From NCBI RefSeq assembly GCF_004341505.2, contig NZ_SLYP02000001.1:1822501-1886500 (forward strand): a stretch of 64,000 nt of DNA, written 5' to 3'. Of the stretch, positions 1 to 64,000 are shown piece by piece. The notes below the pieces were generated by a model. The model ran no database searches. It worked only from the letters and a program-made list of their open reading frames with translations, and had not been told where the DNA came from. The stretch comes from Sphingomonas sp. JUb134. GTDB taxonomy: Bacteria > Pseudomonadota > Alphaproteobacteria > Sphingomonadales > Sphingomonadaceae. The stretch's first letter is position 1; the number at the start of each line of letters is the position of its first letter. A program made the translations under genes and the position numbers.

Positions 1-990
<990 letters not shown>

Positions 991-1091
991 TTGAAGAGTC
1001 CCACCATCAACGACAACCCTGGTTGTCCAAGATGTGGATGTACCCTCAGCCTTAACATCGATTTGAAAAACTTGTGTGCACCGGCTTCATT

Positions 1092-1208
1092 GCTTGGTGG
1101 CTATAGCGTCTGTGACCCACCCGATCCCATCCCGAACTCGGCCGTGAAACCAGACCGCGCCAATGGTACTATCGCTCAAGCGATGGAAGAGTAGGTCGTC
1201 GCCAGGCA
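1092..1208 (+). rRNA. rrf: 5S ribosomal RNA
   Basis: The roughly 115-nt segment carries the diagnostic 5S blocks CCGATCCCATCCCGAACTCG (near 1120-1140) and a GAGTAGGTCGTCGCCAGG 3' strand (near 1188-1206). The latter closes the terminal helix with a TTGGTGGC start around 1094. It lies about 100 bp after the 23S end, in the same direction. End points are estimated from the helix I pairing. Confidence 0.95.
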
Positions 1209-1255
1209 TTGAAGCCCGTGCACACACAACCCATTCACAATGCAATGCACCCTGG

Positions 1256-1332
<77 letters not shown>

Positions 1333-1338
1333 CACACC

Positions 1339-1372
1339 AAAGCCCGCTTGGTCTAACGACCTCGCGGGCTTT
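1339..1372 (+). terminator. rrn operon terminator hairpin
   Basis: AAAGCCCGC at 1339-1347 pairs exactly with GCGGGCTTT at 1364-1372, giving a 9-bp stem with a 16-nt loop that ends in a short T run. It starts 6 nt after the tRNA CCA end. It fits a rho-independent terminator for the rRNA-tRNA transcript. Confidence 0.8.
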
Positions 1373-1808
1373 CGTGCGTCTGGGGCACTCGAAATGGCCT
1401 CACCGCCGATGCGGTCGCGCCGGGCCCCGCACGACTCCTCAGCCGAGCCAGCGCCATGCAGCGCGCTCACCCAACTGGACCCGGCCTCCGTCGGGGCGCG
1501 AAGAGGGCTTCTGGAAGACAGGAGCGCCCTGGATCTCCGGGTACCTCGGCCGGTCGGGCGTCCGGCGGTGGTGGCGACTTCGCGAAGGATCCTCGGGGAG
1601 CTGCTGCTTCGTCTTAAGCGCCTGGTCAGGCTACGCGACTTCCTGTGCTGCCAGATGTGAATCGGAGTGGCGTTAGTGGCACCGGTAGCCATTGGACGAG
1701 CGAGAGAACCTCCGCCTGGGTAACGCATCGGCAGATTTGTCGTGCGGCCGAAATCAATCTGTGACATCTACGTGAATTCTAGTTGGCTTATTAATCAACG
1801 CCCGATAA
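1373..1808. other. intergenic region, no recognisable gene
   Basis: About 435 bp separate the rrn terminator from the first receptor gene. Open frames exist on both strands (for example 1303-1767 on the minus strand), but they show no recognisable domain, lack a convincing ribosome site and partly overlap the tRNA. I see no copy of the tRNA 3' end that would mark an integrated element. The promoter of the downstream receptor must lie in its right part. Confidence 0.6.
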
Positions 1809-1809
1809 T

Positions 1810-1821
1810 GGGAGCGCTACC
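1810..1821. promoter_or_regulatory. LacI/XylR-type operator, near-palindrome
   Basis: GGGAGCGCTACC is a 12-bp palindrome with one mismatched pair, built on the AGCGCT core. It lies 56 bp before the receptor start. It matches the perfect sites at 56917 (GGTAGCGCTACC) and 25227 (GATAGCGCTATC). LacI-family repressors, including Caulobacter XylR, bind this kind of site; the binding protein here is inferred and not encoded in the window. Confidence 0.55.
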
Positions 1822-1876
1822 GTGGAGAGCCGCCCGGTAAGCGGTGGCAGCCACTGGCATGGGGAGGACTTTTGCA

Positions 1877-4800
1877 ATGATTTCTCGCTGGCATCGTTCA
1901 CGCTCGGTGCAGGCAGCGGCGCTTCGGATGGGCGCCTCCGCGGTGGCACTGGCCGCGGTGGGGTCGGCACTGCCGGCCTGGGCACAGGTTCAGCAGGATA
2001 CGCCCGACGCGACTCAGCAGGCTGCTGGGCCGGAGGCGGAAGCCGCTGGCGGTGATGAGATCGTGGTGACCGGCCGTCGCGCCGCGCTGGAGGCCGCGGA
2101 CGACCGCAAGCGCCGCAGCGAGACCATCGTCGACTCCGTCGTGGCGGACGACGCGGGCAAGCTGCCCGACAATTCGATCACCGAAGTGTTGCAGCGCGTC
2201 TCGGGCGTGTCGATCGTCCGCTTCTCGGCGTTGAACGATCCCGATCACTTCTCCGCACAGGGTTCGGGCGTGCAGGTGCGCGGTCTGTCGGGCGTGGCTT
2301 CGCGCCTCAACGGCCGCGAGATCTTCAGCGCAAACGGCGGTCGTGCGCTGCTGTGGGGCGACGTCACGCCCGAACTGATGAGCGCCGTGGACGTCTACAA
2401 GGCGTCGACCGCGGACCTGATCGAGGGCGGCACCGGTGGCCAGATCGACCTGCGCACGCGTCTGCCGTTCGACTATCGCGACCAGGACCTCCACATCGCG
2501 GCGACCGGCGAGCTCAGCCTGGGCGACCTGGCGCAGAATGCCGACTACGCCGGGTCTATCCTTGTCTCGAAGAACTTTCAGACGGGCATCGGCGACATCG
2601 GTGTCATGGTCGATGTGGCGCGCAGCCGCTTCACCCAGCTGTCGCAGTTCTTCCGCGTCGAGCCCTATTTCCGCACCCGCCTGGAAGGGGACGATTACTA
2701 CGTCCCGGGCGGCTATGCGTACGGCGACGAGCGTTTCCAGCGTGATCGCACCGGCATCTACGGCGCTGTCCAGTGGTCGCCGTCGGACGCCTTCACCCTG
2801 ACGGGCACGTTCTTCCAGTCGCGCTACGAGAACCTGTCGAGCGACTATGGCGCGCAGGTCGCGTCGCAGGTGCTGGCGGTGAACCCGTCCGAATCGCAGT
2901 TCGACGAGAACGGCCTGCTGGTTTCCAGCCCGTCGGTGTTCGTGCGCGACCAGAGCACCTTCCTGCCGAGCGGCGGCTCGATCGTCAGCGGCGGCAACAA
3001 GGGCGTCTGGGATAGCGAAACCGTCACCCGCGACTATTCGCTGGCCGCGCAGTTCACCCCGGCCGACAGCCCGCTGTCGATCAAGGGTGCGATCCAGCGC
3101 GTTGAGTCTACCAATGAGCTCAACCGCCTCGACGTGTTCCGCGACCTCAACTTCCCGACCAGCTTCGGCTTCGACCTTTCGGGCGATCTGCCGGTCGTCA
3201 GCGTGCCCGCAGGGTCGCAGGCGATCTTTAACGATCCGTCGAACTATCTCTGGTCGGCGTCGATGCCGCACAACGAGAACAACAAGGGGCGGCTCGACTC
3301 CGCGAACCTCGACCTCGAGTACAGCTTCGACGACAGCTTCTTCCGTTCGGTGAAGGCTGGCGCCCGCTGGTCGGAGCGGACCGAGCGCGACTACAACAAC
3401 GGCTACAACTGGGCGGCACTCGGCCGCGGCTGGAATGGCGATCCGCAGCTCACCTTCGCCAATGCGGCGCCGGGTGACATCGAGCGGCACACCTTCAAGA
3501 ACTTCTTCCGTGGCGACGCGGTCATTCCCGGCGAACTGCTGTTCCCGTCCTATGATCTGGTCAGCCGCCTGGATCGCGAAGAGCTCACCCATTCGCCGCC
3601 GGCCGGCTTCTGCGGTCCGCAGTTCGTGCCGGCTCCCACGCCGGAAAACCCGAATGCGGTGACCACGCCGCCGCTATGGAACAACTGCTCGGCTTCGGGC
3701 CAGCTGCCGACCACCGGCTATGGCGGCCAGAGCGGTATTCGCCCGGTCGGGTTCGTCCTGCCGGACGATCTGACCGAATACCGCACCGAGACCTGGGCCG
3801 GCTACGCACTGGCGCGGTTCGGACGGGAAGGCGGTGCCTTCTCCGGTAACGTCGGCGCGCGTCTGGTGCACATCGACAACAACAGCAGCGGCTATTTCCA
3901 GCAGAACGTCGTCACGTTCATCAACAGCGCCGGCCAGACCGTGACGCTGGCCCAGGAAGCGAATGTCGTGTCCGATGGCGCGAAGTTCACCCGGGTGCTG
4001 CCGTCGGTGAACCTCGAATATGCGCTGGCCGACACGGTCAAGCTCCGCGGCGGCTACAACATCACCTTGGACAACCAGAGCTTCACCGCGCTGCGTTCCT
4101 CGGGCACGCTGGGCGTGGCGACCTCGACCAACCCCGTGTCGGGCCAGCCCGGCATTTTCACCAACTTCACCTTTGAGAGTGGGGATCCGACGCTCAAGCC
4201 GACCACGGCGCACAACTTCGATCTGTCGCTGGAATATTACGGTCCGAACGGCCGCAGCTTCCACATTGCGCCGTTCTACAAGCGGTTGCTCGACACGGCG
4301 GTGTTTTCGCTGACGCAGGTGCCGGTCAATGTGGTGTTCCAAGACGGTACCAGCATCGACACGACGGCGTCCGCAAGCATCTACCGCAACTCGGACGAGG
4401 CGGCAGAGATCAAGGGCATCGAAGTCGGCGGACGGTATTTCTTCGACATGCTGCCCGGTTGGCTCTCCGGCATCGGTGTCGAGGCGAACTACACGTTCAT
4501 CGACAGCAAGAACCCGGGTGACGTCTATCGCGACATCAACGGCGCGATCCACAATGATGCGCCGCTGGCCGGCCTGTCGAAGCACAATGTGAACGCGACC
4601 TTCCTGTACGAAAAGGATCCGTTCTCGCTGCGTATCGCCTATACCTGGCGGTCGAAGTACCTGCAGTCGACCAATGCGTCCGGCACCAACCCGACCTACG
4701 CGTTCTACAGCGCGCCGGGCGTGATCTACAATCCGACCACCGGTGCGACCGGACCGGATGCGGGCACGCAGATCGCGCTGCCGACGTACAGCGACTCCTA

Positions 4801-4987
4801 TGGCCAGCTCGACGCGGGCATCCGCTTCAAGGTGAACGACAACTTCTCGTTTGGGATCCAGGGGCAGAACCTCACCAACGCCACCCAGCGCACGCTGATG
4901 GGCGGCTATCCCGGCGGCAAGCTGGTCGGCCGCAGCTGGTTCCAGAGCGATCGCCGCATCGCAACCAGCATCAGCCTGGTGTTCTGA
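1877..4987 (+). CDS. TonB-dependent receptor (glycan uptake)
   Basis: This 1036-residue outer-membrane receptor belongs to the large Xanthomonas/Caulobacter-type TonB receptor group. A signal peptide ends near AWAQ (residues 34-37). It is followed by a TonB-box-like DEIVVTGRR (60-68), a plug domain with GVSIVRFS and QVRGLSG, and a long beta-barrel ending in a final phenylalanine (SISLVF), typical of BamA-assembled barrels. The ATG at 1877 is chosen over the in-frame ATG at 1844 because GGGGAGGA lies 8 nt before it and the signal peptide then starts cleanly. It heads an operon with two halogenase-like genes, GH39 and GH43. Xylo-oligosaccharides are the inferred cargo, and the operator at 1810 suggests induction by them. 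Confidence 0.93.
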   Translation: MISRWHRSRSVQAAALRMGASAVALAAVGSALPAWAQVQQDTPDATQQAAGPEAEAAGGDEIVVTGRRAALEAADDRKRRSETIVDSVVADDAGKLPDNSITEVLQRVSGVSIVRFSALNDPDHFSAQGSGVQVRGLSGVASRLNGREIFSANGGRALLWGDVTPELMSAVDVYKASTADLIEGGTGGQIDLRTRLPFDYRDQDLHIAATGELSLGDLAQNADYAGSILVSKNFQTGIGDIGVMVDVARSRFTQLSQFFRVEPYFRTRLEGDDYYVPGGYAYGDERFQRDRTGIYGAVQWSPSDAFTLTGTFFQSRYENLSSDYGAQVASQVLAVNPSESQFDENGLLVSSPSVFVRDQSTFLPSGGSIVSGGNKGVWDSETVTRDYSLAAQFTPADSPLSIKGAIQRVESTNELNRLDVFRDLNFPTSFGFDLSGDLPVVSVPAGSQAIFNDPSNYLWSASMPHNENNKGRLDSANLDLEYSFDDSFFRSVKAGARWSERTERDYNNGYNWAALGRGWNGDPQLTFANAAPGDIERHTFKNFFRGDAVIPGELLFPSYDLVSRLDREELTHSPPAGFCGPQFVPAPTPENPNAVTTPPLWNNCSASGQLPTTGYGGQSGIRPVGFVLPDDLTEYRTETWAGYALARFGREGGAFSGNVGARLVHIDNNSSGYFQQNVVTFINSAGQTVTLAQEANVVSDGAKFTRVLPSVNLEYALADTVKLRGGYNITLDNQSFTALRSSGTLGVATSTNPVSGQPGIFTNFTFESGDPTLKPTTAHNFDLSLEYYGPNGRSFHIAPFYKRLLDTAVFSLTQVPVNVVFQDGTSIDTTASASIYRNSDEAAEIKGIEVGGRYFFDMLPGWLSGIGVEANYTFIDSKNPGDVYRDINGAIHNDAPLAGLSKHNVNATFLYEKDPFSLRIAYTWRSKYLQSTNASGTNPTYAFYSAPGVIYNPTTGATGPDAGTQIALPTYSDSYGQLDAGIRFKVNDNFSFGIQGQNLTNATQRTLMGGYPGGKLVGRSWFQSDRRIATSISLVF

Positions 4988-4994
4988 CCTAGTG

Positions 4995-5022
4995 GTGGCG
5001 CCGGGATACACCCCGGCGCCAC
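4995..5022 (+). promoter_or_regulatory. intergenic hairpin between receptor and halogenase genes
   Basis: GTGGCGCCGGG (4995-5005) pairs perfectly with CCCGGCGCCAC (5012-5022) around a 6-nt loop. No T run follows and the next gene starts 23 nt later. It is more likely an mRNA-stabilising or partial-termination hairpin, letting the receptor be expressed more strongly than the downstream genes, than a full terminator. Confidence 0.5.
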
Positions 5023-5045
5023 TCCTGCTGCGATAGAGGGGCGCC

Positions 5046-6602
5046 ATGCGCAAACGCTTGCTGATCGTCGGCGGCGGTACGGCCGGCTGGCTTACCGCGG
5101 GCTACCTCGCCAAGCGGCTGAGCACCGACCTGCCCGGCGGGGCCGCCATCACGCTGGTGGAGTCGCCGGAAATCGGCATCCTCGGGGTAGGCGAGGGGAC
5201 CTTTCCCACCATTCGCCGGACGCTGAAGACGATCGGCATCAGCGAGGTCGACCTCGTCCGCAAGTGCGGTGCGAGCTTCAAGCAGGGCGCCAAGTTCGCG
5301 CACTGGCGCTTCACGCCCGGGGCGCCCGGCCCGGATCATTACACCCACCCGTTCCAGCTGGCCCAGGCGGACAACGGCCTGGATCTGCTGCCCTATTGGC
5401 TGCTGGGCCACGGGGGCGAGGCGAACTGGGACGAGGTGTGCAGCCCGCAGAAGAAGGCGGCGGATGCGCACCGTGCGCCCAAGCTGCCGAGCCACCCCGA
5501 TTACGTGGCGCCGTTGAACTATGCCTTCCACTTCGACGCCGTCGCGCTGGCCGGGCTGTTGCGGGACAAGGCGGTGGAGAATGGCGTCACCCACCTGATG
5601 GATCGCGTGACGCAGGTCCATGTCGGCGAGGACGGCGCGATCGCCGGCGTCGACACCGAAGCCAACGGCCGTCTTGACGCCGATCTCTACATCGACTGCA
5701 CCGGCTTCCGCGCCGAGCTGATCGGTAAGGCGCTCGGCCAGCCGTACCGGTCGCGCCGCGACGTGCTATTCTGCGACAGTGCACTGGCAATCCAGGTGCC
5801 GTACCGGGACGAACGCGAGCCCATCGTCTCCTACACGCTCGCAACCGCGCAGGAGGCGGGCTGGATGTGGGACATCGGCCTCGATCGCCGTCGCGGCATC
5901 GGCCATGTCTTTTCCTCCGCCCACACCGATGACACGCGCGCCGAGGAGCTGTTGCGCGCCTATGTCGGCGACGTCGGCGGTGACCAGGAGGTCCGCAAGA
6001 TCCGCTTCGAGGCGGGCTATCGCGAGACCAACTGGCACAAGAACTGCGTCGCCATCGGCCTGTCGAGCGGCTTCTTCGAGCCGCTGGAGGCGACCGGCAT
6101 CGTCTTTTCGGAAGTGGCCGCGGGCCTGGTTGCCAACCTGTTCCCCTGGGGCGGCGACCACGAGACGTCGGCGCGCCAGTTCAACGCCAACATGCTCCAG
6201 CGCTACGAACGTGCGCGCGATTTCATCAAGCTGCATTACTGCATCTCGGAGCGCCGCGATTCCGAGTTCTGGCGCGACAATGTCGCCGCATCCTCGATCC
6301 CGGACAGCCTGCACGACCTGCTCGACCGCTGGCGCTTCCGCCCGCCGACCGAGATCGACATCGACACGAACGTCGACATCTTCACCGAGGCGAGCTGGCA
6401 ATATGTCCTGTACGGCATGGGCTGGAAGACCGATCTGTCCGCCCGCGCCGGTGCCTACCGCTACGTCGAGGACGCGCGCCGCGCCTTTGCGGAGGTGGAG
6501 CGGCAGGCGGCGTTCGCGATCGCCAACCTGCCGAGCAACCGCCAGCTGATCGACTACGCCCGCACACGCAGCTTCGGCCCCCCGCAGGGCGTCGCGAGAT
6601 GA
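5046..6602 (+). CDS. tryptophan-halogenase-family flavoprotein (first copy)
   Basis: The 518-residue protein begins with the FAD-binding GGGTAGW motif (residues 9-15) and keeps family landmarks: GVGEGTFP near residue 56, FKQGAKF near 78 and SSGFFEPLEATG near 340. At the position of the flavin-dependent halogenase signature GWxWxIP it reads GWMWDIG, so the proline is replaced by Gly278. Family members next to TonB receptors are common in sphingomonads and xanthomonads, but their substrate is unknown; tryptophan itself is unlikely. It lies 58 bp after the receptor and overlaps the second copy by four bases (ATGA), so the two are probably translated together. Confidence 0.85.
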   Translation: MRKRLLIVGGGTAGWLTAGYLAKRLSTDLPGGAAITLVESPEIGILGVGEGTFPTIRRTLKTIGISEVDLVRKCGASFKQGAKFAHWRFTPGAPGPDHYTHPFQLAQADNGLDLLPYWLLGHGGEANWDEVCSPQKKAADAHRAPKLPSHPDYVAPLNYAFHFDAVALAGLLRDKAVENGVTHLMDRVTQVHVGEDGAIAGVDTEANGRLDADLYIDCTGFRAELIGKALGQPYRSRRDVLFCDSALAIQVPYRDEREPIVSYTLATAQEAGWMWDIGLDRRRGIGHVFSSAHTDDTRAEELLRAYVGDVGGDQEVRKIRFEAGYRETNWHKNCVAIGLSSGFFEPLEATGIVFSEVAAGLVANLFPWGGDHETSARQFNANMLQRYERARDFIKLHYCISERRDSEFWRDNVAASSIPDSLHDLLDRWRFRPPTEIDIDTNVDIFTEASWQYVLYGMGWKTDLSARAGAYRYVEDARRAFAEVERQAAFAIANLPSNRQLIDYARTRSFGPPQGVAR

Positions 6603-8110
6603 CGGCGAAGCCGCTCGACCGGGTCGTCATCGTGGGCGGCGGGGCGGCCGGGTGGATGACCGCCGCGGTGCTCGCGCGGCTGACGGCGGCGGGCACGTCG
6701 GTGACGCTGGTCGAATCCGAGGAGATCGGCACCGTCGGCGTGGGCGAGGCGACGATCCCGCCGCTCCTGGATTTCAACCGCTTCCTCGGCATCGACGAGG
6801 ACGCCTTCGTTCGCGCGACCGGGGCGACGTTCAAGCTGGGCATTGAGTTCGTCGACTGGGCGCGCCGCGGGGAGCGGTACCTCCACCCGTTCGGCACGTT
6901 CGGCCGGGACGTCCAAGGGATCAAGTTCCACCAGCTCTGGCTCCGGCAGGCGCGGGTGGACCCACCGATCGCGGACACCGGATCGTTGCACGATTACTGC
7001 CTGGCGTCGGTGGCGGCACGGATGGCGCGGTTCACCCGGCCGAGCGGCGATCCGGCCGCGGTGCTTTCGTCTTTGCGCTACGCCTTTCACTTCGACGCCG
7101 CGCTCTATGCCCGCTTCCTGCGCGGCATCGCCGAGCGGGGAGGCGTCGTGCGGGTCGAGGGGCGGGTCGCCCAGATTGATCTCGCGCCGGAAGACGGCTT
7201 CATCCGCGCGGTGCAGCTTGCGGACGGGCGCCGGATCGAAGGCGATCTGTTCGTGGATTGCAGCGGCTTCCGGTCGCTGCTGCTCGGCGAAGCGCTGGGC
7301 GTTCCCTTCACCAGCTGGCAGCGCTGGCTCCCTTGCGACCGGGCGCTGGCGGTGCCGAGCGCTTCTGCGGGCCCGCTGCTACCGTATACCCGCGCGACGG
7401 CGGAGCGGGCGGGCTGGCGCTGGCGTATCCCGCTCCAGCACCGCACCGGCAATGGCCATGTCTATGCCAGCGCCTTTGCCAGCGACGCGGAGGCCGCCGA
7501 CACGCTGCTCCAGGGACTTGACGGCGCGCCTGCTGCCGAGCCGCGCCCGCTGCGCTTCGTCGCCGGCATGCGGGAGCGCCTGTGGGAGCGCAATTGCATC
7601 GCGATCGGGCTGGCGGGCGGGTTCCTGGAGCCGCTGGAATCGACCAGCATCCACCTGATCCAGTCCGGCATTACCCGTCTGATCAGCCTGTTTCCCGACA
7701 ATGGTCATGCCCCGGTCGAGCGGGAGGCCTATAACCGGCTTGCCCGGGCCGAGTATGAGCAGGTCCGGGACTTCCTGATCCTCCACTATCACGCCACGGA
7801 GCGCGACGATTCGGACTTCTGGCGCCATTGTCGCACCACGCCGCCGCCGGACAGCCTGGCGTACAAACTCGAGCTCTGGCGCGCTCGCGGCCGCGTGCTG
7901 CCCGAGGCGGGCAGCCTCTTCACCGAGGACAGCTGGATCGCGGTGCTGATGGGCCAGGCGGGCGCGCCCGCGTCCGTTGACCCGCTGGTCGCGACGCTGC
8001 CCGTCCAGGAGACGCGACGCTTCCTGCACCACCTGCGCACGGTCATCGGCCAGACCGCCGCGGCCATGCCCGCCCACGACCAGTTCATCGCCCGTCACTG
8101 CGCGGCATGA
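6599..8110 (+). CDS. tryptophan-halogenase-family flavoprotein (second copy)
   Basis: This 503-residue paralogue follows the first copy with an ATGA overlap. It has the nucleotide-binding GGGAAGW motif near its N-terminus, GVGEATIPP near residue 46, FKLGIEF near 79 and GGFLEPLEST near 340. The full halogenase signature GWRWRIP is present at 272-278, with Trp273, Trp275 and Pro278. The two copies carry this motif at identical residue numbers, pointing to tandem duplication with later divergence. The biochemical role in the glycan operon is unknown. Flavin-dependent halogenation is the family activity, but it has not been shown for receptor-linked members. Confidence 0.86.
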   Translation: MTAKPLDRVVIVGGGAAGWMTAAVLARLTAAGTSVTLVESEEIGTVGVGEATIPPLLDFNRFLGIDEDAFVRATGATFKLGIEFVDWARRGERYLHPFGTFGRDVQGIKFHQLWLRQARVDPPIADTGSLHDYCLASVAARMARFTRPSGDPAAVLSSLRYAFHFDAALYARFLRGIAERGGVVRVEGRVAQIDLAPEDGFIRAVQLADGRRIEGDLFVDCSGFRSLLLGEALGVPFTSWQRWLPCDRALAVPSASAGPLLPYTRATAERAGWRWRIPLQHRTGNGHVYASAFASDAEAADTLLQGLDGAPAAEPRPLRFVAGMRERLWERNCIAIGLAGGFLEPLESTSIHLIQSGITRLISLFPDNGHAPVEREAYNRLARAEYEQVRDFLILHYHATERDDSDFWRHCRTTPPPDSLAYKLELWRARGRVLPEAGSLFTEDSWIAVLMGQAGAPASVDPLVATLPVQETRRFLHHLRTVIGQTAAAMPAHDQFIARHCAA

Positions 8111-8130
8111 TTCAGTTGGAGAGACCCATC

Positions 8131-9705
8131 ATGACCTTCGCCCTCCGTCATGCCGGGGTCGCCGTCGCGGCACTGGCACTCGCCGCCTCACCGGCGGCGG
8201 CGCAGTCCCGCCAGATCAGCGTCGATGTCAGCAAGGCCGGTGCCCCGATCGACCGGGCGTTCGACCTGTCGGTCGGCGCGGATTACGCCGGCACGCTGAT
8301 CCGCGATGACAGCCTGGCGCAGCTCAAGACGACGGTGGACGAGCTCGGCTTCCGCTACATCCGCTTCCACGCGATCTTCCACGACGATCTCGGCACCGTG
8401 AAGGTCGTGAACGGCAAAACGGTGTACGACTGGACCAGGCTCGACCAGCTGATCGACGCCTTGCTCGCCCGGCGCATCAAGCCGTTCGTCGAACTCGGTT
8501 TTACGCCCACCGCCATGGCGACGTCCAAGCAGACCTTGTTCTACTGGAAGGGCAACACCTCGCACCCGGAGCCCAAGGCGTGGGCGGCGCTGGTCGACGC
8601 CTTCGTGCGCCATGTCCGCGAACGTTATGGCGAGGACGAGGTGCGCAGCTGGTTCTTCGAGGTCTGGAACGAGCCCAATCTCGACGGCTTCTGGGAAAAG
8701 GCCGACCAGAAGGTCTATTTCGAACTCTATGAGTCGAGCGCGCGGACGATCAAGGCGATCGATCCCGCGCTGCGCGTCGGCGGCCCGGCGACGGCAGGCG
8801 CGGCCTGGGTGCCCGAGCTGCTCGCGCTCACCGCCTCGCGCAACATCCCGATCGATTTCGTAACCACCCACACCTATGGCGTGGACGGCGGGTTCCTCGA
8901 CGAGAAGGGGCAGGACGACAACAAGTTGTCGACGAACCCGGATTCGGTCGTCGGCGACGTGCGCAAGGTTCGCGCGCAGATCGACGCCACGCAGTATCGC
9001 GGCATGCCGCTCTATTTCACCGAGTGGAGCGCCAGCTATAATCCACGCGACCCGGTGCACGACAGCTACGTGAGCGGTCCATTCATCCTGACCAAGTTGC
9101 GCGCCACCCGCGGCATCGCCCAGGGCATGAGCTACTGGGCGTATAGCGACCTGTTCGAGGAAGCCGGCCCGCCGCCCACGCCCTTCCACGGAGGTTTCGG
9201 CCTGATGAACCGCGAAGGCATCCGCAAGCCGGCATGGTTCGCGTACAAATATCTGAACGCGGTGAAGGGCAGGGAGATTGCCACCGGCGACACCGAGGCG
9301 CTGGGGGCTACCGAAGGTGGCAAGACCAACGTCGTGCTCTGGGCATGGCGCCAGCCGGAGCAGAAGGTGAGCAACCGCCCGTTCTTCACCAAGGTGCTGC
9401 CAGCCAAGCCGGACCAGCCCGCCGAATTGCGCTTCGCCGGCCTCCAGCCGGGTCGCTATCGGGTCGCGGTTCGGCGCGTCGGCTTCAAGGTGAACGACGC
9501 GCACACCCGCTACCTGGAGATGGGCTCCCCCAAGGATCTGAGCGCCGCACAGCTTGCCGAGCTGCAGACGTTGACGCGCGATCTGCCCGAGAAGCAGACG
9601 ACCGTGCAGGTCGGACGCGACGGCCGGCACGCGATGACGGTGAAGATGCGCAGCAACGACGTGGTGCTCGTGTCGGTCGAGGCGGCCGGCGCCGCGCAGC
9701 AATAG
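8131..9705 (+). CDS. GH39-type beta-xylosidase
   Basis: This is a secreted 524-residue family 39 glycoside hydrolase. The ATG at 8131 is chosen over the one at 8107 because TTGGAGAG lies upstream and a signal peptide (ASPAAAQ) starts right there. The TIM-barrel catalytic pair is visible: the acid/base Glu181 in VWNEPN and the nucleophile Glu298 in FTEWS. GH39 enzymes of this type release xylose from xylo-oligosaccharides. A small beta-sandwich region follows the barrel (roughly residues 400-520). It sits after the second halogenase gene and 19 bp before GH43, in the same operon, and probably acts in the periplasm. Confidence 0.87.
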   Translation: MTFALRHAGVAVAALALAASPAAAQSRQISVDVSKAGAPIDRAFDLSVGADYAGTLIRDDSLAQLKTTVDELGFRYIRFHAIFHDDLGTVKVVNGKTVYDWTRLDQLIDALLARRIKPFVELGFTPTAMATSKQTLFYWKGNTSHPEPKAWAALVDAFVRHVRERYGEDEVRSWFFEVWNEPNLDGFWEKADQKVYFELYESSARTIKAIDPALRVGGPATAGAAWVPELLALTASRNIPIDFVTTHTYGVDGGFLDEKGQDDNKLSTNPDSVVGDVRKVRAQIDATQYRGMPLYFTEWSASYNPRDPVHDSYVSGPFILTKLRATRGIAQGMSYWAYSDLFEEAGPPPTPFHGGFGLMNREGIRKPAWFAYKYLNAVKGREIATGDTEALGATEGGKTNVVLWAWRQPEQKVSNRPFFTKVLPAKPDQPAELRFAGLQPGRYRVAVRRVGFKVNDAHTRYLEMGSPKDLSAAQLAELQTLTRDLPEKQTTVQVGRDGRHAMTVKMRSNDVVLVSVEAAGAAQQ

Positions 9706-9724
9706 CGTTCAGCGAGAGAGCAAC

Positions 9725-11359
9725 ATGACCGTGAACCGCCGCGAAACTTTCCTGTTGGCGCTCGCTTCGGCTGGCGCGACGCTGCCGGGCGGGGCTCTGG
9801 TGACGGCCAAGGCTGCGCCTTCCTCCACGCGCGCGCGCTGGGGGGGCACTGTCGAGGGGCAGCGCCGGGCCGATCTCGGCAATGGCACCTACCTCAATCC
9901 GGTGCTGGCCGGCGATCGGCCCGACCCGAACGTGCTGAAGGACGGGGACGACTATTATGCCGCCTTCTCGTCGTTCCTCTACTATCCGGGCGTGCCGATC
10001 TGGCATTCGCGCGACCTGGTGAACTGGACGCCGGTGACCGCCGCGCTGAACGCGCCGATCGGCAACGTCTGGGCGCTCGACATCGCGAAGCACGGCGGCC
10101 GCTACTTCATCTACATCCCCGTCTTGGACGACAACGACCCGGGCCGCGCCCTCAAGACCTATGTCATCCACGCACCCAGCATGAAGGGGCCTTGGAGCGA
10201 CCCGATCGACATGCGGATCGATGGCCTCATCGATCCGGGCCATGCGGTGGGTGAGGACGGCAAGCGCTACCTGTTCTTCAACGGCGGCAACCGGGTGCAG
10301 CTGAGCGACGATGGCCTCTCGGCGGTCGGCAAGGTCGAGCATGTGTACGGGGGCTGGCCGATCCCCGAGAACTGGATCATCGAAGGTTTTGCGCTCGAAG
10401 GGCCGAAGATCACGCGCAAGGACGGCTGGTTCTACATGTTCTCCGGCCAGGGCGGCACCGCCGGCCCGCCGACCAGCCACATGGTGGTGGTCGCCCGATC
10501 ACGTTCGATCGACGGCCCCTGGGAGAATTGCCCGCACAACCCGGTCGTGCGCACCGTCAGTCGCGAGGAGCCCTGGTGGTCGCGCGGCCATGCGACCGCG
10601 ATCGAGGGGCCGAACGGCAACTGGTGGCTGGTCTACCACGGCTATGAGAACGGCCTGCGCACGCTGGGCCGCCAGATGCTGCTGGAGCCGATCCAATGGA
10701 CCGCCGACGGCTGGCCGCGCGCCACGGGGGGCGACCTGTCGCGGCCGCTGCCCAAACCGGGCGGCGCGGGCGGCGCCCACGGACAGCCGCTGTCGGGCTT
10801 CGGCCCGGACGCGATCGGGAACAAGCTGACCTTCTGGGCACCGCGTCCGGGCTATCTCGATCGCGCGCGCATCGCCGGCGGCGCGCTGACGCTGACGGGG
10901 CAGGGGACCGGTCCGGCGGATGCCTCGCCACTGCTGTTCGTGGCCGGCGACCGCTCCTACGAGGTGCGAGTAGAGCTGGAGCTGGATGGCGCAACCCAGG
11001 CCGGCCTGATCCTGTTCTACAACGAGAAGCTGTTCTGCGGCCTCGGCGTCGGGCCGGAGAAGCTCCACGCCTATCGCATCGGCCAGGAGGAACGCTGGCC
11101 CGCCGGCGCGCCGATCGACACGCGCCGCCTGCACCTGCGGCTGGTGAACGACGAGAATGTCGTCACCTTCTACTACAGCCGCGACGGGAAGCGCTGGACC
11201 AAGGAGCGCTCGTTCGAAGTCGCCGGCTACAACCACAATGTCGCGGACGGCTTCCTCAGCTTGCGACCCGGCCTCTACGCGGCGGGCGAGGGCAAGGCGA
11301 GGTTCCGCAATCTGACCTATCGCGCGTTGCAGGGGGTAAGCGACAGCGTCCGTCCGTGA
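9725..11359 (+). CDS. GH43 family beta-xylosidase/arabinofuranosidase
   Basis: The 544-residue enzyme starts with a Tat-like signal (NRRETFLLALA). The five-bladed propeller signature is visible: YLNPVLAGDRPDPNV with general base Asp67, and the general acid Glu225 in ALEGPK. A C-terminal beta-sandwich (about residues 375-535) is of the kind that completes the active site in GH43 xylosidases. It would remove xylose or arabinose from short xylo-oligomers in the periplasm. It is the last gene of the receptor-halogenase-GH39 operon; which of the two sugars it prefers cannot be read from the sequence. Confidence 0.86.
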   Translation: MTVNRRETFLLALASAGATLPGGALVTAKAAPSSTRARWGGTVEGQRRADLGNGTYLNPVLAGDRPDPNVLKDGDDYYAAFSSFLYYPGVPIWHSRDLVNWTPVTAALNAPIGNVWALDIAKHGGRYFIYIPVLDDNDPGRALKTYVIHAPSMKGPWSDPIDMRIDGLIDPGHAVGEDGKRYLFFNGGNRVQLSDDGLSAVGKVEHVYGGWPIPENWIIEGFALEGPKITRKDGWFYMFSGQGGTAGPPTSHMVVVARSRSIDGPWENCPHNPVVRTVSREEPWWSRGHATAIEGPNGNWWLVYHGYENGLRTLGRQMLLEPIQWTADGWPRATGGDLSRPLPKPGGAGGAHGQPLSGFGPDAIGNKLTFWAPRPGYLDRARIAGGALTLTGQGTGPADASPLLFVAGDRSYEVRVELELDGATQAGLILFYNEKLFCGLGVGPEKLHAYRIGQEERWPAGAPIDTRRLHLRLVNDENVVTFYYSRDGKRWTKERSFEVAGYNHNVADGFLSLRPGLYAAGEGKARFRNLTYRALQGVSDSVRP

Positions 11360-11364
11360 TCCGG

Positions 11365-11394
11365 CGGCACCCCCTCGCTGGAGGCGGGGTGCCG
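11365..11394. terminator. hairpin between convergent operons
   Basis: CGGCACCCC (11365-11373) pairs with GGGGTGCCG (11386-11394). It sits in the 43-bp gap where the plus-strand GH43 operon meets the minus-strand esterase operon, so it probably terminates transcription from both sides. There is no T run on either strand. Confidence 0.6.
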
Positions 11395-11402
11395 ATGCCG
11401 CT

Positions 11403-12197
11403 TCAGCGCGGCGGACGTGCCAGTGCCTCGGCGATGGCCTTGCGTGCGACGGGGGCCATTCGCGCATAGCCGGCCGCGTTCGGATGCAGGCCGTCGCCGG
11501 TATAGGCCTCGGCCAGCATGCCGCGCGCGTCCGCCAGCGGTGCCGCATAGTCGGCAAAGGCGTAGCCCCGCGCCGCCGCCAGCGCGCGCAATCCGTCGTT
11601 GATCGCGCGCAGGGTCGCCGGCGGACGCTCCTTGGTCATGTACCCGCGATCCTTGCCATAGTCGTTCACCGGCAGCAGCGCCCCCAACACGACGCGGATG
11701 CCCCGCGCGTCGGCGATGTCGGCCATGGCGGTGATGTTCGCGAGGATCGTCTCGGGTGTCTCAATTTGCAGGAAGCCGGACACGTCGTTGGTGCCGCCCA
11801 GGATCACCACGGCAGCAGGGCGCAGCGCCACGACATCCTGTTCGAAGCGCACCAGCATCTGCGCCGTCACCTGCGCACCGATGCCGCGATTGACGTAGGG
11901 TTTGCTGGGAAAGGCCTTGGCAAGGTCCCAGCCATCGGTGATCGAATCGCCCAGGAAAACGACCCGCTGCTCGCCGCGCGCCGGCGGGGGCATTGCGGCG
12001 TTGGCCGGGGCGTAGAGATAGCGCTCGCCAAAGTCCTGCATCAGCGAAGGGACCAGCTTCTCGCGGAATGGCCCGCCCCATGGTCCCCAGTCGCGCGTCT
12101 CGGTGACGGTGCGGCGCTCGGGGCTGCTCTGATAATGCGGTTCGTCGGCGGCAACGAGCAGCACCGCGCCGGCAAGCAGCAGCGCGATCCGCTTCAT
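11403..12197 (-). CDS. SGNH/GDSL-family esterase, secreted
   Basis: The 264-residue hydrolase has a lipoprotein-free signal peptide (MKRIALLLAGAVLLVAA). Block I is VFLGDSITDG with the nucleophile serine, GGTNDVS is block III, and DGLHPNAAGY carries the Asp/His pair, so the catalytic set is complete. In this setting it most likely removes acetyl groups from xylan or xyloglucan fragments, but SGNH enzymes are broad and the substrate is inferred only from context. Its start overlaps the stop of the upstream hydrolase gene by four bases, forming a three-gene minus-strand unit with GH3. Confidence 0.82.
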   Translation of the reverse strand: MKRIALLLAGAVLLVAADEPHYQSSPERRTVTETRDWGPWGGPFREKLVPSLMQDFGERYLYAPANAAMPPPARGEQRVVFLGDSITDGWDLAKAFPSKPYVNRGIGAQVTAQMLVRFEQDVVALRPAAVVILGGTNDVSGFLQIETPETILANITAMADIADARGIRVVLGALLPVNDYGKDRGYMTKERPPATLRAINDGLRALAAARGYAFADYAAPLADARGMLAEAYTGDGLHPNAAGYARMAPVARKAIAEALARPPR

Positions 12198-13159
12198 GCC
12201 GGCAGCACGCCCAGTCGCCGGGCATAGGCGGCGAACAGGTCGGGCCAGGCGGCCGCCGGCACCGTCTTGGGAAGGCGAACGCCAAAGCCGTGGCCGCCCT
12301 TGTCGAAGCCGTGGAACTCGGTCTCGCGCTGCTGGTCGAGCATCGCCTGGTACAGAGCAATGCTGTTGGCGATCGGCACCAGCCCGTCGTCGCTGGCATG
12401 CGCCAGGAAGATCGGCGGCGTGGTGGCGGTGACGCGCGTCTCGACCGAGGCGGTCCGCCGCAGCGCTTCGTCCGCGTTCTGCCCGAGCAGCGAGTCCCGC
12501 GATCCGCCGTGGGTGAAGGGCGCCGAGAGGCTGACCACCGGATAGATCAGCCCGGCAAGGTCGGGCCGGGCCGACTGCTGGTCGGCAGCGTCGACCGGTG
12601 CATAAGTCCGCTCGTCGTGCCGCGTCGCTAGACTGCCGGCGAGATGCCCGCCGGCCGAGAAGCCGAGCGCCGCCACGCGCTTGGGATCGACTCCATAGGT
12701 CGCCGCACGCGCCCGGATCACGCGCATCGCCCGCTGCGCATCCTGCAAGGGCACCAGCGCGCGATCGGCCCAGCCTTCGCCCGGCAGGCGATAGCTCAGG
12801 ATGAAGCAGGTGACGCCGCGCGCGTTGAGCCAGCGCGCCTGTTCCTCACCCTCGTTGTCGATCGCGAGGAAGCCGTAGCCCCCGCCCGGCACCAGCAGCA
12901 CCGCCGTGCCGTTGGGCGAGGGCGCACGCCGCACCATCAGCGTTGCCCGGTCGATGCCGGTCAGCCAGCGATCGTTGAAGCCCGGGTCCTTGGACTGTTG
13001 CGCGACCTTGCCCACCGGCAGGCGGGCGGGGGTGCCCGGCGCCTTGCCGGGCCACAGCTGGATCGTCTCCCCCCAGGCGATCGGCGCGGCATGCGCCGTT
13101 GCGCCGACGAAGGGGAGGACGGCGGCCGCTGCGAGTACCTCGCGACGCGACGGCGTCAT
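12194..13159 (-). CDS. alpha/beta-hydrolase esterase, acetylxylan-esterase-like
   Basis: This is a 321-residue secreted esterase. The frame is open further upstream, but the ATG at 13159 overlaps the GH3 stop codon (ATGA) and gives a Tat signal at once (SRREVLAAAAVLPFVG), so that start is preferred. The nucleophile elbow is GFSAGGH, the oxyanion-region motif is VPGGGYGF, and the late HASDDGLVP holds the acid. It resembles the bacterial feruloyl/acetyl esterases found beside xylanolytic genes, which remove ester substituents so that glycosidases can reach the chain. Substrate specificity is inferred. Confidence 0.83.
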   Translation of the reverse strand: MTPSRREVLAAAAVLPFVGATAHAAPIAWGETIQLWPGKAPGTPARLPVGKVAQQSKDPGFNDRWLTGIDRATLMVRRAPSPNGTAVLLVPGGGYGFLAIDNEGEEQARWLNARGVTCFILSYRLPGEGWADRALVPLQDAQRAMRVIRARAATYGVDPKRVAALGFSAGGHLAGSLATRHDERTYAPVDAADQQSARPDLAGLIYPVVSLSAPFTHGGSRDSLLGQNADEALRRTASVETRVTATTPPIFLAHASDDGLVPIANSIALYQAMLDQQRETEFHGFDKGGHGFGVRLPKTVPAAAWPDLFAAYARRLGVLPA

Positions 13160-15573
13160 CACTTCGCCTCGCCGCCTGCGGGGCACACCGCGCCCGCAGG
13201 ATCGGTCGCGAGCCGGATGTCCGAAATTGCGACGGAGAAGGGCGCGGAGGCGTCGAGCGCGAACGGGGTCGAGACCTTGTCCACCGTCGCGCCGGCAGCG
13301 CGGAAGCACTTCAACGGTACACGCAGCACATGCCAGCCGGCGCTCCTGTCGAGCGTCGAAGCGATATCCACCCGGCCGCCGCCCAGCGCCAGCCCGATCG
13401 CACCGGTCGGCGCCTTGTCTAGGCGATAGGTGACCTGCAGGTTCAGGTCGCCGTTGGTTTCACGCGTGAGGGCGAGCTCCGGGCCGGAGATCTGCGCCGT
13501 CCCCTTGTTCTTCCAAGTCAGTTGCACCGCACCCTCCTGGGCGGTGGCGCTGTCGACCGCCGCTCGGCCGATCGCGGGATCGAGCGACAGCTGGAAGGGC
13601 GCCGGCACCCGGCCGCGCGCAAAGAACAGGCTGGTGTTGGCGAGGCTGGCGTCGATGCCGGCGACCTCGCTCAGCGCGGGCACCGTGCCCCCCTTGGCGT
13701 AGCTCAGGCCATAGCCGAACGGGAACAGCGGGTCGTAGCCGGGCGCGCCGCGGTTCAACACGAACTGCGCGGCCGTCTTGGGCCAGCTGAAGGCGAGCTT
13801 GCCGGTGAAGTCCTTCTTGCCGCCGACCAGCACGTCGGCGACGCCGGCGCCTTCCGATCCCGGGAACCAGGCGGCCACGAACGCATCCGACTGGTTGAGC
13901 TCCGGGTTCACCCACATCGGGCGGCCCGACAGGAACACCGACACCGTCGGCACGCCGGCGGCCTTCAGCTTCTTAAGCAGCGCCAGCGCCTGCTTGTCGC
14001 CCGCCTCGAACTCCAGCGAGCGAACGTCGCCGCGCATCTCGGCATAGGGCTGCTCGCCGAACACCACGATCGCGACATCGGGCTTGGTGGTGAAGCTGCC
14101 GTCCGCCGAAAGCGTCGCGGTGCCGCTGCCGGCCTTGGCCGCGGCTGCGATCCCGGCGTAGATCGAGGTTGCGCCGGGGAAGTCGGCGTTGGTGTTGCCG
14201 TCGCCCTGCCACGAGAGCGTCCAGCCGCCCGACTGGCGGCCGATGTCGTCTGCCGCTTCACCGGCGACGAGGATGTTGGCGCCCGCCTTCACCGGCAGCA
14301 CACCATTGTTCTTGAGCAGCACGAGGCTCTTCGCCACCGCCTCGCGCGCCACCGCGCGGTGCTCGGCCGATCCGATCACCTGCGGACGGCTTTCATAGGG
14401 GCGCGGCGCGTCGAACAGCCCCAGCTTCATCTTCACGCGCAGGATGCGACGCACCGCATCGTCGATGCGCGCCATCGGGATGGTCCCCGCCTTCGCCGCG
14501 GCGAGGGTGGTGGTGTAGAGGCCCTTCCAGCTGTCCGGCGCCATCGCCATGTCGAGGCCCGCGTTGAAGGTCGCGGGGCAGTTCTCGTTGGTGCAGCCCT
14601 GGATCTGGCCATGGCCGTTCCAGTCGCCGACGACGAACCCGTCGAAGCCCATGCGCCCCTTCAGCACGTCCGTCAGCAGCGACTTGTTGCCGTGCATCTT
14701 GGTGCCGTTCCAGCTCGAGAAGCTGGCCATCACCGTCATGGTGCCGGCGTTCACCGCCGCCGGATAGCCGGCATTGTGGGTCGCGATAAGGGTCGCCTCG
14801 TCGACCTGGGTGTCGCCCTGGTCGATGCCGTCCTTGGTGCCGCCGTCGCCCAGGAAGTGCTTCACGCTGGCCGAAACATGCCCCTTTTGAATGCCCCAGT
14901 TCGCGGGCTTGCCCTGCAGCCCCTCGACCATTGCGCCAGCATAGGAGGCGACGACTGCGGGATCTTCCGAATAGCCCTCATAGGCGCGGCCCCAGCGATC
15001 GTCCTGGGGCACCGCCAGCGTCGGGCCGAATGCCCAGTCGATGCCTGCTGCCGCCGTCTCGGCTGCGGTCGCTTCGCCGATGCGGCGGATCAGCGCCGGG
15101 TCCCGCATCGCGCCCAACGCGCTGTTGTGCGGAAAGATCGTCGCGCCGACCACGTTGTTGTTGCCGTGTACCGCATCGATGCCGAACATCAGCGGGATGG
15201 CGACGTGCCCTGGCCGCTGCTCCAGCGCGACCGCATTGAACGCACGCGACGTCGCGACCCAGGGGGCCGCGGGGGAGCGATCGGGAGCGCCAATCGGCGG
15301 CGAGCTGCCGCCCGCCAGGATCGAGCCGAGCGGATAGGTGCGCAGGTCCTCTGGCGTGATCGAGGCGGTGTCCGCCTGGATCATCTGACCGATCTTTTCT
15401 TCGAGGGAGAGCTTGGCGAGCAGTGCCGTGATCTTCGCCTCGGTCTTGGCGTCCACCAGCGCGGCCGGGCTCTTCGCCTCGGGCCAGCGTGCCGGATCGG
15501 CGACCTGTGCTGCCGTTCCGCTTGCCACCATCCCCATCAGGGCGGCGACCGCCCAATAGCCCACGCGACGCAT
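13159..15573 (-). CDS. GH3 beta-glucosidase/beta-xylosidase
   Basis: This is an 804-residue secreted family 3 enzyme with a signal peptide ending near SGTAAQ. The N-terminal TIM barrel carries the nucleophile Asp317 in VVGDWNGH. The C-terminal alpha/beta sandwich follows (around residues 410-620, with GEQPYAEMRGD). The extra beta-domain at the end (about 650-804) resembles the carbohydrate-binding tail of ExoP-type GH3 enzymes. It would hydrolyse the beta-1,4-linked backbone of oligosaccharides in the periplasm. It is first in the minus-strand unit with two esterases; an operator-like site lies 47 bp upstream of its start. Confidence 0.9.
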   Translation of the reverse strand: MRRVGYWAVAALMGMVASGTAAQVADPARWPEAKSPAALVDAKTEAKITALLAKLSLEEKIGQMIQADTASITPEDLRTYPLGSILAGGSSPPIGAPDRSPAAPWVATSRAFNAVALEQRPGHVAIPLMFGIDAVHGNNNVVGATIFPHNSALGAMRDPALIRRIGEATAAETAAAGIDWAFGPTLAVPQDDRWGRAYEGYSEDPAVVASYAGAMVEGLQGKPANWGIQKGHVSASVKHFLGDGGTKDGIDQGDTQVDEATLIATHNAGYPAAVNAGTMTVMASFSSWNGTKMHGNKSLLTDVLKGRMGFDGFVVGDWNGHGQIQGCTNENCPATFNAGLDMAMAPDSWKGLYTTTLAAAKAGTIPMARIDDAVRRILRVKMKLGLFDAPRPYESRPQVIGSAEHRAVAREAVAKSLVLLKNNGVLPVKAGANILVAGEAADDIGRQSGGWTLSWQGDGNTNADFPGATSIYAGIAAAAKAGSGTATLSADGSFTTKPDVAIVVFGEQPYAEMRGDVRSLEFEAGDKQALALLKKLKAAGVPTVSVFLSGRPMWVNPELNQSDAFVAAWFPGSEGAGVADVLVGGKKDFTGKLAFSWPKTAAQFVLNRGAPGYDPLFPFGYGLSYAKGGTVPALSEVAGIDASLANTSLFFARGRVPAPFQLSLDPAIGRAAVDSATAQEGAVQLTWKNKGTAQISGPELALTRETNGDLNLQVTYRLDKAPTGAIGLALGGGRVDIASTLDRSAGWHVLRVPLKCFRAAGATVDKVSTPFALDASAPFSVAISDIRLATDPAGAVCPAGGEAK

Positions 15574-15619
15574 TCCATTCCTCTCCGGCTTTGCCCGCTC
15601 TCAACAAGAGCACAGGTCT

Positions 15620-15631
15620 GATACCGCTATC
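15620..15631. promoter_or_regulatory. LacI/XylR-type operator upstream of GH3
   Basis: GATACCGCTATC is a 12-bp palindrome with one mismatched pair and differs by a single base from the perfect GATAGCGCTATC at 25227. It lies 47 bp upstream of the GH3 start, a sensible place for repression of the minus-strand operon. Confidence 0.5.
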
Positions 15632-15858
15632 TACACTTGCTGCTTTGCAGATGCATCAGATGCGCCCGCGCGTCTATGGCTGCCCGCTAGGAATGATCCC
15701 CGAAGCGAGGAGGGGAAGCCTGACGAAATCTGACGTTCCTAAGACGTCGGGCGCATTGCACATCGGACATGTCACCAACACCGCAGAAGACGGGCATGAG
15801 CGGTCCAAGTGTGACTCCCGTCGGTCGTTATCACTTTAATCAGACCGTTCATCGGTTG

Positions 15859-15872
15859 TGTTAGCGATATCC
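15859..15872. promoter_or_regulatory. degenerate LacI/XylR-type operator upstream of GH74
   Basis: TGTTAGCGATATCC keeps one clean half (TTAGCG) and a degenerate second half. It is close to the published style of Caulobacter xylose operators (TGGTTAGCGCTAACA-like, from memory). It lies 66 bp before the GH74 start. It is the weakest of the six sites. Confidence 0.35.
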
Positions 15873-15937
15873 GGCATGCCATAGACAGCAGCAAGGGCAG
15901 CAAGAGCCTAAGAACAACCAAGTGGGGAAGGCGGGGG

Positions 15938-18178
15938 ATGATGGCGCGTATGCACTTGATGCAAACAGCCATGGTCGCGCTCGCCCTGTGCGCTGGTGTC
16001 CACGTCAGCGCTCGACCCGCTGCTTCCCAGGCTTCTCCGTACGAGTGGCGCAACGTCACGGTCGGCGGCGGGGGCTTTGCGCCCGGGATCGTGTTCAGCA
16101 CCGTCGAGCGCAGGCTCGCTTACCTGCGCACGGACATGGGCGGCGCCTATCGCTGGGATGCGGCCAAGGCGCGCTGGCTGCCGCTGCAGGACGACGAAAG
16201 CGAGCCCAGCTACATGGGCATCGAGAGCATCGCCCCCGATCCGGTGGACCCGGACGTCGTCTACATGGCGGCAGGCATGAGCGCGCGGATGCCGGCGGCG
16301 ATCTTTCGCTCCGCCGATCGCGGCGTCAGCTGGCGCAAGACGGCGGTACCGTTCGCGATGGGCGGCAACGAGGACGGCCGCGGCATGGGCGAACGGCTCG
16401 CGATCGATCCGAACGCGCCCGCCACCCTGTTCTTCGGCTCGCGCCACGACGGCCTGTGGCGCAGCGACGATTCGGCAGCGACCTGGCAGAAGGTGGTGAG
16501 CTTCCCGCTCCCGGGCCTCGGCAAGCCTGCTCGCCCGCGCACGACCCACGGCGGACTTTCCTTCGTCCTGTTCGATCGCGCCAGGCGCGGCCGCATCTAT
16601 GTGGCGAGCGCAGACCCGGGCGCGCAGCACCTGTTCCGGTCGGACGACGGCGGCAACGACTGGCACGCTGTCGCGGGAGGGCCATCCCCCGATCTCCTGC
16701 CGGTCAAGGCGGCGGTTGGCCGCGATGGCGTCCTCACCATCACCTACTGTGACTATATCGGGCCCAATGGCATCAAGCGCGGCGAAGTCTGGCGGTACGA
16801 TCCGGCCAAGAAAGCCTGGCACGACGTGACGCCGGTTAAGGGGGCGGCGGCCGTGCCCGGCGGCTACATGGGCGTGGCGGTCGCGGCGAGCGATCCGAAC
16901 ATCATCGCGGTCGCCACGGTGAACCGCTATCAGGGTGGCGATACGGTTTGGCGCTCGGCGGATGCCGGGCGGACGTGGCAGGAACTCTCGGGCACCAGCA
17001 CGCGCGACGTGTCCGCCACGCCATTCCTCGACTTCGACAAGAAGGCCGACTTCGGTCACTGGATCGCCGGGCTTGCGATCGACCCGTTCGACGCGAACCA
17101 CGCGGCGTATGTCACCGGCGCGACGATGTACGCCACCAACGGCTTCAACCAAGCCGGCACCATGCGCTGGGCGCCATGGACCAAGGGAATCGAGCAGACT
17201 GCGGTGATCACCCTCCTCAGCCCCACGGGCGGCGCGCACCTCGTCTCCGGGTTCGGCGATCTCGGCGGTTTCCGCCACGACGACCTCACCGTCTCGCCGC
17301 CGCGGGTCCACCTCAATCCGTTTCTCACCAACACCAACTCGCTCGATTACGCCGGCAAGGCGCCGGCGGTGCTGGTGCGCAGCGGCAACACGCACAAGCC
17401 GGTGGTGCCGGACACCTCGCTTGCCTGGTCCGGCGATGGCGGGACGAACTGGCAGCCGCTGCGCGTTCCGCCAAGCGAATCCACCGACGGCGCGCCCCCA
17501 CCCGAACGCACCGGCAACGCCGCGATCACCGTCTCGGCTGACGGCGGCACCTTCGTGGTGGAGACTGCCCGACCCATCCTGACCCGCGACCGCGGCAAGA
17601 CCTGGCTGGCGGTCCAGGGCCTGCCCTCGCGCGTCCGCGTGACCGCGGACAAGGCCGATCCCCGCCGTTTCTATGCCCTCGATTTTGCCGCGAACCATCT
17701 GGTGCGCAGCGACGATGGCGGCGCCACCTTCAAGCCCGTCGCGAGCACCGGTCTTCCCGTCGATCTGTCCGGCGCCCGCGCGATTGGGCGTGAGGCGGCC
17801 AACCCGCTGGTCGCGACGCCAGGCCGGGCAGGGGCCTTGTGGCTGCTGGTTGGAAGCGACCTCTACCGCTCGACCGACTTCGGCGAGCGTTGGGAACGCG
17901 CCACCACCGGCATCGCCATTTCGCGCTACGGCCTCGGCAAGGGAGCGCCTGGCGCGAAATGGCCCGCGCTCTACGCCATCGGCCAGCTCGGGGCGACGAA
18001 GGGCGTGTTCCGCTCGCTCGATGGCGGGGCGGGGTGGCAACGTATCAACGACGATGCGCATCAATGGGGTCTGCGCCTGCGCATGGTGAGCGGCGACCCG
18101 CGGCAGTTCGGCCGGGTCTATGTGGCGACCGACGGACGCGGGATCCTGTACGGCGATCCGAAAGAGGGGGTGAAGTGA
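15938..18178 (+). CDS. GH74 endo-xyloglucanase
   Basis: The 746-residue secreted protein has repeated WD40-like/BNR blades with Asp-box-like turns (SDDGGNDW, SADAGRTW, SDDGGATF). Near the N-terminus it has the hallmark RTDMGGAYRWD of family 74 enzymes, whose aspartate acts in catalysis. GH74 proteins are two seven-bladed propellers that cut the xyloglucan backbone, and the length fits the two propellers without added binding modules. GGGGAAG sits about 8 nt before the ATG. It leads the xyloglucan operon: its stop overlaps the GTG start of the GH35 gene, and GH31 follows. It is probably exported to cut polymer outside the cell or in the periplasm. Confidence 0.88.
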   Translation: MMARMHLMQTAMVALALCAGVHVSARPAASQASPYEWRNVTVGGGGFAPGIVFSTVERRLAYLRTDMGGAYRWDAAKARWLPLQDDESEPSYMGIESIAPDPVDPDVVYMAAGMSARMPAAIFRSADRGVSWRKTAVPFAMGGNEDGRGMGERLAIDPNAPATLFFGSRHDGLWRSDDSAATWQKVVSFPLPGLGKPARPRTTHGGLSFVLFDRARRGRIYVASADPGAQHLFRSDDGGNDWHAVAGGPSPDLLPVKAAVGRDGVLTITYCDYIGPNGIKRGEVWRYDPAKKAWHDVTPVKGAAAVPGGYMGVAVAASDPNIIAVATVNRYQGGDTVWRSADAGRTWQELSGTSTRDVSATPFLDFDKKADFGHWIAGLAIDPFDANHAAYVTGATMYATNGFNQAGTMRWAPWTKGIEQTAVITLLSPTGGAHLVSGFGDLGGFRHDDLTVSPPRVHLNPFLTNTNSLDYAGKAPAVLVRSGNTHKPVVPDTSLAWSGDGGTNWQPLRVPPSESTDGAPPPERTGNAAITVSADGGTFVVETARPILTRDRGKTWLAVQGLPSRVRVTADKADPRRFYALDFAANHLVRSDDGGATFKPVASTGLPVDLSGARAIGREAANPLVATPGRAGALWLLVGSDLYRSTDFGERWERATTGIAISRYGLGKGAPGAKWPALYAIGQLGATKGVFRSLDGGAGWQRINDDAHQWGLRLRMVSGDPRQFGRVYVATDGRGILYGDPKEGVK

Positions 18179-19794
18179 ACGTTTTCAAACTAGGCACGGC
18201 GCTTATCGCGCTCGCGAGTGCCACCACCGTAGCCGCACAGGCCGGCCCGGCAACCGAGTTGCCGCGGCTGGAGACCCGCAACGGGCGCCACGCCTTTATC
18301 GTTGACGGCGCGCCCTATCTGATGCTCGCGGCGCAGGCCAACAACTCCAGCAACTACCCCGCCATGCTCGCCGAGGTGTGGCCGACGCTCGACCGGATCA
18401 ACGCCAACACGCTCGAGATCCCGATCGCCTGGCAGCAGGTCGAACCGGTCGAGGGGCAGTTCGACCTCTCGTTCCTACAGGTGCTGCTCGACCAGGCACG
18501 CGCGCACGACAAGCGCATCGTCCTGCTCTGGTTTGGCACCTGGAAGAACACTAGCTACGCCTACACCCCCGACTGGGTGAAGCTGAACCCCGGCCGCTTT
18601 CCGCGCATGAAGACGCGCGACGGCAAGGATCATGGCGTGCTCAGCGCCCATGGCGAACAGACTTTGGCGGCGGACACGCGCGCCTTCGTCAAGGTCATGG
18701 AATATTTGCGGGATCACGACCAGCAGAACACCGTCATCCTGGTGCAGCCACAGAATGAGACGGGCAGCTACCGCAACCCGCGCGACTTCGGTCCCACCGG
18801 CAACCGCCTGTTCGCGCAGCAGATCCCTGCCGCACTTGCCCGTAAAACCGGAAAGTCCGGGACCTGGTCGCAGGCTTTCGGCGCCCAGGCGGATCGCGCC
18901 TTCAACACCTGGTATGTCGCTTCCTACGTCAATGCGATGGCGGTGGCGGGCAAGAAGGTGAAGCCGCTGCCGATGTACGTGAACGCATCGCTCGCCGGGC
19001 CGTCGAACGTGCCCGACCCGGATGGTGTGGCGAGCGGCGGGCCGCAGCAGGACGTGCTCGACATCTGGAAGGCCGCCGCCCCGGCAATCGACTTCCAGGC
19101 GCCCGACATCTACGATCGCAAGAGCGAGAACATTGTCCAGTATCTCGACAAGTACGCGCGCCCCGACAATGCGCTGATGGTGCCGGAGATCGGCAACGGG
19201 AAGGAGTTCGCCCGCTTCTTCTACCCGACGATCGGCCTCGGCGGGATCGGCTTTGGGCCCTTCGGCATGGACGACACCGGTTACTTCAACTACCCGCTCG
19301 GCTCCGACCGGCTCGACAAGGAGACGCTCGACGCCTTCGCCTTGCCGTACAGGGCGGTGGGTTCGATCATGCGCGACTGGGCCCGGATCGCCGCCACCCG
19401 CCCGACCTGGGGCGCGGCCAAGCCCGACGACGGCGCCGCTGTTTCCACCGTCCTGGGCGGCTGGAAGATCACCGGCAGCTGGGGCGAGTGGCAGTTCGGC
19501 AACAAGGAGTGGACCTGGTTGAAGTCCGAGCCGGCACCCTGGGCGTCGCAGCCGATCGGCGGCCTCGCGGTGGCCCAGATGTCCGACACCGAATTCCTGC
19601 TGGTGGGCGATCACGTCCGCGTCCGCTTCGAGTCCGAGACGCCTGGCGCCATGGTGCTGCGGATCGAGGAAGGCAGCTTCGCCGAGGGCAAGTGGGTGAT
19701 GAAGCGGGTGTGGAACGGCGATCAGACCGATTATGGAATCAACCTGATCGACCGGCCGCAGGTATTGAAGATCACGACGGGCCGCGCGCGCTGA
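18175..19794 (+). CDS. GH35 beta-galactosidase (DUF5597-type), first copy
   Basis: This 539-residue enzyme starts at a GTG overlapping the GH74 stop (GTGA) with AAAGAGGGGG just before it; the frame is open upstream but only antisense to nothing useful. A signal peptide ends near TTVAAQ. The GH35 acid/base and nucleophile candidates are Glu195 in PQNETGSY and Glu338 in VPEIGNG. A C-terminal beta-domain follows the barrel from about residue 400. Similar proteins in xyloglucan loci, such as Cellvibrio Bgl35A, remove the galactose of side chains so that GH31 can act. Two paralogues occur at 25336 and 55180. Confidence 0.85.
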   Translation: MNVFKLGTALIALASATTVAAQAGPATELPRLETRNGRHAFIVDGAPYLMLAAQANNSSNYPAMLAEVWPTLDRINANTLEIPIAWQQVEPVEGQFDLSFLQVLLDQARAHDKRIVLLWFGTWKNTSYAYTPDWVKLNPGRFPRMKTRDGKDHGVLSAHGEQTLAADTRAFVKVMEYLRDHDQQNTVILVQPQNETGSYRNPRDFGPTGNRLFAQQIPAALARKTGKSGTWSQAFGAQADRAFNTWYVASYVNAMAVAGKKVKPLPMYVNASLAGPSNVPDPDGVASGGPQQDVLDIWKAAAPAIDFQAPDIYDRKSENIVQYLDKYARPDNALMVPEIGNGKEFARFFYPTIGLGGIGFGPFGMDDTGYFNYPLGSDRLDKETLDAFALPYRAVGSIMRDWARIAATRPTWGAAKPDDGAAVSTVLGGWKITGSWGEWQFGNKEWTWLKSEPAPWASQPIGGLAVAQMSDTEFLLVGDHVRVRFESETPGAMVLRIEEGSFAEGKWVMKRVWNGDQTDYGINLIDRPQVLKITTGRAR

Positions 19795-19823
19795 ATGCGC
19801 GGCCAGAGGGGATGCAGATAGCT

Positions 19824-22700
19824 ATGATTATGAGCAAGGTTTTCGTCTCGGCGCTGTTGGTCGGAAGCGCGATCGCCTCGCCTGCGCTGGCGCAGAGCGG
19901 CGCGTTCCAGAAGATTGCCGGCGGCGTGGCGGTGACGCCGGCGTCCGGCCCGTCCGCGCGCGTCGAGGTGACGGTGCATGGGGATGGCATCATCCACGTC
20001 GTCGCCACGCCGCGCGACATGGCGAGCGGCCCGCTGGTACCCAGCCTGATGGCGCCCAGTCCGCCCGCCGCCGGCAAGTTCACGGTCCAGGAGCAGGGTG
20101 GCTACGTCACCCTCGCGGCCGCCAAGTCGACGGCACAGATCGCGCTCGCGACTGGCGAGGTGCGCTTCCTCGACGCGGCCGGCAACGTGCTGCTGAACGA
20201 GGCGGGCGCCGCCACCTTCGCCCGGACCACTGCCGACGGTAAGCCGTTCGTCACCGTCTCCCAGCAGTTCAACCGCGGCACCGACGAGGGTGTCTACGGC
20301 CTCGGCCAGCACCAGAATGCCTACATGGACAATCTGGGCGAGGACGTCGAACTCGCGCAGCACAACATGGACATCGGCGTGCCGTTCCTGGTCTCCACCA
20401 AGGGCTACGGCCTGTTGTGGGACAACAACTCGATCACCCGCTTCGGCAATCCCAAGCCCTACCAGTTCGTAGGCGAGGGGATGAAGGTCTCGTCCGGTGG
20501 CAAGCCGGGCTGGAAGGCCGAGTATTTCTTGGACGGCAAGCCCGTGGTGACCCGCCAGGAAGCGACGATCAACTACCAGTACATCAAGGATCAGGCCAAC
20601 TGGCCCGAGGCGGCCAAGGCGAAGACCGAGGCGGCGACGGGCGGACAGAACACCGCCGGCAATGCTGTGCAGAAGCAGACGGTGATCTGGACCGGCGACG
20701 TGATGCCGACCAGCACCGGCACCCACCGCTTCCAGCTCTACGGATCGAGCTATTTCAAGGTCTTCGTCGACGGCAAGGAAGTGCTGAACCGCTGGCGGCA
20801 GAACTGGAACCCTTGGTACGCCAATTTCGACGTGCCGATGACCGCCGGCAAGGCCGCCAACGTCCGCATCGAATGGGAGCCCAACGCCGGCTACATGGCG
20901 CTGCTGCACAGCGATCCGCTACCCGTGCAGGACCGCAACTCGATCTGGTTCACCAGCGAAGTGGGGCAGGCCAAGAATTACTGGTTCATCCCGGGCGGCA
21001 GCATCGACGGCGCGATCGCCGGCTATCGCCAGTTGACCGGCAAGTCCGAGATGATGCCTAAGTGGGCGTACGGCTTCTGGCAGTCGCGCCAGCGGTACGA
21101 CACGCAGGACGAGGTGACCGGCGTCGTCGCCAAGTACCGCGAGCTCAAGATCCCGCTCGACAACATCGTGCTCGACTGGCGCTATTGGCGCGACGACGAT
21201 TGGGGCAGCCACCGCTTCGATGCGACGCGCTTCGCCGATCCGAAGAAGATGATCGACACGGTGCACGCCGACCACGCGCGCTTCATGATCTCGGTCTGGC
21301 CGAAATTCTATCCGACCACCGACACCTACAAGGAGCTCGAGGCCGCCGGTGCGGTGTACAAGGGCAACCTGGAAATGGGGAACAAGGACTGGGTCGGCTC
21401 CGGCTATGCCAGCACCTTCTACGATCCCTATTCGCCGGAAGGTCGCCGCCTCTTCTGGAAGCAGATCGAGGAGCGGCTGGCGAAGCTCGGCACCGACGCC
21501 TGGTGGGCGGATGCCAGCGAGCCGGACATGCATTCCAACCTCTCGATCGAAGAGCGCATCAAGACGATGGGGCCGAACGCCATCGGACCGGCGACGCAGT
21601 ATTTCAACAGCTTCCCGCTGATGAACGCCAAGGCGTTCTACGACGGCTGGACCTCGTTCAAGCCGGACGTGCGCCCGTTCCTGCTCACCCGCTCGGGCTT
21701 CGGCGGCTTGCAGCGCTACAGCTCGGCGATTTGGTCCGGCGACATCGCCAGCCGCTGGTTCGACCTGAAGGCGCAGATCTCGGCAGGCGTGAACGCCTCC
21801 ATGTCGGGCATCCCCAACTGGACGCACGACATCGGCGGCTTCGCGCTGGAGGATCGCTACGCCACCAAGACGCCGAAGCCGGCGGATCTCGACGAATGGC
21901 GTGAACTCAACCTGCGCTGGTTCCAGTTCGGCGCGTTCAGTCCGCTGTTTCGCAGCCATGGCGAATTTCCGTATCGCGAGATCTACGAGATCAGCCCGGA
22001 AGGCTCGCCGATGCGGCAGTCGATGGTCTGGTACGACCAGCTTCGCTACCGCCTGATGCCGTATATCTACACGGTGGGCGCCGACACCTACATGAAGGAC
22101 GGCAGCATCATGCGGGCGCTCGCAGCCGACTTCCCGCAGGACAAGGTCGCGCGGGATCTCGCCGACGAGTATCTCTTCGGCGATGCATTCCTTGTCGCGC
22201 CCGTCGTCGAATACAAGGCGCGCAGCCGGCAGGTGTATTTCCCCGGCACGGGCATCTGGTACGATTTCTCCTCGGGCCAGACCTATCGCGGCGGCCAGAC
22301 GGCGACCGTCGCGGCGCCGGCGGAGCGCATGCCGCTGTTCGTCCGCGCCGGCGCCATCGTGCCGATGGGGCCGGTGATGCAATATACCAATCAGGATCGT
22401 AGCGCCCCGCTGACGATCACGGTGTATACGGGCGCCGATGGCAGCTTCTCGCTCTACGAGGACGACGGCACCAGCACCGCGTACAAGCAAGGCGCGTTCA
22501 GCCGTATCCCCATCCGCTACGACGAGCGCACCGGCGCGGTGACGCTCGGCGCACGCGAAGGGAAGGGCTGGACCGGTATGCCCGCCAGCCGCGCGATCCG
22601 CATTCGCTGGGTGAGCGAAGGCAAGCCGGTGACCGATACCGACGCGTATGACGCGCAGGTGACGTACACCGGCCGCGCCCTCACGATCCCGCGGAAGTAA
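19824..22700 (+). CDS. GH31 alpha-xylosidase with PA14 insert
   Basis: This is a 958-residue secreted GH31 enzyme. A PA14 domain is inserted at about residues 228-365 (GTHRFQLYGSSYFKVFVDGK region), the architecture of the xyloglucan alpha-xylosidase Xyl31A of Cellvibrio. The nucleophile is Asp563 in WWADASEPD and the acid/base Asp640 in WSGDIASRW. A distal beta-sandwich and a DUF5110-like tail close the protein. The start at 19824 is chosen because it begins a clean signal peptide (SAIASPALAQ) 12 nt after AGAGGGG; ATGs at 19812 and 19830 are alternatives. It removes xylose from the non-reducing end of xyloglucan oligosaccharides, after GH35 has removed galactose. Confidence 0.9.
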   Translation: MIMSKVFVSALLVGSAIASPALAQSGAFQKIAGGVAVTPASGPSARVEVTVHGDGIIHVVATPRDMASGPLVPSLMAPSPPAAGKFTVQEQGGYVTLAAAKSTAQIALATGEVRFLDAAGNVLLNEAGAATFARTTADGKPFVTVSQQFNRGTDEGVYGLGQHQNAYMDNLGEDVELAQHNMDIGVPFLVSTKGYGLLWDNNSITRFGNPKPYQFVGEGMKVSSGGKPGWKAEYFLDGKPVVTRQEATINYQYIKDQANWPEAAKAKTEAATGGQNTAGNAVQKQTVIWTGDVMPTSTGTHRFQLYGSSYFKVFVDGKEVLNRWRQNWNPWYANFDVPMTAGKAANVRIEWEPNAGYMALLHSDPLPVQDRNSIWFTSEVGQAKNYWFIPGGSIDGAIAGYRQLTGKSEMMPKWAYGFWQSRQRYDTQDEVTGVVAKYRELKIPLDNIVLDWRYWRDDDWGSHRFDATRFADPKKMIDTVHADHARFMISVWPKFYPTTDTYKELEAAGAVYKGNLEMGNKDWVGSGYASTFYDPYSPEGRRLFWKQIEERLAKLGTDAWWADASEPDMHSNLSIEERIKTMGPNAIGPATQYFNSFPLMNAKAFYDGWTSFKPDVRPFLLTRSGFGGLQRYSSAIWSGDIASRWFDLKAQISAGVNASMSGIPNWTHDIGGFALEDRYATKTPKPADLDEWRELNLRWFQFGAFSPLFRSHGEFPYREIYEISPEGSPMRQSMVWYDQLRYRLMPYIYTVGADTYMKDGSIMRALAADFPQDKVARDLADEYLFGDAFLVAPVVEYKARSRQVYFPGTGIWYDFSSGQTYRGGQTATVAAPAERMPLFVRAGAIVPMGPVMQYTNQDRSAPLTITVYTGADGSFSLYEDDGTSTAYKQGAFSRIPIRYDERTGAVTLGAREGKGWTGMPASRAIRIRWVSEGKPVTDTDAYDAQVTYTGRALTIPRK

Positions 22701-22714
22701 TTCGGCAACCCAAT

Positions 22715-22776
22715 CCTCCCCATCTTTGATGGGGAGGGGGACCGCCGCCAGAGGCGGTGGTGGAGGGGCGGAGCCA
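22715..22776 (+). repeat. REP-like intergenic double hairpin
   Basis: CCTCCCCATC and GATGGGGAGG (22715-22724/22728-22737) form a 10-bp stem with a 3-nt loop. A second stem follows at once, ACCGCC with GGCGGT (22741-22746/22753-22758), then TGGTGGAGGGGCG. I recognise this pattern as a dispersed intergenic repeat common in sphingomonad genomes. Placed 15 bp after the GH31 stop, it may also end the xyloglucan transcript or protect its 3' end. Confidence 0.6.
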
Positions 22777-22913
22777 CAAGCGCCACGCCGCGGCCTCCCC
22801 TCCACCATGCTACGCTAGGTTCCCCTCCTCAGCAGAACTGGAGAGGAGCGGAATGTCCACAAGTGGTGGGAAGCGGACCGACTGCTTTTGGATCGTAGCC
22901 GTAGGTAAGCCGA

Positions 22914-23234
22914 CTACGCCCGAACGAGCGCGAACCCCTCTTCCGTCCCCATCATGTTGCCTTCATCGCGAAGTTCTCTGGCCAACTCTTTGGTAAGAAC
23001 CACGCCGCTGACGGTGATCCGCGACCAATCCGGGTAGTGCTCTTGGACGTTCCAGACTGACCGGAGTATGGCCTCATGCCCGGTCTCCCCGCCTTCCGGC
23101 GCAAATAGGGCGCTGCCGGCATCAAGATCAGACTGCTTCTTGAACCAGCGGCGATTTGCGTCGCTCTCCACGATCCAAACCGCGCCTGCTTTTTGACGTT
23201 GGAATGCGGGTTCGAAGATGATCGAGATTTCCAT
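22914..23234 (-). CDS. hypothetical protein, 106 residues
   Basis: A possible small cytoplasmic protein with normal amino-acid composition (mixed charges, several Trp and Phe, no signal peptide or membrane segment). Recognisable local features are AVWIVESDANRRWF near the N-terminus and an Arg/Glu-rich helix KELARELRDEG near the C-terminus. I do not recognise the family. There is no strong ribosome site at the ATG, and a second minus-strand frame overlaps it. It lies alone between the REP-like element and the fucosidase gene and is not obviously part of the glycan locus. Confidence 0.45.
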   Translation of the reverse strand: MEISIIFEPAFQRQKAGAVWIVESDANRRWFKKQSDLDAGSALFAPEGGETGHEAILRSVWNVQEHYPDWSRITVSGVVLTKELARELRDEGNMMGTEEGFALVRA

Positions 23235-23477
23235 CCGGGCGTTCTGCGCGACGGGAAGGCGGTTCGCAATGGCAGGTGTTGAGCCGGTGGAAGCCTAACC
23301 GCATGTCCGAGATTGGGCGGAAGCCGCCACGTCGTTATCACCCGCAGGCGGAGAGCTATAAGATCTCGACGTCGTGGTGGAAGCGAACGTTGCGCATATG
23401 GATTTCTGGCTCCGCGGAGGGGCGGGTGGGATTGCCGCTGCACTCAAACTTCCCTTTGTGGAAGGACTCGCGCCACC

Positions 23478-25082
23478 TCAAACGAATCCCACTCCCTCCA
23501 GCTTCACTACCGGGACGAAACCGTCGCCCCGCGGCACAGTGAGTGCCAGCCCGTCCGCCCGCTGGGCCATCGTCACCGGCCCACCGCCCAGCAGCGTCGC
23601 CCGCGCAACCCGCCCGTTCCACCGCCCGCGTCCAAGCGCCGCAATCGTCACCGGCCGTGTCGGTCGCTTCAGGAACAGCACGTACAGCGCACCCTTGTTC
23701 ACCGTGAACCGCACGTCCCGCTCGTCGAAGCCCTTGAACGCGCCTTCGTTCTGCATCCCTGCGCTAAGCTGCGTCGGGCCTTCGCCATACACGCGCCACG
23801 GCCGCGAGCCGAAGATCGCCTCGTCGTTCACCGCCATCCAGCCGGCGAGATCGTCGAGGATCCGCTCCTCCTCCGCGTCGATGCTGCCATCCCCGCGCTG
23901 CGGCACGGAAAGCAGCAGGTTGCCGTTCTTCGACACCACGTCGGCCAGCCGCTGCACCACGTCCTCGGCGCTCTTGTAGCTTTTGTCGGTGAAGCGGCTG
24001 CGGTTGTAGAACCAGTCCCCGATGCACGTGTCGGTCTGCCACGGCTCGTCCCACAGCCGGTCGGAAAAGCCGCGCTCGACATCCTGCACCACGCCGAACC
24101 GGGCATAAGGCTTCAACTGCTTGGCGGTGAGCACCACGTCGATGTTGCCGTGCCACGCGATCGAGCGGTTGTAGTAGTGCGCCGCCGCCTCAATCCCGGT
24201 CTGGCCGAACGGCAACTCGTAGTTGTCGAAGTAGCAGAGATCCGGGCGATACTTCTCGATCAGCTCCTGCTGGCGGAGCAGCCATTGCCGCACGAAGCGG
24301 CGATCGTGCGGGGGGGGCGTCTCGATCCACTGGCCGTCGTGCTGGTCGTGCCAAGCATTCATCGCCACGATGCTGTCGATCCCGTCGGGTGCCACCATAT
24401 GGCGCCCGGTGTAGAGCTCCTGCGGGTCGAGCCCTTCCCACCATTGCCCGCGTCCGTCGGCCTTCGTCAGCCGGTACGCGTCATAGCGCTCGCCCTTGCG
24501 GGGGCCGACCGGATCATAGCCATAGGCCGGCTGGTACCAGTGCCATGCGTGCGAGATATGGTTCGACACGCCGAACCGCAGCCCGGCCCGCCGCGCCGCA
24601 CGTTCCCAGATGCCGACCACATCGCGCTTCGGCCCGATCGCGGTCGCATTCCACGCGTGGTGGCTGCTGTCGAAACAGTCCAGGTTGTCGTGATGGCAAG
24701 CGAGCGACACGAAATACTTGGCCCCCGCCCGGACGAAGCGCTGCATCAGCGCCTCCGGCTCCCAAGCTGCGGCGGTCCAGCGCGGGAACAGGTCCTTCAT
24801 CCCGAACTCGGCTGGATGGCCATAGGTCTTGCGGTGGAAGTCGGCCATCGGGTGGCCCTGCATGTACAGGAACCGGCCGTACCAATCGCCCTGCTCGGGC
24901 ACCGCCTGCGGCCCCCAGTGCGACCAGATGCCGAACTTCGCGTCGCGGAACCACTCGGGGTACCGGTAATGCTGCACCAGCGACGGCCAGTTCGGCTGCA
25001 CCCGTTCGCCCCGCGCGGCGATCAGGGCAGGGGCCGCCAACGCGGCAGCGATCACGGTACGCCGCGATGGTCCTTCGGTCAC
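23478..25082 (-). CDS. GH29 alpha-L-fucosidase, Tat-exported
   Basis: This is a 534-residue family 29 enzyme. The reading frame stays open upstream to 25223, but the GTG at 25082 has GGGGGAGG five nt before it and puts a Tat signal (PSRRTVIAAALAAPALIA) at the very N-terminus, so that start is preferred. The nucleophile is probably Asp286 in CYFDNYELPFG; FGIWSHWGPQAVPEQGDWY and SLACHHDNLDCFDS are typical GH29 barrel segments. It would remove terminal fucose from fucosylated xyloglucan side chains. It is transcribed away from the second GH35 gene, with a perfect operator palindrome between them. Confidence 0.88.
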   Translation of the reverse strand: MTEGPSRRTVIAAALAAPALIAARGERVQPNWPSLVQHYRYPEWFRDAKFGIWSHWGPQAVPEQGDWYGRFLYMQGHPMADFHRKTYGHPAEFGMKDLFPRWTAAAWEPEALMQRFVRAGAKYFVSLACHHDNLDCFDSSHHAWNATAIGPKRDVVGIWERAARRAGLRFGVSNHISHAWHWYQPAYGYDPVGPRKGERYDAYRLTKADGRGQWWEGLDPQELYTGRHMVAPDGIDSIVAMNAWHDQHDGQWIETPPPHDRRFVRQWLLRQQELIEKYRPDLCYFDNYELPFGQTGIEAAAHYYNRSIAWHGNIDVVLTAKQLKPYARFGVVQDVERGFSDRLWDEPWQTDTCIGDWFYNRSRFTDKSYKSAEDVVQRLADVVSKNGNLLLSVPQRGDGSIDAEEERILDDLAGWMAVNDEAIFGSRPWRVYGEGPTQLSAGMQNEGAFKGFDERDVRFTVNKGALYVLFLKRPTRPVTIAALGRGRWNGRVARATLLGGGPVTMAQRADGLALTVPRGDGFVPVVKLEGVGFV

Positions 25083-25226
25083 TTCGTCCTCCCCCGCTTC
25101 GAGAGCGCCGGCACGAACCGTGCGTTCCGAAAGATCGTTCATCGCGGCACGCCCGTTGCTTGAGTAATGCGTCGGGGCTGCTCCGCCGCTCCTGTTCCTG
25201 GCGTATGGACGCGCGACGGACAAGGC

Positions 25227-25238
25227 GATAGCGCTATC
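25227..25238. promoter_or_regulatory. perfect LacI/XylR-type operator palindrome
   Basis: GATAGCGCTATC is a perfect 12-bp inverted repeat centred in the gap between the divergent GH29 and GH35 genes. One bound repressor could control both promoters. It shares the AGCGCT core with the sites at 1810 and 56917. Confidence 0.7.
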
Positions 25239-25335
25239 AAGCTGCTACTGCACTAGGCGCGTGTTCCCAGCCGTTTTCCCGCGACGGCTTCTTGCCGCGT
25301 CGGCCGCCGCGAGACAGCAACAAAAGGGGAGGGGC

Positions 25336-26955
25336 ATGAGGATCATCGGAACGGCCATCGCGGCGGCAGCGACGCTTGCGACGCCGGTGGCGGCGGCGCA
25401 GGAGACCGCGGTGCCGCGGATCGTCACGCGGGACGGCCGCCACGCGTTGATCGTCGACGGCGCACCCTTTCTCATCCTGGGCGCGCAGGTGAACAACTCC
25501 AGTGCGTGGCCGTCCGCGATGGCAAAGGTCTGGCCGACCATGGAAGCGCTGCACGTCAACACGGTAGAGGTGCCGATCGCCTGGGAGCAGATCGAGGCCA
25601 AGGAGGGGGTGTTCGACTTCTCCTATCTCGATCTGTTGCTGGCACAGGCACGCGAGCGGAAGCTGCGCCTCGTCCTGTTGTGGTTCGGTACGTGGAAGAA
25701 CACCAACCCGCAGTATACGCCGGCCTGGGTGAAGCTGGACAACAAGCGCTTCCCCCGGATGCGCGCGCCGGACGGGACCAACCACTATGCCCTGTCGCCG
25801 TTCGGGCGCGAGACGCTCGCCGCCGATCGCCGTGCCTTTACCGCCTTCATCGGCCACCTGAAAGAAGCCGATCCGCAGAATACGGTGGTGATGGTGCAGG
25901 TGCAGAACGAGCCCGGCTCCTATGGCCTGCCGCGCGACCACTCGCCCGAAGCGAACGCCGCCTTCGCCGGCCCCGTGCCCGCCGCATTGCTGCGCCGGAT
26001 GAAGAAGCGGCCGGGGGACTGGGCCACGGTGTTCGGCCGCGACGCCGATCTGTATTTTCACGCCTGGCACGTCGCACGCTACATCGATCAGGTCGCGGCG
26101 GCAGGGAAGGCGGTCAAGCCGATCCCGATGTATGTCAACGCGGCGCTTCCCGGCGATCCGTTCACCTACCAGGAGCCGAAAAGCTACGCGAGCGGCGGAC
26201 CGGCCAACACCGTGATCGACGTGTACAAGGCCGCGGCCCCGCACCTGGATGCGCTGGCGCCCGACATCTACAACCCCGATCACAAAGCCTACCGGGGCTT
26301 CCTCGATGCCTATGACCGGCCGGACAATCCGCTGTTCGTGCCGGAAACCGGCCACGCTAAGGAGTATGCCCGCTACTTCTTCGAGGCGATCGGGTGTGGC
26401 GCGATCGGCTGGGCGCCGTTCGGCTTGGACGGCAACCGGTATCTTTCCACGCTGCCGCTGACGGCCAAGCTGAACGACGAGGCCATCGCGCCGTTTGCGG
26501 CGCACTTTGCCTTGTTCCGACCCATCGCGCGGCTGTGGGCAAGGCTCGCCTTGGATAGCAAGACATGGGGCGCGGCCGAACCCAATGACCCGGCCGATGA
26601 GCACAAGCAGGTGATGCAGCTCGGGAAATATGTCGCCACCGCCACCTTCGGTCGCCCCGACTTCGGCATGGCGCCGCCCAAGGGCAATCCCGACCCTTCC
26701 GGCGGGGTCGCGATCGCCGAACTCGCGCCGGACGAGTATCTGGTTACGGGATTTCGTGGGCGGGTCGACTTTGATCTGGCGGACAAGCGCGCCGCCAATC
26801 TCATCTACGATCGTATCGAGCAAGGCCATTACGATGAGGGGGGCCGATGGGTGTTCGAGCGCGTGTGGAACGGCGATCAGGCGGACTGGGGGCTGAACTT
26901 CACCGCGGCCCCGCAATTGCTGCGGGTGAAGCTTGCCAGCTATCCGAAGCGATAG
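25336..26955 (+). CDS. GH35 beta-galactosidase (DUF5597-type), second copy
   Basis: This is a 539-residue paralogue of the enzyme at 18175, with the same length and domain order. The ATG at 25336 follows AAAAGGGGAGGGG and opens a signal peptide ending TPVAAAQ. Catalytic candidates are Glu192 in VQNEPGSY and Glu337 in VPETGHA. The N-terminal barrel shares whole phrases with the first copy (LVLLWFGTWKNT, PAWVKL, RFPRM). It is alone in its transcription unit, divergent from the fucosidase. Having two related GH35 enzymes in one xyloglucan locus suggests different side-chain linkages or positions, which the sequence alone cannot settle. Confidence 0.85.
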   Translation: MRIIGTAIAAAATLATPVAAAQETAVPRIVTRDGRHALIVDGAPFLILGAQVNNSSAWPSAMAKVWPTMEALHVNTVEVPIAWEQIEAKEGVFDFSYLDLLLAQARERKLRLVLLWFGTWKNTNPQYTPAWVKLDNKRFPRMRAPDGTNHYALSPFGRETLAADRRAFTAFIGHLKEADPQNTVVMVQVQNEPGSYGLPRDHSPEANAAFAGPVPAALLRRMKKRPGDWATVFGRDADLYFHAWHVARYIDQVAAAGKAVKPIPMYVNAALPGDPFTYQEPKSYASGGPANTVIDVYKAAAPHLDALAPDIYNPDHKAYRGFLDAYDRPDNPLFVPETGHAKEYARYFFEAIGCGAIGWAPFGLDGNRYLSTLPLTAKLNDEAIAPFAAHFALFRPIARLWARLALDSKTWGAAEPNDPADEHKQVMQLGKYVATATFGRPDFGMAPPKGNPDPSGGVAIAELAPDEYLVTGFRGRVDFDLADKRAANLIYDRIEQGHYDEGGRWVFERVWNGDQADWGLNFTAAPQLLRVKLASYPKR

Positions 26956-27420
26956 TGCGGGGAGCGAAGCGGGGATGCAGACGCGTTCGTCCTTGACGGC
27001 GATCGCGCCGGTCATGCCGTCCGTCTAGACCGAACGACGTTCGAGCTCCGCGGTCTGGCGGTGCCAGCGAACACCGCCCGGAGCACGTCCCGTTGCCCCC
27101 GGCGGGGCGCTTACTCGATGCTGCAGGCCAGATTGGCGACAGTGCTCGCCAGCGGTGAGGCCCGTCGAAGCTACATGAAAAGCAGCATCTAGGGATTTCA
27201 TCCACGCGCGGTATCGCGGGTAAAACGTATACCATCCGTTTTGGTGCAGTCTCGTCGACCCTATTCCGATCGCAGAGCGGACGTTCCATTGTTCTAAGCG
27301 GTTAACTTATTTCAGCTCGGTGTAGCTGAGGGTCCTAAGTCCCGTTCCCGCGCCTGACGCCTCGACCGATATTGACATATTCTTGCCGCCTGCGAGCATT
27401 GGTCGAAAACAGGGAGACGG
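26956..27420. other. intergenic region before the PAS/LuxR gene
   Basis: About 465 bp without a supported gene. It holds the inverted repeat CGAACGACGTTCG at 27031-27043 (arms CGAAC/GTTCG around three bases) and a TTGACA hexamer at 27372-27377 that could be a -35 element. AGGGAGACGG at 27411-27420 is a strong ribosome site for the ATGATG that follows. Confidence 0.5.
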
Positions 27421-27459
27421 ATGATGATTCAGGGAGGCCCCACTGCAGCTCGGCAATAG
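27421..27459 (+). CDS. 12-codon leader ORF before the PAS/LuxR gene
   Basis: ATGATG with an excellent ribosome site (AGGGAGACGG directly upstream) opens a frame that stops after 12 codons (MMIQGGPTAARQ). The main regulator frame begins at 27464, one frame over and without its own ribosome site. Either this is a short translated leader that couples to the next ORF, or it is the true N-terminus of the regulator separated by a one-base frameshift. Confidence 0.35.
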   Translation: MMIQGGPTAARQ

Positions 27460-27463
27460 CCTG

Positions 27464-29259
27464 ATGGCGGCCCGCATCCGCGGAAAGGATTGGTCATCGA
27501 CCGTTTTGGGGCCGCGGCCGCAATGGCCACTGGAACTTACCACGACGCTGGGCCTGATCCTCGACTCTGCCTTTCCGCAAAGCCTGCTCTGGGGCGACGA
27601 CTTCGTCACCTTCTTCAACGACGCCTACACGGTCATCTTGGGCAAAAAGCCCGATGCACTAGGGCGTCCCTATCGGGAGATCTGGGCGGAGGCTTGGGAC
27701 GAGGTCAGCGGGATCGTCAACGCAGCGATGCGCGGCGAGGCGAGCTTTCACGAGAACCTGCCGCTGGAGCTAGATCGGGGCAGCGGCCCACAAAAGGGCT
27801 GGTGGACCTTCTCCGTTTCGCCGGTGCGCTATGCCAACGATGAGGTGGGCGGCGTTCTCGTCACCGCGTGGGAGACGACCAAGCTGGTCCTTGCAGAGCG
27901 CGAAGCCGTGCGTCAGGCGAAGGAACTGGAGCGGTTCAGCGCCCTCGTGCCCGAGATGCTCTGGGTAACGCGGGTTCCGAACCACGTTGCCTGGGCCAAC
28001 CAGCGGATGATCGACTTCCTCGGCGTCGATCCGACGACCATCGGTGACGATTGGCCATCCATCGTCCACCAGGACGACGTGCAGGCCATCCGCCTGCGCT
28101 TCGAAAAGGCGCTCTCCCGGCGCACGACCTTCGAAAGCCGTCATCGGCTGCGGCGGAACGATGGCCAGTATCGCTGGGTGCTGGTGCGGTCCGAACCCGT
28201 GCTGGACGCAGATGGTGACATCGAGGGCTGGTACAGTGCCGCGACCGATGTGCACGATTGGCATGTCGCCATGGAGTCGATCCACTCCAAGGAGGAGTTG
28301 TTCGAAACCTTCGCACATTCCAGCCACAAGGTGCTCTGGATCGTCGATCTCGAAACCCAGCAGATCGACTATCTGGCCGGCGATACCACACATCTTTGGG
28401 GAGAACAGACAGCTTCCCAGCTCCGGAGCTGGAGCGACTGGCTGGGGACGGTCCATCCCGACGACCGGGACCGCCAGATCGATTTCCTGCCGCGCCTGCA
28501 GGCAGGCGAACTGATCTGCGAGGAATACGCGTGGTCGGCGGCGACGGGCAGATCCGCAAGATCCGGGAAACGCTGTTTGCGGTACCCGATCGGGAAGGCA
28601 GCATCCGCAGCGTCGGAGGCATCGCCGAGCGCATCGATGCGCAGGACCATCAGCAGATCTACCTGGTCGGCCTGGAGCCGGGTGAGGAGGCGCGCCTGGC
28701 CGGCCGTTTTTGGCGGCGCGGCTTCAAGCCCCGCACGTTCGAGACGATCGAGCAGTTCGTGAAGATCGCCACTGCTCTTCAGGCGGGCTGCATCCTGTTC
28801 AGCGTTCCCAGCGCTCCCAACAGCCTGGGGCGGATCCTGGGCGCCTTGGGGAACCGCCGTCGATCGTTCCGGATCATCGCGCTCACGCCCGAGCACGGCA
28901 ATGCTCAGGAGGTCCGCTCCCTGATGAAGATGGGCGCGTTCGACGTGCTGCCCGGAACCGGGGGCGGGGAGGAGCAGCTCCTGCGGGCGGTGCGGGAGGC
29001 GCTGCACGCCGTGACCGAGCGGGAGGAAGCCAGCGCTCCCGGCGCACAGTCCGCCCGCGAGCGGCTCGCTGCATTGTCGCCGCGCGAGCGAGAGGTGCTC
29101 AGCCGGCTTCTCACCGGGTTGAGCAGCAAGCTGATCGCCAAGGAACTCGGGCTCAGCCCCCGCACCATCGAGGTGCATCGGGCCAACATCAAGGACAAGC
29201 TGCAGGTCGGGACCATGTCAGAGGCGATGGCGCTGGCCGCTTCGGCCGGCCTGGCCTGA
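27464..29259 (+). pseudogene. PAS-domain LuxR-type regulator, frameshifted
   Basis: Two overlapping frames together encode one protein. The first (27464 to about 28528) has an opening PAS-like domain (KDWSSTVLGP start), a second PAS fold (about residues 150-265) and the start of a third ending ...ICEEY. The second continues RVVGGDGQIRKIRETL and runs through a receiver-like domain without an evident phosphoacceptor aspartate to a FixJ/LuxR helix-turn-helix (LSPREREVLSRLLTG, SPRTIEVHRANIKDKL) at its C-terminus. One missing base near 28528 (TAC|GC) breaks the frame. This could be a true inactivating mutation or a sequencing error. The gene lies just upstream of the Asp-Ala repeat protein and may have regulated it. 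Confidence 0.75.
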
Positions 29260-29519
29260 GCGGCGGCCGGCCAGGGCAGGTGAAACTGGTTTCCAGAAAG
29301 TAAATGCCGGCGTGCGGTTCTACGTAGTCACTTAGGGGCTTGGTCCAATAGGATCGGCCTTTTCCCTCAAATACATAGATGTCCGGAGACGCGACTTTCC
29401 CGAACGCAAGTTCGTGCAAGACAGGGCGTGGTCTCCGCAGGCGGCGTGAGCCGTCGAAGGACGTGACCGGAGACCGTCGGATGGCGAGACTTCCGGGGCC
29501 AAGAGGGAGATGATGCGCC

Positions 29520-31187
29520 GTGAGCCCACAGACGAGTGACAATGTCGCTGCCGATGCCACCCCTGCTGGCACGACCAACTTCACTCCGGGAACGACGGAC
29601 GTCGTAAAGCTCCCTTATACGCCCGCCGAGGTCACGGGCTTCGCGCGCGAGGGCGACGCGCTGGTGGTCCGCCTGCAGGACGGTGGCGCCGCGCGGGTCG
29701 AGAATTTCTACACGCCGGGTGCGGATAGCACGCCCAAGGACCTGTTGCTGCAGGGCAGCGACGGCCGCGTCTGGCTCGCGCGCGCGCCGGTAGGCAGCAC
29801 CGAATTCAGCTTCATCGAAGTCGCCGCAGGCGACCAGCTGGTCGGCGGTGCGGTCGGTGCCGGCGCGGCCAGCGGCCTGGGCGCCTTCGCGGGCCCCCTC
29901 GCGGGCATCGCTGCCGGTTTCGCAGGCGGCCTGGTCGGCGGCGCGATCACCGGCGATGAGTCCGAAGACTCCGACGCTGATGCGGACTCCGACGCTGACG
30001 CGGATGCGGACGCTGACGCCGATGCGGATGCGGACGCTGACGCTGACGCTGACGCTGATGCGGACGCCGACGCTGACGCGGATGCTGACGCCGACGCCGA
30101 CGCTGACGCGGATGCTGACGCCGACGCTGACGCTGACGCTGACGCTGACGCTGATGCGGACGCGGACGCCGATGCTGACGCGGATGCCGACGCGGATGCG
30201 GACGCTGACGCTGACGCCGACGCGGACGCGGACGCTGATGCCGATGCGGATGCCGACGCGGACGCTGACGCCGACGCGGACGCTGACGCTGATGCGGATG
30301 CCGACGCCGACGCGGATGCTGATGCGGACGCTGACGCTGACGCCGACGCGGATGCTGATGCTGATGCGGACGCTGACGCTGACGCGGATGCGGATGCGGA
30401 TGCTGATGCGGATGCCGACGCTGATGCGGATGCTGATGCCGACGCTGATGCGGACGCTGACGCCGACGCGGATGCGGATGCGGATGCGGACGCGGACGCT
30501 GACGCTGATGCGGACGCCGACGCGGATGCTGATGCGGACGCTGACGCCGACGCGGACGCCGACGCGGATGCGGACGCTGACGCTGATGCGGACGCCGACG
30601 CCGATGCTGACGCGGATGCCGACGCGGATGCGGACGCTGACGCTGACGCTGACGCTGACGCCGACGCGGACGCGGATGCCGACGCGGACGCTGATGCCGA
30701 TGCGGATGCCGACGCTGACGCCGACGCGGACGCCGATGCTGACGCTGACGCTGACGCGGATGCGGATGCGGACGCCGACGCTGATGCTGATGCCGACGCG
30801 GATGCGGACGCCGACGCTGACGCCGACGCTGATGCGGACGCCGATGCGGATGCTGACGCGGATGCGGACGCGGACGCGGACGCCGATGCGGATGCCGACG
30901 CTGACGCTGACGCTGACGCTGACGCTGATGCGGACGCCGATGCCGACGCGGATGCGGACGCGGATGCTGATGCGGACGCTGACGCTGATGCGGACGCTGA
31001 CGCCGACGCGGATGCCGACGCGGATGCGGACGCTGACGCGGACGCTGACGCCGACGCGGACGCTGATGCTGATGCCGACGCGGACGCCGATGCGGATGCC
31101 GACGCTGACGCTGACGCTGATGCGGACGCCGATGCCGACGCGGATGCGGACGCGGATGCGGACGCGGACGCTTGTGAAGGGCGGTGA
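29520..31187 (+). CDS. BapA-like surface protein with Asp-Ala repeat, truncated by IS21
   Basis: The 555-residue frame starts at GTG. Residues 1-105 resemble the BapA prefix domain of large type I-secreted biofilm adhesins ([38 protein letters not shown]). A glycine/alanine-rich hydrophobic stretch follows (about 108-141). From residue 152 the chain is almost only alternating Asp-Ala, unbroken from 158 to 551. The last four codons (Cys-Glu-Gly-Arg-stop) are the terminal repeat of the adjacent IS element, so the original C-terminus, including any secretion signal, is lost. The product is probably not secreted. Type I transporter remnants directly after the IS fit the adhesin-secretion reading. 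Confidence 0.75.
29991..31172 (+). repeat. hexanucleotide GAYGCN tandem tract (Asp-Ala)n
   Basis: The 1182-bp tract is 197 tandem hexamers, each an Asp codon (GAC or GAT) followed by an Ala codon (GCT, GCG or GCC; I see no GCA). Higher-order copies are visible: the block at 30879-30967 recurs at 31083-31159, differing by two GACGCT hexamers, which shows growth by slippage or unequal crossing-over. Because of this structure all other frames are also open, producing large spurious ORFs on both strands. Its true copy number may differ from this assembly. Confidence 0.95.
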
Positions 31188-31200
31188 CAAACCAGGCCAC
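31173..31200 (+). repeat. left terminal repeat of IS21 element
   Basis: This 28-bp end begins TGTGAAGGGCGGTGAC and ends CCAGGCCAC. It matches the inverted right end at about 22 of 28 positions. Its first codons supply the false C-terminus of the Asp-Ala protein. Confidence 0.85.
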
Positions 31201-31280
31201 AGGACCGCCGGCGCAGTGCCGTCGGGGGCGGAGTAAAATCCGGCCAGTTGGTAAGCTGCTCCCTTTGCGGAGCGGCGGGG

Positions 31281-32768
31281 ATGTTTGTCGTGGAGAGCTA
31301 CGCAGCGGTCAGACGGTTTGTATTTGTCGAGGGGCATAGTCGCCGGGAAGCGGCGGAGGTGTTCGGGCTGAACCGGGATACGGTACGCAAGATGTGCCTG
31401 TATTCGGCGCCTCCTGGATACCGCCGGACGAAACCTCCGACCAAGCCGAAGCTCGGGACGCTGCTACCGGTTATCGACGCAATCCTGGCAGCCGACCGCG
31501 AGGCGCCGGGCAAGCAGCAGCACACGGCCAAGCGGATCTTTGAGCGGCTGCGCGACGAGCATGGCTATACGGGCGGCTACACGATGGTGAAGGACCATGT
31601 GCGGCTGTGCAGGGCCCGCGGGCGCGAGACCTTCGTGCCGCTGGCGCACCCGCCGGGGCATGCACAGGTCGACTTTGGCGAGGCGGTCGCGGTCGTCGGC
31701 GGGGAGCGGATGAAGATCCACTATTTCTGCATGTCGCTGCCGCAGTCGGATGCCTGCTTCTTCAAGGCGTATCCGCGCGAGACGACCGAGGCGTTTCTTG
31801 ACGGGCACGTGTCGGCATTCGCGTTCTTCGGGGGCGTGCCGCTGTCCATCCTCTACGACAACACAACCATCGCCGTGGCAAAGATCTGCGGCGATGGAAC
31901 GCGCGAGCGCACACGCGCCTTCACCGAGTTGGTCAGCCACTACCTGTTTCAGGACCGTTTTGCGCGTCCAGCGCGAGGCAACGACAAAGGCAAGGTCGAG
32001 GGGCTGGTGAAGTTTGCGCGCAACAACTTCATGGTGCCCGTGCCGGTCGCTGCCAATTTCGATGTCCTGAACGCCAGGTTCGAGGAGTCCTGCCGTACGC
32101 GCCAGGGCGAGCATGCCGGTCAGCACGCGCAGACCATTGCCGAGCGGCTGGCGGCAGACGTATCGGCATTGCGCACGCTGCCGTCCGTACCACTGGAGCC
32201 ATGCGAGAAACGCGCGGCGCGCGTGTCGTCGACCGCGATGGTGCGCTACCGGACCAACGACTATTCGGTGCCGACCGCGTACGGCTACCGCGACGTGATG
32301 GTGAAGGGGTTCGTCGACGAGGTCGTCATCATATGCGCGGGCGAAGAGATTGCCCGGCACGCGCGTTGCTACGACGAAGGCGTATTCGTCTCCAACCCAC
32401 TGCACTATCTCGCGCTCATCGAGACCAAGCCCGGTGCGCTCGACCAGGCGGCAGCCCTTCAGGACTGGAACCTGCCGGACATCTTCCAGCATCTGCGCCA
32501 CCTGCTCGAGGCCCGGATGGGCAACAAGGGTAAACGCGAGTTCATCCAGGTGCTGCGGCTGCTCGAGGCGATGCCGCTTCCCATCGTCACGGATGCCGTG
32601 ACCGAGGCAGTCCAGTTGGGCGCACCTGGTTTTGACGCGGTAAAACTCATCGCGCTGGCGCGTATCGAGCGCCGTCCGCCGCGCCTGGATTTAGCGGCGT
32701 ATCCGCACGTGCCCAAGATGGACGTCAAAACGACGTGCGCGGCCGACTATGCGGTGCTGGCAGCATGA
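31281..32768 (+). CDS. istA: IS21 transposase IstA
   Basis: The 495-residue transposase carries an N-terminal helix-turn-helix (HSRREAAEVFGLNRDTVRKM). The integrase-type DDE core has candidates Asp131 (AQVDFGEA), Asp193 (LYDNTT) and Glu240 (GKVEG). A C-terminal beta-barrel segment contains TNDYSVPTAYGYRDV, and the length is normal for IstA. The frame is open from 31248, but ATG 31281 gives the usual IstA N-terminus (MFVVESYAAVRRFV). With no frameshift or missing catalytic residue, it appears functional. It overlaps istB by ATGA. Confidence 0.93.
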   Translation: MFVVESYAAVRRFVFVEGHSRREAAEVFGLNRDTVRKMCLYSAPPGYRRTKPPTKPKLGTLLPVIDAILAADREAPGKQQHTAKRIFERLRDEHGYTGGYTMVKDHVRLCRARGRETFVPLAHPPGHAQVDFGEAVAVVGGERMKIHYFCMSLPQSDACFFKAYPRETTEAFLDGHVSAFAFFGGVPLSILYDNTTIAVAKICGDGTRERTRAFTELVSHYLFQDRFARPARGNDKGKVEGLVKFARNNFMVPVPVAANFDVLNARFEESCRTRQGEHAGQHAQTIAERLAADVSALRTLPSVPLEPCEKRAARVSSTAMVRYRTNDYSVPTAYGYRDVMVKGFVDEVVIICAGEEIARHARCYDEGVFVSNPLHYLALIETKPGALDQAAALQDWNLPDIFQHLRHLLEARMGNKGKREFIQVLRLLEAMPLPIVTDAVTEAVQLGAPGFDAVKLIALARIERRPPRLDLAAYPHVPKMDVKTTCAADYAVLAA

Positions 32769-33616
32769 CGGACAAGGACGCCATGCCGGTGGGCACGACC
32801 GCAGGTACGCCACAGGTGCTGCTCGCCCATCATCTCAAACAACTCAAACTGCCAACCGTTCTGCGCGAGTACGAAAAGGTCGCGCGCGAATGCGCGCAAG
32901 GCGGGGTCGACCACACGCGCTACCTGTTGCGGCTTATCGAGTTGGAGCTCATCGACCGCGAGCGCCGGACCATCGAACGACGGATCCGCGCAGCCCGTTT
33001 CCCGGCTGTGAAGAGCTTCGACACCTTCGAGTTCACCGCCATCCCCAGCCTGAACAAGATGATGGTGGTCGAGCTCGCACGGTGCGAATATATCCTGCGC
33101 CGCGAGAACGTCATTGCGCTCGGCAACAGCGGGACAGGCAAGACGCATGTAGCCCTCGCGCTCGGCCTGGCGGCTTGCCAGAAGGGCTTCACAGTCGCCT
33201 TCACTACCGCGGCCTCGCTGGTGAACCAGTTGATGGAGGCGCGAGACGAGCGACGGCTGCTCAAGCTCCAACGCGAGATGGCGGCCGTGAAGCTGCTCGT
33301 CGTCGATGAACTCGGCTACGTCCCGTTGTCCCCGACCGGCGCCGAACTGCTCTTCGAGGTGCTGTCGCAGCGCTACGAGCGCGGCTCGACCATCATCACC
33401 TCCAACCTGCCGTTCGAGGACTGGACGCAGGTGCTCGCCTCCGAGCGGCTGACCGGCGCACTGCTCGACCGGCTCACCCACCATGCCACCATCCTGACCA
33501 TGAACGGCGACAGCTATCGCCTCAAGCAGTCCACCGGACGCAAACGTCGCGGGGCGGAGCAAAACCAGGCCAGTGCCCTGTCCGACCCGGACACCGGTGA
33601 GATATTATCTTCCTGA
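32765..33616 (+). CDS. istB: IS21 transposition helper ATPase IstB
   Basis: The 283-residue AAA+ ATPase is the partner of IstA in target selection. Walker A is GNSGTGKTH and Walker B is LLVVDELGY; the downstream sensor region is SNLPFEDW. The start overlaps the istA stop (ATGA), the standard coupling in this family. The last 20 or so codons run through a direct copy of the IS end repeat (GGCGGAGCAAAACCAGGCCA near 33553), which may mean the 3' end of the gene arose by duplication of the terminal repeat. Confidence 0.93.
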   Translation: MTDKDAMPVGTTAGTPQVLLAHHLKQLKLPTVLREYEKVARECAQGGVDHTRYLLRLIELELIDRERRTIERRIRAARFPAVKSFDTFEFTAIPSLNKMMVVELARCEYILRRENVIALGNSGTGKTHVALALGLAACQKGFTVAFTTAASLVNQLMEARDERRLLKLQREMAAVKLLVVDELGYVPLSPTGAELLFEVLSQRYERGSTIITSNLPFEDWTQVLASERLTGALLDRLTHHATILTMNGDSYRLKQSTGRKRRGAEQNQASALSDPDTGEILSS

Positions 33617-33637
33617 CCATCAGGCCGAGGACGGCAA

Positions 33638-33677
33638 CGATATGAAAAGGGCCCCGATCGGGGCCCTTTTCATATCG
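33638..33677. terminator. perfect 40-nt palindrome inside IS21, after istB
   Basis: CGATATGAAAAGGGCCCCGA is followed at once by its exact reverse complement, giving a 20-bp stem with no loop spacer. It lies 21 bp after the istB stop and 41 bp before the right terminal repeat. The CCCTTTT arm resembles a terminator. It could stop transcripts leaving the IS, or those entering istB from the downstream side. Confidence 0.65.
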
Positions 33678-33717
33678 TCAGCGCGCGCCTCAAGTGGCCT
33701 GCTTTTACTCCGCCCCG

Positions 33718-33745
33718 CTGGCCTGGTTTTGCTCCGCCGTTGACA
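33718..33745 (-). repeat. right terminal repeat of IS21 element
   Basis: This is the inverted partner of the left end. It reads GCTCCGCCGTTGACA at its outer edge and directly touches the broken ABC transporter gene. Confidence 0.85.
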
Positions 33746-34570
33746 ATCGCGGGCCTCAACCGGGTCATGGCGCTGCCCGTCGATCACCCGGACCGTGAGT
33801 CCCGCGTGCACCTGCCCCATATCGCCGGCGATCTGACGGTGCGGGATGCAGTGTTCCGTTATGGCGACCCGCAGTCCCCGGCCGCCCTGACCGTCAGCCG
33901 GCTCCAGATCGCGGGCGGCGAGAAGATCGCGATCCTCGGGCGCAACGGAGCCGGTAAATCGACGCTCCTCCAGGCGCTGTCGGGTCTCCTGGAGCCGGTC
34001 TCGGGGGAGGTGCTCGTCGATGACGTAGCGCTGGGCCAGGTGGACCCGGCGGACGTGCGGCGTGACATCAGCCTGTTGTCGCAGCGCGCGCGGCTGTTCC
34101 ATGGCACGATCCGCGACAATCTGCTCATGGGTGCGCCCCACGCCACCGACGAGGATATCCGCTCGGTGCTGGCGATCGTGGGGGCCGACGAGTTCGTCCG
34201 GCGCCTGCCGCGAGGGCTGGAGCATCTGATCTTCGAGGGCGGGTCCGGCCTCTCCGGGGGGCAGGTCCAGGCACTGCTGCTCGCGCGCCTGCTGATCCGC
34301 GATCCTCGCGTCATCCTGCTGGACGAACCCACCGCATCGATGGACGACGCCGCGGAGCGGAACTTCATCGCGCGCTTTCGGGATTGGAGTGCGCTGCGAA
34401 CCGTGGTGATCGCCACCCACCGCACCCGCGCGCTGGAACTGGTCGACCGGCTGATCGTGGTGGAAGGCGGCCGCATCGTTGCTGACGGTCCTCGCGATGA
34501 GGTGCTGGAGCGGCTTCGCACGCCGCGGGCGCCGGCGAAGGTGGTGCCGGCGCGAAAGGATCGGATCTGA
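33746..34570 (+). pseudogene. type I secretion ABC ATPase, N-terminally truncated
   Basis: About 275 codons of an ABC exporter remain. The whole nucleotide-binding domain is intact: Walker A GRNGAGKST, Q-loop SQRARLF, signature LSGGQ, Walker B VILLDEPTASMD and the H-loop in ATHRT. The membrane-spanning domain and any N-terminal peptidase-like domain (usually 400 residues or more) are missing, replaced by the IS21 end. A TTG at 33740 inside the IS repeat could start a soluble ATPase fragment, but it could not transport alone. It resembles LapB-type exporters of giant adhesins. Its stop overlaps the HlyD start. Confidence 0.85.
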
Positions 34571-35763
34571 TGGCGACGAGCGCCGACGTCCTGAATGGCG
34601 CCTGGGTGTTCGGCGATGCCGATGGTGCGCGGCTTGGCCGCGCGACGCGGCTGATCTGGGTGATCGTCGCGTGCATGGCCGCGCTGTTCGCCTGGGCGTA
34701 TTTCGCTCGGCTGGACGAGGTGGCGACCGGGGCAGGGCGGGTGGTACCCTCCACGCGCGAGCAGGTGATCCAGTCGCTGGAAGGCGGTATCCTCGCAAAG
34801 CTGCTGGTGAAGCAGGACGACATCGTTCAGCCTGGCCAGATCCTGGCGCAGCTCGACCCGACCCAGAGTGCCTCGACCTTCGAGGAAAGTGCTGCCAAGT
34901 ACCGCGCTGCGCTTGCCAGCGTCGCACGGCTGGAAGCGGAGGTCGGACAGACTGCTCCCATATTCCCGGCGGAACTCGATCCCTATCCCGAACTCAAGGC
35001 CAAGGAACTGCGCCTGTACCAGGCCCGACGGAGCAGCCTGGACAAGTCGCTCGCCTGGCTGCGCCGCTCGATCGCGTTGCTGACGAACGAGGTGCAGATC
35101 GGCCAGCGGCTGATCGCGGTCGGCGCGGCCAGCAACGTCGAGGTGCTGCGGCTGCAGCGGCAGCTTGCCGATCTGGAATTGAAGCAGGCCGACCTCACCT
35201 CCGAATATATCGTCCAGGCTCGCGAGGAGCTGGCAAAGGCGAACGCGGAAGTGGCGACGTTGTCGCCGGTGGTGAAGGGGCGGGCGGACACGCTTGCCCG
35301 CCTGACGTTGCGCTCCCCCGTGCGAGGGATCGTCAAGAACATCGAGGTGTCGACGATCGGCGGCGTCATCCCGCCCAACGGCCGTTTGATGGACATCGTG
35401 CCGCTGGACGACAAGCTCCTGGTGGAGGCGCGCATCTCGCCGCGGGACATCGCCTTCATCCACCCGAACCAGCCCGCCAGCGTCAAGATCACCGCCTATG
35501 ACTATGCGATCTACGGCGGGTTGAAGGGGAAGGTCGCGACCATCTCGCCCGATACCATCAAGGACGAAGCAAAGCCCGACGTCGAATATTACCGCGTGCT
35601 GATCCGGACCGACAGTGACGCCCTGGTCAACAAGGCCGGTCGCCGTTTCCCGATCGTACCGGGGATGGTCGCGACCGCCGACATCCACACCGGCAGCAAG
35701 ACCGTGTTCCAGTATCTCGTGAAGCCGTTCAACCGGGGGCGGGAGGCGTTGCGGGAGCGGTGA
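34570..35763 (+). CDS. HlyD-family type I secretion adaptor
   Basis: This 397-residue membrane-fusion protein has one N-terminal transmembrane helix (LIWVIVACMAALFAWAYF, about residues 26-43). A lipoyl-like half-motif follows (EGGILAKLLVKQDDIVQPGQ), then a coiled-coil hairpin (about 95-245) and a beta-barrel region with VRGIVKNIEVSTIGG. It links an inner-membrane ABC exporter to an outer-membrane TolC channel; no TolC gene is present here. It starts within the stop of the ABC remnant (TGATG). It is intact but probably idle, since its exporter partner is broken. Confidence 0.9.
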   Translation: MATSADVLNGAWVFGDADGARLGRATRLIWVIVACMAALFAWAYFARLDEVATGAGRVVPSTREQVIQSLEGGILAKLLVKQDDIVQPGQILAQLDPTQSASTFEESAAKYRAALASVARLEAEVGQTAPIFPAELDPYPELKAKELRLYQARRSSLDKSLAWLRRSIALLTNEVQIGQRLIAVGAASNVEVLRLQRQLADLELKQADLTSEYIVQAREELAKANAEVATLSPVVKGRADTLARLTLRSPVRGIVKNIEVSTIGGVIPPNGRLMDIVPLDDKLLVEARISPRDIAFIHPNQPASVKITAYDYAIYGGLKGKVATISPDTIKDEAKPDVEYYRVLIRTDSDALVNKAGRRFPIVPGMVATADIHTGSKTVFQYLVKPFNRGREALRER

Positions 35764-36791
35764 GCGTGCTCGGGCTTTGGTTGGGGGCGGCAAGCCTGTT
35801 CCTGTCGCCGCAACTGGAGACCCCGATGCCGCCACGGCTGATGCCCAACGAAGCCCAGCGACCCGCACCCTTGCGCATCCCGCGCGGCCGCCAGACCTTC
35901 GACGCGCGCGAGGCGCTGAACGGGTCCACCAGCAGCCGGCGGCGCTGCACCGACGTGCCCGATGCCTATTGGGTTCCGGTCCGCGGCGGCGGTGCCTGCA
36001 TCCGCACCTATCCGGCCGGCAACCCGCGCGCCGGCGGCACGATGCTGGTGTACCTGCCGGGTGACGTGCTGCTGCGCGGACGCGGCGGCGTCCGATTGAT
36101 CGCGGGGAGCTATGCGCGGCGCTCTCCGGCCGACATTCGGCAGGAAATGGCCGGCTGGTCTCGCGACGGCGGCACGCCCGCGATCTTCCTCGCGCGGCCC
36201 GGCCTCTACGGATCTTCGGGCAATCATGGCGCGAGGCGGCGGTTGGACGAGGTGCGGCTCGTCGACGGTGCGCTCGATCGGATCAAGGCGCGGTATCGGG
36301 TGTCGCGCTTCATCCTTGCGGGGCATTCCGGGGGCGGGCACCTGGTTGCGGCGCTGCTCGACCGGCGGCGCGACATCGCCGGCGCATTCATCAGCTCGGG
36401 GCTGGTTTCGGCGGCAGAGGTGATGCGCGCCTACCAGAAACGGCGCGGGCCCGACGGCGGTCCCGTCGAGGGTCCGGCCGCGGTCTATGACCCGATTGCC
36501 CATGTTGGGGGGATTCCGAAGCCGGGACCCGACATCTTCGTCCTGTCGGACCCCGGCGACCGGGTCGTGCCCTTCCTCAGCCAACGCCACTATGTGGAGC
36601 GGCTGCGCAGCGCCGGGCTGCACCCCACCCACATCCTGCTGCGGGGTGAGGGACGTACCCGGCACCTGCTCGCCGAGCCGCTGAAGGCGGGCGCCGCACT
36701 CTATGCGCGGGGAGAGGACGCGGCTGCGATCAGCGCGGCGTTGCGCGCAATGGCACCGCTGCCGCCCGTGCCGGAGGAAGTGCGGAACTGA
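35760..36791 (+). CDS. alpha/beta-hydrolase family protein, secreted or membrane-anchored
   Basis: The 343-residue protein starts at a GTG overlapping the HlyD stop (GTGA). A short hydrophobic N-terminus (VLGLWLGAASLFL) could be a signal or anchor. The nucleophile elbow is LAGHSGGGH, and DPGDRVVPF and a late RTRHLL supply likely acid and base positions. The substrate is unknown. Tight coupling to the secretion adaptor suggests a role linked to the exported adhesin or envelope, but that is inference. Its 3' end overlaps the convergent minus-strand gene by 62 bp. Confidence 0.75.
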   Translation: MSVLGLWLGAASLFLSPQLETPMPPRLMPNEAQRPAPLRIPRGRQTFDAREALNGSTSSRRRCTDVPDAYWVPVRGGGACIRTYPAGNPRAGGTMLVYLPGDVLLRGRGGVRLIAGSYARRSPADIRQEMAGWSRDGGTPAIFLARPGLYGSSGNHGARRRLDEVRLVDGALDRIKARYRVSRFILAGHSGGGHLVAALLDRRRDIAGAFISSGLVSAAEVMRAYQKRRGPDGGPVEGPAAVYDPIAHVGGIPKPGPDIFVLSDPGDRVVPFLSQRHYVERLRSAGLHPTHILLRGEGRTRHLLAEPLKAGAALYARGEDAAAISAALRAMAPLPPVPEEVRN

Positions 36792-39700
36792 GCAGCGCGC
36801 GCGCGGCTGCGTCGCGCGCACCGCGGGTGGGGGCGCCCAGCACGGCCGCGATCCAGCGCCTGCCATGCCCATCGGTCACCGAAAGCAGCAGGTGATGGGC
36901 ACGCGCGCCGACGCTGCCGGTGCGCAGCCCGTCGACGCCCGCCACCGTGCCGATCAGCCGGTTGGTGTTGGGATAGGTTGCCCCCTTCCACGCGAACCAC
37001 GGCTTGGCCGAAAGCGCGTGGACGGCGGGCGCGTGGGTGAGCACATGGGCACCCAGCCGGATCGCATCGCCACCGGTGATCGCCTGACCCAGGCCGAGGC
37101 CGCTGGGGGAAGCGAAGCGGCTCGCCGTCATCCCGATCGCCCGCGCTCGCGCGTTCATTTCGGCGGTAAACGCCTCGGCCGATCCGCTATGCCACTCCGC
37201 CAGGGCGTGCGCCGCTTCGTTCGCCCCGACGATCGCGGTCGCGGCCATCAGCTCGCCGAGCGTCACGCGCTCCCCCGCCTCGAACCGCCAGCGGCTGTCC
37301 ACCGTCGCAGCAGTGGGTGAGACGGAGATCGGCGCGTCCTCCGCAAGCTCGAGTTCGCGGCGGCGTTCATCGACGAGGCAGAGAGTGAGCAGCTTCGCCA
37401 GAGCCGCGGGGTGGTGCGCCGCATCGGTGTGTTCGGAGACGACCATGCGCTCCGCTTCCAGATCGTAGAGCAGCAGGCTCTGCGGCGGGGTTGTCTGCGG
37501 CGCCGGCGCCCGCAGCAGTGGGGCAGGGGGAGCGCTGCTTGCAGCCGCCTTGAGCCAGGCGACCAGCTCGTGGATGCGGCGGCTGTTCGATCCCTTGAAC
37601 AGGACCACGTCGCCATCGCGAAGCTCGGCACGGACCGCTGCGCGAAGCCCCTCCAGGCTCTCCGCGTGCACGCCACGCTGCCCGCCCGGAAGCGCCTCCC
37701 AGAAGCCGTTCCACAAGGCGCCGACCGCATGCACGCGCGCGATCCGTTGGTCGACGGCGTCGGCGAGCTGGCGGTGGAGCGGTTCCTCGGCCTCGCCGAG
37801 TTCGGCCATCTCCCCCAGCACCGCCATGCGCCGCATGCCCGGACGCTGGGCGAGATCGGCCAGCGCGGCGGCCATGGAGGCAGGATTGGCGTTGTACGCA
37901 TCGTCGATCAGCGTCACCCGCTTGCCGTCGATCACCAGCGGCAGCGTCTCGCCGCGGCCGGGGAGCGACCGGAAGCTCGCGAGCGCTTCGATCGCCGGTT
38001 CGATCGGCTGGCCCAGTGCCGCCACCGCGCCAAGGGCCGCCAGCGCGTTGAACGCCATGTGCTCGCCCGACGCGCCCAGCGTGAAGCGTACCTGGCGGCC
38101 GAATACTTCGGCTTCGACCTCCCGCGTTACACCGTCATAGGAGAGCAGCCGCAGCTCGCATCCGTCCGACCGGCCATAGTGGATCACCCGCAGCCGTCGC
38201 GCTCGGGCGGCGGCATGTACGATATCCCACTGGTCCATGTCGCGGTTGAGGATCGCGATGCCGCCGGGCGCCATGCCGAGGAAGATGGCGCTCTTGGTGC
38301 GGGCGATGTCGGCCACGCTGCTGCCGTTGGTCAGATGCGCGGGCGCGATGTTGGTGAAGATCGCGACGTCCGGCCGCGCCAGCCGCGCGCTGTGCGCCAT
38401 GCGCCCGACCGCGAGCTCCAGCACGACGTGTTTGGCGTCGGCCGGAACCGAGGCGAGGTTCCAGGCGACGCCATGCGGCAGATTGGCGTTGTGGGCGCTG
38501 CGCCCGACCGTACCGAACGGCTCCAGCGCGTGGGCGAGCATCGCCACCGCCGTCGTCTTGCCGGCGCTTCCGGTGACGGCGAGCACGGGGACCGACAGTC
38601 GCTGGCGCGCCGCGCGTCCGAGTTCGAGGATGGCATTGCCCGTGTCGGCGACGCGCAGCACCGGCATGTGGGGCGGTAAGGCGCCTGGGTCGCCATCGGT
38701 GACGATTGCGGCCGGCGGCGGCGACAGGCTCGCAAGCGCGGCCGGGCGGATCCCGCGGCCGGTGTCCCTTGAGCGGACCACCGCCAGCTGGCCCGGGCGG
38801 TAGGTCGGCGGATGGATGCAGACGCCGCGTGCAGACCAGCCGGCGGGCGGCGGCACCTCCCAGCTGCCTCCGGTCGCCGCGACTAGGCGATCGGCGTCCC
38901 ACAGGTCCGCCGGACCTGAGGGCGCTGCGAGCGGACGCAGCGGCTGACCCTGCGTGCGATAGTGGTGATAGGCGACCAGGCCGGAGAGATAATGCTCGAC
39001 GTCGTCGATCCGCACCCGGAAGCCTTGGTGGCGGATGAAGAAGCTGCCGGCGATGCGGTCTGGGCGGGCGAAGTCCATCGCCAGCTCCGGCCAGAAATGC
39101 CCGTTCAGCAGGTGCCGCGCACGCGCCTCCAGCGCCTCGTTGAAGCGCGCGATGTCCACTTCGGCGAGCAGGTGGCGATGCTCCGGAAGCTCGGCGATGC
39201 GCGACAGCATCGCATGCGCGGCCATCATCAGTTCGAGCAGCGTAGGAAAGGTGGTGATCCGGTCCCGAACGAAGTCGAGGTAACCGGCGACGTTGCGGAT
39301 GCCGAACTGGAAATAGCGCGCTTCCGGCCGCACCAGCGTCAGCTCGTTGGTGCAATAGCCGAGCCAGTGGTCGTGGTGCCGCCAATGCTCGGCCGCGATG
39401 AAGTGGTCGTAGGCGCGCTCCACCACCGCCAGCCAGCGCGGATCGCCGGTCAGCTGGTGAAGGCGCATCAGCGCGAAGGCAGCTTCGCCCTCATAGTAGA
39501 TCGTGCGGAACGGCTGGACGACCGCCAGGTCGGGATAGTGCAGCACATGCGCGAAGGCACCGGTCGCCGGATCCTGCATGGAGCGGATGCCGAGCGCCAA
39601 CTGCTCCATCAGGGCCAGATGGTCGCGGCAGCCGGTCGCCTGCGCATGGCGGGACAGTGCCAGGATCGCGACCGCGCTGCCGCCCAGCTTGATCTCGTCG

Positions 39701-40593
39701 CCCACGTCGACCAGGAACGCGGCCTCGCTGCCGTCCGCGAGCGTGGCCGGGCGGATCAGTTCGCGCACCAGATAGCCGAGCGCGCGCTCGATCGCGGCGG
39801 CGAGTTGCGGATCGCGCAGCATCTCCCAGGCCTCGATCATCGAATAGGTGGAGCTGGCATGGCGCAGCGCGTTGTAGGCGTCGATCTTTCGGTCGAAGCA
39901 GGGATGGTAGCCGTAGACGAAGCGGCCATCCTCCCCGACCTGTCGCGCAAGGTGGCCGGCGCCGCTGCGGACCAGTGCCGCCACGTCCTCCGGCGTCAGC
40001 GGGTCGAGCTGCCGCCGGCCGCGCTCGAGGCCGCTGTCGTGCAGGACGACGCAGGTGCCGTCCGCATCGGCGAATACCGCCTGGGTCGTGAACACGAACA
40101 ACGGTTGATCGTCGGCAAAGTCGATCTGGGTCGCAGGCCCGTATTTGCGGCGCGCGTAGATGGTGAAGTTGCCCTCGTTCACCACCGCGTGGGCGATGGC
40201 GTTGCCGCCATAGAGCATGGCGTTGGCGTTCAGTTCCTGCTCCAGGAAGGCACGCTCGAACTCCGCGTCGAGCGCTATCCCGTAACGGAAATAATTGCGC
40301 TTGGTCTGGCGCAGGCTGGCCTTCAGCTTTGCCCAGCTGGTGGGTTCGACCTGGTCGACCCTCTCCACGCGCAGCCAGCGGGGAGGATCTCCCGCAGTCG
40401 CCGCCTCGATCTCTGCGGCCAGCCGCTTCCACGCCGCTTCCAGGCTCTCGCCGCGCGCGGTCAGGACCTGCGGTCTGCTGTTTCCCGAGCTGAAAGCGCC
40501 GAAGAGCGTGACCGTCGGGGGCGAACCCTGGGCCGCAGGCGTCCTCGTGTTCATGAGCCTGAAGAGGCTCGCCATCATTTCCGCGCTCGACAT
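36730..40593 (-). CDS. three-part fusion: helical toroid-like domain, MurF-like ligase, degenerate DacA-like domain
   Basis: The 1287-residue protein has three parts. Residues 1 to about 560 form a mostly helical domain I do not firmly recognise; its repeated helical hairpins (GGSAVAILALSRHAQ, EGEAAFALMRLHQLTGD) resemble alpha/alpha-toroid enzymes. Residues about 590-1025 are a Mur ligase: ATP loop VTGSAGKTT, central NLPHGVAWNL, and DAYNANPASM as in MurF. Residues about 1035-1285 resemble D-Ala-D-Ala carboxypeptidase (S11), but the SxxK serine is Ala1064 (AALAK), SxN is GAN and KTG is RTG, so it should not hydrolyse peptides. ATG 40593 is chosen for AGGA seven nt upstream; ATG 40683 is possible. 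Function is unknown, perhaps wall-related scaffolding. Confidence 0.75.
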   Translation of the reverse strand: MSSAEMMASLFRLMNTRTPAAQGSPPTVTLFGAFSSGNSRPQVLTARGESLEAAWKRLAAEIEAATAGDPPRWLRVERVDQVEPTSWAKLKASLRQTKRNYFRYGIALDAEFERAFLEQELNANAMLYGGNAIAHAVVNEGNFTIYARRKYGPATQIDFADDQPLFVFTTQAVFADADGTCVVLHDSGLERGRRQLDPLTPEDVAALVRSGAGHLARQVGEDGRFVYGYHPCFDRKIDAYNALRHASSTYSMIEAWEMLRDPQLAAAIERALGYLVRELIRPATLADGSEAAFLVDVGDEIKLGGSAVAILALSRHAQATGCRDHLALMEQLALGIRSMQDPATGAFAHVLHYPDLAVVQPFRTIYYEGEAAFALMRLHQLTGDPRWLAVVERAYDHFIAAEHWRHHDHWLGYCTNELTLVRPEARYFQFGIRNVAGYLDFVRDRITTFPTLLELMMAAHAMLSRIAELPEHRHLLAEVDIARFNEALEARARHLLNGHFWPELAMDFARPDRIAGSFFIRHQGFRVRIDDVEHYLSGLVAYHHYRTQGQPLRPLAAPSGPADLWDADRLVAATGGSWEVPPPAGWSARGVCIHPPTYRPGQLAVVRSRDTGRGIRPAALASLSPPPAAIVTDGDPGALPPHMPVLRVADTGNAILELGRAARQRLSVPVLAVTGSAGKTTAVAMLAHALEPFGTVGRSAHNANLPHGVAWNLASVPADAKHVVLELAVGRMAHSARLARPDVAIFTNIAPAHLTNGSSVADIARTKSAIFLGMAPGGIAILNRDMDQWDIVHAAARARRLRVIHYGRSDGCELRLLSYDGVTREVEAEVFGRQVRFTLGASGEHMAFNALAALGAVAALGQPIEPAIEALASFRSLPGRGETLPLVIDGKRVTLIDDAYNANPASMAAALADLAQRPGMRRMAVLGEMAELGEAEEPLHRQLADAVDQRIARVHAVGALWNGFWEALPGGQRGVHAESLEGLRAAVRAELRDGDVVLFKGSNSRRIHELVAWLKAAASSAPPAPLLRAPAPQTTPPQSLLLYDLEAERMVVSEHTDAAHHPAALAKLLTLCLVDERRRELELAEDAPISVSPTAATVDSRWRFEAGERVTLGELMAATAIVGANEAAHALAEWHSGSAEAFTAEMNARARAIGMTASRFASPSGLGLGQAITGGDAIRLGAHVLTHAPAVHALSAKPWFAWKGATYPNTNRLIGTVAGVDGLRTGSVGARAHHLLLSVTDGHGRRWIAAVLGAPTRGARDAAARALLSSALPPARAAAVPLRATPR

Positions 40594-40840
40594 GCCAACA
40601 TCCTGCAATCCAAACGGGAATTTGGCGAGCGCAGGTTTACGCAATGCTAAGACGGCGCCGTGCGCCATCGCGGCGAGTTGCATCGCAGGCGCGGCGTCCT
40701 ACGTTGATCCCAGAAGCTTCGCGGAGCGGCCCTCCGAAGATCCTGCACTCGGTAGGCACCAGCTCGGCTGCGCCCAACTGAGCCAATCAAAAACTCCCGG
40801 GTGGTTGAGCGCGTCGTCGCCCGCGGAGAGGAAAGGGAGA

Positions 40841-43768
40841 ATGTCTATCGCGACGTCTAGCGTCACCTTGTGGTTCGTCCTGCTGCTGCCGTTCGTGGGC
40901 AGTCTCGCGGTTGCCGGGCTTCCGACGCGAAGCCGCGACGCTGCAGCGTTGATCGCGGGAGCCGTCGCGCTCGCGGGCACGGTGCTGATGGCGGTGCTCT
41001 ATCCGCAGGTCGCGAATGGAACCGGCCTCCAGACCGGTGTTTCCTGGCTGCCCTCGCTGGGGCTTGACATCATCCTCCGCCTGGACGGCCTCACCTGGAT
41101 CTTCGCGATGCTCGTCCTCGCGATCGGCGTTCTCGTGATAGTCTATGCGCGCTACTACATGTCTCCGCGCGATCCGGTCCCGCGCTTCTTCTCGTTCCTG
41201 CTCGCCTTCATGGGCTCGATGCTCGCGCTGGTCCTGTCGGGCAACCTCGTGCAGCTGGCGTTTTTCTGGGAGTTGACCAGCCTCACCTCGTTCCTCCTCA
41301 TTGGCTACTGGCACCAGAACGAAAGCGCGCGCAGCGCGGCCCGCATGGCGCTGGTCGTCACGGCAGCGGGCGGGCTGTGCCTGCTCGTCGGGGTTCTCCT
41401 GATCGGAAAGATCGTCGGGAGCTATGATCTCGATACGGTACTCGCCTCCGGGGACCGGATCCGCGCGAGCAGCCTCTACCTGCCGGCGTTGATCCTCATC
41501 CTGATCGGCGCGTTCACCAAGAGCGCGCAGTTCCCGTTCCACTTCTGGCTGCCCCACGCGATGGCGGCGCCCACGCCGGTTTCGGCCTACCTCCATTCGG
41601 CGACGATGGTGAAGGCAGGTATATTCCTGCTGATCCGGCTGTGGCCCGTGCTGGCCGGAAGCGAGGCGTGGTATCTGATCGTCACCAGCGTCGGACTGAT
41701 CACGCTGATCCTGGGTGCCTGGGCGGCGATCTTCCAGCAGGATCTGAAAGGGCTGCTCGCCTACTCGACCATCAGCCACCTGGGCATCATCACCCTGCTG
41801 CTGGGGATCGGCAGCCCGCTTGCTGCCGTGGCTGCCATCTTCCACACGATCAACCACGCCACGTTCAAGGCGTCGCTGTTCATGGCGGCCGGCATCATCG
41901 ATCACGAGGCCGGCACCCGCGACCTGCGCAAGCTGAGCGGGCTCTATCGGTTCATGCCGATTACCGCGACGCTGGCGATGGTCGCCGCGGCGGCGATGGC
42001 GGGCGTACCGCTGCTCAACGGCTTTCTCTCCAAGGAGATGCTGCTCGCGGAGGCGCTGGAGGAAACCAACGAGACGCTTCTCGACCAGGCGTTGCCGTAT
42101 CTCGTTACCGTCGGCTTGATCTTCAGCGTGCTCTACTCGGTGCGCTTCATCCACCAGAGTTTCTTTGGTCCGCCGCCGACGAAACTGGAGCGGCGCCCGC
42201 ACGAGGCACCACACTGGATGCGCTTGCCGATCGAGGTCTTGGTGCTTGCCTGCGTCGTCATCGGGATCTTGCCCGCCGTCACCATCGGCCCATTCCTCGA
42301 CGTCGCGGTTCGCGCGGCACTGGGGGGAGGGACGCCGGAATACAGCCTCGCGATCTGGCACGGGTTCAGCAAACCCCTGCTGCTGAGCGTCATCGCGCTT
42401 GTGCTCGGCACGGCCGCCTATCTGGTTTTCGCGCGGGCTTTGAACGCCGCCGATGCAGTTCCCCTGCTCGGGCGACTGAGGGGGCGGCGCATGTTCGACG
42501 CGGTCCTTTCCGTGCTCGTCTCGAGCGCGCGATGGCTGGAGGATTGGCTGGGAACGCGCCGACTGCAGCCGCAGCTTCGCCTGATGGTGCTGGTCGCCTG
42601 TGCCGTGGCGCTGCTGCCCTTCCTGCGGCACGGCTACGCGCCGGGAACGGCGCCGCGGACCCTGATCGATCCCGGCTTCGCACTTATCTGGCTGATCGGC
42701 AGCGCCTGCGCCGTGGCCGGAGCCTGGCAGGCGAAATACCATCGGCTCGCCGCCGTAGTGCTGGTGTCGGGCACCGGGCTTGCCAGTTGCATCGGCTTCG
42801 TCTGGCTCTCGGCTCCCGACCTTGCCCTCACCCAGCTGCTCGTGGAGACGGTGACCACGGTCCTCCTTCTCCTGGGACTGCGCTGGCTCCCCAAGCGGCT
42901 GCCGGACAACTGGCCCGGCAAGCGCACGCCCGCGAGCGTCGTGCTGCGGCGGGGGAGCGACCTCCTGATCGCCGTTGCTGCGGGTGCGGGGGTCGCAGCC
43001 CTGGCCTATGCGATGATGACCCGTCCGCTTCCCGACGCCATCTCCCGCTTCTTCCTGGAGCGCTCCTATGCGGAGGGCGGGGGTCGCAACGTCGTCAACG
43101 TCATCCTGGTGGATTTCCGGGCATTCGACACGCTCGGTGAGATCACCGTGCTGGCGATCGTCGCGCTGACGGTGTTCTCGTTGCTGCGCCGCTTCCGGCC
43201 GGCCCGGGAGAGCGTCCGCGACCCCGAGCAGCAGCGCCTGCAGGACGCCTTCGACGAAGCGCATGCGGGACGCGCGCCGGGCGACACGGTGTCGGATTAC
43301 CTGGTCGTCCCGCGGATCATCCTGGAGTGGGTCTTCCCCTTCATCGTCGTGATCGCGCTGTATCTCTTCCTGCGCGGGCACGACCTTCCCGGCGGCGGGT
43401 TCGCGGCCGGCGTCGCCATGTCGATCGCGCTGATCCTCCAGTACATGGCGGCAGGAACGCGCAGTGTGGAAGCGCGCCTGCGCGTTCGCCCGACCGACTG
43501 GATCGCGGCCGGCTTGTTGATCGCAGCTGCTACCGGCGCTGCGGCACTGCTCTTCGACCATCCGTTCCTCACGTCCTGGTTCCACTACCTGGAGGTGCCC
43601 CTGATCGGGAAAATCCCCTTGGCTACCGCGCTTCTGTTCGACCTCGGCGTGTTCCTGCTCGTCGTAGGGGCGACGGCGCTGATCCTGATCGCCATCGCAC
43701 ACCAGTCGATCCGCAGGCCGGTGCGCCCGCTGCGGGGCGGCGAGGAGACGGGGGTGGAGAAGCGCTGA
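40841..43768 (+). CDS. mrpA: Na+/H+ antiporter subunit MrpA (MrpA-MrpB fusion)
   Basis: This is a 975-residue polytopic membrane protein, a NuoL-like proton-pathway subunit. The transporter core (about 120-420) carries FFWELTSLTSF, FPFHFWLPHAMAAPTPVSAYLHS and HTINHATFKASLFM. A C-terminal MnhB-like domain (about 800-960, with LPGGGFAAGVAMS) means subunit B is fused, as in group 2 Mrp operons. AAAGGGAGA directly precedes the ATG. It heads a six-gene operon (A, C, D, E, F, G) in which each start overlaps the previous stop. The complex exchanges Na+ for H+ across the inner membrane, supporting salt and alkaline tolerance. Confidence 0.93.
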   Translation: MSIATSSVTLWFVLLLPFVGSLAVAGLPTRSRDAAALIAGAVALAGTVLMAVLYPQVANGTGLQTGVSWLPSLGLDIILRLDGLTWIFAMLVLAIGVLVIVYARYYMSPRDPVPRFFSFLLAFMGSMLALVLSGNLVQLAFFWELTSLTSFLLIGYWHQNESARSAARMALVVTAAGGLCLLVGVLLIGKIVGSYDLDTVLASGDRIRASSLYLPALILILIGAFTKSAQFPFHFWLPHAMAAPTPVSAYLHSATMVKAGIFLLIRLWPVLAGSEAWYLIVTSVGLITLILGAWAAIFQQDLKGLLAYSTISHLGIITLLLGIGSPLAAVAAIFHTINHATFKASLFMAAGIIDHEAGTRDLRKLSGLYRFMPITATLAMVAAAAMAGVPLLNGFLSKEMLLAEALEETNETLLDQALPYLVTVGLIFSVLYSVRFIHQSFFGPPPTKLERRPHEAPHWMRLPIEVLVLACVVIGILPAVTIGPFLDVAVRAALGGGTPEYSLAIWHGFSKPLLLSVIALVLGTAAYLVFARALNAADAVPLLGRLRGRRMFDAVLSVLVSSARWLEDWLGTRRLQPQLRLMVLVACAVALLPFLRHGYAPGTAPRTLIDPGFALIWLIGSACAVAGAWQAKYHRLAAVVLVSGTGLASCIGFVWLSAPDLALTQLLVETVTTVLLLLGLRWLPKRLPDNWPGKRTPASVVLRRGSDLLIAVAAGAGVAALAYAMMTRPLPDAISRFFLERSYAEGGGRNVVNVILVDFRAFDTLGEITVLAIVALTVFSLLRRFRPARESVRDPEQQRLQDAFDEAHAGRAPGDTVSDYLVVPRIILEWVFPFIVVIALYLFLRGHDLPGGGFAAGVAMSIALILQYMAAGTRSVEARLRVRPTDWIAAGLLIAAATGAAALLFDHPFLTSWFHYLEVPLIGKIPLATALLFDLGVFLLVVGATALILIAIAHQSIRRPVRPLRGGEETGVEKR

Positions 43769-44106
43769 TGGAACTGGTTCTTGCCCTCGGCATCGGCATT
43801 CTCACCGCCTCGGGCGTCTGGTTGATCCTGCGCCCCCGAACCTTCCAGGTGATCCTGGGCCTGTCGCTCATCTCCTACGCGGTGAACATGTTCATCTACG
43901 CGATGGGGAGGCTCAAGGTGGATGCGCCGCCGATCGTGGGGTCAGGTGCGGTGGAAGCGTCGCGATACGATGATCCGCTCCCTCAGGCGCTGGTCCTGAC
44001 GGCGATCGTGATCTCCTTCGCGATGACCGCCTTGCTGCTGGTCGTGTTGCTCGCATCGCGCGGCATCACCGGAACCGATCATGTCGACGGGGACGACGGC
44101 GAATGA
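43768..44106 (+). CDS. mrpC: Na+/H+ antiporter subunit MrpC
   Basis: This 112-residue NuoK-like subunit has three predicted helices: LALGIGILTASGVWLIL, VILGLSLISYAVNMFIY and ALVLTAIVISFAMTALLL. The ATG shares its A with the mrpA stop (TGATG), so the long upstream reading frame is not part of it. The DPLPQALVLTAIVI motif is typical of this family. Confidence 0.92.
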   Translation: MELVLALGIGILTASGVWLILRPRTFQVILGLSLISYAVNMFIYAMGRLKVDAPPIVGSGAVEASRYDDPLPQALVLTAIVISFAMTALLLVVLLASRGITGTDHVDGDDGE

Positions 44107-45713
44107 GCGGCGGTTGGGCTGGGCACCTGATCATCGCTCCCATCCTGCTGCCGCTGGTCGCCGGCGCGGCCTTGCTGCTGCTCAAGGAGAAGCGACGCAC
44201 GGCCAAGCGGGGCATCGCGCTCGGTACCACCGCGGCGCTCGTGCTCCTCTCGGTGCTGCTGCTCACGCGCGTGGCTCGGGCAGGGTTCGCCGGCGATCCC
44301 GCGACACTCGTTTATCGCATCGGCAACTGGCCGGCCCCCTTCGGCATCGTGCTGGTGCTGGACTGGCTGTCGGCGCTGATGCTGGTGCTCACAAGCTGTG
44401 TGGGGCTCGCGGCGCTGATCTATGCGGCGACCCGCTGGGACCAGGCCGGGCCTCGCTTCCACACCCTGTTCCTGTTTCAGTTGATGGGGCTCAACGGCGC
44501 CTTTCTGACAGGCGACCTGTTCAACCTGTTCGTCTTCTTCGAGGTGCTGTTGGCGGCGTCCTTCGGGTTGCTGCTGCACGGGTCGAGCAAGGCGCGCATC
44601 AAGGCAGCGCTCCATTATGTGGCGCTCAACGTCGCGACGTCGCTGCTTTTCCTCATCGGTGCCGCGCTAATCTATGGGGTGACCGGCACGCTCAACATGG
44701 CGCATCTGGTGTTGCAGGTGGCCGCTGTGAGCGACCAGGACCTGCCCATGCTGCAAGCCGGCATGGCGATCCTGAGCGTCGCGTTCCTGGTCAAGGCGGG
44801 GATGTGGCCCCTCGGCTTCTGGCTGCCGCGCACTTATGCCGCGGCGGCGCCTCCGGTGGCTGCCCTCTTCACCATCCTGAGCAAGGTCGGGGTCTATGCG
44901 GTGCTTCGGGTACCGTTGCTCCTTTTCGGCGCGGAGATCAGCCGGACCGCGGGCGCCGCCCAGCAATGGCTGTTCTTCGGCGGCGTGTGCACGATCGCGT
45001 TCGGCATCATCGGCGTTCTCGCCGCGCGCAGATTGTCGCGGATCGCCGGATACTCACTCACCATCTCGGCCGGAACGCTGCTGGCCGCGGTGGGCGCGGG
45101 GGAGGGCTCGGTTCTTGCCGGCGCGCTTTTCTACCTCGTGAGTTCGACCCTTGGCGTCGCCGCCTTCTACCTGTTGATCGAGCTCGTCGAGCGCCGGGAT
45201 GCCGCGACGGCCGTGGGCGGCGAGCCCGTCTTCGACGACGAGTACGTCGGGCTGATGCCGATCGAGCAGGAGAGCGAGGTCGGAGTCGTCATCCCGGCAT
45301 CGGTGGCGATCCTCGGCGGAGGCTTTGCCTTTTGCGTGCTGCTGATCGCGGGGCTGCCGCCGCTCTCCGGCTTCCTCGCCAAGTTCGCGATGATCGACGG
45401 CCTGCTGGACCTGCGGGATACGGTCGGCGCACCCGTCTGGTGGCTCATCGGCCTGATCGTCGGTTCCGGCCTCGCGACGTTGATCGCGACGACCCGCGCC
45501 GGCATCGACCTCATCTGGGCCCCTTCCGAGCGTCCCCAGCCGGCCTTGCGCGTGACCGAACTGCTGCCGGTGGGGCTGCTGCTTGGCATCTGCTTCGCCC
45601 TCACGATCTTCGCCGGGCCTGCGATGCGGTACATGGAGCGGACCAGCCAGTCGCTGGGAGACCGCCACGGCTATGTCGAGGCGGTGCTCGGGCCAGAGGC
45701 GGCGGGCCGATGA
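44103..45713 (+). CDS. mrpD: Na+/H+ antiporter subunit MrpD
   Basis: This 536-residue NuoM/N-like membrane subunit belongs to the proton-conducting transporter family. Hallmarks are FNLFVFFEVLLAASFGLLL, VAFLVKAGMWPLGFWLP, YAAAAPPVAALFTILSKVG and a late GLPPLSGFLAKF. It overlaps mrpC by four bases and mrpE by four. Together with MrpA it forms the proton half of the antiporter. Confidence 0.92.
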   Translation: MSGGWAGHLIIAPILLPLVAGAALLLLKEKRRTAKRGIALGTTAALVLLSVLLLTRVARAGFAGDPATLVYRIGNWPAPFGIVLVLDWLSALMLVLTSCVGLAALIYAATRWDQAGPRFHTLFLFQLMGLNGAFLTGDLFNLFVFFEVLLAASFGLLLHGSSKARIKAALHYVALNVATSLLFLIGAALIYGVTGTLNMAHLVLQVAAVSDQDLPMLQAGMAILSVAFLVKAGMWPLGFWLPRTYAAAAPPVAALFTILSKVGVYAVLRVPLLLFGAEISRTAGAAQQWLFFGGVCTIAFGIIGVLAARRLSRIAGYSLTISAGTLLAAVGAGEGSVLAGALFYLVSSTLGVAAFYLLIELVERRDAATAVGGEPVFDDEYVGLMPIEQESEVGVVIPASVAILGGGFAFCVLLIAGLPPLSGFLAKFAMIDGLLDLRDTVGAPVWWLIGLIVGSGLATLIATTRAGIDLIWAPSERPQPALRVTELLPVGLLLGICFALTIFAGPAMRYMERTSQSLGDRHGYVEAVLGPEAAGR

Positions 45714-46198
45714 GGCGGTGGCTACCCTATCCGGGGCTCGCCCTCGCGCTGCTGCTGGTGTGGCTGCTGCTGTCGCAGTCGCTTTCGGTCGGCCAGTTGC
45801 TGCTCGGTTCGGGCGCCGCTCTGATCGGTAGCCACGCGATGGCAGTGCTGCGTCCGCCCCGCAGGCGGCGTGTCCGCCTGGCGCCGCTAGCGAAGCTCGG
45901 TGCCCTGGTCGCAATCGACGTGGTGCGCTCGAACCTGGCAGTGGCGGCGATCATCCTGTTCCCGCGGAAGGGCCGCGTATCCGGGTTCGTCCGCATCCCG
46001 CTGGAACTGACCGAACGCGGCGGGCTGGCGCTGCTCGCGCTGATCCTCACCGCCACGCCGGGCACCCTGTGGGTCGAATACGACCAGCGGAAGCGCATGC
46101 TGCTGCTCCACGTGCTGGACCTCATCGACGAAGAGGAGTGGGCGACCTTGATCAAGTCCCGCTACGAAGTTCTCCTGCTCCAGGCGTTCGAGGCATGA
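45710..46198 (+). CDS. mrpE: Na+/H+ antiporter subunit MrpE
   Basis: This small subunit (162 residues) has two N-terminal membrane helices (LALALLLVWLLLSQSLSVGQ region). The conserved MnhE core follows: VRSNLAVAAIILFP, then LALLALILTATPGTLWVEYD. Start and stop overlap its neighbours by four bases each, keeping subunit translation coupled. Confidence 0.9.
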   Translation: MRRWLPYPGLALALLLVWLLLSQSLSVGQLLLGSGAALIGSHAMAVLRPPRRRRVRLAPLAKLGALVAIDVVRSNLAVAAIILFPRKGRVSGFVRIPLELTERGGLALLALILTATPGTLWVEYDQRKRMLLLHVLDLIDEEEWATLIKSRYEVLLLQAFEA

Positions 46199-46476
46199 CG
46201 ACCCTGGCGCTCGCGCTTGCGATCACCGCCGCGCAGATCCTGCTAGGGCTGGCGGTGTTCTGCGCCTTCCTGCGCATGGCATGGGGACCGCGCGCGCAGG
46301 ATCGCGTGCTCGGGCTCGATACCTTCTATACCAACGTGATGCTGCTGTTGCTGACCTTCGGCATTCAGACCGGGCGGACGCTCTACCTGGAGGCGGCGGT
46401 AATCATCGCGCTGCTCGGCTTCGTGGGAACCGTCGCCCTCGCCAAGTTCCTGATGCGCGGCGAGGTGATCGAATGA
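46195..46476 (+). CDS. mrpF: Na+/H+ antiporter subunit MrpF
   Basis: This 93-residue subunit has three membrane helices. The family segments RMAWGPRAQDRVLGLDTFYTN and EAAVIIALLGFVGTVALAKF are visible, with the conserved DR pair. It overlaps mrpE and mrpG by four bases each. Confidence 0.9.
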   Translation: MTTLALALAITAAQILLGLAVFCAFLRMAWGPRAQDRVLGLDTFYTNVMLLLLTFGIQTGRTLYLEAAVIIALLGFVGTVALAKFLMRGEVIE

Positions 46477-46796
46477 TCCAGGCACCCGATTTGCCCGGAT
46501 GGGCGGCGCTCATCGTTGCGCTGTTGGTCCTCTCCGGCGCCGCGGTGACCCTCGTGGGCTCGCTCGGCCTGCTGCGGCTCAGGACCTTCTACGAGCGGGT
46601 CCATGCGCCGACGCTCGGCAGCACGCTGGGCATGGCGCTGATCGTAGCCGCCTCCATCGTCTGCTTCTCGGTCCTGCGCGGCCGGCTTTCGGTCCACGAG
46701 ATCGTCATCGCACTGTTCCTGACCTCCACGGCCCCGGTCGCGTTCATGCTGCTCGCCCGCTCGGCCTTGTACCGGGACCGGCGGGGGGACGTTTGA
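46473..46796 (+). CDS. mrpG: Na+/H+ antiporter subunit MrpG
   Basis: This 107-residue subunit is last in the operon. Its recognisable MnhG core is GSLGLLRLRTFYERVHAPTL followed by GSTLGMALIVAAS and a third helix (HEIVIALFLTSTAPVAFMLL). Its ATG overlaps the mrpF stop. With it the Mrp set is complete, B being carried by the MrpA fusion. Confidence 0.9.
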   Translation: MIQAPDLPGWAALIVALLVLSGAAVTLVGSLGLLRLRTFYERVHAPTLGSTLGMALIVAASIVCFSVLRGRLSVHEIVIALFLTSTAPVAFMLLARSALYRDRRGDV

Positions 46797-46862
46797 GCCT
46801 CCCGTGGGATGAGGAGGACGAGGGCGGCGAGGTGCCGGGACAGGACTAGCCTGCGGGCGGCC

Positions 46863-46882
46863 GGCGTCGGAGAACCGACGCC
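46863..46882. terminator. hairpin between mrpG and the convergent aminopeptidase gene
   Basis: GGCGTCGG and CCGACGCC form an 8-bp perfect stem with an AGAA tetraloop. It lies between two convergent genes, about 10 bp from the aminopeptidase stop, so it probably serves both transcripts. No T run is present. Confidence 0.55.
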
Positions 46883-46891
46883 AGCGCTGTC

Positions 46892-48742
46892 TCAACCCAG
46901 CAGTTGCGCGATCGCTCCCGCGGTCACAGGGTGATAGCCAGCGCGTGCCTTATCGAAGATCCGTCGTGCGACCGGCATGCCCCAGTCGCCATGCGCCTTC
47001 AACGCGCGATAGACTGGCGTAATCAGCAGGTTGCGGCCGACGCTTGGCAGGAACTGTTCGGCCGAGGCGATCGCCGGCTGGTAGCGATTGCCGATCGCGA
47101 GCACGAGCCAGGCAGAGCGGATGTAGGCATTGGCCGACGTGGAAAGCCGGAACGCCTGATCGAGCTCGGCCAGGCGTGCTGCGCTCTGCTGGCGGGGCAG
47201 GCCGTTCAGGAACCGGAGCCACTCCTGCGTCGACCAGCGGCTCGCATCGATCGAAGCAAATGGCGCGCCGCCGTTCACGCGCTCCAGGATCTGGTCGATC
47301 TTCGCGAGTGTCGCCGACTTCACATGCACCGCATTGGCCGGAAGGCCGGGCTGGTACACCCACGCGTCGAGCTGCAGCTTCTCCTCCAGGGCGCTATCGC
47401 CCCGGATGAGGTTGGCGCGCAGGTCCTTCAGGAAGTTGGCGCTGGTCTGCGGCTGGAAGGCGTGCCGGTCGAAGTAGGAGCGCAGATAGGCGTCCCAGCG
47501 CCCACGTCCGACCGTGTATTCGATCGTCCGCAGGAAGGTCGACCCCTTGGTATAATCGAGCTGCCCGAAGGTCCCCTCCGGATCGCCATGCAGCCGCGTC
47601 TGTTCGGGCTTCGCCTCCTTCAGGTCGCGCTGGAGATCGTCCCACGACAGGTCGGCGAGCGTCGCTGCCCGCTCCTTGCCATAGAGCGCCTCGTCAATGC
47701 GGTTCTCGAAATAGGTGGTGAACCCTTCGTTGAGCCAGCTGTCGGACCAGGTCGCGTTGGTGACCAGATTGCCCGACCAGCTGTGCGCCAGCTCATGCGC
47801 GATCACGTCGACGTTGGACTTGTCGCCGGTGATGATCGTCGGGGTGGCGAAGGTGAGGGTGGGGTTCTCCATGCCGCCGAATGGGAAGGAGGGCGGGAGG
47901 ACGAGGACGTCGAAGCGGCCCCAGCGGTAGGCGCCGTAGAGTGCCTCCGCAGTGGTCACCATCTTGCCCGTGTCGGACAGTTCGGACGCCGTCCGGTCGA
48001 GATCGGTGGGCTCGGTGAAGACGCCCGTGCGGCCGTCCACGGCCCGGAAGCCGATGTCGCCGACCGCAAGCGCGATCAAATACGGCGGGACGTTGCGGTC
48101 CATGCGGAAGCGATAGCGGCGCAAGCCCTCGCCGGCAGCCTCGCCCTCGGGCGTCAGCCTCTCCCCGCTCATTACCGCCACCAGATCGGCCGGCACGGTG
48201 ATCGACGCGCTCCAGCTCTGACGGATGCCGGGGCTGTCCTGGGTCGGGATCCAGCTGCGGTTGTTGATCGCCTGCCCCTGGCTGAACAGGTAGGGCTTGC
48301 GCTTGCCGGCGGTGAGCTCGGGCGGCAGCCAGCCGAGCGCCCGCGCGTCGGGGCGCGAGCTATAGGTGATGACGATCCGGCGGGCCTTGCCGATCGCCAC
48401 GGTCAGCGGGGCGCCCTTGTACGGGTCCTCCGCCCCGACCGTCCATTTGAGCGGCTTCCCCGCTCCATCGGTGATGCGGCTGATGACCAGCCCCTTGTCG
48501 TCCAGCACGATTTCGCGCGCGTCCGGGCGCGCCAGGATGTCGAGGGTCGCGGTGCCCCGCATCGTGCGGCTCGCAAAGTCGGCGACGAGGTCGAGGTCGA
48601 CATGCGTCACCCGCGCGATCTCCGGACGCGCATAGGTGAGCACGTCGCGCGCATCCGGCGTCGTCAGGGTCGGCGAGGGCGCGTCCGGCGCGGCCATGGC
48701 GGGCGCGGCGAGCAGGGCGGAAGCAAGGAGGAAGCGGCGCAT
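46892..48742 (-). CDS. M1 family aminopeptidase, leukotriene-A4-hydrolase-like, secreted
   Basis: This 616-residue zinc peptidase has a signal peptide (RRFLLASALLAAPAMAA). The exopeptidase motif GGMEN is in FPFGGMENPTL. The zinc site HELAH (residues 316-320) is followed by WLNEGFTTYFEN, which supplies the third ligand. The length and the C-terminal helical-repeat domain (about 470-616) match the leukotriene-A4-hydrolase-like bacterial subgroup more than PepN. The reading frame continues far upstream, but only this ATG gives a signal peptide. It likely trims peptides in the periplasm and has no visible link to the glycan genes around it. Confidence 0.9.
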   Translation of the reverse strand: MRRFLLASALLAAPAMAAPDAPSPTLTTPDARDVLTYARPEIARVTHVDLDLVADFASRTMRGTATLDILARPDAREIVLDDKGLVISRITDGAGKPLKWTVGAEDPYKGAPLTVAIGKARRIVITYSSRPDARALGWLPPELTAGKRKPYLFSQGQAINNRSWIPTQDSPGIRQSWSASITVPADLVAVMSGERLTPEGEAAGEGLRRYRFRMDRNVPPYLIALAVGDIGFRAVDGRTGVFTEPTDLDRTASELSDTGKMVTTAEALYGAYRWGRFDVLVLPPSFPFGGMENPTLTFATPTIITGDKSNVDVIAHELAHSWSGNLVTNATWSDSWLNEGFTTYFENRIDEALYGKERAATLADLSWDDLQRDLKEAKPEQTRLHGDPEGTFGQLDYTKGSTFLRTIEYTVGRGRWDAYLRSYFDRHAFQPQTSANFLKDLRANLIRGDSALEEKLQLDAWVYQPGLPANAVHVKSATLAKIDQILERVNGGAPFASIDASRWSTQEWLRFLNGLPRQQSAARLAELDQAFRLSTSANAYIRSAWLVLAIGNRYQPAIASAEQFLPSVGRNLLITPVYRALKAHGDWGMPVARRIFDKARAGYHPVTAGAIAQLLG

Positions 48743-48840
48743 GGGGATCCACTGTTCTGGTGAAGCCGCACGTGTCGCTGCTGACCGCTCCGCGCGCAAG
48801 GGCCGGCGCGACTTTGCGCTCCGCCCGCTCGCGCGTGCGC

Positions 48841-50073
48841 CTATGAGAACAGGCCCAGCGGCACCGCTTCGCCCATCTTCCGATAGCCCGCTTCGGACGG
48901 GTGGAGATGATCGCCGGAGTCGAGCGCCGGGGCGAGCCGATCCGGTTGGGCCGGGTCGCGCATCACCTTGTCGAAGTCGATGACCGCGTCGAACGTGCCG
49001 GAGGTGCGGATGAAGCGGTTGATCTCCTGTCGCGCCGCTTCGAGTTCGGGCGCCGGATGATAATAGCTGTTGCCCCCGAACGGCATGACCGTTCCGCCGA
49101 TCAGCTTGATGCCATGGGCGTGCGCACGCTCGGCAAGCTGGCGGTAGGCGGCGGTGATTTGCCGCACCAGCGCGCGATGCTGCTCCGGGGTCGCTGGGGC
49201 GTCGCGGGTGAGGGTGCCGAGATCGTTGATCCCCTCCAGCACGATCGCCCAGCGGACGCCGCTGCGGGCGATCACATCCCGGTCGAAGCGGGCCATCAGA
49301 TTGGGGCCGAGGCCGTCGAGAAGGATGCGGTTGCCGCCGATCCCCGCGTTGACCACGCCGATGCCTCGTGTCCGCGCTTCGCTCCGCAGCCGTTGCGCGA
49401 AGACGTCGGTCCAGCGGGTGTTCCGCTCCGGCTCGACACCATAGCCGTCCGTGATGGAGTCGCCGATCGCCACCACCGTGCCGACGTTCGTTGCGGCCGC
49501 CACCTCCACGTCGGCGATCAGGTACCACCGGGTGGTGGGCCGCGCGCCGGGCAGGTCCGTGTCCGCGACATGCTGGCCGGTCAGAAGGAAGCTCGTCGCG
49601 CGCGCGCCCGGATGGCCGGTCTGCGGTTCCGGTGCCTCGGGCAGGTAGAGGCTGATGGCGAGGTCCGCGCCGGGGGCGAGGTTCAGCGATACCGGATCCG
49701 AATAGATTTCCGCCCCGGCGGGGATCACCGCATCGGCGTGACCCGAGAAGGTGAGCGCCACGCCGCCTTCAATTCGGGGCGTCCCCGGCCTTGCCGCGCG
49801 GGCGACCTGCGCGGCGCCGATCGGCAGCGGACGCGTGCCAAAGCGGTTGGAAAACCGCACGCGGATCTCGCCTCCGCCTGCCGAGAGGCGGACCACCTGC
49901 CGCAGGGTGACGGCATGTGTCGCATCCGCCGGCAGCGCATTCTCGCCCTCCGGGATCATCTGTGCCGAGCCCCAGGTCGCGATCCAGCGGGTGGCGCTGG
50001 TGCGCGCGTCGGCGGCGCCGCCCGCCAGAAGAAGGGCGGCGGCCGCAATCGTCGTCTTCCAAGCTGTTGCCAT
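48841..50073 (-). CDS. SGNH/GDSL-family esterase with N-terminal beta-domain
   Basis: This is a 410-residue secreted hydrolase. The ATG at 50073 is preferred over 50088, because GAGGAA lies seven nt before it and the signal peptide (TTIAAAALLLAGGAADA) then starts directly. An N-terminal beta-sandwich (about 25-185) precedes the SGNH domain, with VVAIGDSITDGYG, GIGGNRIL, LEGINDLG and DHLHPSEAGY giving a complete catalytic set. It lies next to the alpha-glucuronidase gene in the same direction. That suggests deacetylation of glucuronoxylan fragments, although other acylated sugars are possible. Confidence 0.82.
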   Translation of the reverse strand: MATAWKTTIAAAALLLAGGAADARTSATRWIATWGSAQMIPEGENALPADATHAVTLRQVVRLSAGGGEIRVRFSNRFGTRPLPIGAAQVARAARPGTPRIEGGVALTFSGHADAVIPAGAEIYSDPVSLNLAPGADLAISLYLPEAPEPQTGHPGARATSFLLTGQHVADTDLPGARPTTRWYLIADVEVAAATNVGTVVAIGDSITDGYGVEPERNTRWTDVFAQRLRSEARTRGIGVVNAGIGGNRILLDGLGPNLMARFDRDVIARSGVRWAIVLEGINDLGTLTRDAPATPEQHRALVRQITAAYRQLAERAHAHGIKLIGGTVMPFGGNSYYHPAPELEAARQEINRFIRTSGTFDAVIDFDKVMRDPAQPDRLAPALDSGDHLHPSEAGYRKMGEAVPLGLFS

Positions 50074-50107
50074 CGGGTGGTTCCTCAATGCCGGGGTTGG
50101 TGGCGCA

Positions 50108-52207
50108 TCAATGCGGATTGCCGGGCGCGTGGGGGAAGCTCTGCGCCTTGTACCAGGCGAGGTCGTGCTCGGGCGCCGCTACCCCGGCCGGGAGCGGCAG
50201 CCCGTTCACCGATTGCCAATAGGCAAGGCTCGCGTCGCGCCACCAGCGCGCCTCGCGCTCCTGGATGGAGAGGAAAGCTGCCGTTTTCTCCCAGCGTTCC
50301 GCATCCACTAGCGCGCGCAGTCCGTCCCACTCCCGCCGCATCGTCGCCACGGTGGCCACGCCGCGGTCGTAGCGGCGCACCATCCCCTCCCAAAGCGTCT
50401 CGCCGCTTTTCAGGCGATAGTCCCAGGGGAGGTGGTGGAACCACAGCAGCTCGCTCTCAGGGGTTGTGCGCGGGTTCGCATAGAGCTTCGCCACCGCCGG
50501 CGCATATTGCGCGACCGCGTTGCTGCCCGTCCGGCTGCGGTCGAAGCCGATCCCTTGGCGATCGGCGCGGTGATAGTAGACGGGATTCCATTCGGGCCGT
50601 TGCAGCTCGCTCACCCACGGTCCCGGCCCATAATGATGTCCGGTCGCCATGACGTGCGCGAGGCCCAAGGGCCCGGTATAGTCCACCACCGCCTCGCGCG
50701 AGCGCATCATCATGTCGACGACCGGGTCCACGACCCGCGGATCGGTGCCGAACGTCTGCTGCGCCCATTCGCGTGCTATGGCCGCCGCATCGAGCGACGG
50801 GTCCCATGCCAGCCGTCCGAATGCGTACCAGTTCGCCTGGTTGAACGTGCCCCCGGTCCAGTCGCGATCGTCGCCGATGTTCGCGACGCCGGCCATGCCG
50901 GTCAGCTGGTGGCGCTCGCTCTCGCCATCGACGACGCTCGCCACCGTCTCCCTGCCGCGCCCGGTCTTCGCCTCCAGCACCTCGGTGAACAGCGGTCCCA
51001 GATAGGCGAGGTGGGTCGCCTGCCCGAGGTACTCCTTGGTGATCTGGAACTCCATCATCAGCGGCGTCCTGGGCATGGCGCCGAACAGCGGATGGAAGGG
51101 CTCGCGCGGCTGGAAGTCGATGGCGCCGTTCTTCACCTGCACCATCACATTGTCGGCGAACTTGCCGTCTAGTGGCTTGAACTCGGTATAGGCCTGCTTG
51201 GCGCGGTCCTCCGGATCGGTGTCGGCGTAGACAAAGGCGCGCCACATCACGATGCCGCCATGCGGCTTTACCGCCGCAGCGAGCATGTTGGCGCCATCCG
51301 CATGGCTCGCGCCATAGTCGCGCGGACCCGGCTGCCCCTCGCTGTTCGCCTTGACGAGGAAGCCGCCGAAGTCGGGGATGGCGCGATAGATCTCGTCCGC
51401 CTTCGCCTTCCACCAGGCCGCAACGGCAGGGTCGCGCGGGTCCGCGGTCTTCAGGCCGCCTATCTCGATCGGTGCCGAAAACCGGGCGGAGAGATAGACG
51501 CGAATGCCCCAGGGACGGAACACGTCGGCCAGTGCCGCTGCCTTCGCGATATACGGCGCGGTGAGGCTGTCCGCCTTCGCATTGACGTTGTTCAGCACTG
51601 TGCCGTTGATGCCGATGGAGGCATTGGCGCGGGCATAGTCGGTGTAGCGAGGATCGCGGTAGTCCGGCAGCTTCCACCAGTCCCACAGCGACTCGCCCGA
51701 ATAGCCACGCTCCACCGTGCCATCGAGGTTGTCCCAATGGTTGAGGACGCGCAGCTTCACCTTGGGTGCCGAGCGAAGCGTCGCACTGCCGATCTGCCCG
51801 CCGCTGGCGGCATGGCGGATCAGCGCGAAGGCGCCATACAGCACCCCTCGATCGGTGTTGCCCGTGACCAACAGCACCGGACGCCCGCCGAGCGAGACGG
51901 GGCGGACCAGATAGCCCTCATTGCCGAGGTCCGCGACCGGCAGACGGAGCGCCGAAACCGAGGGGTCGCTTGCCAGCGCTACCAATACCGGCAGGTTCGC
52001 GGCTGCGGGCAGATCACGACGAAGCTCGGCTTCGGCGAGCCGCAGCGTGGGGGTGTCGCCAAGGCGGGAGATCGCAATCGGCCCCTCGACCGGCGCCTGG
52101 GTGCGGAGCCAGAGGCGGTACCCGTCTTCCGCGGCGGCCGGTGCCGTCAGCAGGGCTGCCGTCACCGCGATGGCGCTGGCGCGCACCAGCGTCCTCATTG
52201 CCTTCAT
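50108..52207 (-). CDS. GH67 alpha-glucuronidase
   Basis: This 699-residue secreted enzyme has the normal length for the family, with a signal peptide ending LLTAPAAAE. GH67 signatures are clear: GYSGESLWDWWKLPDYRDPR, INGTVLNNVNAKADSL, FGGFLVKANSEGQPGP with general acid Glu290, and YADTDPEDRAKQAY. It releases (4-O-methyl)glucuronate from the non-reducing end of aldouronic acids made from glucuronoxylan. Two starts nine nt apart (52207, 52198) are both plausible. It is divergent from the mannonate dehydratase and hexuronate carrier genes that use its product, with an operator-like site between them. Confidence 0.92.
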   Translation of the reverse strand: MKAMRTLVRASAIAVTAALLTAPAAAEDGYRLWLRTQAPVEGPIAISRLGDTPTLRLAEAELRRDLPAAANLPVLVALASDPSVSALRLPVADLGNEGYLVRPVSLGGRPVLLVTGNTDRGVLYGAFALIRHAASGGQIGSATLRSAPKVKLRVLNHWDNLDGTVERGYSGESLWDWWKLPDYRDPRYTDYARANASIGINGTVLNNVNAKADSLTAPYIAKAAALADVFRPWGIRVYLSARFSAPIEIGGLKTADPRDPAVAAWWKAKADEIYRAIPDFGGFLVKANSEGQPGPRDYGASHADGANMLAAAVKPHGGIVMWRAFVYADTDPEDRAKQAYTEFKPLDGKFADNVMVQVKNGAIDFQPREPFHPLFGAMPRTPLMMEFQITKEYLGQATHLAYLGPLFTEVLEAKTGRGRETVASVVDGESERHQLTGMAGVANIGDDRDWTGGTFNQANWYAFGRLAWDPSLDAAAIAREWAQQTFGTDPRVVDPVVDMMMRSREAVVDYTGPLGLAHVMATGHHYGPGPWVSELQRPEWNPVYYHRADRQGIGFDRSRTGSNAVAQYAPAVAKLYANPRTTPESELLWFHHLPWDYRLKSGETLWEGMVRRYDRGVATVATMRREWDGLRALVDAERWEKTAAFLSIQEREARWWRDASLAYWQSVNGLPLPAGVAAPEHDLAWYKAQSFPHAPGNPH

Positions 52208-52611
52208 TCCTCGCTCTCCCCGTGCGCGGCGGTTGACAGCCCGCTGCGTCGCTGGCCATGGTAACGGTATCAGTTGAACAGGCAAGCCGCGCAAGACGGA
52301 GGCCGCAACCGGGAGCGGATCGTGACGCGCGCAGAATGGAAGATCGAGCGGAGCGACCGCCAGCCATTGGCGCGCTGCGGCTCTAAGATCCTCAATAGCC
52401 GCGCGGGCGAAGCGGTCGCCCGGCAGTATGGCTGCGATCGAATCTCCTCTGGCGCGCGTCCGATCGCGACACTGCGCAACTCGCAATCCACACGCATTCC
52501 GGCTGCGGGATGGGACGCGCGAGGCAGTCGCATCCGCCAATTGCATATCCTGACCCGCTCGAACGGCCGCGGCCTCCAACCCGTCGTGCTCAAAATCGCC
52601 TGAGGAACCCG
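52208..52611. promoter_or_regulatory. divergent promoter region between GH67 and mannonate dehydratase
   Basis: This 404-bp gap must carry the promoters of both the GH67-esterase unit and the manD-exuT unit. It contains the operator-like site at 52259. The open frame 52274-52603 has no recognisable domain and no ribosome site, so I take the rest as non-coding. Confidence 0.55.
52259..52272. promoter_or_regulatory. LacI/XylR-type operator between GH67 and manD
   Basis: TGGTAACGGTATCA keeps the outer TGGTA/TATCA arms and central CG of the family but has two mismatched pairs. It lies 52 bp upstream of the GH67 start, so it should act mainly on that promoter. Confidence 0.45.
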
Positions 52612-53823
52612 ATGCCCAAGATCGTCAAAGCCCGCGTCATCGTCACCAGCCCCCGGCGCAACTTCGTCACCCTCAAGATCGAGTGCGACGACGGCACCAC
52701 CGGCGTGGGCGATGCCACGCTCAACGGCCGGGAACTCGCGGTCGCCAGCTATCTAGCCGAGCATGTGGTGCCCTGCCTGATCGGGCGCGAGGCGCACCAG
52801 ATCGAGGACATCTGGCAGTATCTCTACAAGGGTGCGTATTGGCGGCGCGGGCCGGTCACCATGACCGCGATCGCGGCGGTCGACATGGCGCTGTGGGACA
52901 TCAAGGGCAAGATCGCGGGGCTTCCCGTCTACCAGTTGCTCGGGGGTGCAGCGCGTGAGGGGTGCATGGTCTATGCCCATGCGAACGGAACGACGATCGA
53001 CGATACGATCGCGGCAGCCAAGGCGGCAATGGATGCGGGGTACCTGGCCGTGCGCCTGCAATGCGGCGTGCCGGGGCTGCCCTCCACTTATGGCGTCGCC
53101 AAGCACGGCGAGCGCTATGAGCCTGCGGACGCGGACCTGCCGAGCGAGAGCGTGTGGTCGACCTCCAAATATCTGCGCGTCGTCCCCGAGCTGTTCCGGG
53201 TCGCGCGAGAGGAACTCGGCTGGGACGTTCACCTGCTGCACGACATCCACCACCGCCTGACGCCGATCGAGGCGGGGCGGCTCGGCCGGGACCTGGAGCC
53301 CTATCGTCCCTTCTGGTTGGAGGATGCGACCCCGGCCGAAAACCAGGACGCCTTCCGCCTGATCCGCCAGCACACCACCGCGCCGCTTGCCGTCGGCGAG
53401 ATCTTCAACTCGATCTGGGACTGCAAGACGCTGATCGAGAACCAGTGGATCGACTATATCCGGGCGACCGTGGTCCATGCCGGCGGCATCACCCACATGC
53501 GCCGGATCGCGGCGCTCGCCGACCTCTATCAGGTGCGCACGGGCAGTCATGGCGCGACCGACCTCAGCCCCATCTGCATGGCCGCGGCGCTGCATTTCGG
53601 CCTTTCCATCCCGAACTTCGGCATTCAGGAGCACATGCCGCATACGGAGGAGACCGACCGCGTCTTCCCGCACGCCTATTCCTTCGCGAACGGGCTGATG
53701 CACCCGGGCGACAAGCCTGGCCTGGGCGTCGACATCGACGAGGAACTGGCCGGCACCCACGCGTACAAGCGCGCCTTTCTGCCGGTGAACCGGCTGGAGG
53801 ACGGTACCTTGTGGAGCTGGTGA
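52612..53823 (+). CDS. manD: D-mannonate dehydratase, ManD (enolase superfamily)
   Basis: The 403-residue enzyme is close, by recalled sequence, to the characterised Novosphingobium ManD. Metal ligands fall at Asp211 (LLHDIHH), Glu237 (FWLEDATP) and Glu263 (VGEIFN), each one more than in that enzyme; the mobile-loop region and [17 protein letters not shown] segment are kept. It dehydrates D-mannonate to 2-keto-3-deoxygluconate, the step after glucuronate isomerisation and reduction. TGAGGAA precedes the ATG. The transporter gene starts two bases after its stop. Together with GH67 it points to use of glucuronate from xylan. Confidence 0.9.
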
Positions 53824-53824
53824 A

Positions 53825-55141
53825 GTGAGCGAGTTCACCCAGGCCGCCGCACAGGCGCCGGAAACCGCCGCGCACGCGGTGCGGTCGCCGCGCGGGCGCA
53901 TCCGCTGGGTGATCTGTGGCCTCCTCTTCACCGCCGTCGTGCTCAGCTACATCGACCGGCTGGTGCTGGGCGTGCTGAAGCCGCAGCTGCAAGGCCTCTA
54001 CGGCTGGACCAACTCCGGCTATGCCGACATCACCGGGTACTTCCAGGTCTTCTATGGCGTCGGCTTCCTGCTGTTCGGCTGGCTGATCGACCGGGTGGGG
54101 CCGCGATGGGGCTATCTGCTGGCGATGGGCAGCTGGACCGTCGGCCATTTCGCGCAGACGCTGGTCACCTCTACCGCCGGCTTCGTCGTCGCCCGCATCC
54201 CGCTCGCGTTCGGGGAGGCGGGGACCTATCCCTCCGCGCTCGCCGCCGCCTCGCAATGGTTCCCCAAGAAGGAACGCGCACTCGCGATCGGCATCTTCAA
54301 CGCCGGCGCGAACGTGGGCGCGGTGGTGACACCGTTGCTGGTCGGCTTCATCGTCGCCGACCTGGTTCTCGACTGGCGCTGGGCGTTCATCGTCACCGGC
54401 CTCTTCAACATCGTCTGGCTCGTCGCCTGGTGGCGCCTCTATCATCCGCCGGGTCGCCATCCGCGCATCACGACGGAGGAGCGCGCCTGGATCGAGGCGG
54501 AGCCGGCGGACGACAACGGTCGCGCAGGCTTCCTGTCCGTGCTGCGTCATCGCGAGGCCTGGGCCTATATGGCCGGCCGCTTCCTGATCGATCCGGTATG
54601 GTGGACCTTCCTCTTCTGGCTGCCGGACTTTTTTCACACCCGCTACGGCTATGACCTCAAGAGCTTCGGCCCGCCGCTCGTCGCGATCTACATCCTGGCG
54701 GACCTGGGTGCGGTGGCGGGCGGCTGGTACTCGTCGCGCCAGCTGAAGCGGGGTGCCTCCGCGGGAAGCGCCCGCAAGCGCGCGATGTTCGTGTGTGCGC
54801 TCTTCGCCCTGCCGGTGATGTTTGCGGCACAGGCGAGCAGCATCTGGATCGCCGTCGCGCTGATCGGCCTCGCCTGCGCGGCGCACCAGGGTTTTTCGAC
54901 CAACTTGTTCGCGCTGCCGGGGGACCAGTTCCCCCGCTATGCCCAGGGAACGTTGATCGGCCTGGGCGGCTTTGCGGGCGCGGTCGGCGGGTTCCTGGCC
55001 TCCAAGACGCTGGGTGCGCTGCTCGACAAGGTCGGCAGCTACGGCCCGTTCTTCGTCGCCTGCGGCGTCGCCTACCTGGTCGCGCTGCTGGTCTTCCACC
55101 TCCTCAACCCGCGCTACCGCGACGTGAAGATCGCGCAATGA
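53825..55141 (+). CDS. MFS hexuronate transporter, ExuT-like
   Basis: The 438-residue carrier has about 12 membrane helices and the anion:cation symporter style of ExuT/GudP (SYIDRLVLGVLKPQL near helix 1, GWLIDRVGPRWGYLL after helix 2, GEAGTYPSALAAASQWFPKKERA in loop 4-5). It starts at a GTG one base after the manD stop. Context (alpha-glucuronidase, ManD) makes glucuronate the most likely cargo into the cytoplasm. Galacturonate is possible too. Confidence 0.88.
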   Translation: MSEFTQAAAQAPETAAHAVRSPRGRIRWVICGLLFTAVVLSYIDRLVLGVLKPQLQGLYGWTNSGYADITGYFQVFYGVGFLLFGWLIDRVGPRWGYLLAMGSWTVGHFAQTLVTSTAGFVVARIPLAFGEAGTYPSALAAASQWFPKKERALAIGIFNAGANVGAVVTPLLVGFIVADLVLDWRWAFIVTGLFNIVWLVAWWRLYHPPGRHPRITTEERAWIEAEPADDNGRAGFLSVLRHREAWAYMAGRFLIDPVWWTFLFWLPDFFHTRYGYDLKSFGPPLVAIYILADLGAVAGGWYSSRQLKRGASAGSARKRAMFVCALFALPVMFAAQASSIWIAVALIGLACAAHQGFSTNLFALPGDQFPRYAQGTLIGLGGFAGAVGGFLASKTLGALLDKVGSYGPFFVACGVAYLVALLVFHLLNPRYRDVKIAQ

Positions 55142-55179
55142 GCCTTCTCCGCCGTCGCCGACCGAACAAGGGAACTGAC

Positions 55180-56811
55180 GTGAAGCATATCGCTGCAAGC
55201 CTGGGTGCAACGCTCCTCATCGCCACGCCTGTTCTGGCCGAAACGCCGCGCCTCGAGCGCAATGGCGAGGCGACGCAGCTTATCGTCGACGGCAAGCCGA
55301 TGCTCCTGATCGCGGGGGAACTGAGCAACTCGGCGGCCTCCAGCGCGACCTATATGGCGCCGCACTGGGCCAAGTTGCGCGCGATGAACCTCAACACGGT
55401 GCTCGCGCCGGTATCCTGGGAGCTGATCGAGCCGGTCGAGGGGCGGTTCGACTGGTCAAGCCTCGACTCCATGATCCGGGAGGCACGCGCCAACGACCTG
55501 AAGCTCGTGCTGCTCTGGTTCGGCGCCTACAAGAATTCCATGTCCACCTATGTGCCTGGTTGGGTGAAGCGCGATCAGGCGCGTTTCCCGCGGGCAGGGC
55601 TGCCCAACGGGCAGTCGGTGGAGATCCTGTCGACCTTTGGCGAGGAGATGATCCGAGCGGATGCCCGCGCATACGCGGCGATGCTTGCGCACCTGAAGGC
55701 GGTGGACGGCGACCGGAACACCGTCGTGATGGTGCAGGTGGAGAACGAGATCGGCATGCTGCCCGTGGCGCGGGACTATTCCCCCGCTGCCAATGCAGCC
55801 TTCGCGCAGCCGGTGCCGGCGGAGCTCACCACCTATCTCGTCCAGCACCGCGACACGCTGGTGCCGGAGATGAAGGCGATGTGGCTGGAGCGCGGTGCCC
55901 GCACCCAGGGCAGCTGGACGGAACTGTTCGGCGACGGCGATGCGGCGGCGGAGGTATTCACCGCGTGGCACTATGCCCGCTTCGCCGATGCGCTCGCCCG
56001 CGCGGGCAAGGCGGCCTATGCGCTGCCGATGTACGTGAACGTCGCGCTCAACCGGCCGGGGCGCGCTCCCGGACAATATCCGAGCGGCGGCCCGTTGCCG
56101 CACCTGATCGACGTGTGGAAGGCAGGGGCGCCCTCGATCGACCTGCTCGCGCCCGACATCTATTTCTCGAACTTCACCCAGATCGTCGATCGCTATCACC
56201 GGCCGGACAATCCCCTGTTCGTGCCGGAGGCGCACAACGCCGATAATCCGATCGTGCCGGCCAACGCCTTTTATGCCTTTGGCGAGCGGGATGCGATCGG
56301 CTTCGGGCCGTTCTCGATCGACTCCGTGGACGACGCGCCGGGCCAACTCGGGGCGGCATATGGCGTGCTGCAACAGCTCCAGCCACACATCCTGCAGGCG
56401 CAGGGCAGCGACCGGCTCGCCGGCTTCAAGCCGCGGCAGCGCTACGACGATTCGCTCGATTACGAGCCGCAGGTCCGGCGGGTGGGCAACTACCGCTTCA
56501 CCGTCGCCTTCGCAGACATCGAGCGGCCTGCGATGACGCCGGAGACCGCCGGCTATGGCGGGATGGTGATCCAGATCGGAGCGGACGAGTATCTGATCGC
56601 GGGGCAGGGGATCACGGTCACGTTCGCCGGTGCGGGGGAGGGGCCGTCGCTTGCCGGGATCGAGCGCGCGGAAGAGGGCGTGTTCAACGCCGCCGGTCAG
56701 TGGGTGGCGGGACGCCTGCTGAACGGCGACCAGACGCACCAGGGGCGCCACATCCGGCTGCCGGCGGGGCAATGGGGGATCCAGAGAGTACGTTTGTACC
56801 GCTACCGGTGA
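55180..56811 (+). CDS. GH35 beta-galactosidase (DUF5597-type), third copy
   Basis: This is a 543-residue third paralogue. The GTG at 55180 has AAGGGA seven nt upstream and opens a signal peptide (TLLIATPVLAE). The ATG at 55138 overlaps the transporter stop but has no ribosome site. The acid/base and nucleophile candidates are Glu190 (QVENEIG) and Glu350 (VPEAHNA), the same motif positions as in the copies at 18175 and 25336. It has diverged more from those two than they have from each other (judged by eye). In this hexuronate operon it may act on decorated xylan rather than xyloglucan, which is inference. Confidence 0.82.
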   Translation: MKHIAASLGATLLIATPVLAETPRLERNGEATQLIVDGKPMLLIAGELSNSAASSATYMAPHWAKLRAMNLNTVLAPVSWELIEPVEGRFDWSSLDSMIREARANDLKLVLLWFGAYKNSMSTYVPGWVKRDQARFPRAGLPNGQSVEILSTFGEEMIRADARAYAAMLAHLKAVDGDRNTVVMVQVENEIGMLPVARDYSPAANAAFAQPVPAELTTYLVQHRDTLVPEMKAMWLERGARTQGSWTELFGDGDAAAEVFTAWHYARFADALARAGKAAYALPMYVNVALNRPGRAPGQYPSGGPLPHLIDVWKAGAPSIDLLAPDIYFSNFTQIVDRYHRPDNPLFVPEAHNADNPIVPANAFYAFGERDAIGFGPFSIDSVDDAPGQLGAAYGVLQQLQPHILQAQGSDRLAGFKPRQRYDDSLDYEPQVRRVGNYRFTVAFADIERPAMTPETAGYGGMVIQIGADEYLIAGQGITVTFAGAGEGPSLAGIERAEEGVFNAAGQWVAGRLLNGDQTHQGRHIRLPAGQWGIQRVRLYRYR

Positions 56812-56916
56812 CGTGCCGCCGGCGGGGGGCCGAAGAGGTTGTCGTGTCTGCAAGGTGACACCGGGTTGCAATGCGGACATCGACAGCTACGTCGGGTAAA
56901 AAACGTGCTTGCGCTG

Positions 56917-56928
56917 GGTAGCGCTACC
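56917..56928. promoter_or_regulatory. perfect LacI/XylR-type operator palindrome
   Basis: GGTAGCGCTACC is a perfect 12-bp inverted repeat, 66 bp before the second TonB receptor. It is the best match in the window to the xylose-operator style of Caulobacter (from memory) and defines the motif used for the other five sites. Confidence 0.7.
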
Positions 56929-56993
56929 AGTAAAGCATAGCACATCCAGAAACGAGGGCGGTCCACGCCCCGGCTTCACAGGGAGAGGAACCC

Positions 56994-59900
56994 ATGCGGA
57001 CTGTACCGATTCGCCGCGCGAGCGGCTTTGCCGCGCTTTTGCTTACCACCGTCGCCTGGCCTGCAATGGCCCAGACCCAGGGAGAGCCCACCGCCTCTTC
57101 CTCGAGCAGCGCGACCACGGAAGCCGGCGCCCCGACCCAGGACGGCGCCGGGCAGACGCAGCCGACTGCGATCGACGACACGGCGCAGGCACCGGCGGAC
57201 CCTTCTGCCACCGGCAATGAAGACATCGTCGTCACCGGCTACCGCGCATCCCTGCAGAGCCAGACCAACGCCAAGCGCAACTCGATCGGCTTCACCGACA
57301 CGATCTTCGCCGAGGATATCGGCAAGTTCCCGGACACCAACATCGCGGAGTCGGTGAACCGCATCCCGGGCGTGACCATCAGCCGTGAAGTGACGGGCGA
57401 AGGCGCGAACGTGGCGATCCGCGGCCTCGGCACGAACTTCACGCGCGTGCTGCTGAACGGTGCGCCGGTTGCCATCGCGTCCGTGCGGTTCGATGCGCAG
57501 AGCACGAACCGCGAGGTCGATCTCGACCTGATCCCGACCGAGCTGTTCACGCAGCTGACCGTCAGCAAGTCGCCCACGGCCAGCCAGATCGAAGGCGGTG
57601 CTGCCGGTACCGTGAACCTGCGCTCGGCTCGGCCGTTCGACAATCCCAAGCCCTATATCAGCTACGGCCTCCAGGGTTCGAAGGTGAGCTCGGCCGACAA
57701 GTGGGGCTATCGTGGGCACGTCCTGGCGAGCGCCACGTTCGGCGACTTCGGCATCCTTGTCGGCGGCGCGGCGGTCAAGAACCGCTTCCGGGTCGACGGC
57801 TTCGAGACGATCGGCTGGACCAACCCGAACCTGACCGCCGCGCAGAGCAGCAGCCCGACCCGCAACAACACCGGCGGCGGCAACTGGACCATCCCCGGCA
57901 CCGTCCCCGTCAACGCCGGCAACGGCCTGACCCCCGGCACGGTGATCGACCAGGCGTTTCTCCTCGCCAACAACCCGGGCGCCACGATCGAGCAACTCGA
58001 CAACGGCCTGCTGCCGCGTCTTGGCCGCCCGCGTACCGAGATCGGGGAACGCACTCGCTACAATGGCCTGGTGTCCGTGGAATGGCGGCCGAGCGATGCG
58101 CTGCACTTCTATGTCGATGGCATGTACGCCAAGCGGGACACCGACTTCCAGCGTTCGGCAATGAACTGGGCGGTCCGCAACGGCGCCGCCATCCCGCTGA
58201 ATACCACCTACGACAAGAGCGATTGCTCCGACGGCTGCACCGTCACTGGCGGCACCTTCGCGAACTCGCAGTTCTTCCTGGAGTACCGCCCGTACAAGGA
58301 TCGCCAAGACTATTGGGGCGTCAATCCCGGCATGGAATTCGTGATCAACGATTTCATCAAGGGTGACCTGCAGGCGAACTACACGAAGAGCACCTTCCGT
58401 CGCGAAAGCCCGACGGTGCTCGTCATCACGCAGCCCAGCAGCGGCGTGACCGTGAACTACACCAACGACGGTGGCATTCCGGACATTTCGACCAACATCG
58501 ACCTGAACGATCCGACCAACTTCGGCTGGGCTGGTGGCGGTCGCCTGAACCTGAACGGCGAAGAACGCGAGACCGAGACCAAGGGCGTCCGCGGCAGCCT
58601 GTTGTTCGGCGATGAGAGCCGGTTCAGCGTCCGGGTCGGTGCCGCCTATGACGACACCAGCCGGCGGATCACGCCGTTCGACAACACCAATCCGTGGCAA
58701 GCCGCGGTCTGCGGCAACAATCCCAACGTCGTTCTTCCTGGACCGAACCGGCAGCCGGTCTGCGATGGCGCGAACCTGCCCGGTACGGTGGCTCCTCCGG
58801 GCTACCCGACCTATCCGGGCTACGGCACCGGCTTCTCGGCCGGAGCGCCGCCGCTCAGCTATGGCGGTTCGCTCGTCCCGACTGCGGCAGTGCCGGGCTT
58901 CCTCATGCCCACCGGTGCCGGCTTCGTCACGGTGGACTGGAACAAGTTCAAGAATGCCACGGGCTATGAGGAGTTGCTTGCAGGCGCGACCGAAACCGGC
59001 TCGGGCAGCAGCGGCGCCAATGGCGGCCTGATCCGCGAAAAGGTGACCGGCACGTTCGTCGAGATGAACGGCGTGTTCGATGTGCGCGACGGCGACACGC
59101 TGCGCCTGAACGGCGGCCTCCGCTACGTCCGCACCGACCAGCGGGTCGGCGGCCGGACCACCATTCCGAACCCGCTGAACGTTCGCGGCGGCGTCACCTG
59201 CCCGGGAACGAGCCCGACGTTCGAACTCGACGGCTCCTGCTATCCGACGATCGTGAACTTTGCACGGACGCAGCGCCTCTATTCGAATTTCCTCCCGTCG
59301 GCCAGCATCGCCTACAGCTTCGGCGACAAGGCGGTGGCGCGTGCGTCGATCTCGCGGACGATGACGCGTCCGGATCCCAACCAGCTGCTGCCGGGCGCAA
59401 GCTTCACCTCGCCGTCGGCGGACGTGGGTACGCTCGGAAACAACGAGCTGGATCCGTACATCTCCGACAACATCGATCTCGGCTTCGAATATTACACGGG
59501 CGGCGAGGGCGTGATCGCGTTTGCGGCATTCCGCAAGTCGATCACCGGCTTCACGGTCAACGGCCTCACCACCGTGCCGTTCTCGACGCTGGCACCGTTC
59601 GGGATCACCTTCGCCTCACTCACGGCCGCGCAGCAGCAGGCCCTGATCGATCGCGCCGGCCCGGCAGGTATCCGGCCCGAAGAGGTTCCGATCCAGATCC
59701 AGCAGCAGGTGAACGCGGACGGCAAGCTCAAGGTCAACGGGCTCGAGTTCCAGGTCACCCAGCCGCTCGACTTCGTCACGCGCCTGGTTGGCGTCGAAGG
59801 CTTCGGCGTGCAGGGCAACCTGACGCTGATCGATCAGCGCGGTGAGGGGACCGTGCCGCCGGTCGCCCTAGGCGTGTCGCCGACCACCTACACGCTGACC

Positions 59901-60212
59901 GGCTATTATGAAGGGAACGGCCTGTCGGCGCGCCTGACGTATACCTACAACGAAGGCTCGGTGAACTCGGGCTTGAACCAGAACGGCATCCCGGAGGCCG
60001 CGATCATCGGTCGCAACTACGGTCAGCTCGATTTCTCGGGCAACATCGATCTCGGCAAGATCCTGGGCAACGATTATCTGCCAACGATCGTGGTCAACGT
60101 GATCAACATCAACAAGGAAGCGCAGAGCTCGTACTTCCAGTTCCCGAATGCGACGTTCAACGAATATAACCCGGGCCGCACCGTCCTGGTGGGTGTGCGC
60201 GGACGTTTCTAA
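56994..60212 (+). CDS. TonB-dependent receptor (xylan oligosaccharide uptake)
   Basis: The 1072-residue outer-membrane receptor is the same type as the one at 1877. GGGAGAGG lies just upstream of the ATG. The signal peptide ends near WPAMAQ (residue 27), a Ser/Ala/Gln-rich linker carries to the TonB box EDIVVTGYR (76-84), and the plug holds FPDTNIAESVNRIPGVTI and NVAIRGLG. The barrel ends in a terminal phenylalanine (VGVRGRF). With the perfect operator upstream and xylose genes downstream it is the probable importer of glucuronoxylan or xylan fragments. A terminator hairpin follows 26 bp after the stop. Confidence 0.93.
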   Translation: MRTVPIRRASGFAALLLTTVAWPAMAQTQGEPTASSSSSATTEAGAPTQDGAGQTQPTAIDDTAQAPADPSATGNEDIVVTGYRASLQSQTNAKRNSIGFTDTIFAEDIGKFPDTNIAESVNRIPGVTISREVTGEGANVAIRGLGTNFTRVLLNGAPVAIASVRFDAQSTNREVDLDLIPTELFTQLTVSKSPTASQIEGGAAGTVNLRSARPFDNPKPYISYGLQGSKVSSADKWGYRGHVLASATFGDFGILVGGAAVKNRFRVDGFETIGWTNPNLTAAQSSSPTRNNTGGGNWTIPGTVPVNAGNGLTPGTVIDQAFLLANNPGATIEQLDNGLLPRLGRPRTEIGERTRYNGLVSVEWRPSDALHFYVDGMYAKRDTDFQRSAMNWAVRNGAAIPLNTTYDKSDCSDGCTVTGGTFANSQFFLEYRPYKDRQDYWGVNPGMEFVINDFIKGDLQANYTKSTFRRESPTVLVITQPSSGVTVNYTNDGGIPDISTNIDLNDPTNFGWAGGGRLNLNGEERETETKGVRGSLLFGDESRFSVRVGAAYDDTSRRITPFDNTNPWQAAVCGNNPNVVLPGPNRQPVCDGANLPGTVAPPGYPTYPGYGTGFSAGAPPLSYGGSLVPTAAVPGFLMPTGAGFVTVDWNKFKNATGYEELLAGATETGSGSSGANGGLIREKVTGTFVEMNGVFDVRDGDTLRLNGGLRYVRTDQRVGGRTTIPNPLNVRGGVTCPGTSPTFELDGSCYPTIVNFARTQRLYSNFLPSASIAYSFGDKAVARASISRTMTRPDPNQLLPGASFTSPSADVGTLGNNELDPYISDNIDLGFEYYTGGEGVIAFAAFRKSITGFTVNGLTTVPFSTLAPFGITFASLTAAQQQALIDRAGPAGIRPEEVPIQIQQQVNADGKLKVNGLEFQVTQPLDFVTRLVGVEGFGVQGNLTLIDQRGEGTVPPVALGVSPTTYTLTGYYEGNGLSARLTYTYNEGSVNSGLNQNGIPEAAIIGRNYGQLDFSGNIDLGKILGNDYLPTIVVNVININKEAQSSYFQFPNATFNEYNPGRTVLVGVRGRF

Positions 60213-60238
60213 ACGCCGGTACCAGACTTAAAATGCAC

Positions 60239-60262
60239 AACGCCGCCCCTCGAGGCGGCGTT
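60239..60262 (+). terminator. terminator after the second TonB receptor
   Basis: AACGCCGCC (60239-60247) and GGCGGCGTT (60254-60262) form a 9-bp perfect stem around a 6-nt loop, followed by GTCGTTT. It fits an intrinsic terminator for the receptor transcript. Its A/T-edged arms would also work for the convergent minus-strand gene. Confidence 0.75.
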
Positions 60263-60339
60263 GTCGTTTCCGGGGTTCCCGCTCCGGCGGACGCGCCGGT
60301 GGTCCGCCGATCTTCTATTCGCGCGCTGCCCTCCGCAGG

Positions 60340-61446
60340 TCAGCCGCGCCGGTCGAGGCGGATGGTCCGTCCTTCGCGGGCGGAGCGATAAATGGCCTCG
60401 ACGATGCGCATGTCGCGCAGGCCTTCTTCGCCCGAGACGATCGGCTCACGGCCGGTGCGGACGCACTGGGCCAGATGGTCGAGCTGGCCGGCGAACTGCG
60501 TCTTGCCCGGACCCGGCGGCGGCGTCACCTCGCGCTCGCGTCCATCCTTGCCCAACCACATGCGCTGGCCGTCGTAGCGGGTCGCCGGCTCCAGCTCGAT
60601 CCGGCCCTTGTCGCCCATCAGCAGGATGTGGTTCTGGTTGGCGCTGTACATGGACTGGCAGCTGCCGATCGCGCCCGAGGGGAACTCAAGCGTCCAGTCG
60701 AGGATGTCCTCGACCTCGGTGAACCGCGGGTCCTTGCGGTCGGTCGACTCCCGCGCGGTCACCGCCACGGGTTCCTCGCCGGTCATGTAGCGCGCGGCCT
60801 GCAGGCTGTAGATCCCCATGTCCATCAGCGAGCCGCCGCCCGCCATCGCCTTTTTCAGCCGCCACGCCGATGGATCGCCTTGGACGAAGCCGTGTTCGGA
60901 CCGGACGTAGCGGATCTTTCCTGCTTCACCGGCGCGCGCCAGCCGCATGGCCTCCAGGTTGAACGGTTCGAAGTGGGAGCGATAGCCGATCATCAGCTTG
61001 CGGTTGGCGGCCTTGCAGGCCGCGATCATCGCCTCGCACTCTGCGACGGAGACGGCCATCGGCTTCTCGCACATCACGTGCTTGCCCGCCTGGGCGGCGC
61101 GGATCGTATATTCGGCGTGCATCGAATTAGGCAGGCAGACATACACGACGTCGACGTCCGGATTGTCGCGGATCTTGTCGAAGTTGGCGTAGGAGTAGAT
61201 GGAGCGCGGGGACAGGCCGTGTTCGGCGGCCACCTTCTTTGCCTTGGCGGCGTCGCCGCTCACCACCGCTGCCAGGCGGCTGTGCTCGCAATTGGCGAAT
61301 TGCGGGATGATGACGTTCAGGCCGTAGTAGCCGAGCCCTACGATCGCATAGCCCAAGGGGCGGTTCGGGCGCTCGGCCGCGAAGGCGCGGGGACTGAGGG
61401 CGAGTGTGGCGGCCGATAGGATGAGATCACGTCGTGCAACTTCCAT
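60340..61446 (-). CDS. Tat-exported Gfo/Idh/MocA oxidoreductase, GFOR-like
   Basis: This is a 368-residue oxidoreductase. The ATG at 61446 follows GGGAG and gives a Tat-type leader at once (VARRDLILSAATLALSPRAFA). The Rossmann motif is YAIVGLGYYGLN and the family catalytic segment is CEKPMAVS; the C-terminal Gfo domain is complete. Export with a bound cofactor is known from the Zymomonas glucose-fructose oxidoreductase, which this resembles in layout. Next to xylA it could oxidise or reduce xylose or a related sugar in the periplasm, but the substrate is unproven. Confidence 0.82.
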   Translation of the reverse strand: MEVARRDLILSAATLALSPRAFAAERPNRPLGYAIVGLGYYGLNVIIPQFANCEHSRLAAVVSGDAAKAKKVAAEHGLSPRSIYSYANFDKIRDNPDVDVVYVCLPNSMHAEYTIRAAQAGKHVMCEKPMAVSVAECEAMIAACKAANRKLMIGYRSHFEPFNLEAMRLARAGEAGKIRYVRSEHGFVQGDPSAWRLKKAMAGGGSLMDMGIYSLQAARYMTGEEPVAVTARESTDRKDPRFTEVEDILDWTLEFPSGAIGSCQSMYSANQNHILLMGDKGRIELEPATRYDGQRMWLGKDGREREVTPPPGPGKTQFAGQLDHLAQCVRTGREPIVSGEEGLRDMRIVEAIYRSAREGRTIRLDRRG

Positions 61447-61627
61447 AGCAGGCTCCCTGGCGTTCGGGTCGATCGATCGGGAAGGCGCACGCACAAGCGC
61501 AAAGCTAGGCGACTATCGGATGTTGCGGTGTGGCGCGTCCTCGGATGGGGCTTCGGGGCGAAGCTAGCAGCATCGGCGCCGCGGGGAAGGGGCATGCGCC
61601 CCAACCCGCGGTGGCCGATTGGCTCAT

Positions 61628-61651
61628 CCGGGCGAGCGCACGCTCGCCCGG
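61628..61651 (-). terminator. hairpin after xylA
   Basis: CCGGGCGAGCG (61628-61638) and CGCTCGCCCGG (61641-61651) give an 11-bp perfect stem with a 2-nt loop, 13 bp past the xylA stop on the minus strand. It probably ends the xylB-xylA transcript. No T run follows on the minus strand. Confidence 0.65.
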
Positions 61652-61663
61652 AGAAAGGCCTTG

Positions 61664-62971
61664 TCAGATGAAGCGGTTGATGAGGTTCTCGATCCGCTCC
61701 TGGCGGCCCGAGCGCGGCTGCGGGTCGATCGACTGATCGACCGCCAGGTCCGCGATTCCGGCCAGATCGAGGTCGGCGATCTTCTCGCCGAACGGGCCAG
61801 TCCAGCCGGCGTAGCGTTCCGCCTTGATCGCATCCAGGCGACCGTCCTCGATCAGGGCTGCGGCATTCAACAGGCCCTTGGCCACCACGTCGATCCCGCC
61901 GATGTGCCCATAGAAGAGATCGGCCGCGTCCATCGACTGGCGGCGGACCTTGGCGTCGAAGTTGAAGCCGCCGGTGGTGAAGCCCCCGGCGCGCAGGATC
62001 TCCAGCATCGCGAGCGTCATTTCCTCGACGGAGTTCGGGAATTGATCCGTGTCCCAGCCGTTCTGCGGGTCACCGCGGTTGGCGTCGATCGAGCCGAAGA
62101 TCCCGAGCGCCCCCGCGGTCGCGATCTCGTGCTCGAAGGTGTGGCCGGACAGCGTGGCGTGGTTCGCCTCGATGTTGACGCGGACCTCGTTCTCCAGGCC
62201 ATAGCGCTTCAGGAAGCCGTACACGGTCGCTGTGTCGAAGTCGTACTGGTGCTTGGTCGGCTCGTGCGGCTTCGGCTCGATCAGGATCGTGCCGGTGAAG
62301 CCGATCTTGTGCTTGTGCTCGACCACCAGGTTCAGGAAGCGGCCAAGGTTGTCGAGTTCCCGCTTCAGGTCGGTGTTGAGCAGCGTCTCATAGCCCTCGC
62401 GGCCGCCCCACAGCACATAGTTGGTGCCGCCGAGGCGATGGGTCGCCTCCAGCGCGTCGCGGACCTGCATCGCGCCGAACGCGAACACTTCCGGATCCGG
62501 GTTGGTCGCGCCCCCGGCGGCATATCGCGGGTGGCTGAACAGGTTGGCGGTGCCCCACAGCAGCTTGCGGCCGGAGGACGCCTGCAGCTTTTCCAGGTGA
62601 TCGACGGCTTCGGCGAAATAGCGACGGTGCTCGGCGACGTTGGCGGCGTCCGCCATCACGTCGACGTCGTGGAAGCAGTAGAAGGGCACGTCCAGCTTCT
62701 GGAAGAAGTCGAACGCCACTTCGCGCTTCTGCGCCGCTGCGTTGCTGTCGTTGGCACCACGATGCCAGGGGCGGTTGAAGGTGCCGCCACCGAACACGTC
62801 GCTGCCGGGCCAGCAGAAGGTATGCCAGAAGCATGCGGCGAAGCGCAGATGCTCCTCCATCGTCTTGCCGAGCACGACGCGATTCTTGTCGTAGAAGCGA
62901 TAGGCGAGTTCGTTCTCGCTATCGGGACCCTCGTAGCGGATCTGGGGAATGTCGGCGAAGAACTCGGCCAT
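61664..62971 (-). CDS. xylA: xylose isomerase
   Basis: This 435-residue cytoplasmic enzyme converts D-xylose to D-xylulose. It is the normal length for the longer (class II) isomerases. Signatures: [23 protein letters not shown] (with the catalytic His and Asp), [31 protein letters not shown] (metal-binding Glu and Lys) and a late [12 protein letters not shown]. The ATG overlaps the xylB stop (ATGA), so the longer upstream reading frame is not used. This defines the isomerase route of xylose use rather than the oxidative route of Caulobacter. Confidence 0.95.
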
Positions 62972-64000
62972 CACAGGTTCCTTATGCGGGGATAGGCGTC
63001 GCGGAAGGTGGCGCGCTTGGGGGCCAGGCGCTCGACGAGCGCTGGATCGGGTTCGATGACGTGGGCGACGGGCGGTGCCTGGCACACGTCTGCGGCGGTG
63101 CCGCCATCGACGGCAAGCTGGGCGAGACGGGCGGCACCCAAGGCGGGCCCGACTTCGCCGCCCTGCAGGTAGACAAGCGTCACGTCCATCGCCGCCGCAA
63201 GCGTCTCGCCCCAGTAGCGGGAACGGGCGCCACCCCCGATCACCGACAGGCGATCGATGGTGGTTCCGGCTTCGCGCAGGACGCGCACGCCGTCGGCTAG
63301 TGCGAAGCCGACGCCTTCCAGCACCGCCTGCGCTAGCCGTTCCGGGCTGGTGTCATGGTCGAGCCGCAGGAACGCACCGCGCACCTGCGCATCATTGTGC
63401 GGCGTCCGCTCACCGGAGAGGTAGGGGAGGAAGATCTCCGGCCCGGACGCCGGCCCGGCGCGTTCGGCGCGGGCAAACAGGTCGGCGGCACCGGCGGCGC
63501 CGGTCAGGCGAGCCACCCAATCGATGCAGGCCGCAGCCGACAGGTGGACCGCCATCTGGTGCCACATGGCCGGCAGGCAGTGGCAGAAGGCGTGGACTGC
63601 GCCGGCGACATTCGGCCGAAACTGGTCCGTCGCCACGAAGATGACGCCCGAAGTGCCGAGCGAGAGCAGGGCGTCCCCGTCGCGCACCGCGCCGACACCC
63701 GCAGCACCGGCGGCATTGTCGCCGCCGCCACCGGCGACCGGCACCTCGGTCATGCCCCACAGCGCCGCAATGTCGGGCAGCAGCCGGCCGGCAATGTCGC
63801 TACCCTCCACCAGCTGCGGCATCTGCGCCTCGGTGAGGCCCGTGGCCGCGAGCAGCGTGTCGCTCCAGCGCCGGCCGGCCACGTCGAGCCACAGGGTGCC
63901 CGCCGAATCCGACATGTCGGAAACCTTCTCACCGGTCATCTTCAGCCGGACATAGTCCTTGGGCAGCAGCACGGTGGCGATGCGGTCGAAGACCGCGGGC
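62971..64000 (-). CDS. xylB: xylulokinase, partial (N-terminus beyond window)
   Basis: This is the C-terminal 343 or so residues of a FGGY-family sugar kinase, running off the right edge of the window. [41 protein letters not shown] and [13 protein letters not shown] are typical of bacterial XylB. It phosphorylates xylulose to xylulose-5-phosphate. It is upstream of xylA with a four-base overlap, so the two form one operon. Confidence 0.93.

Follow-up and report, generated by a model that had tools for sequence, protein, structure and literature searches.

The window, the whole stretch of 64,000 nucleotides analysed from Sphingomonas sp. JUb134, contains a minus-strand gene that joins a long N-terminal domain (N-domain), a MurF-like ligase and an S11 (DacA-like) domain in one protein, beside the remains of an adhesin and its secretion genes. 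The locus raises the question of what this three-part protein acts on.

The ligase-fusion gene and its broken locus

An uninterrupted minus-strand frame of 1317 aa was identified at 36730-40683, and the numbering of this frame is used throughout. The likely start is Met31 (40593), which places the gene at 36730..40593 and agrees with both the start of homologue P0002 and the start proposed in the earlier note. Pfam matches to Mur_ligase_M (703-886), Mur_ligase_C (919-1032) and Peptidase_S11 (1064-1286) all exceeded the curated cut-offs. The three parts were also found in the seven closest homologues (77-97% identity), which confirmed the earlier view of one three-part frame and ruled out a sequencing error or two genes joined into one. 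A hydropathy scan for an export signal gave a highest 19-residue Kyte-Doolittle mean of 1.47 anywhere in the protein. The protein is proposed to work in the cytoplasm.

At lower coordinates on the plus strand, a truncated adhesin (29520..31187), the proposed substrate, consists of a BapA_N prefix and a 402-residue Asp-Ala tract (29967-31172). An IS21-type transposase pair (31248..33616, plus strand) occupies the place of the adhesin C-terminus, TolC and the N-terminus of the ABC transporter of the sister species. The C-terminal remnant of a type I secretion (T1SS) ABC transporter follows at 33740..34570 (plus strand), aligning with residues 463-737 of the 737-aa sister-species protein, and no full-length close copy of it was found elsewhere in the genome. 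Next on the plus strand are an HlyD-type T1SS adaptor (34570..35763) with 98% identity to that of the sister species, and an alpha/beta hydrolase (35760..36791) which overlaps the ligase-fusion gene tail-to-tail by 62 bp; hydrolase genes of this kind recurred at 26 of the best 80 loci of the family. The IS21-type element has thus broken the adhesin and transporter genes in this strain, and the ligase-fusion gene is therefore without an obvious present job there. In the relative S. desiccabilis the locus is intact.

Linkage of the family to Asp-Ala and Asp-Ser adhesins

The family is linked to (Asp-Ala/Ser)n adhesins and to secretion genes. With eight or more consecutive Asp-(Ala/Ser/Thr) repeats within up to 10 kb on each flank counted as a tract, 51 of the best 80 family loci carried one in cis; these best 80 matches are not independent, and ten are from Variovorax. 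Flanks were shortened at 18 of the 29 loci without a tract, and the other 11 belonged to 10 genomes, eight of which had a BapA_N adhesin with a tract, located either elsewhere or just beyond the flank. Secretion genes at the same 80 loci were HlyD (53), ABC transporter (52) and TolC (49). In plasmid-collection regions with the N-domain family, a tract was present in 17/19.

As to the background rate of Asp-X tracts, the sole comparison behind this linkage is the genus survey, where the family was found in 6 of 151 genomes, all six within the 25 genomes with BapA_N. A tract was present beside BapA_N in 5/6 genomes with the family and in 0/19 without it (Fisher p 1.1e-4, or 5.2e-4 after removing six short regions). 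The class-wide sample was uninformative, as the family was found at E 1e-80 in 1 of 387 genomes, namely the source genome.

No tract was seen in the regions fetched around L053, L128 and L133. The last of these, an Acinetobacter region, showed Ig-like repeats; Acinetobacter BAP-like proteins with Ser-Asp tracts have been reported (PMC4647330). A second BapA_N adhesin, without a tract, was present in G649. A pairing of Asp-Ser tracts with glycosyltransferases and of Asp-Ala tracts with the ligase was suggestive, but it is broken by locus L073, where an (Asp-Ser)n tract occurs together with a Mur-type protein; repeat chemistry and partner enzyme are therefore not one-to-one.

Because the family stands beside genes for giant adhesins with hundreds of Asp-Ala repeats, it probably decorates the repeat chain. 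The window protein is proposed, at slightly better than even confidence, to be a cytoplasmic maturation enzyme of the dipeptide-repeat adhesin, modifying the tract at its Asp side chains ahead of export. The Asp-Ala tract would be its substrate and the Asp side chains the acceptor; the linkage is observed, and the chemistry of the modification is what we infer. The earlier note, which missed the gene link, had suggested an unusual amino-acid or wall-linked polymer, for which the (Asp-Ala)n adhesin, together with its secretion genes, is a better substitute.

The N-domain, its partner enzymes and the ligase

The N-domain (aa 31-581; 38941..40593, minus strand) is the module common to the family. 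It begins with an alpha/beta part, followed at aa 227-581 by an (alpha/alpha)6 barrel with a fold of the AGE/cellobiose-2-epimerase type, and together they make up the long domain described previously as all-helical. No AGE family match to the N-domain was found in Pfam, a profile search against sequences of solved structures gave just two weak matches (E 0.0043 and 0.16), and weak matches to EpiA (2.2e-4) and LanM (1.2e-4), both far under cut-off, were obtained for the Listeria N-domain protein only. Current annotations call the domain a 'hypothetical protein' or a 'poly(glycerol-phosphate) alpha-glucosyltransferase', and no description of it was found in open-licence PMC literature.

Relatives showed the N-domain with different partners. 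In Klebsiella it is fused to an SdgB-like GT4 adjoining (Asp-Ser)n tracts, and a separate SdgB-type enzyme with an N-domain adjoins an (Asp-Ser)233 tract. Relative L127 combines it with YheCD and cyanophycin-synthetase-like ATP-grasps beside (Asp-Ala)250, and another relative is fused to an Asp-hydroxylase-like domain; a search for this last fusion in the genus Pseudomonas matched 2 of 99 genomes, both only across the N-domain part. The N-domain frames of Staphylococcus, Listeria and Enterococcus come after a surface protein whose tract is Asp-Ala/Ser. G096 encodes an N-domain-type protein that, at 711 aa, is too short to include a Mur part; its neighbour is a BapA adhesin built of other repeats, without a tract.

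The N-domain of Listeria NCTC7974 adjoins an Asp-Ala adhesin with no ligase alongside, so the N-domain may itself be the enzyme and the ligase secondary. The same gene arrangement, found also on one S. epidermidis plasmid, and the fusion of the N-domain to very different enzymes would also suit an escort or chaperone that binds the acidic, disordered tract to keep it export-ready, with the fused enzymes secondary or acting on other targets. This is considered unlikely, since 15 N-domain sequences from two phyla share 65 invariant positions, with Arg, His, Glu or Asp at many of these, in an enzyme-type barrel, and catalytic-type residues are kept in the Mur part.

The MurF-like ligase (aa 590-1045; 37549..38916, minus strand) has the Mur-ligase middle and C-terminal domains with an intact P-loop, NANPxSM and other catalytic-type residues, in agreement with the intact ATP loop noted earlier. 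The model for cyanophycin synthetase also matched this part below its cut-off. That match could point to a ligase making a separate poly-glutamate- or cyanophycin-like polymer, exported alongside the adhesin or linked to its end, as could P0089 (and, by sequence, P0095), where a single chain of 2261-2289 aa also contains a second Mur ligase and a CapA/PGA_cap part. Such a polymer appears unlikely: the recurrent neighbours that could be named, in clusters annotated in part, were secretion genes, the adhesin and the hydrolase, the constant neighbour is a polypeptide and thus already a polymer, and the CapA part also matched a lasso-peptide epimerase model under cut-off.

The DSR...DGHxF-type N-terminal motif of MurF has a UDP-MurNAc role. 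This motif, present in the genome's own MurF, was found neither in the window protein nor in the family members aligned. The fold, P-loop, NANPxSM and GEMxELG motifs are common to both proteins, but the ligase of the window protein is fused to two other domains. An alternative MurF in ordinary peptidoglycan synthesis or recycling is very improbable, given the lost motif, MurF model scores below the curated cut-offs (283 vs 544 for NF010693 and 259.5 vs 288.6 for TIGR01143), a separate murF that sits among other clustered Mur genes in a different part of the genome, a check proposed at the outset, and recurrent neighbours that are adhesin and secretion genes.

The proposed adhesin-maturation enzyme resembles known systems in part. 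SdgA and SdgB are encoded near staphylococcal Ser-Asp repeat adhesins and glycosylate the repeat tract (PMC3794999). The window gene likewise adjoins an adhesin remnant (29520-31187), and the Klebsiella fusion brings an SdgB-like enzyme to (Asp-Ser)n; however, in the window protein the enzyme is a MurF-like ligase and no GT4 was found, and its Asp-Ala tract has no Ser hydroxyl. In cyanophycin synthetase CphA1, a Mur-ligase-like domain acts on a repetitive chain and decorates its Asp side chains (PMC9262961). The ATP-grasps of L127 are similar to it, whereas the window protein has none and its proposed chain is a ribosomally made protein. Finally, the proposed substrate has a counterpart of the same type in Paracoccus denitrificans BapA (with bapBCD), a T1SS-exported adhesin in which 891 Asp-Ala repeats make up 1,782 of 2,211 residues. 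It migrates as if much heavier than calculated, and the authors did not dismiss a modification and proposed several possible roles for the tract; unlike here, the word 'ligase' is absent from the main text of that paper (PMC5588039). The N-domain proteins include P0218, listed under the name P. denitrificans.

The dead S11 domain and the proposed function

The S11 domain (aa 1064-1297; 36793..37494, minus strand) carries AALAK, GAN and RTG instead of SxxK, SxN and KTG. Ser, Ser and Lys are replaced by Ala1094 (37402-37404; Ala1064 of the earlier note), Gly1153 (37225-37227) and Arg1254 (36922-36924). The domain is catalytically dead with its fold motifs kept, as had been read from the window, and its fold model superposed on PBP6 with an rmsd of 1.8. 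It has the S11 fold of DacA/PBP5-type carboxypeptidases but, unlike them, neither catalytic Ser nor Lys and no strongly hydrophobic segment.

Conservation of the replaced serine was then at issue, as the earlier note took homologues with an intact SxxK serine to count against its reading. Such homologues exist, for example in Aquamicrobium: all three catalytic residues were kept in 24 of the 38 S11 rows examined, and the dead state is therefore derived in some lineages and not the nature of the family. The Ala/Gly/Arg set occurred in 12/38 rows, with identical replacements in three lineages. A local mutation in this strain was ruled out, as each of the ten rows in the window clade shows the same state. 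The S11 tree required four changes, two of which were forced by well supported branches, and a tree grouping the three Ala/Gly/Arg lineages, as a single loss would require, was rejected (AU p 3.8e-7; quick tree of 29 rows, excluding P0089, P0095 and near-copies, with the group defined once the residues had been seen). An active S11 is the ancestral state, and Ala/Gly/Arg arose in three lineages.

Repeated loss of catalytic residues could also mark the dead domain, taken by itself, as a decaying leftover without function. We regard this as rather improbable, because dN/dS of the dead S11 (0.16-0.20) was similar to that of the Mur part (0.16-0.18) in three species, which indicates purifying selection, the modelled fold superposes on PBP6, and the 12 rows from three lineages carry one replacement set. 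The proposal of a peptide-binding pseudoenzyme is thus partly right: the dead domain is kept folded under purifying selection and the recurrence of one set in three lineages fits a binder, but the dead state is not family-wide.

In the proposed maturation of the adhesin, the N-domain would engage the long (Asp-Ala)n tract in the cytoplasm ahead of secretion. An active S11, set next to the ligase, would trim or transfer the added group, and a dead S11, as in the window protein, would just hold it. The donor may be a D-Ala-containing peptide, a guess from the MurF and S11 ancestry. A fuller version is improbable as a whole: the MurF-like domain would amidate Asp side chains of (Asp-Ala)n with D-Ala-containing peptides, S11 would read, trim or transfer them, and the AGE-fold N-domain would be the core of a phylum-crossing remodelling of Asp-X repeats with ligases, glycosyltransferases or hydroxylases as alternatives. 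If true, the adhesin would bear hundreds of peptidoglycan-like stem ends along its protein backbone. Open-licence PMC literature yielded no report of tract modification of this kind or of a ligase that acts on Asp-Ala repeats, and the modification seems not to have been described previously. To our knowledge, no Mur-type ligase acting on a protein side chain was known earlier, and this would be the first such case.

The S11 active site was lost in parallel through the same three replacements, which may provide a clean case of a penicillin-binding fold reused as a binder. The proposed function would also make sense of a domain whose present annotation is hypothetical or glucosyltransferase. Overall, Asp-Ala and Ser-Asp tracts form the bulk of some giant biofilm adhesins, and with a dedicated N-domain and interchangeable Asp- or Ser-acting enzymes the question of their role would become directly testable.

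The ligase part and the S11 domain

The window protein is encoded on the minus strand by an uninterrupted open frame of 1317 residues (36730-40683). A start at 40593, proposed earlier from the sequence alone, is Met31 of this frame and is in line with the homologous protein P0002. After the N-domain, Pfam matches were found for Mur_ligase_M (residues 703-886), Mur_ligase_C (residues 919-1032) and Peptidase_S11 (residues 1064-1286). The ligase part retains the P-loop, NANPxSM and GEMxELG motifs, and Lys797, which we take to be the carbamylated lysine of Mur ligases, was invariant in an alignment of 26 sequences. The MurF model scores were below the model cut-offs, and the DSR...DGHxF-type N-terminal motif of the genome's own MurF, presumably involved in UDP-MurNAc binding, had no counterpart in the window protein and the family members aligned. 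Together, the retained motifs, the lost N-terminal motif and the low MurF scores suggest an ATP-dependent carboxylate-amine ligase with an acceptor other than that of MurF. The genome had seven Mur_ligase_M matches, four of them inside about 8 kb. One of the clustered matches was a MurF keeping the N-terminal motif, which answers the earlier note's question of a normal murF elsewhere.

The motif losses described for the S11 domain in that note (AALAK, GAN and RTG) were borne out, with its Ala1064 becoming Ala1094 in the 1317-residue numbering. Conservation of this alanine was partial. In the 38 S11 rows gathered (34 of them different), the motif positions were Ala/Gly/Arg in 12 (the window clade, P0016 and P0081) and intact Ser/Ser/Lys in 24, including Psychrobacter proteins just 36-38% identical to the window protein. 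The other 2 rows (P0089 and P0095) had Gly/Asn/Asp, and no intermediate states were found among the 38. S11 was also present as a separate downstream frame in two genomes, with intact motifs at locus L057 and KSG in place of KTG at locus L049. In a 29-row tree built on the N and Mur parts, three changes were needed to account for the three Ala/Gly/Arg lineages. Their grouping as a single clade was rejected on this tree (AU p 3.8e-7). The S11 tree required four changes for the dead state, two of which were forced by well supported branches. Based on these trees, we infer that the ancestral S11 domain was active. In three species of the window clade, dN/dS of the dead S11 domain was 0.16-0.20; the Mur part gave 0.16-0.18 and the N-domain 0.10-0.23. 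The residue states and the low dN/dS thus indicate that the dead domain has been retained for some use other than as a serine peptidase.

Repeat tracts and secretion genes at the family loci

At least 592 related loci were obtained, of which the best 80, all in named genomes and with several genera occurring repeatedly, were examined; neighbour clusters were named via the Pfam matches of the window and annotated relatives. Clustered frames at these best 80 loci included HlyD-type genes at 53, ABC-type at 52 and TolC-type at 49, while a hydrolase-type gene was present at 26. The window member of the latter is an alpha/beta hydrolase (35760-36791) which might act on the modified adhesin. At least 8 consecutive Asp-(Ala/Ser/Thr) repeats were found at 51 of the 80 loci. 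The 29 loci with no such tract had incomplete flanks in 18 cases and full 10 kb flanks in 11, the latter representing 10 genomes. An adhesin with the BapA_N prefix domain was found in nine of these genomes, and the tenth (L053) had no BapA_N match. Eight of the nine carried a tract of at least 6 repeats on the BapA_N adhesin, one of them just beyond the flank, and the ninth (L141) had a mixed Asp-Ala/Asp-Gly stretch that was missed by the repeat pattern. A second BapA_N adhesin in the L147 genome had no tract.

Among 151 genomes of the genus, the family was present in 6 (E 1e-100) and BapA_N in 25, and all 6 family genomes were inside the 25 (p 1.2e-5). Scanning of the BapA_N surroundings showed a tract in 5 of the 6 genomes with the family and in 0 of the 19 without (p 1.1e-4; p 5.2e-4 after removing six regions under 5 kb). 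The exception, G096 (L121), had a 711-aa protein matching the N-domain alone (residues 55-578), adjoining a type I secretion locus. The adhesin of this locus is made of Ig-like repeats and lacks an Asp-Ala tract; ligase and tract were thus jointly absent.

In comparison to the S. desiccabilis locus (G063), the secretion locus of the window strain (29520-34570) is broken. The adhesin matches the first 551 of 1779 residues of its counterpart, only residues 463-737 remain of the ABC gene, and the TolC gene is absent from the stretch. An IS21-type pair between the adhesin and ABC remnants takes the place of the adhesin C-terminus, the gene for TolC and the larger part of the ABC gene. In whole-genome searches, the ABC query matched only at 28-30% identity beyond the remnant, and the TolC query, searched without a positive control, gave nothing at E 1e-10. 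The break is presumably recent, which would explain why the ligase gene is still intact.

Partner enzymes and the family beyond Proteobacteria

The N-domain was also found with other enzymes, from families whose targets are carboxylates, Asp or Ser. In Klebsiella, an SdgB-like glycosyltransferase (E 1.4e-40, 139 bits, cut-off 800) is fused to the N-domain, with (Asp-Ser)n tracts nearby, while in S. epidermidis ADQBG a separate SdgB-type enzyme (764 bits, cut-off 800) adjoins it, with 233 Asp-Ser repeats alongside. The A. tumefaciens Tul002 fusion joins the N-domain with a YheC/D ATP-grasp and with two cyanophycin-synthetase-like ATP-grasps (373 bits, cut-off 877), and 250 Asp-Ala repeats lie next to it. 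P0129 and P0180 also have a YheC/D ATP-grasp fused to the N-domain. A domain with the HxD...H pattern of Asp/Asn hydroxylases was seen by eye in 13 of the 14 listed N-domain proteins of 700-850 aa; P0164, the sole one scanned, had a Pfam match below the cut-off (E 0.0047). The giant relatives P0089 and P0095 (2261 and 2289 aa; domain scans on P0089 only) contain the N-domain, a Mur ligase, a degenerate S11, a CapA part which also matched the lasso-peptide epimerase MslH model below the cut-off, and a second Mur ligase. P0080, P0088 and P0107 combine N and Mur parts in chains of roughly 1220 aa and have an additional C-terminal part, in which a MarR-like helix-turn-helix was found for P0080 and, below the cut-off, for P0088.

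In the plasmid collection, 54 records had N-domain matches. Among 19 regions picked for variety, 17 had a tract of at least 6 repeats, the exceptions being Variovorax (L128) and Acinetobacter (L133). In S. simulans, the N-domain gene and a Mur ligase gene come after an SdrD-like protein whose Asp-Ala/Ser tract spans 1204 residues. In Listeria, only the N-domain gene comes after an LPXTG protein that carries an Asp-Ala tract, and in Enterococcus a surface protein with an Asp-Ala/Ser-type tract precedes the N-domain frame. The tract stands beside the N-domain with both types of export, so the family is linked to the repeat tract itself, in type I secretion and Gram-positive surface proteins equally.

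Other observations were as follows. The Mur ligase by the N-domain gene of S. aureus pN10CSA27 (L132) was annotated as two short frames and looks broken. A staphylococcal Mur ligase (L096:10447-12507) has about 230 C-terminal residues without a Pfam name, and its plasmid relative L095:4997-7039 resembles it in length and at the end. In the Sulfitobacter plasmids L097 and L130, the N-Mur gene and a BapA-prefix adhesin adjoin condensation-domain genes and a polyketide synthase.

Proposed role in adhesin modification

Modification of adhesin repeats as such is of an already known kind. Passages of PMC3794999 describe modification of Ser-Asp tracts of adhesins by SdgA/SdgB, and passages of PMC9262961 describe a Mur-like domain of CphA1 which adds Arg onto Asp side chains. 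Searches of open-licence PMC papers brought up the adhesins and SdgA/SdgB, but no account of the N-domain or of any ligase for Asp-Ala tracts. The BapA of P. denitrificans has 891 Asp-Ala repeats and runs at >300 kDa compared to a calculated 212 kDa; its authors state that the aberrant migration may stem from the odd composition (PMC5588039). The migration also fits a modification. The weakest point of a reading centred on the ligase is the N-domain, as its 65 invariant positions in 15 proteins of two phyla suggest that it may itself catalyse something. The simplest reading of the window protein's role is that it would amidate the Asp side chains of the (Asp-Ala)n tract ahead of export.
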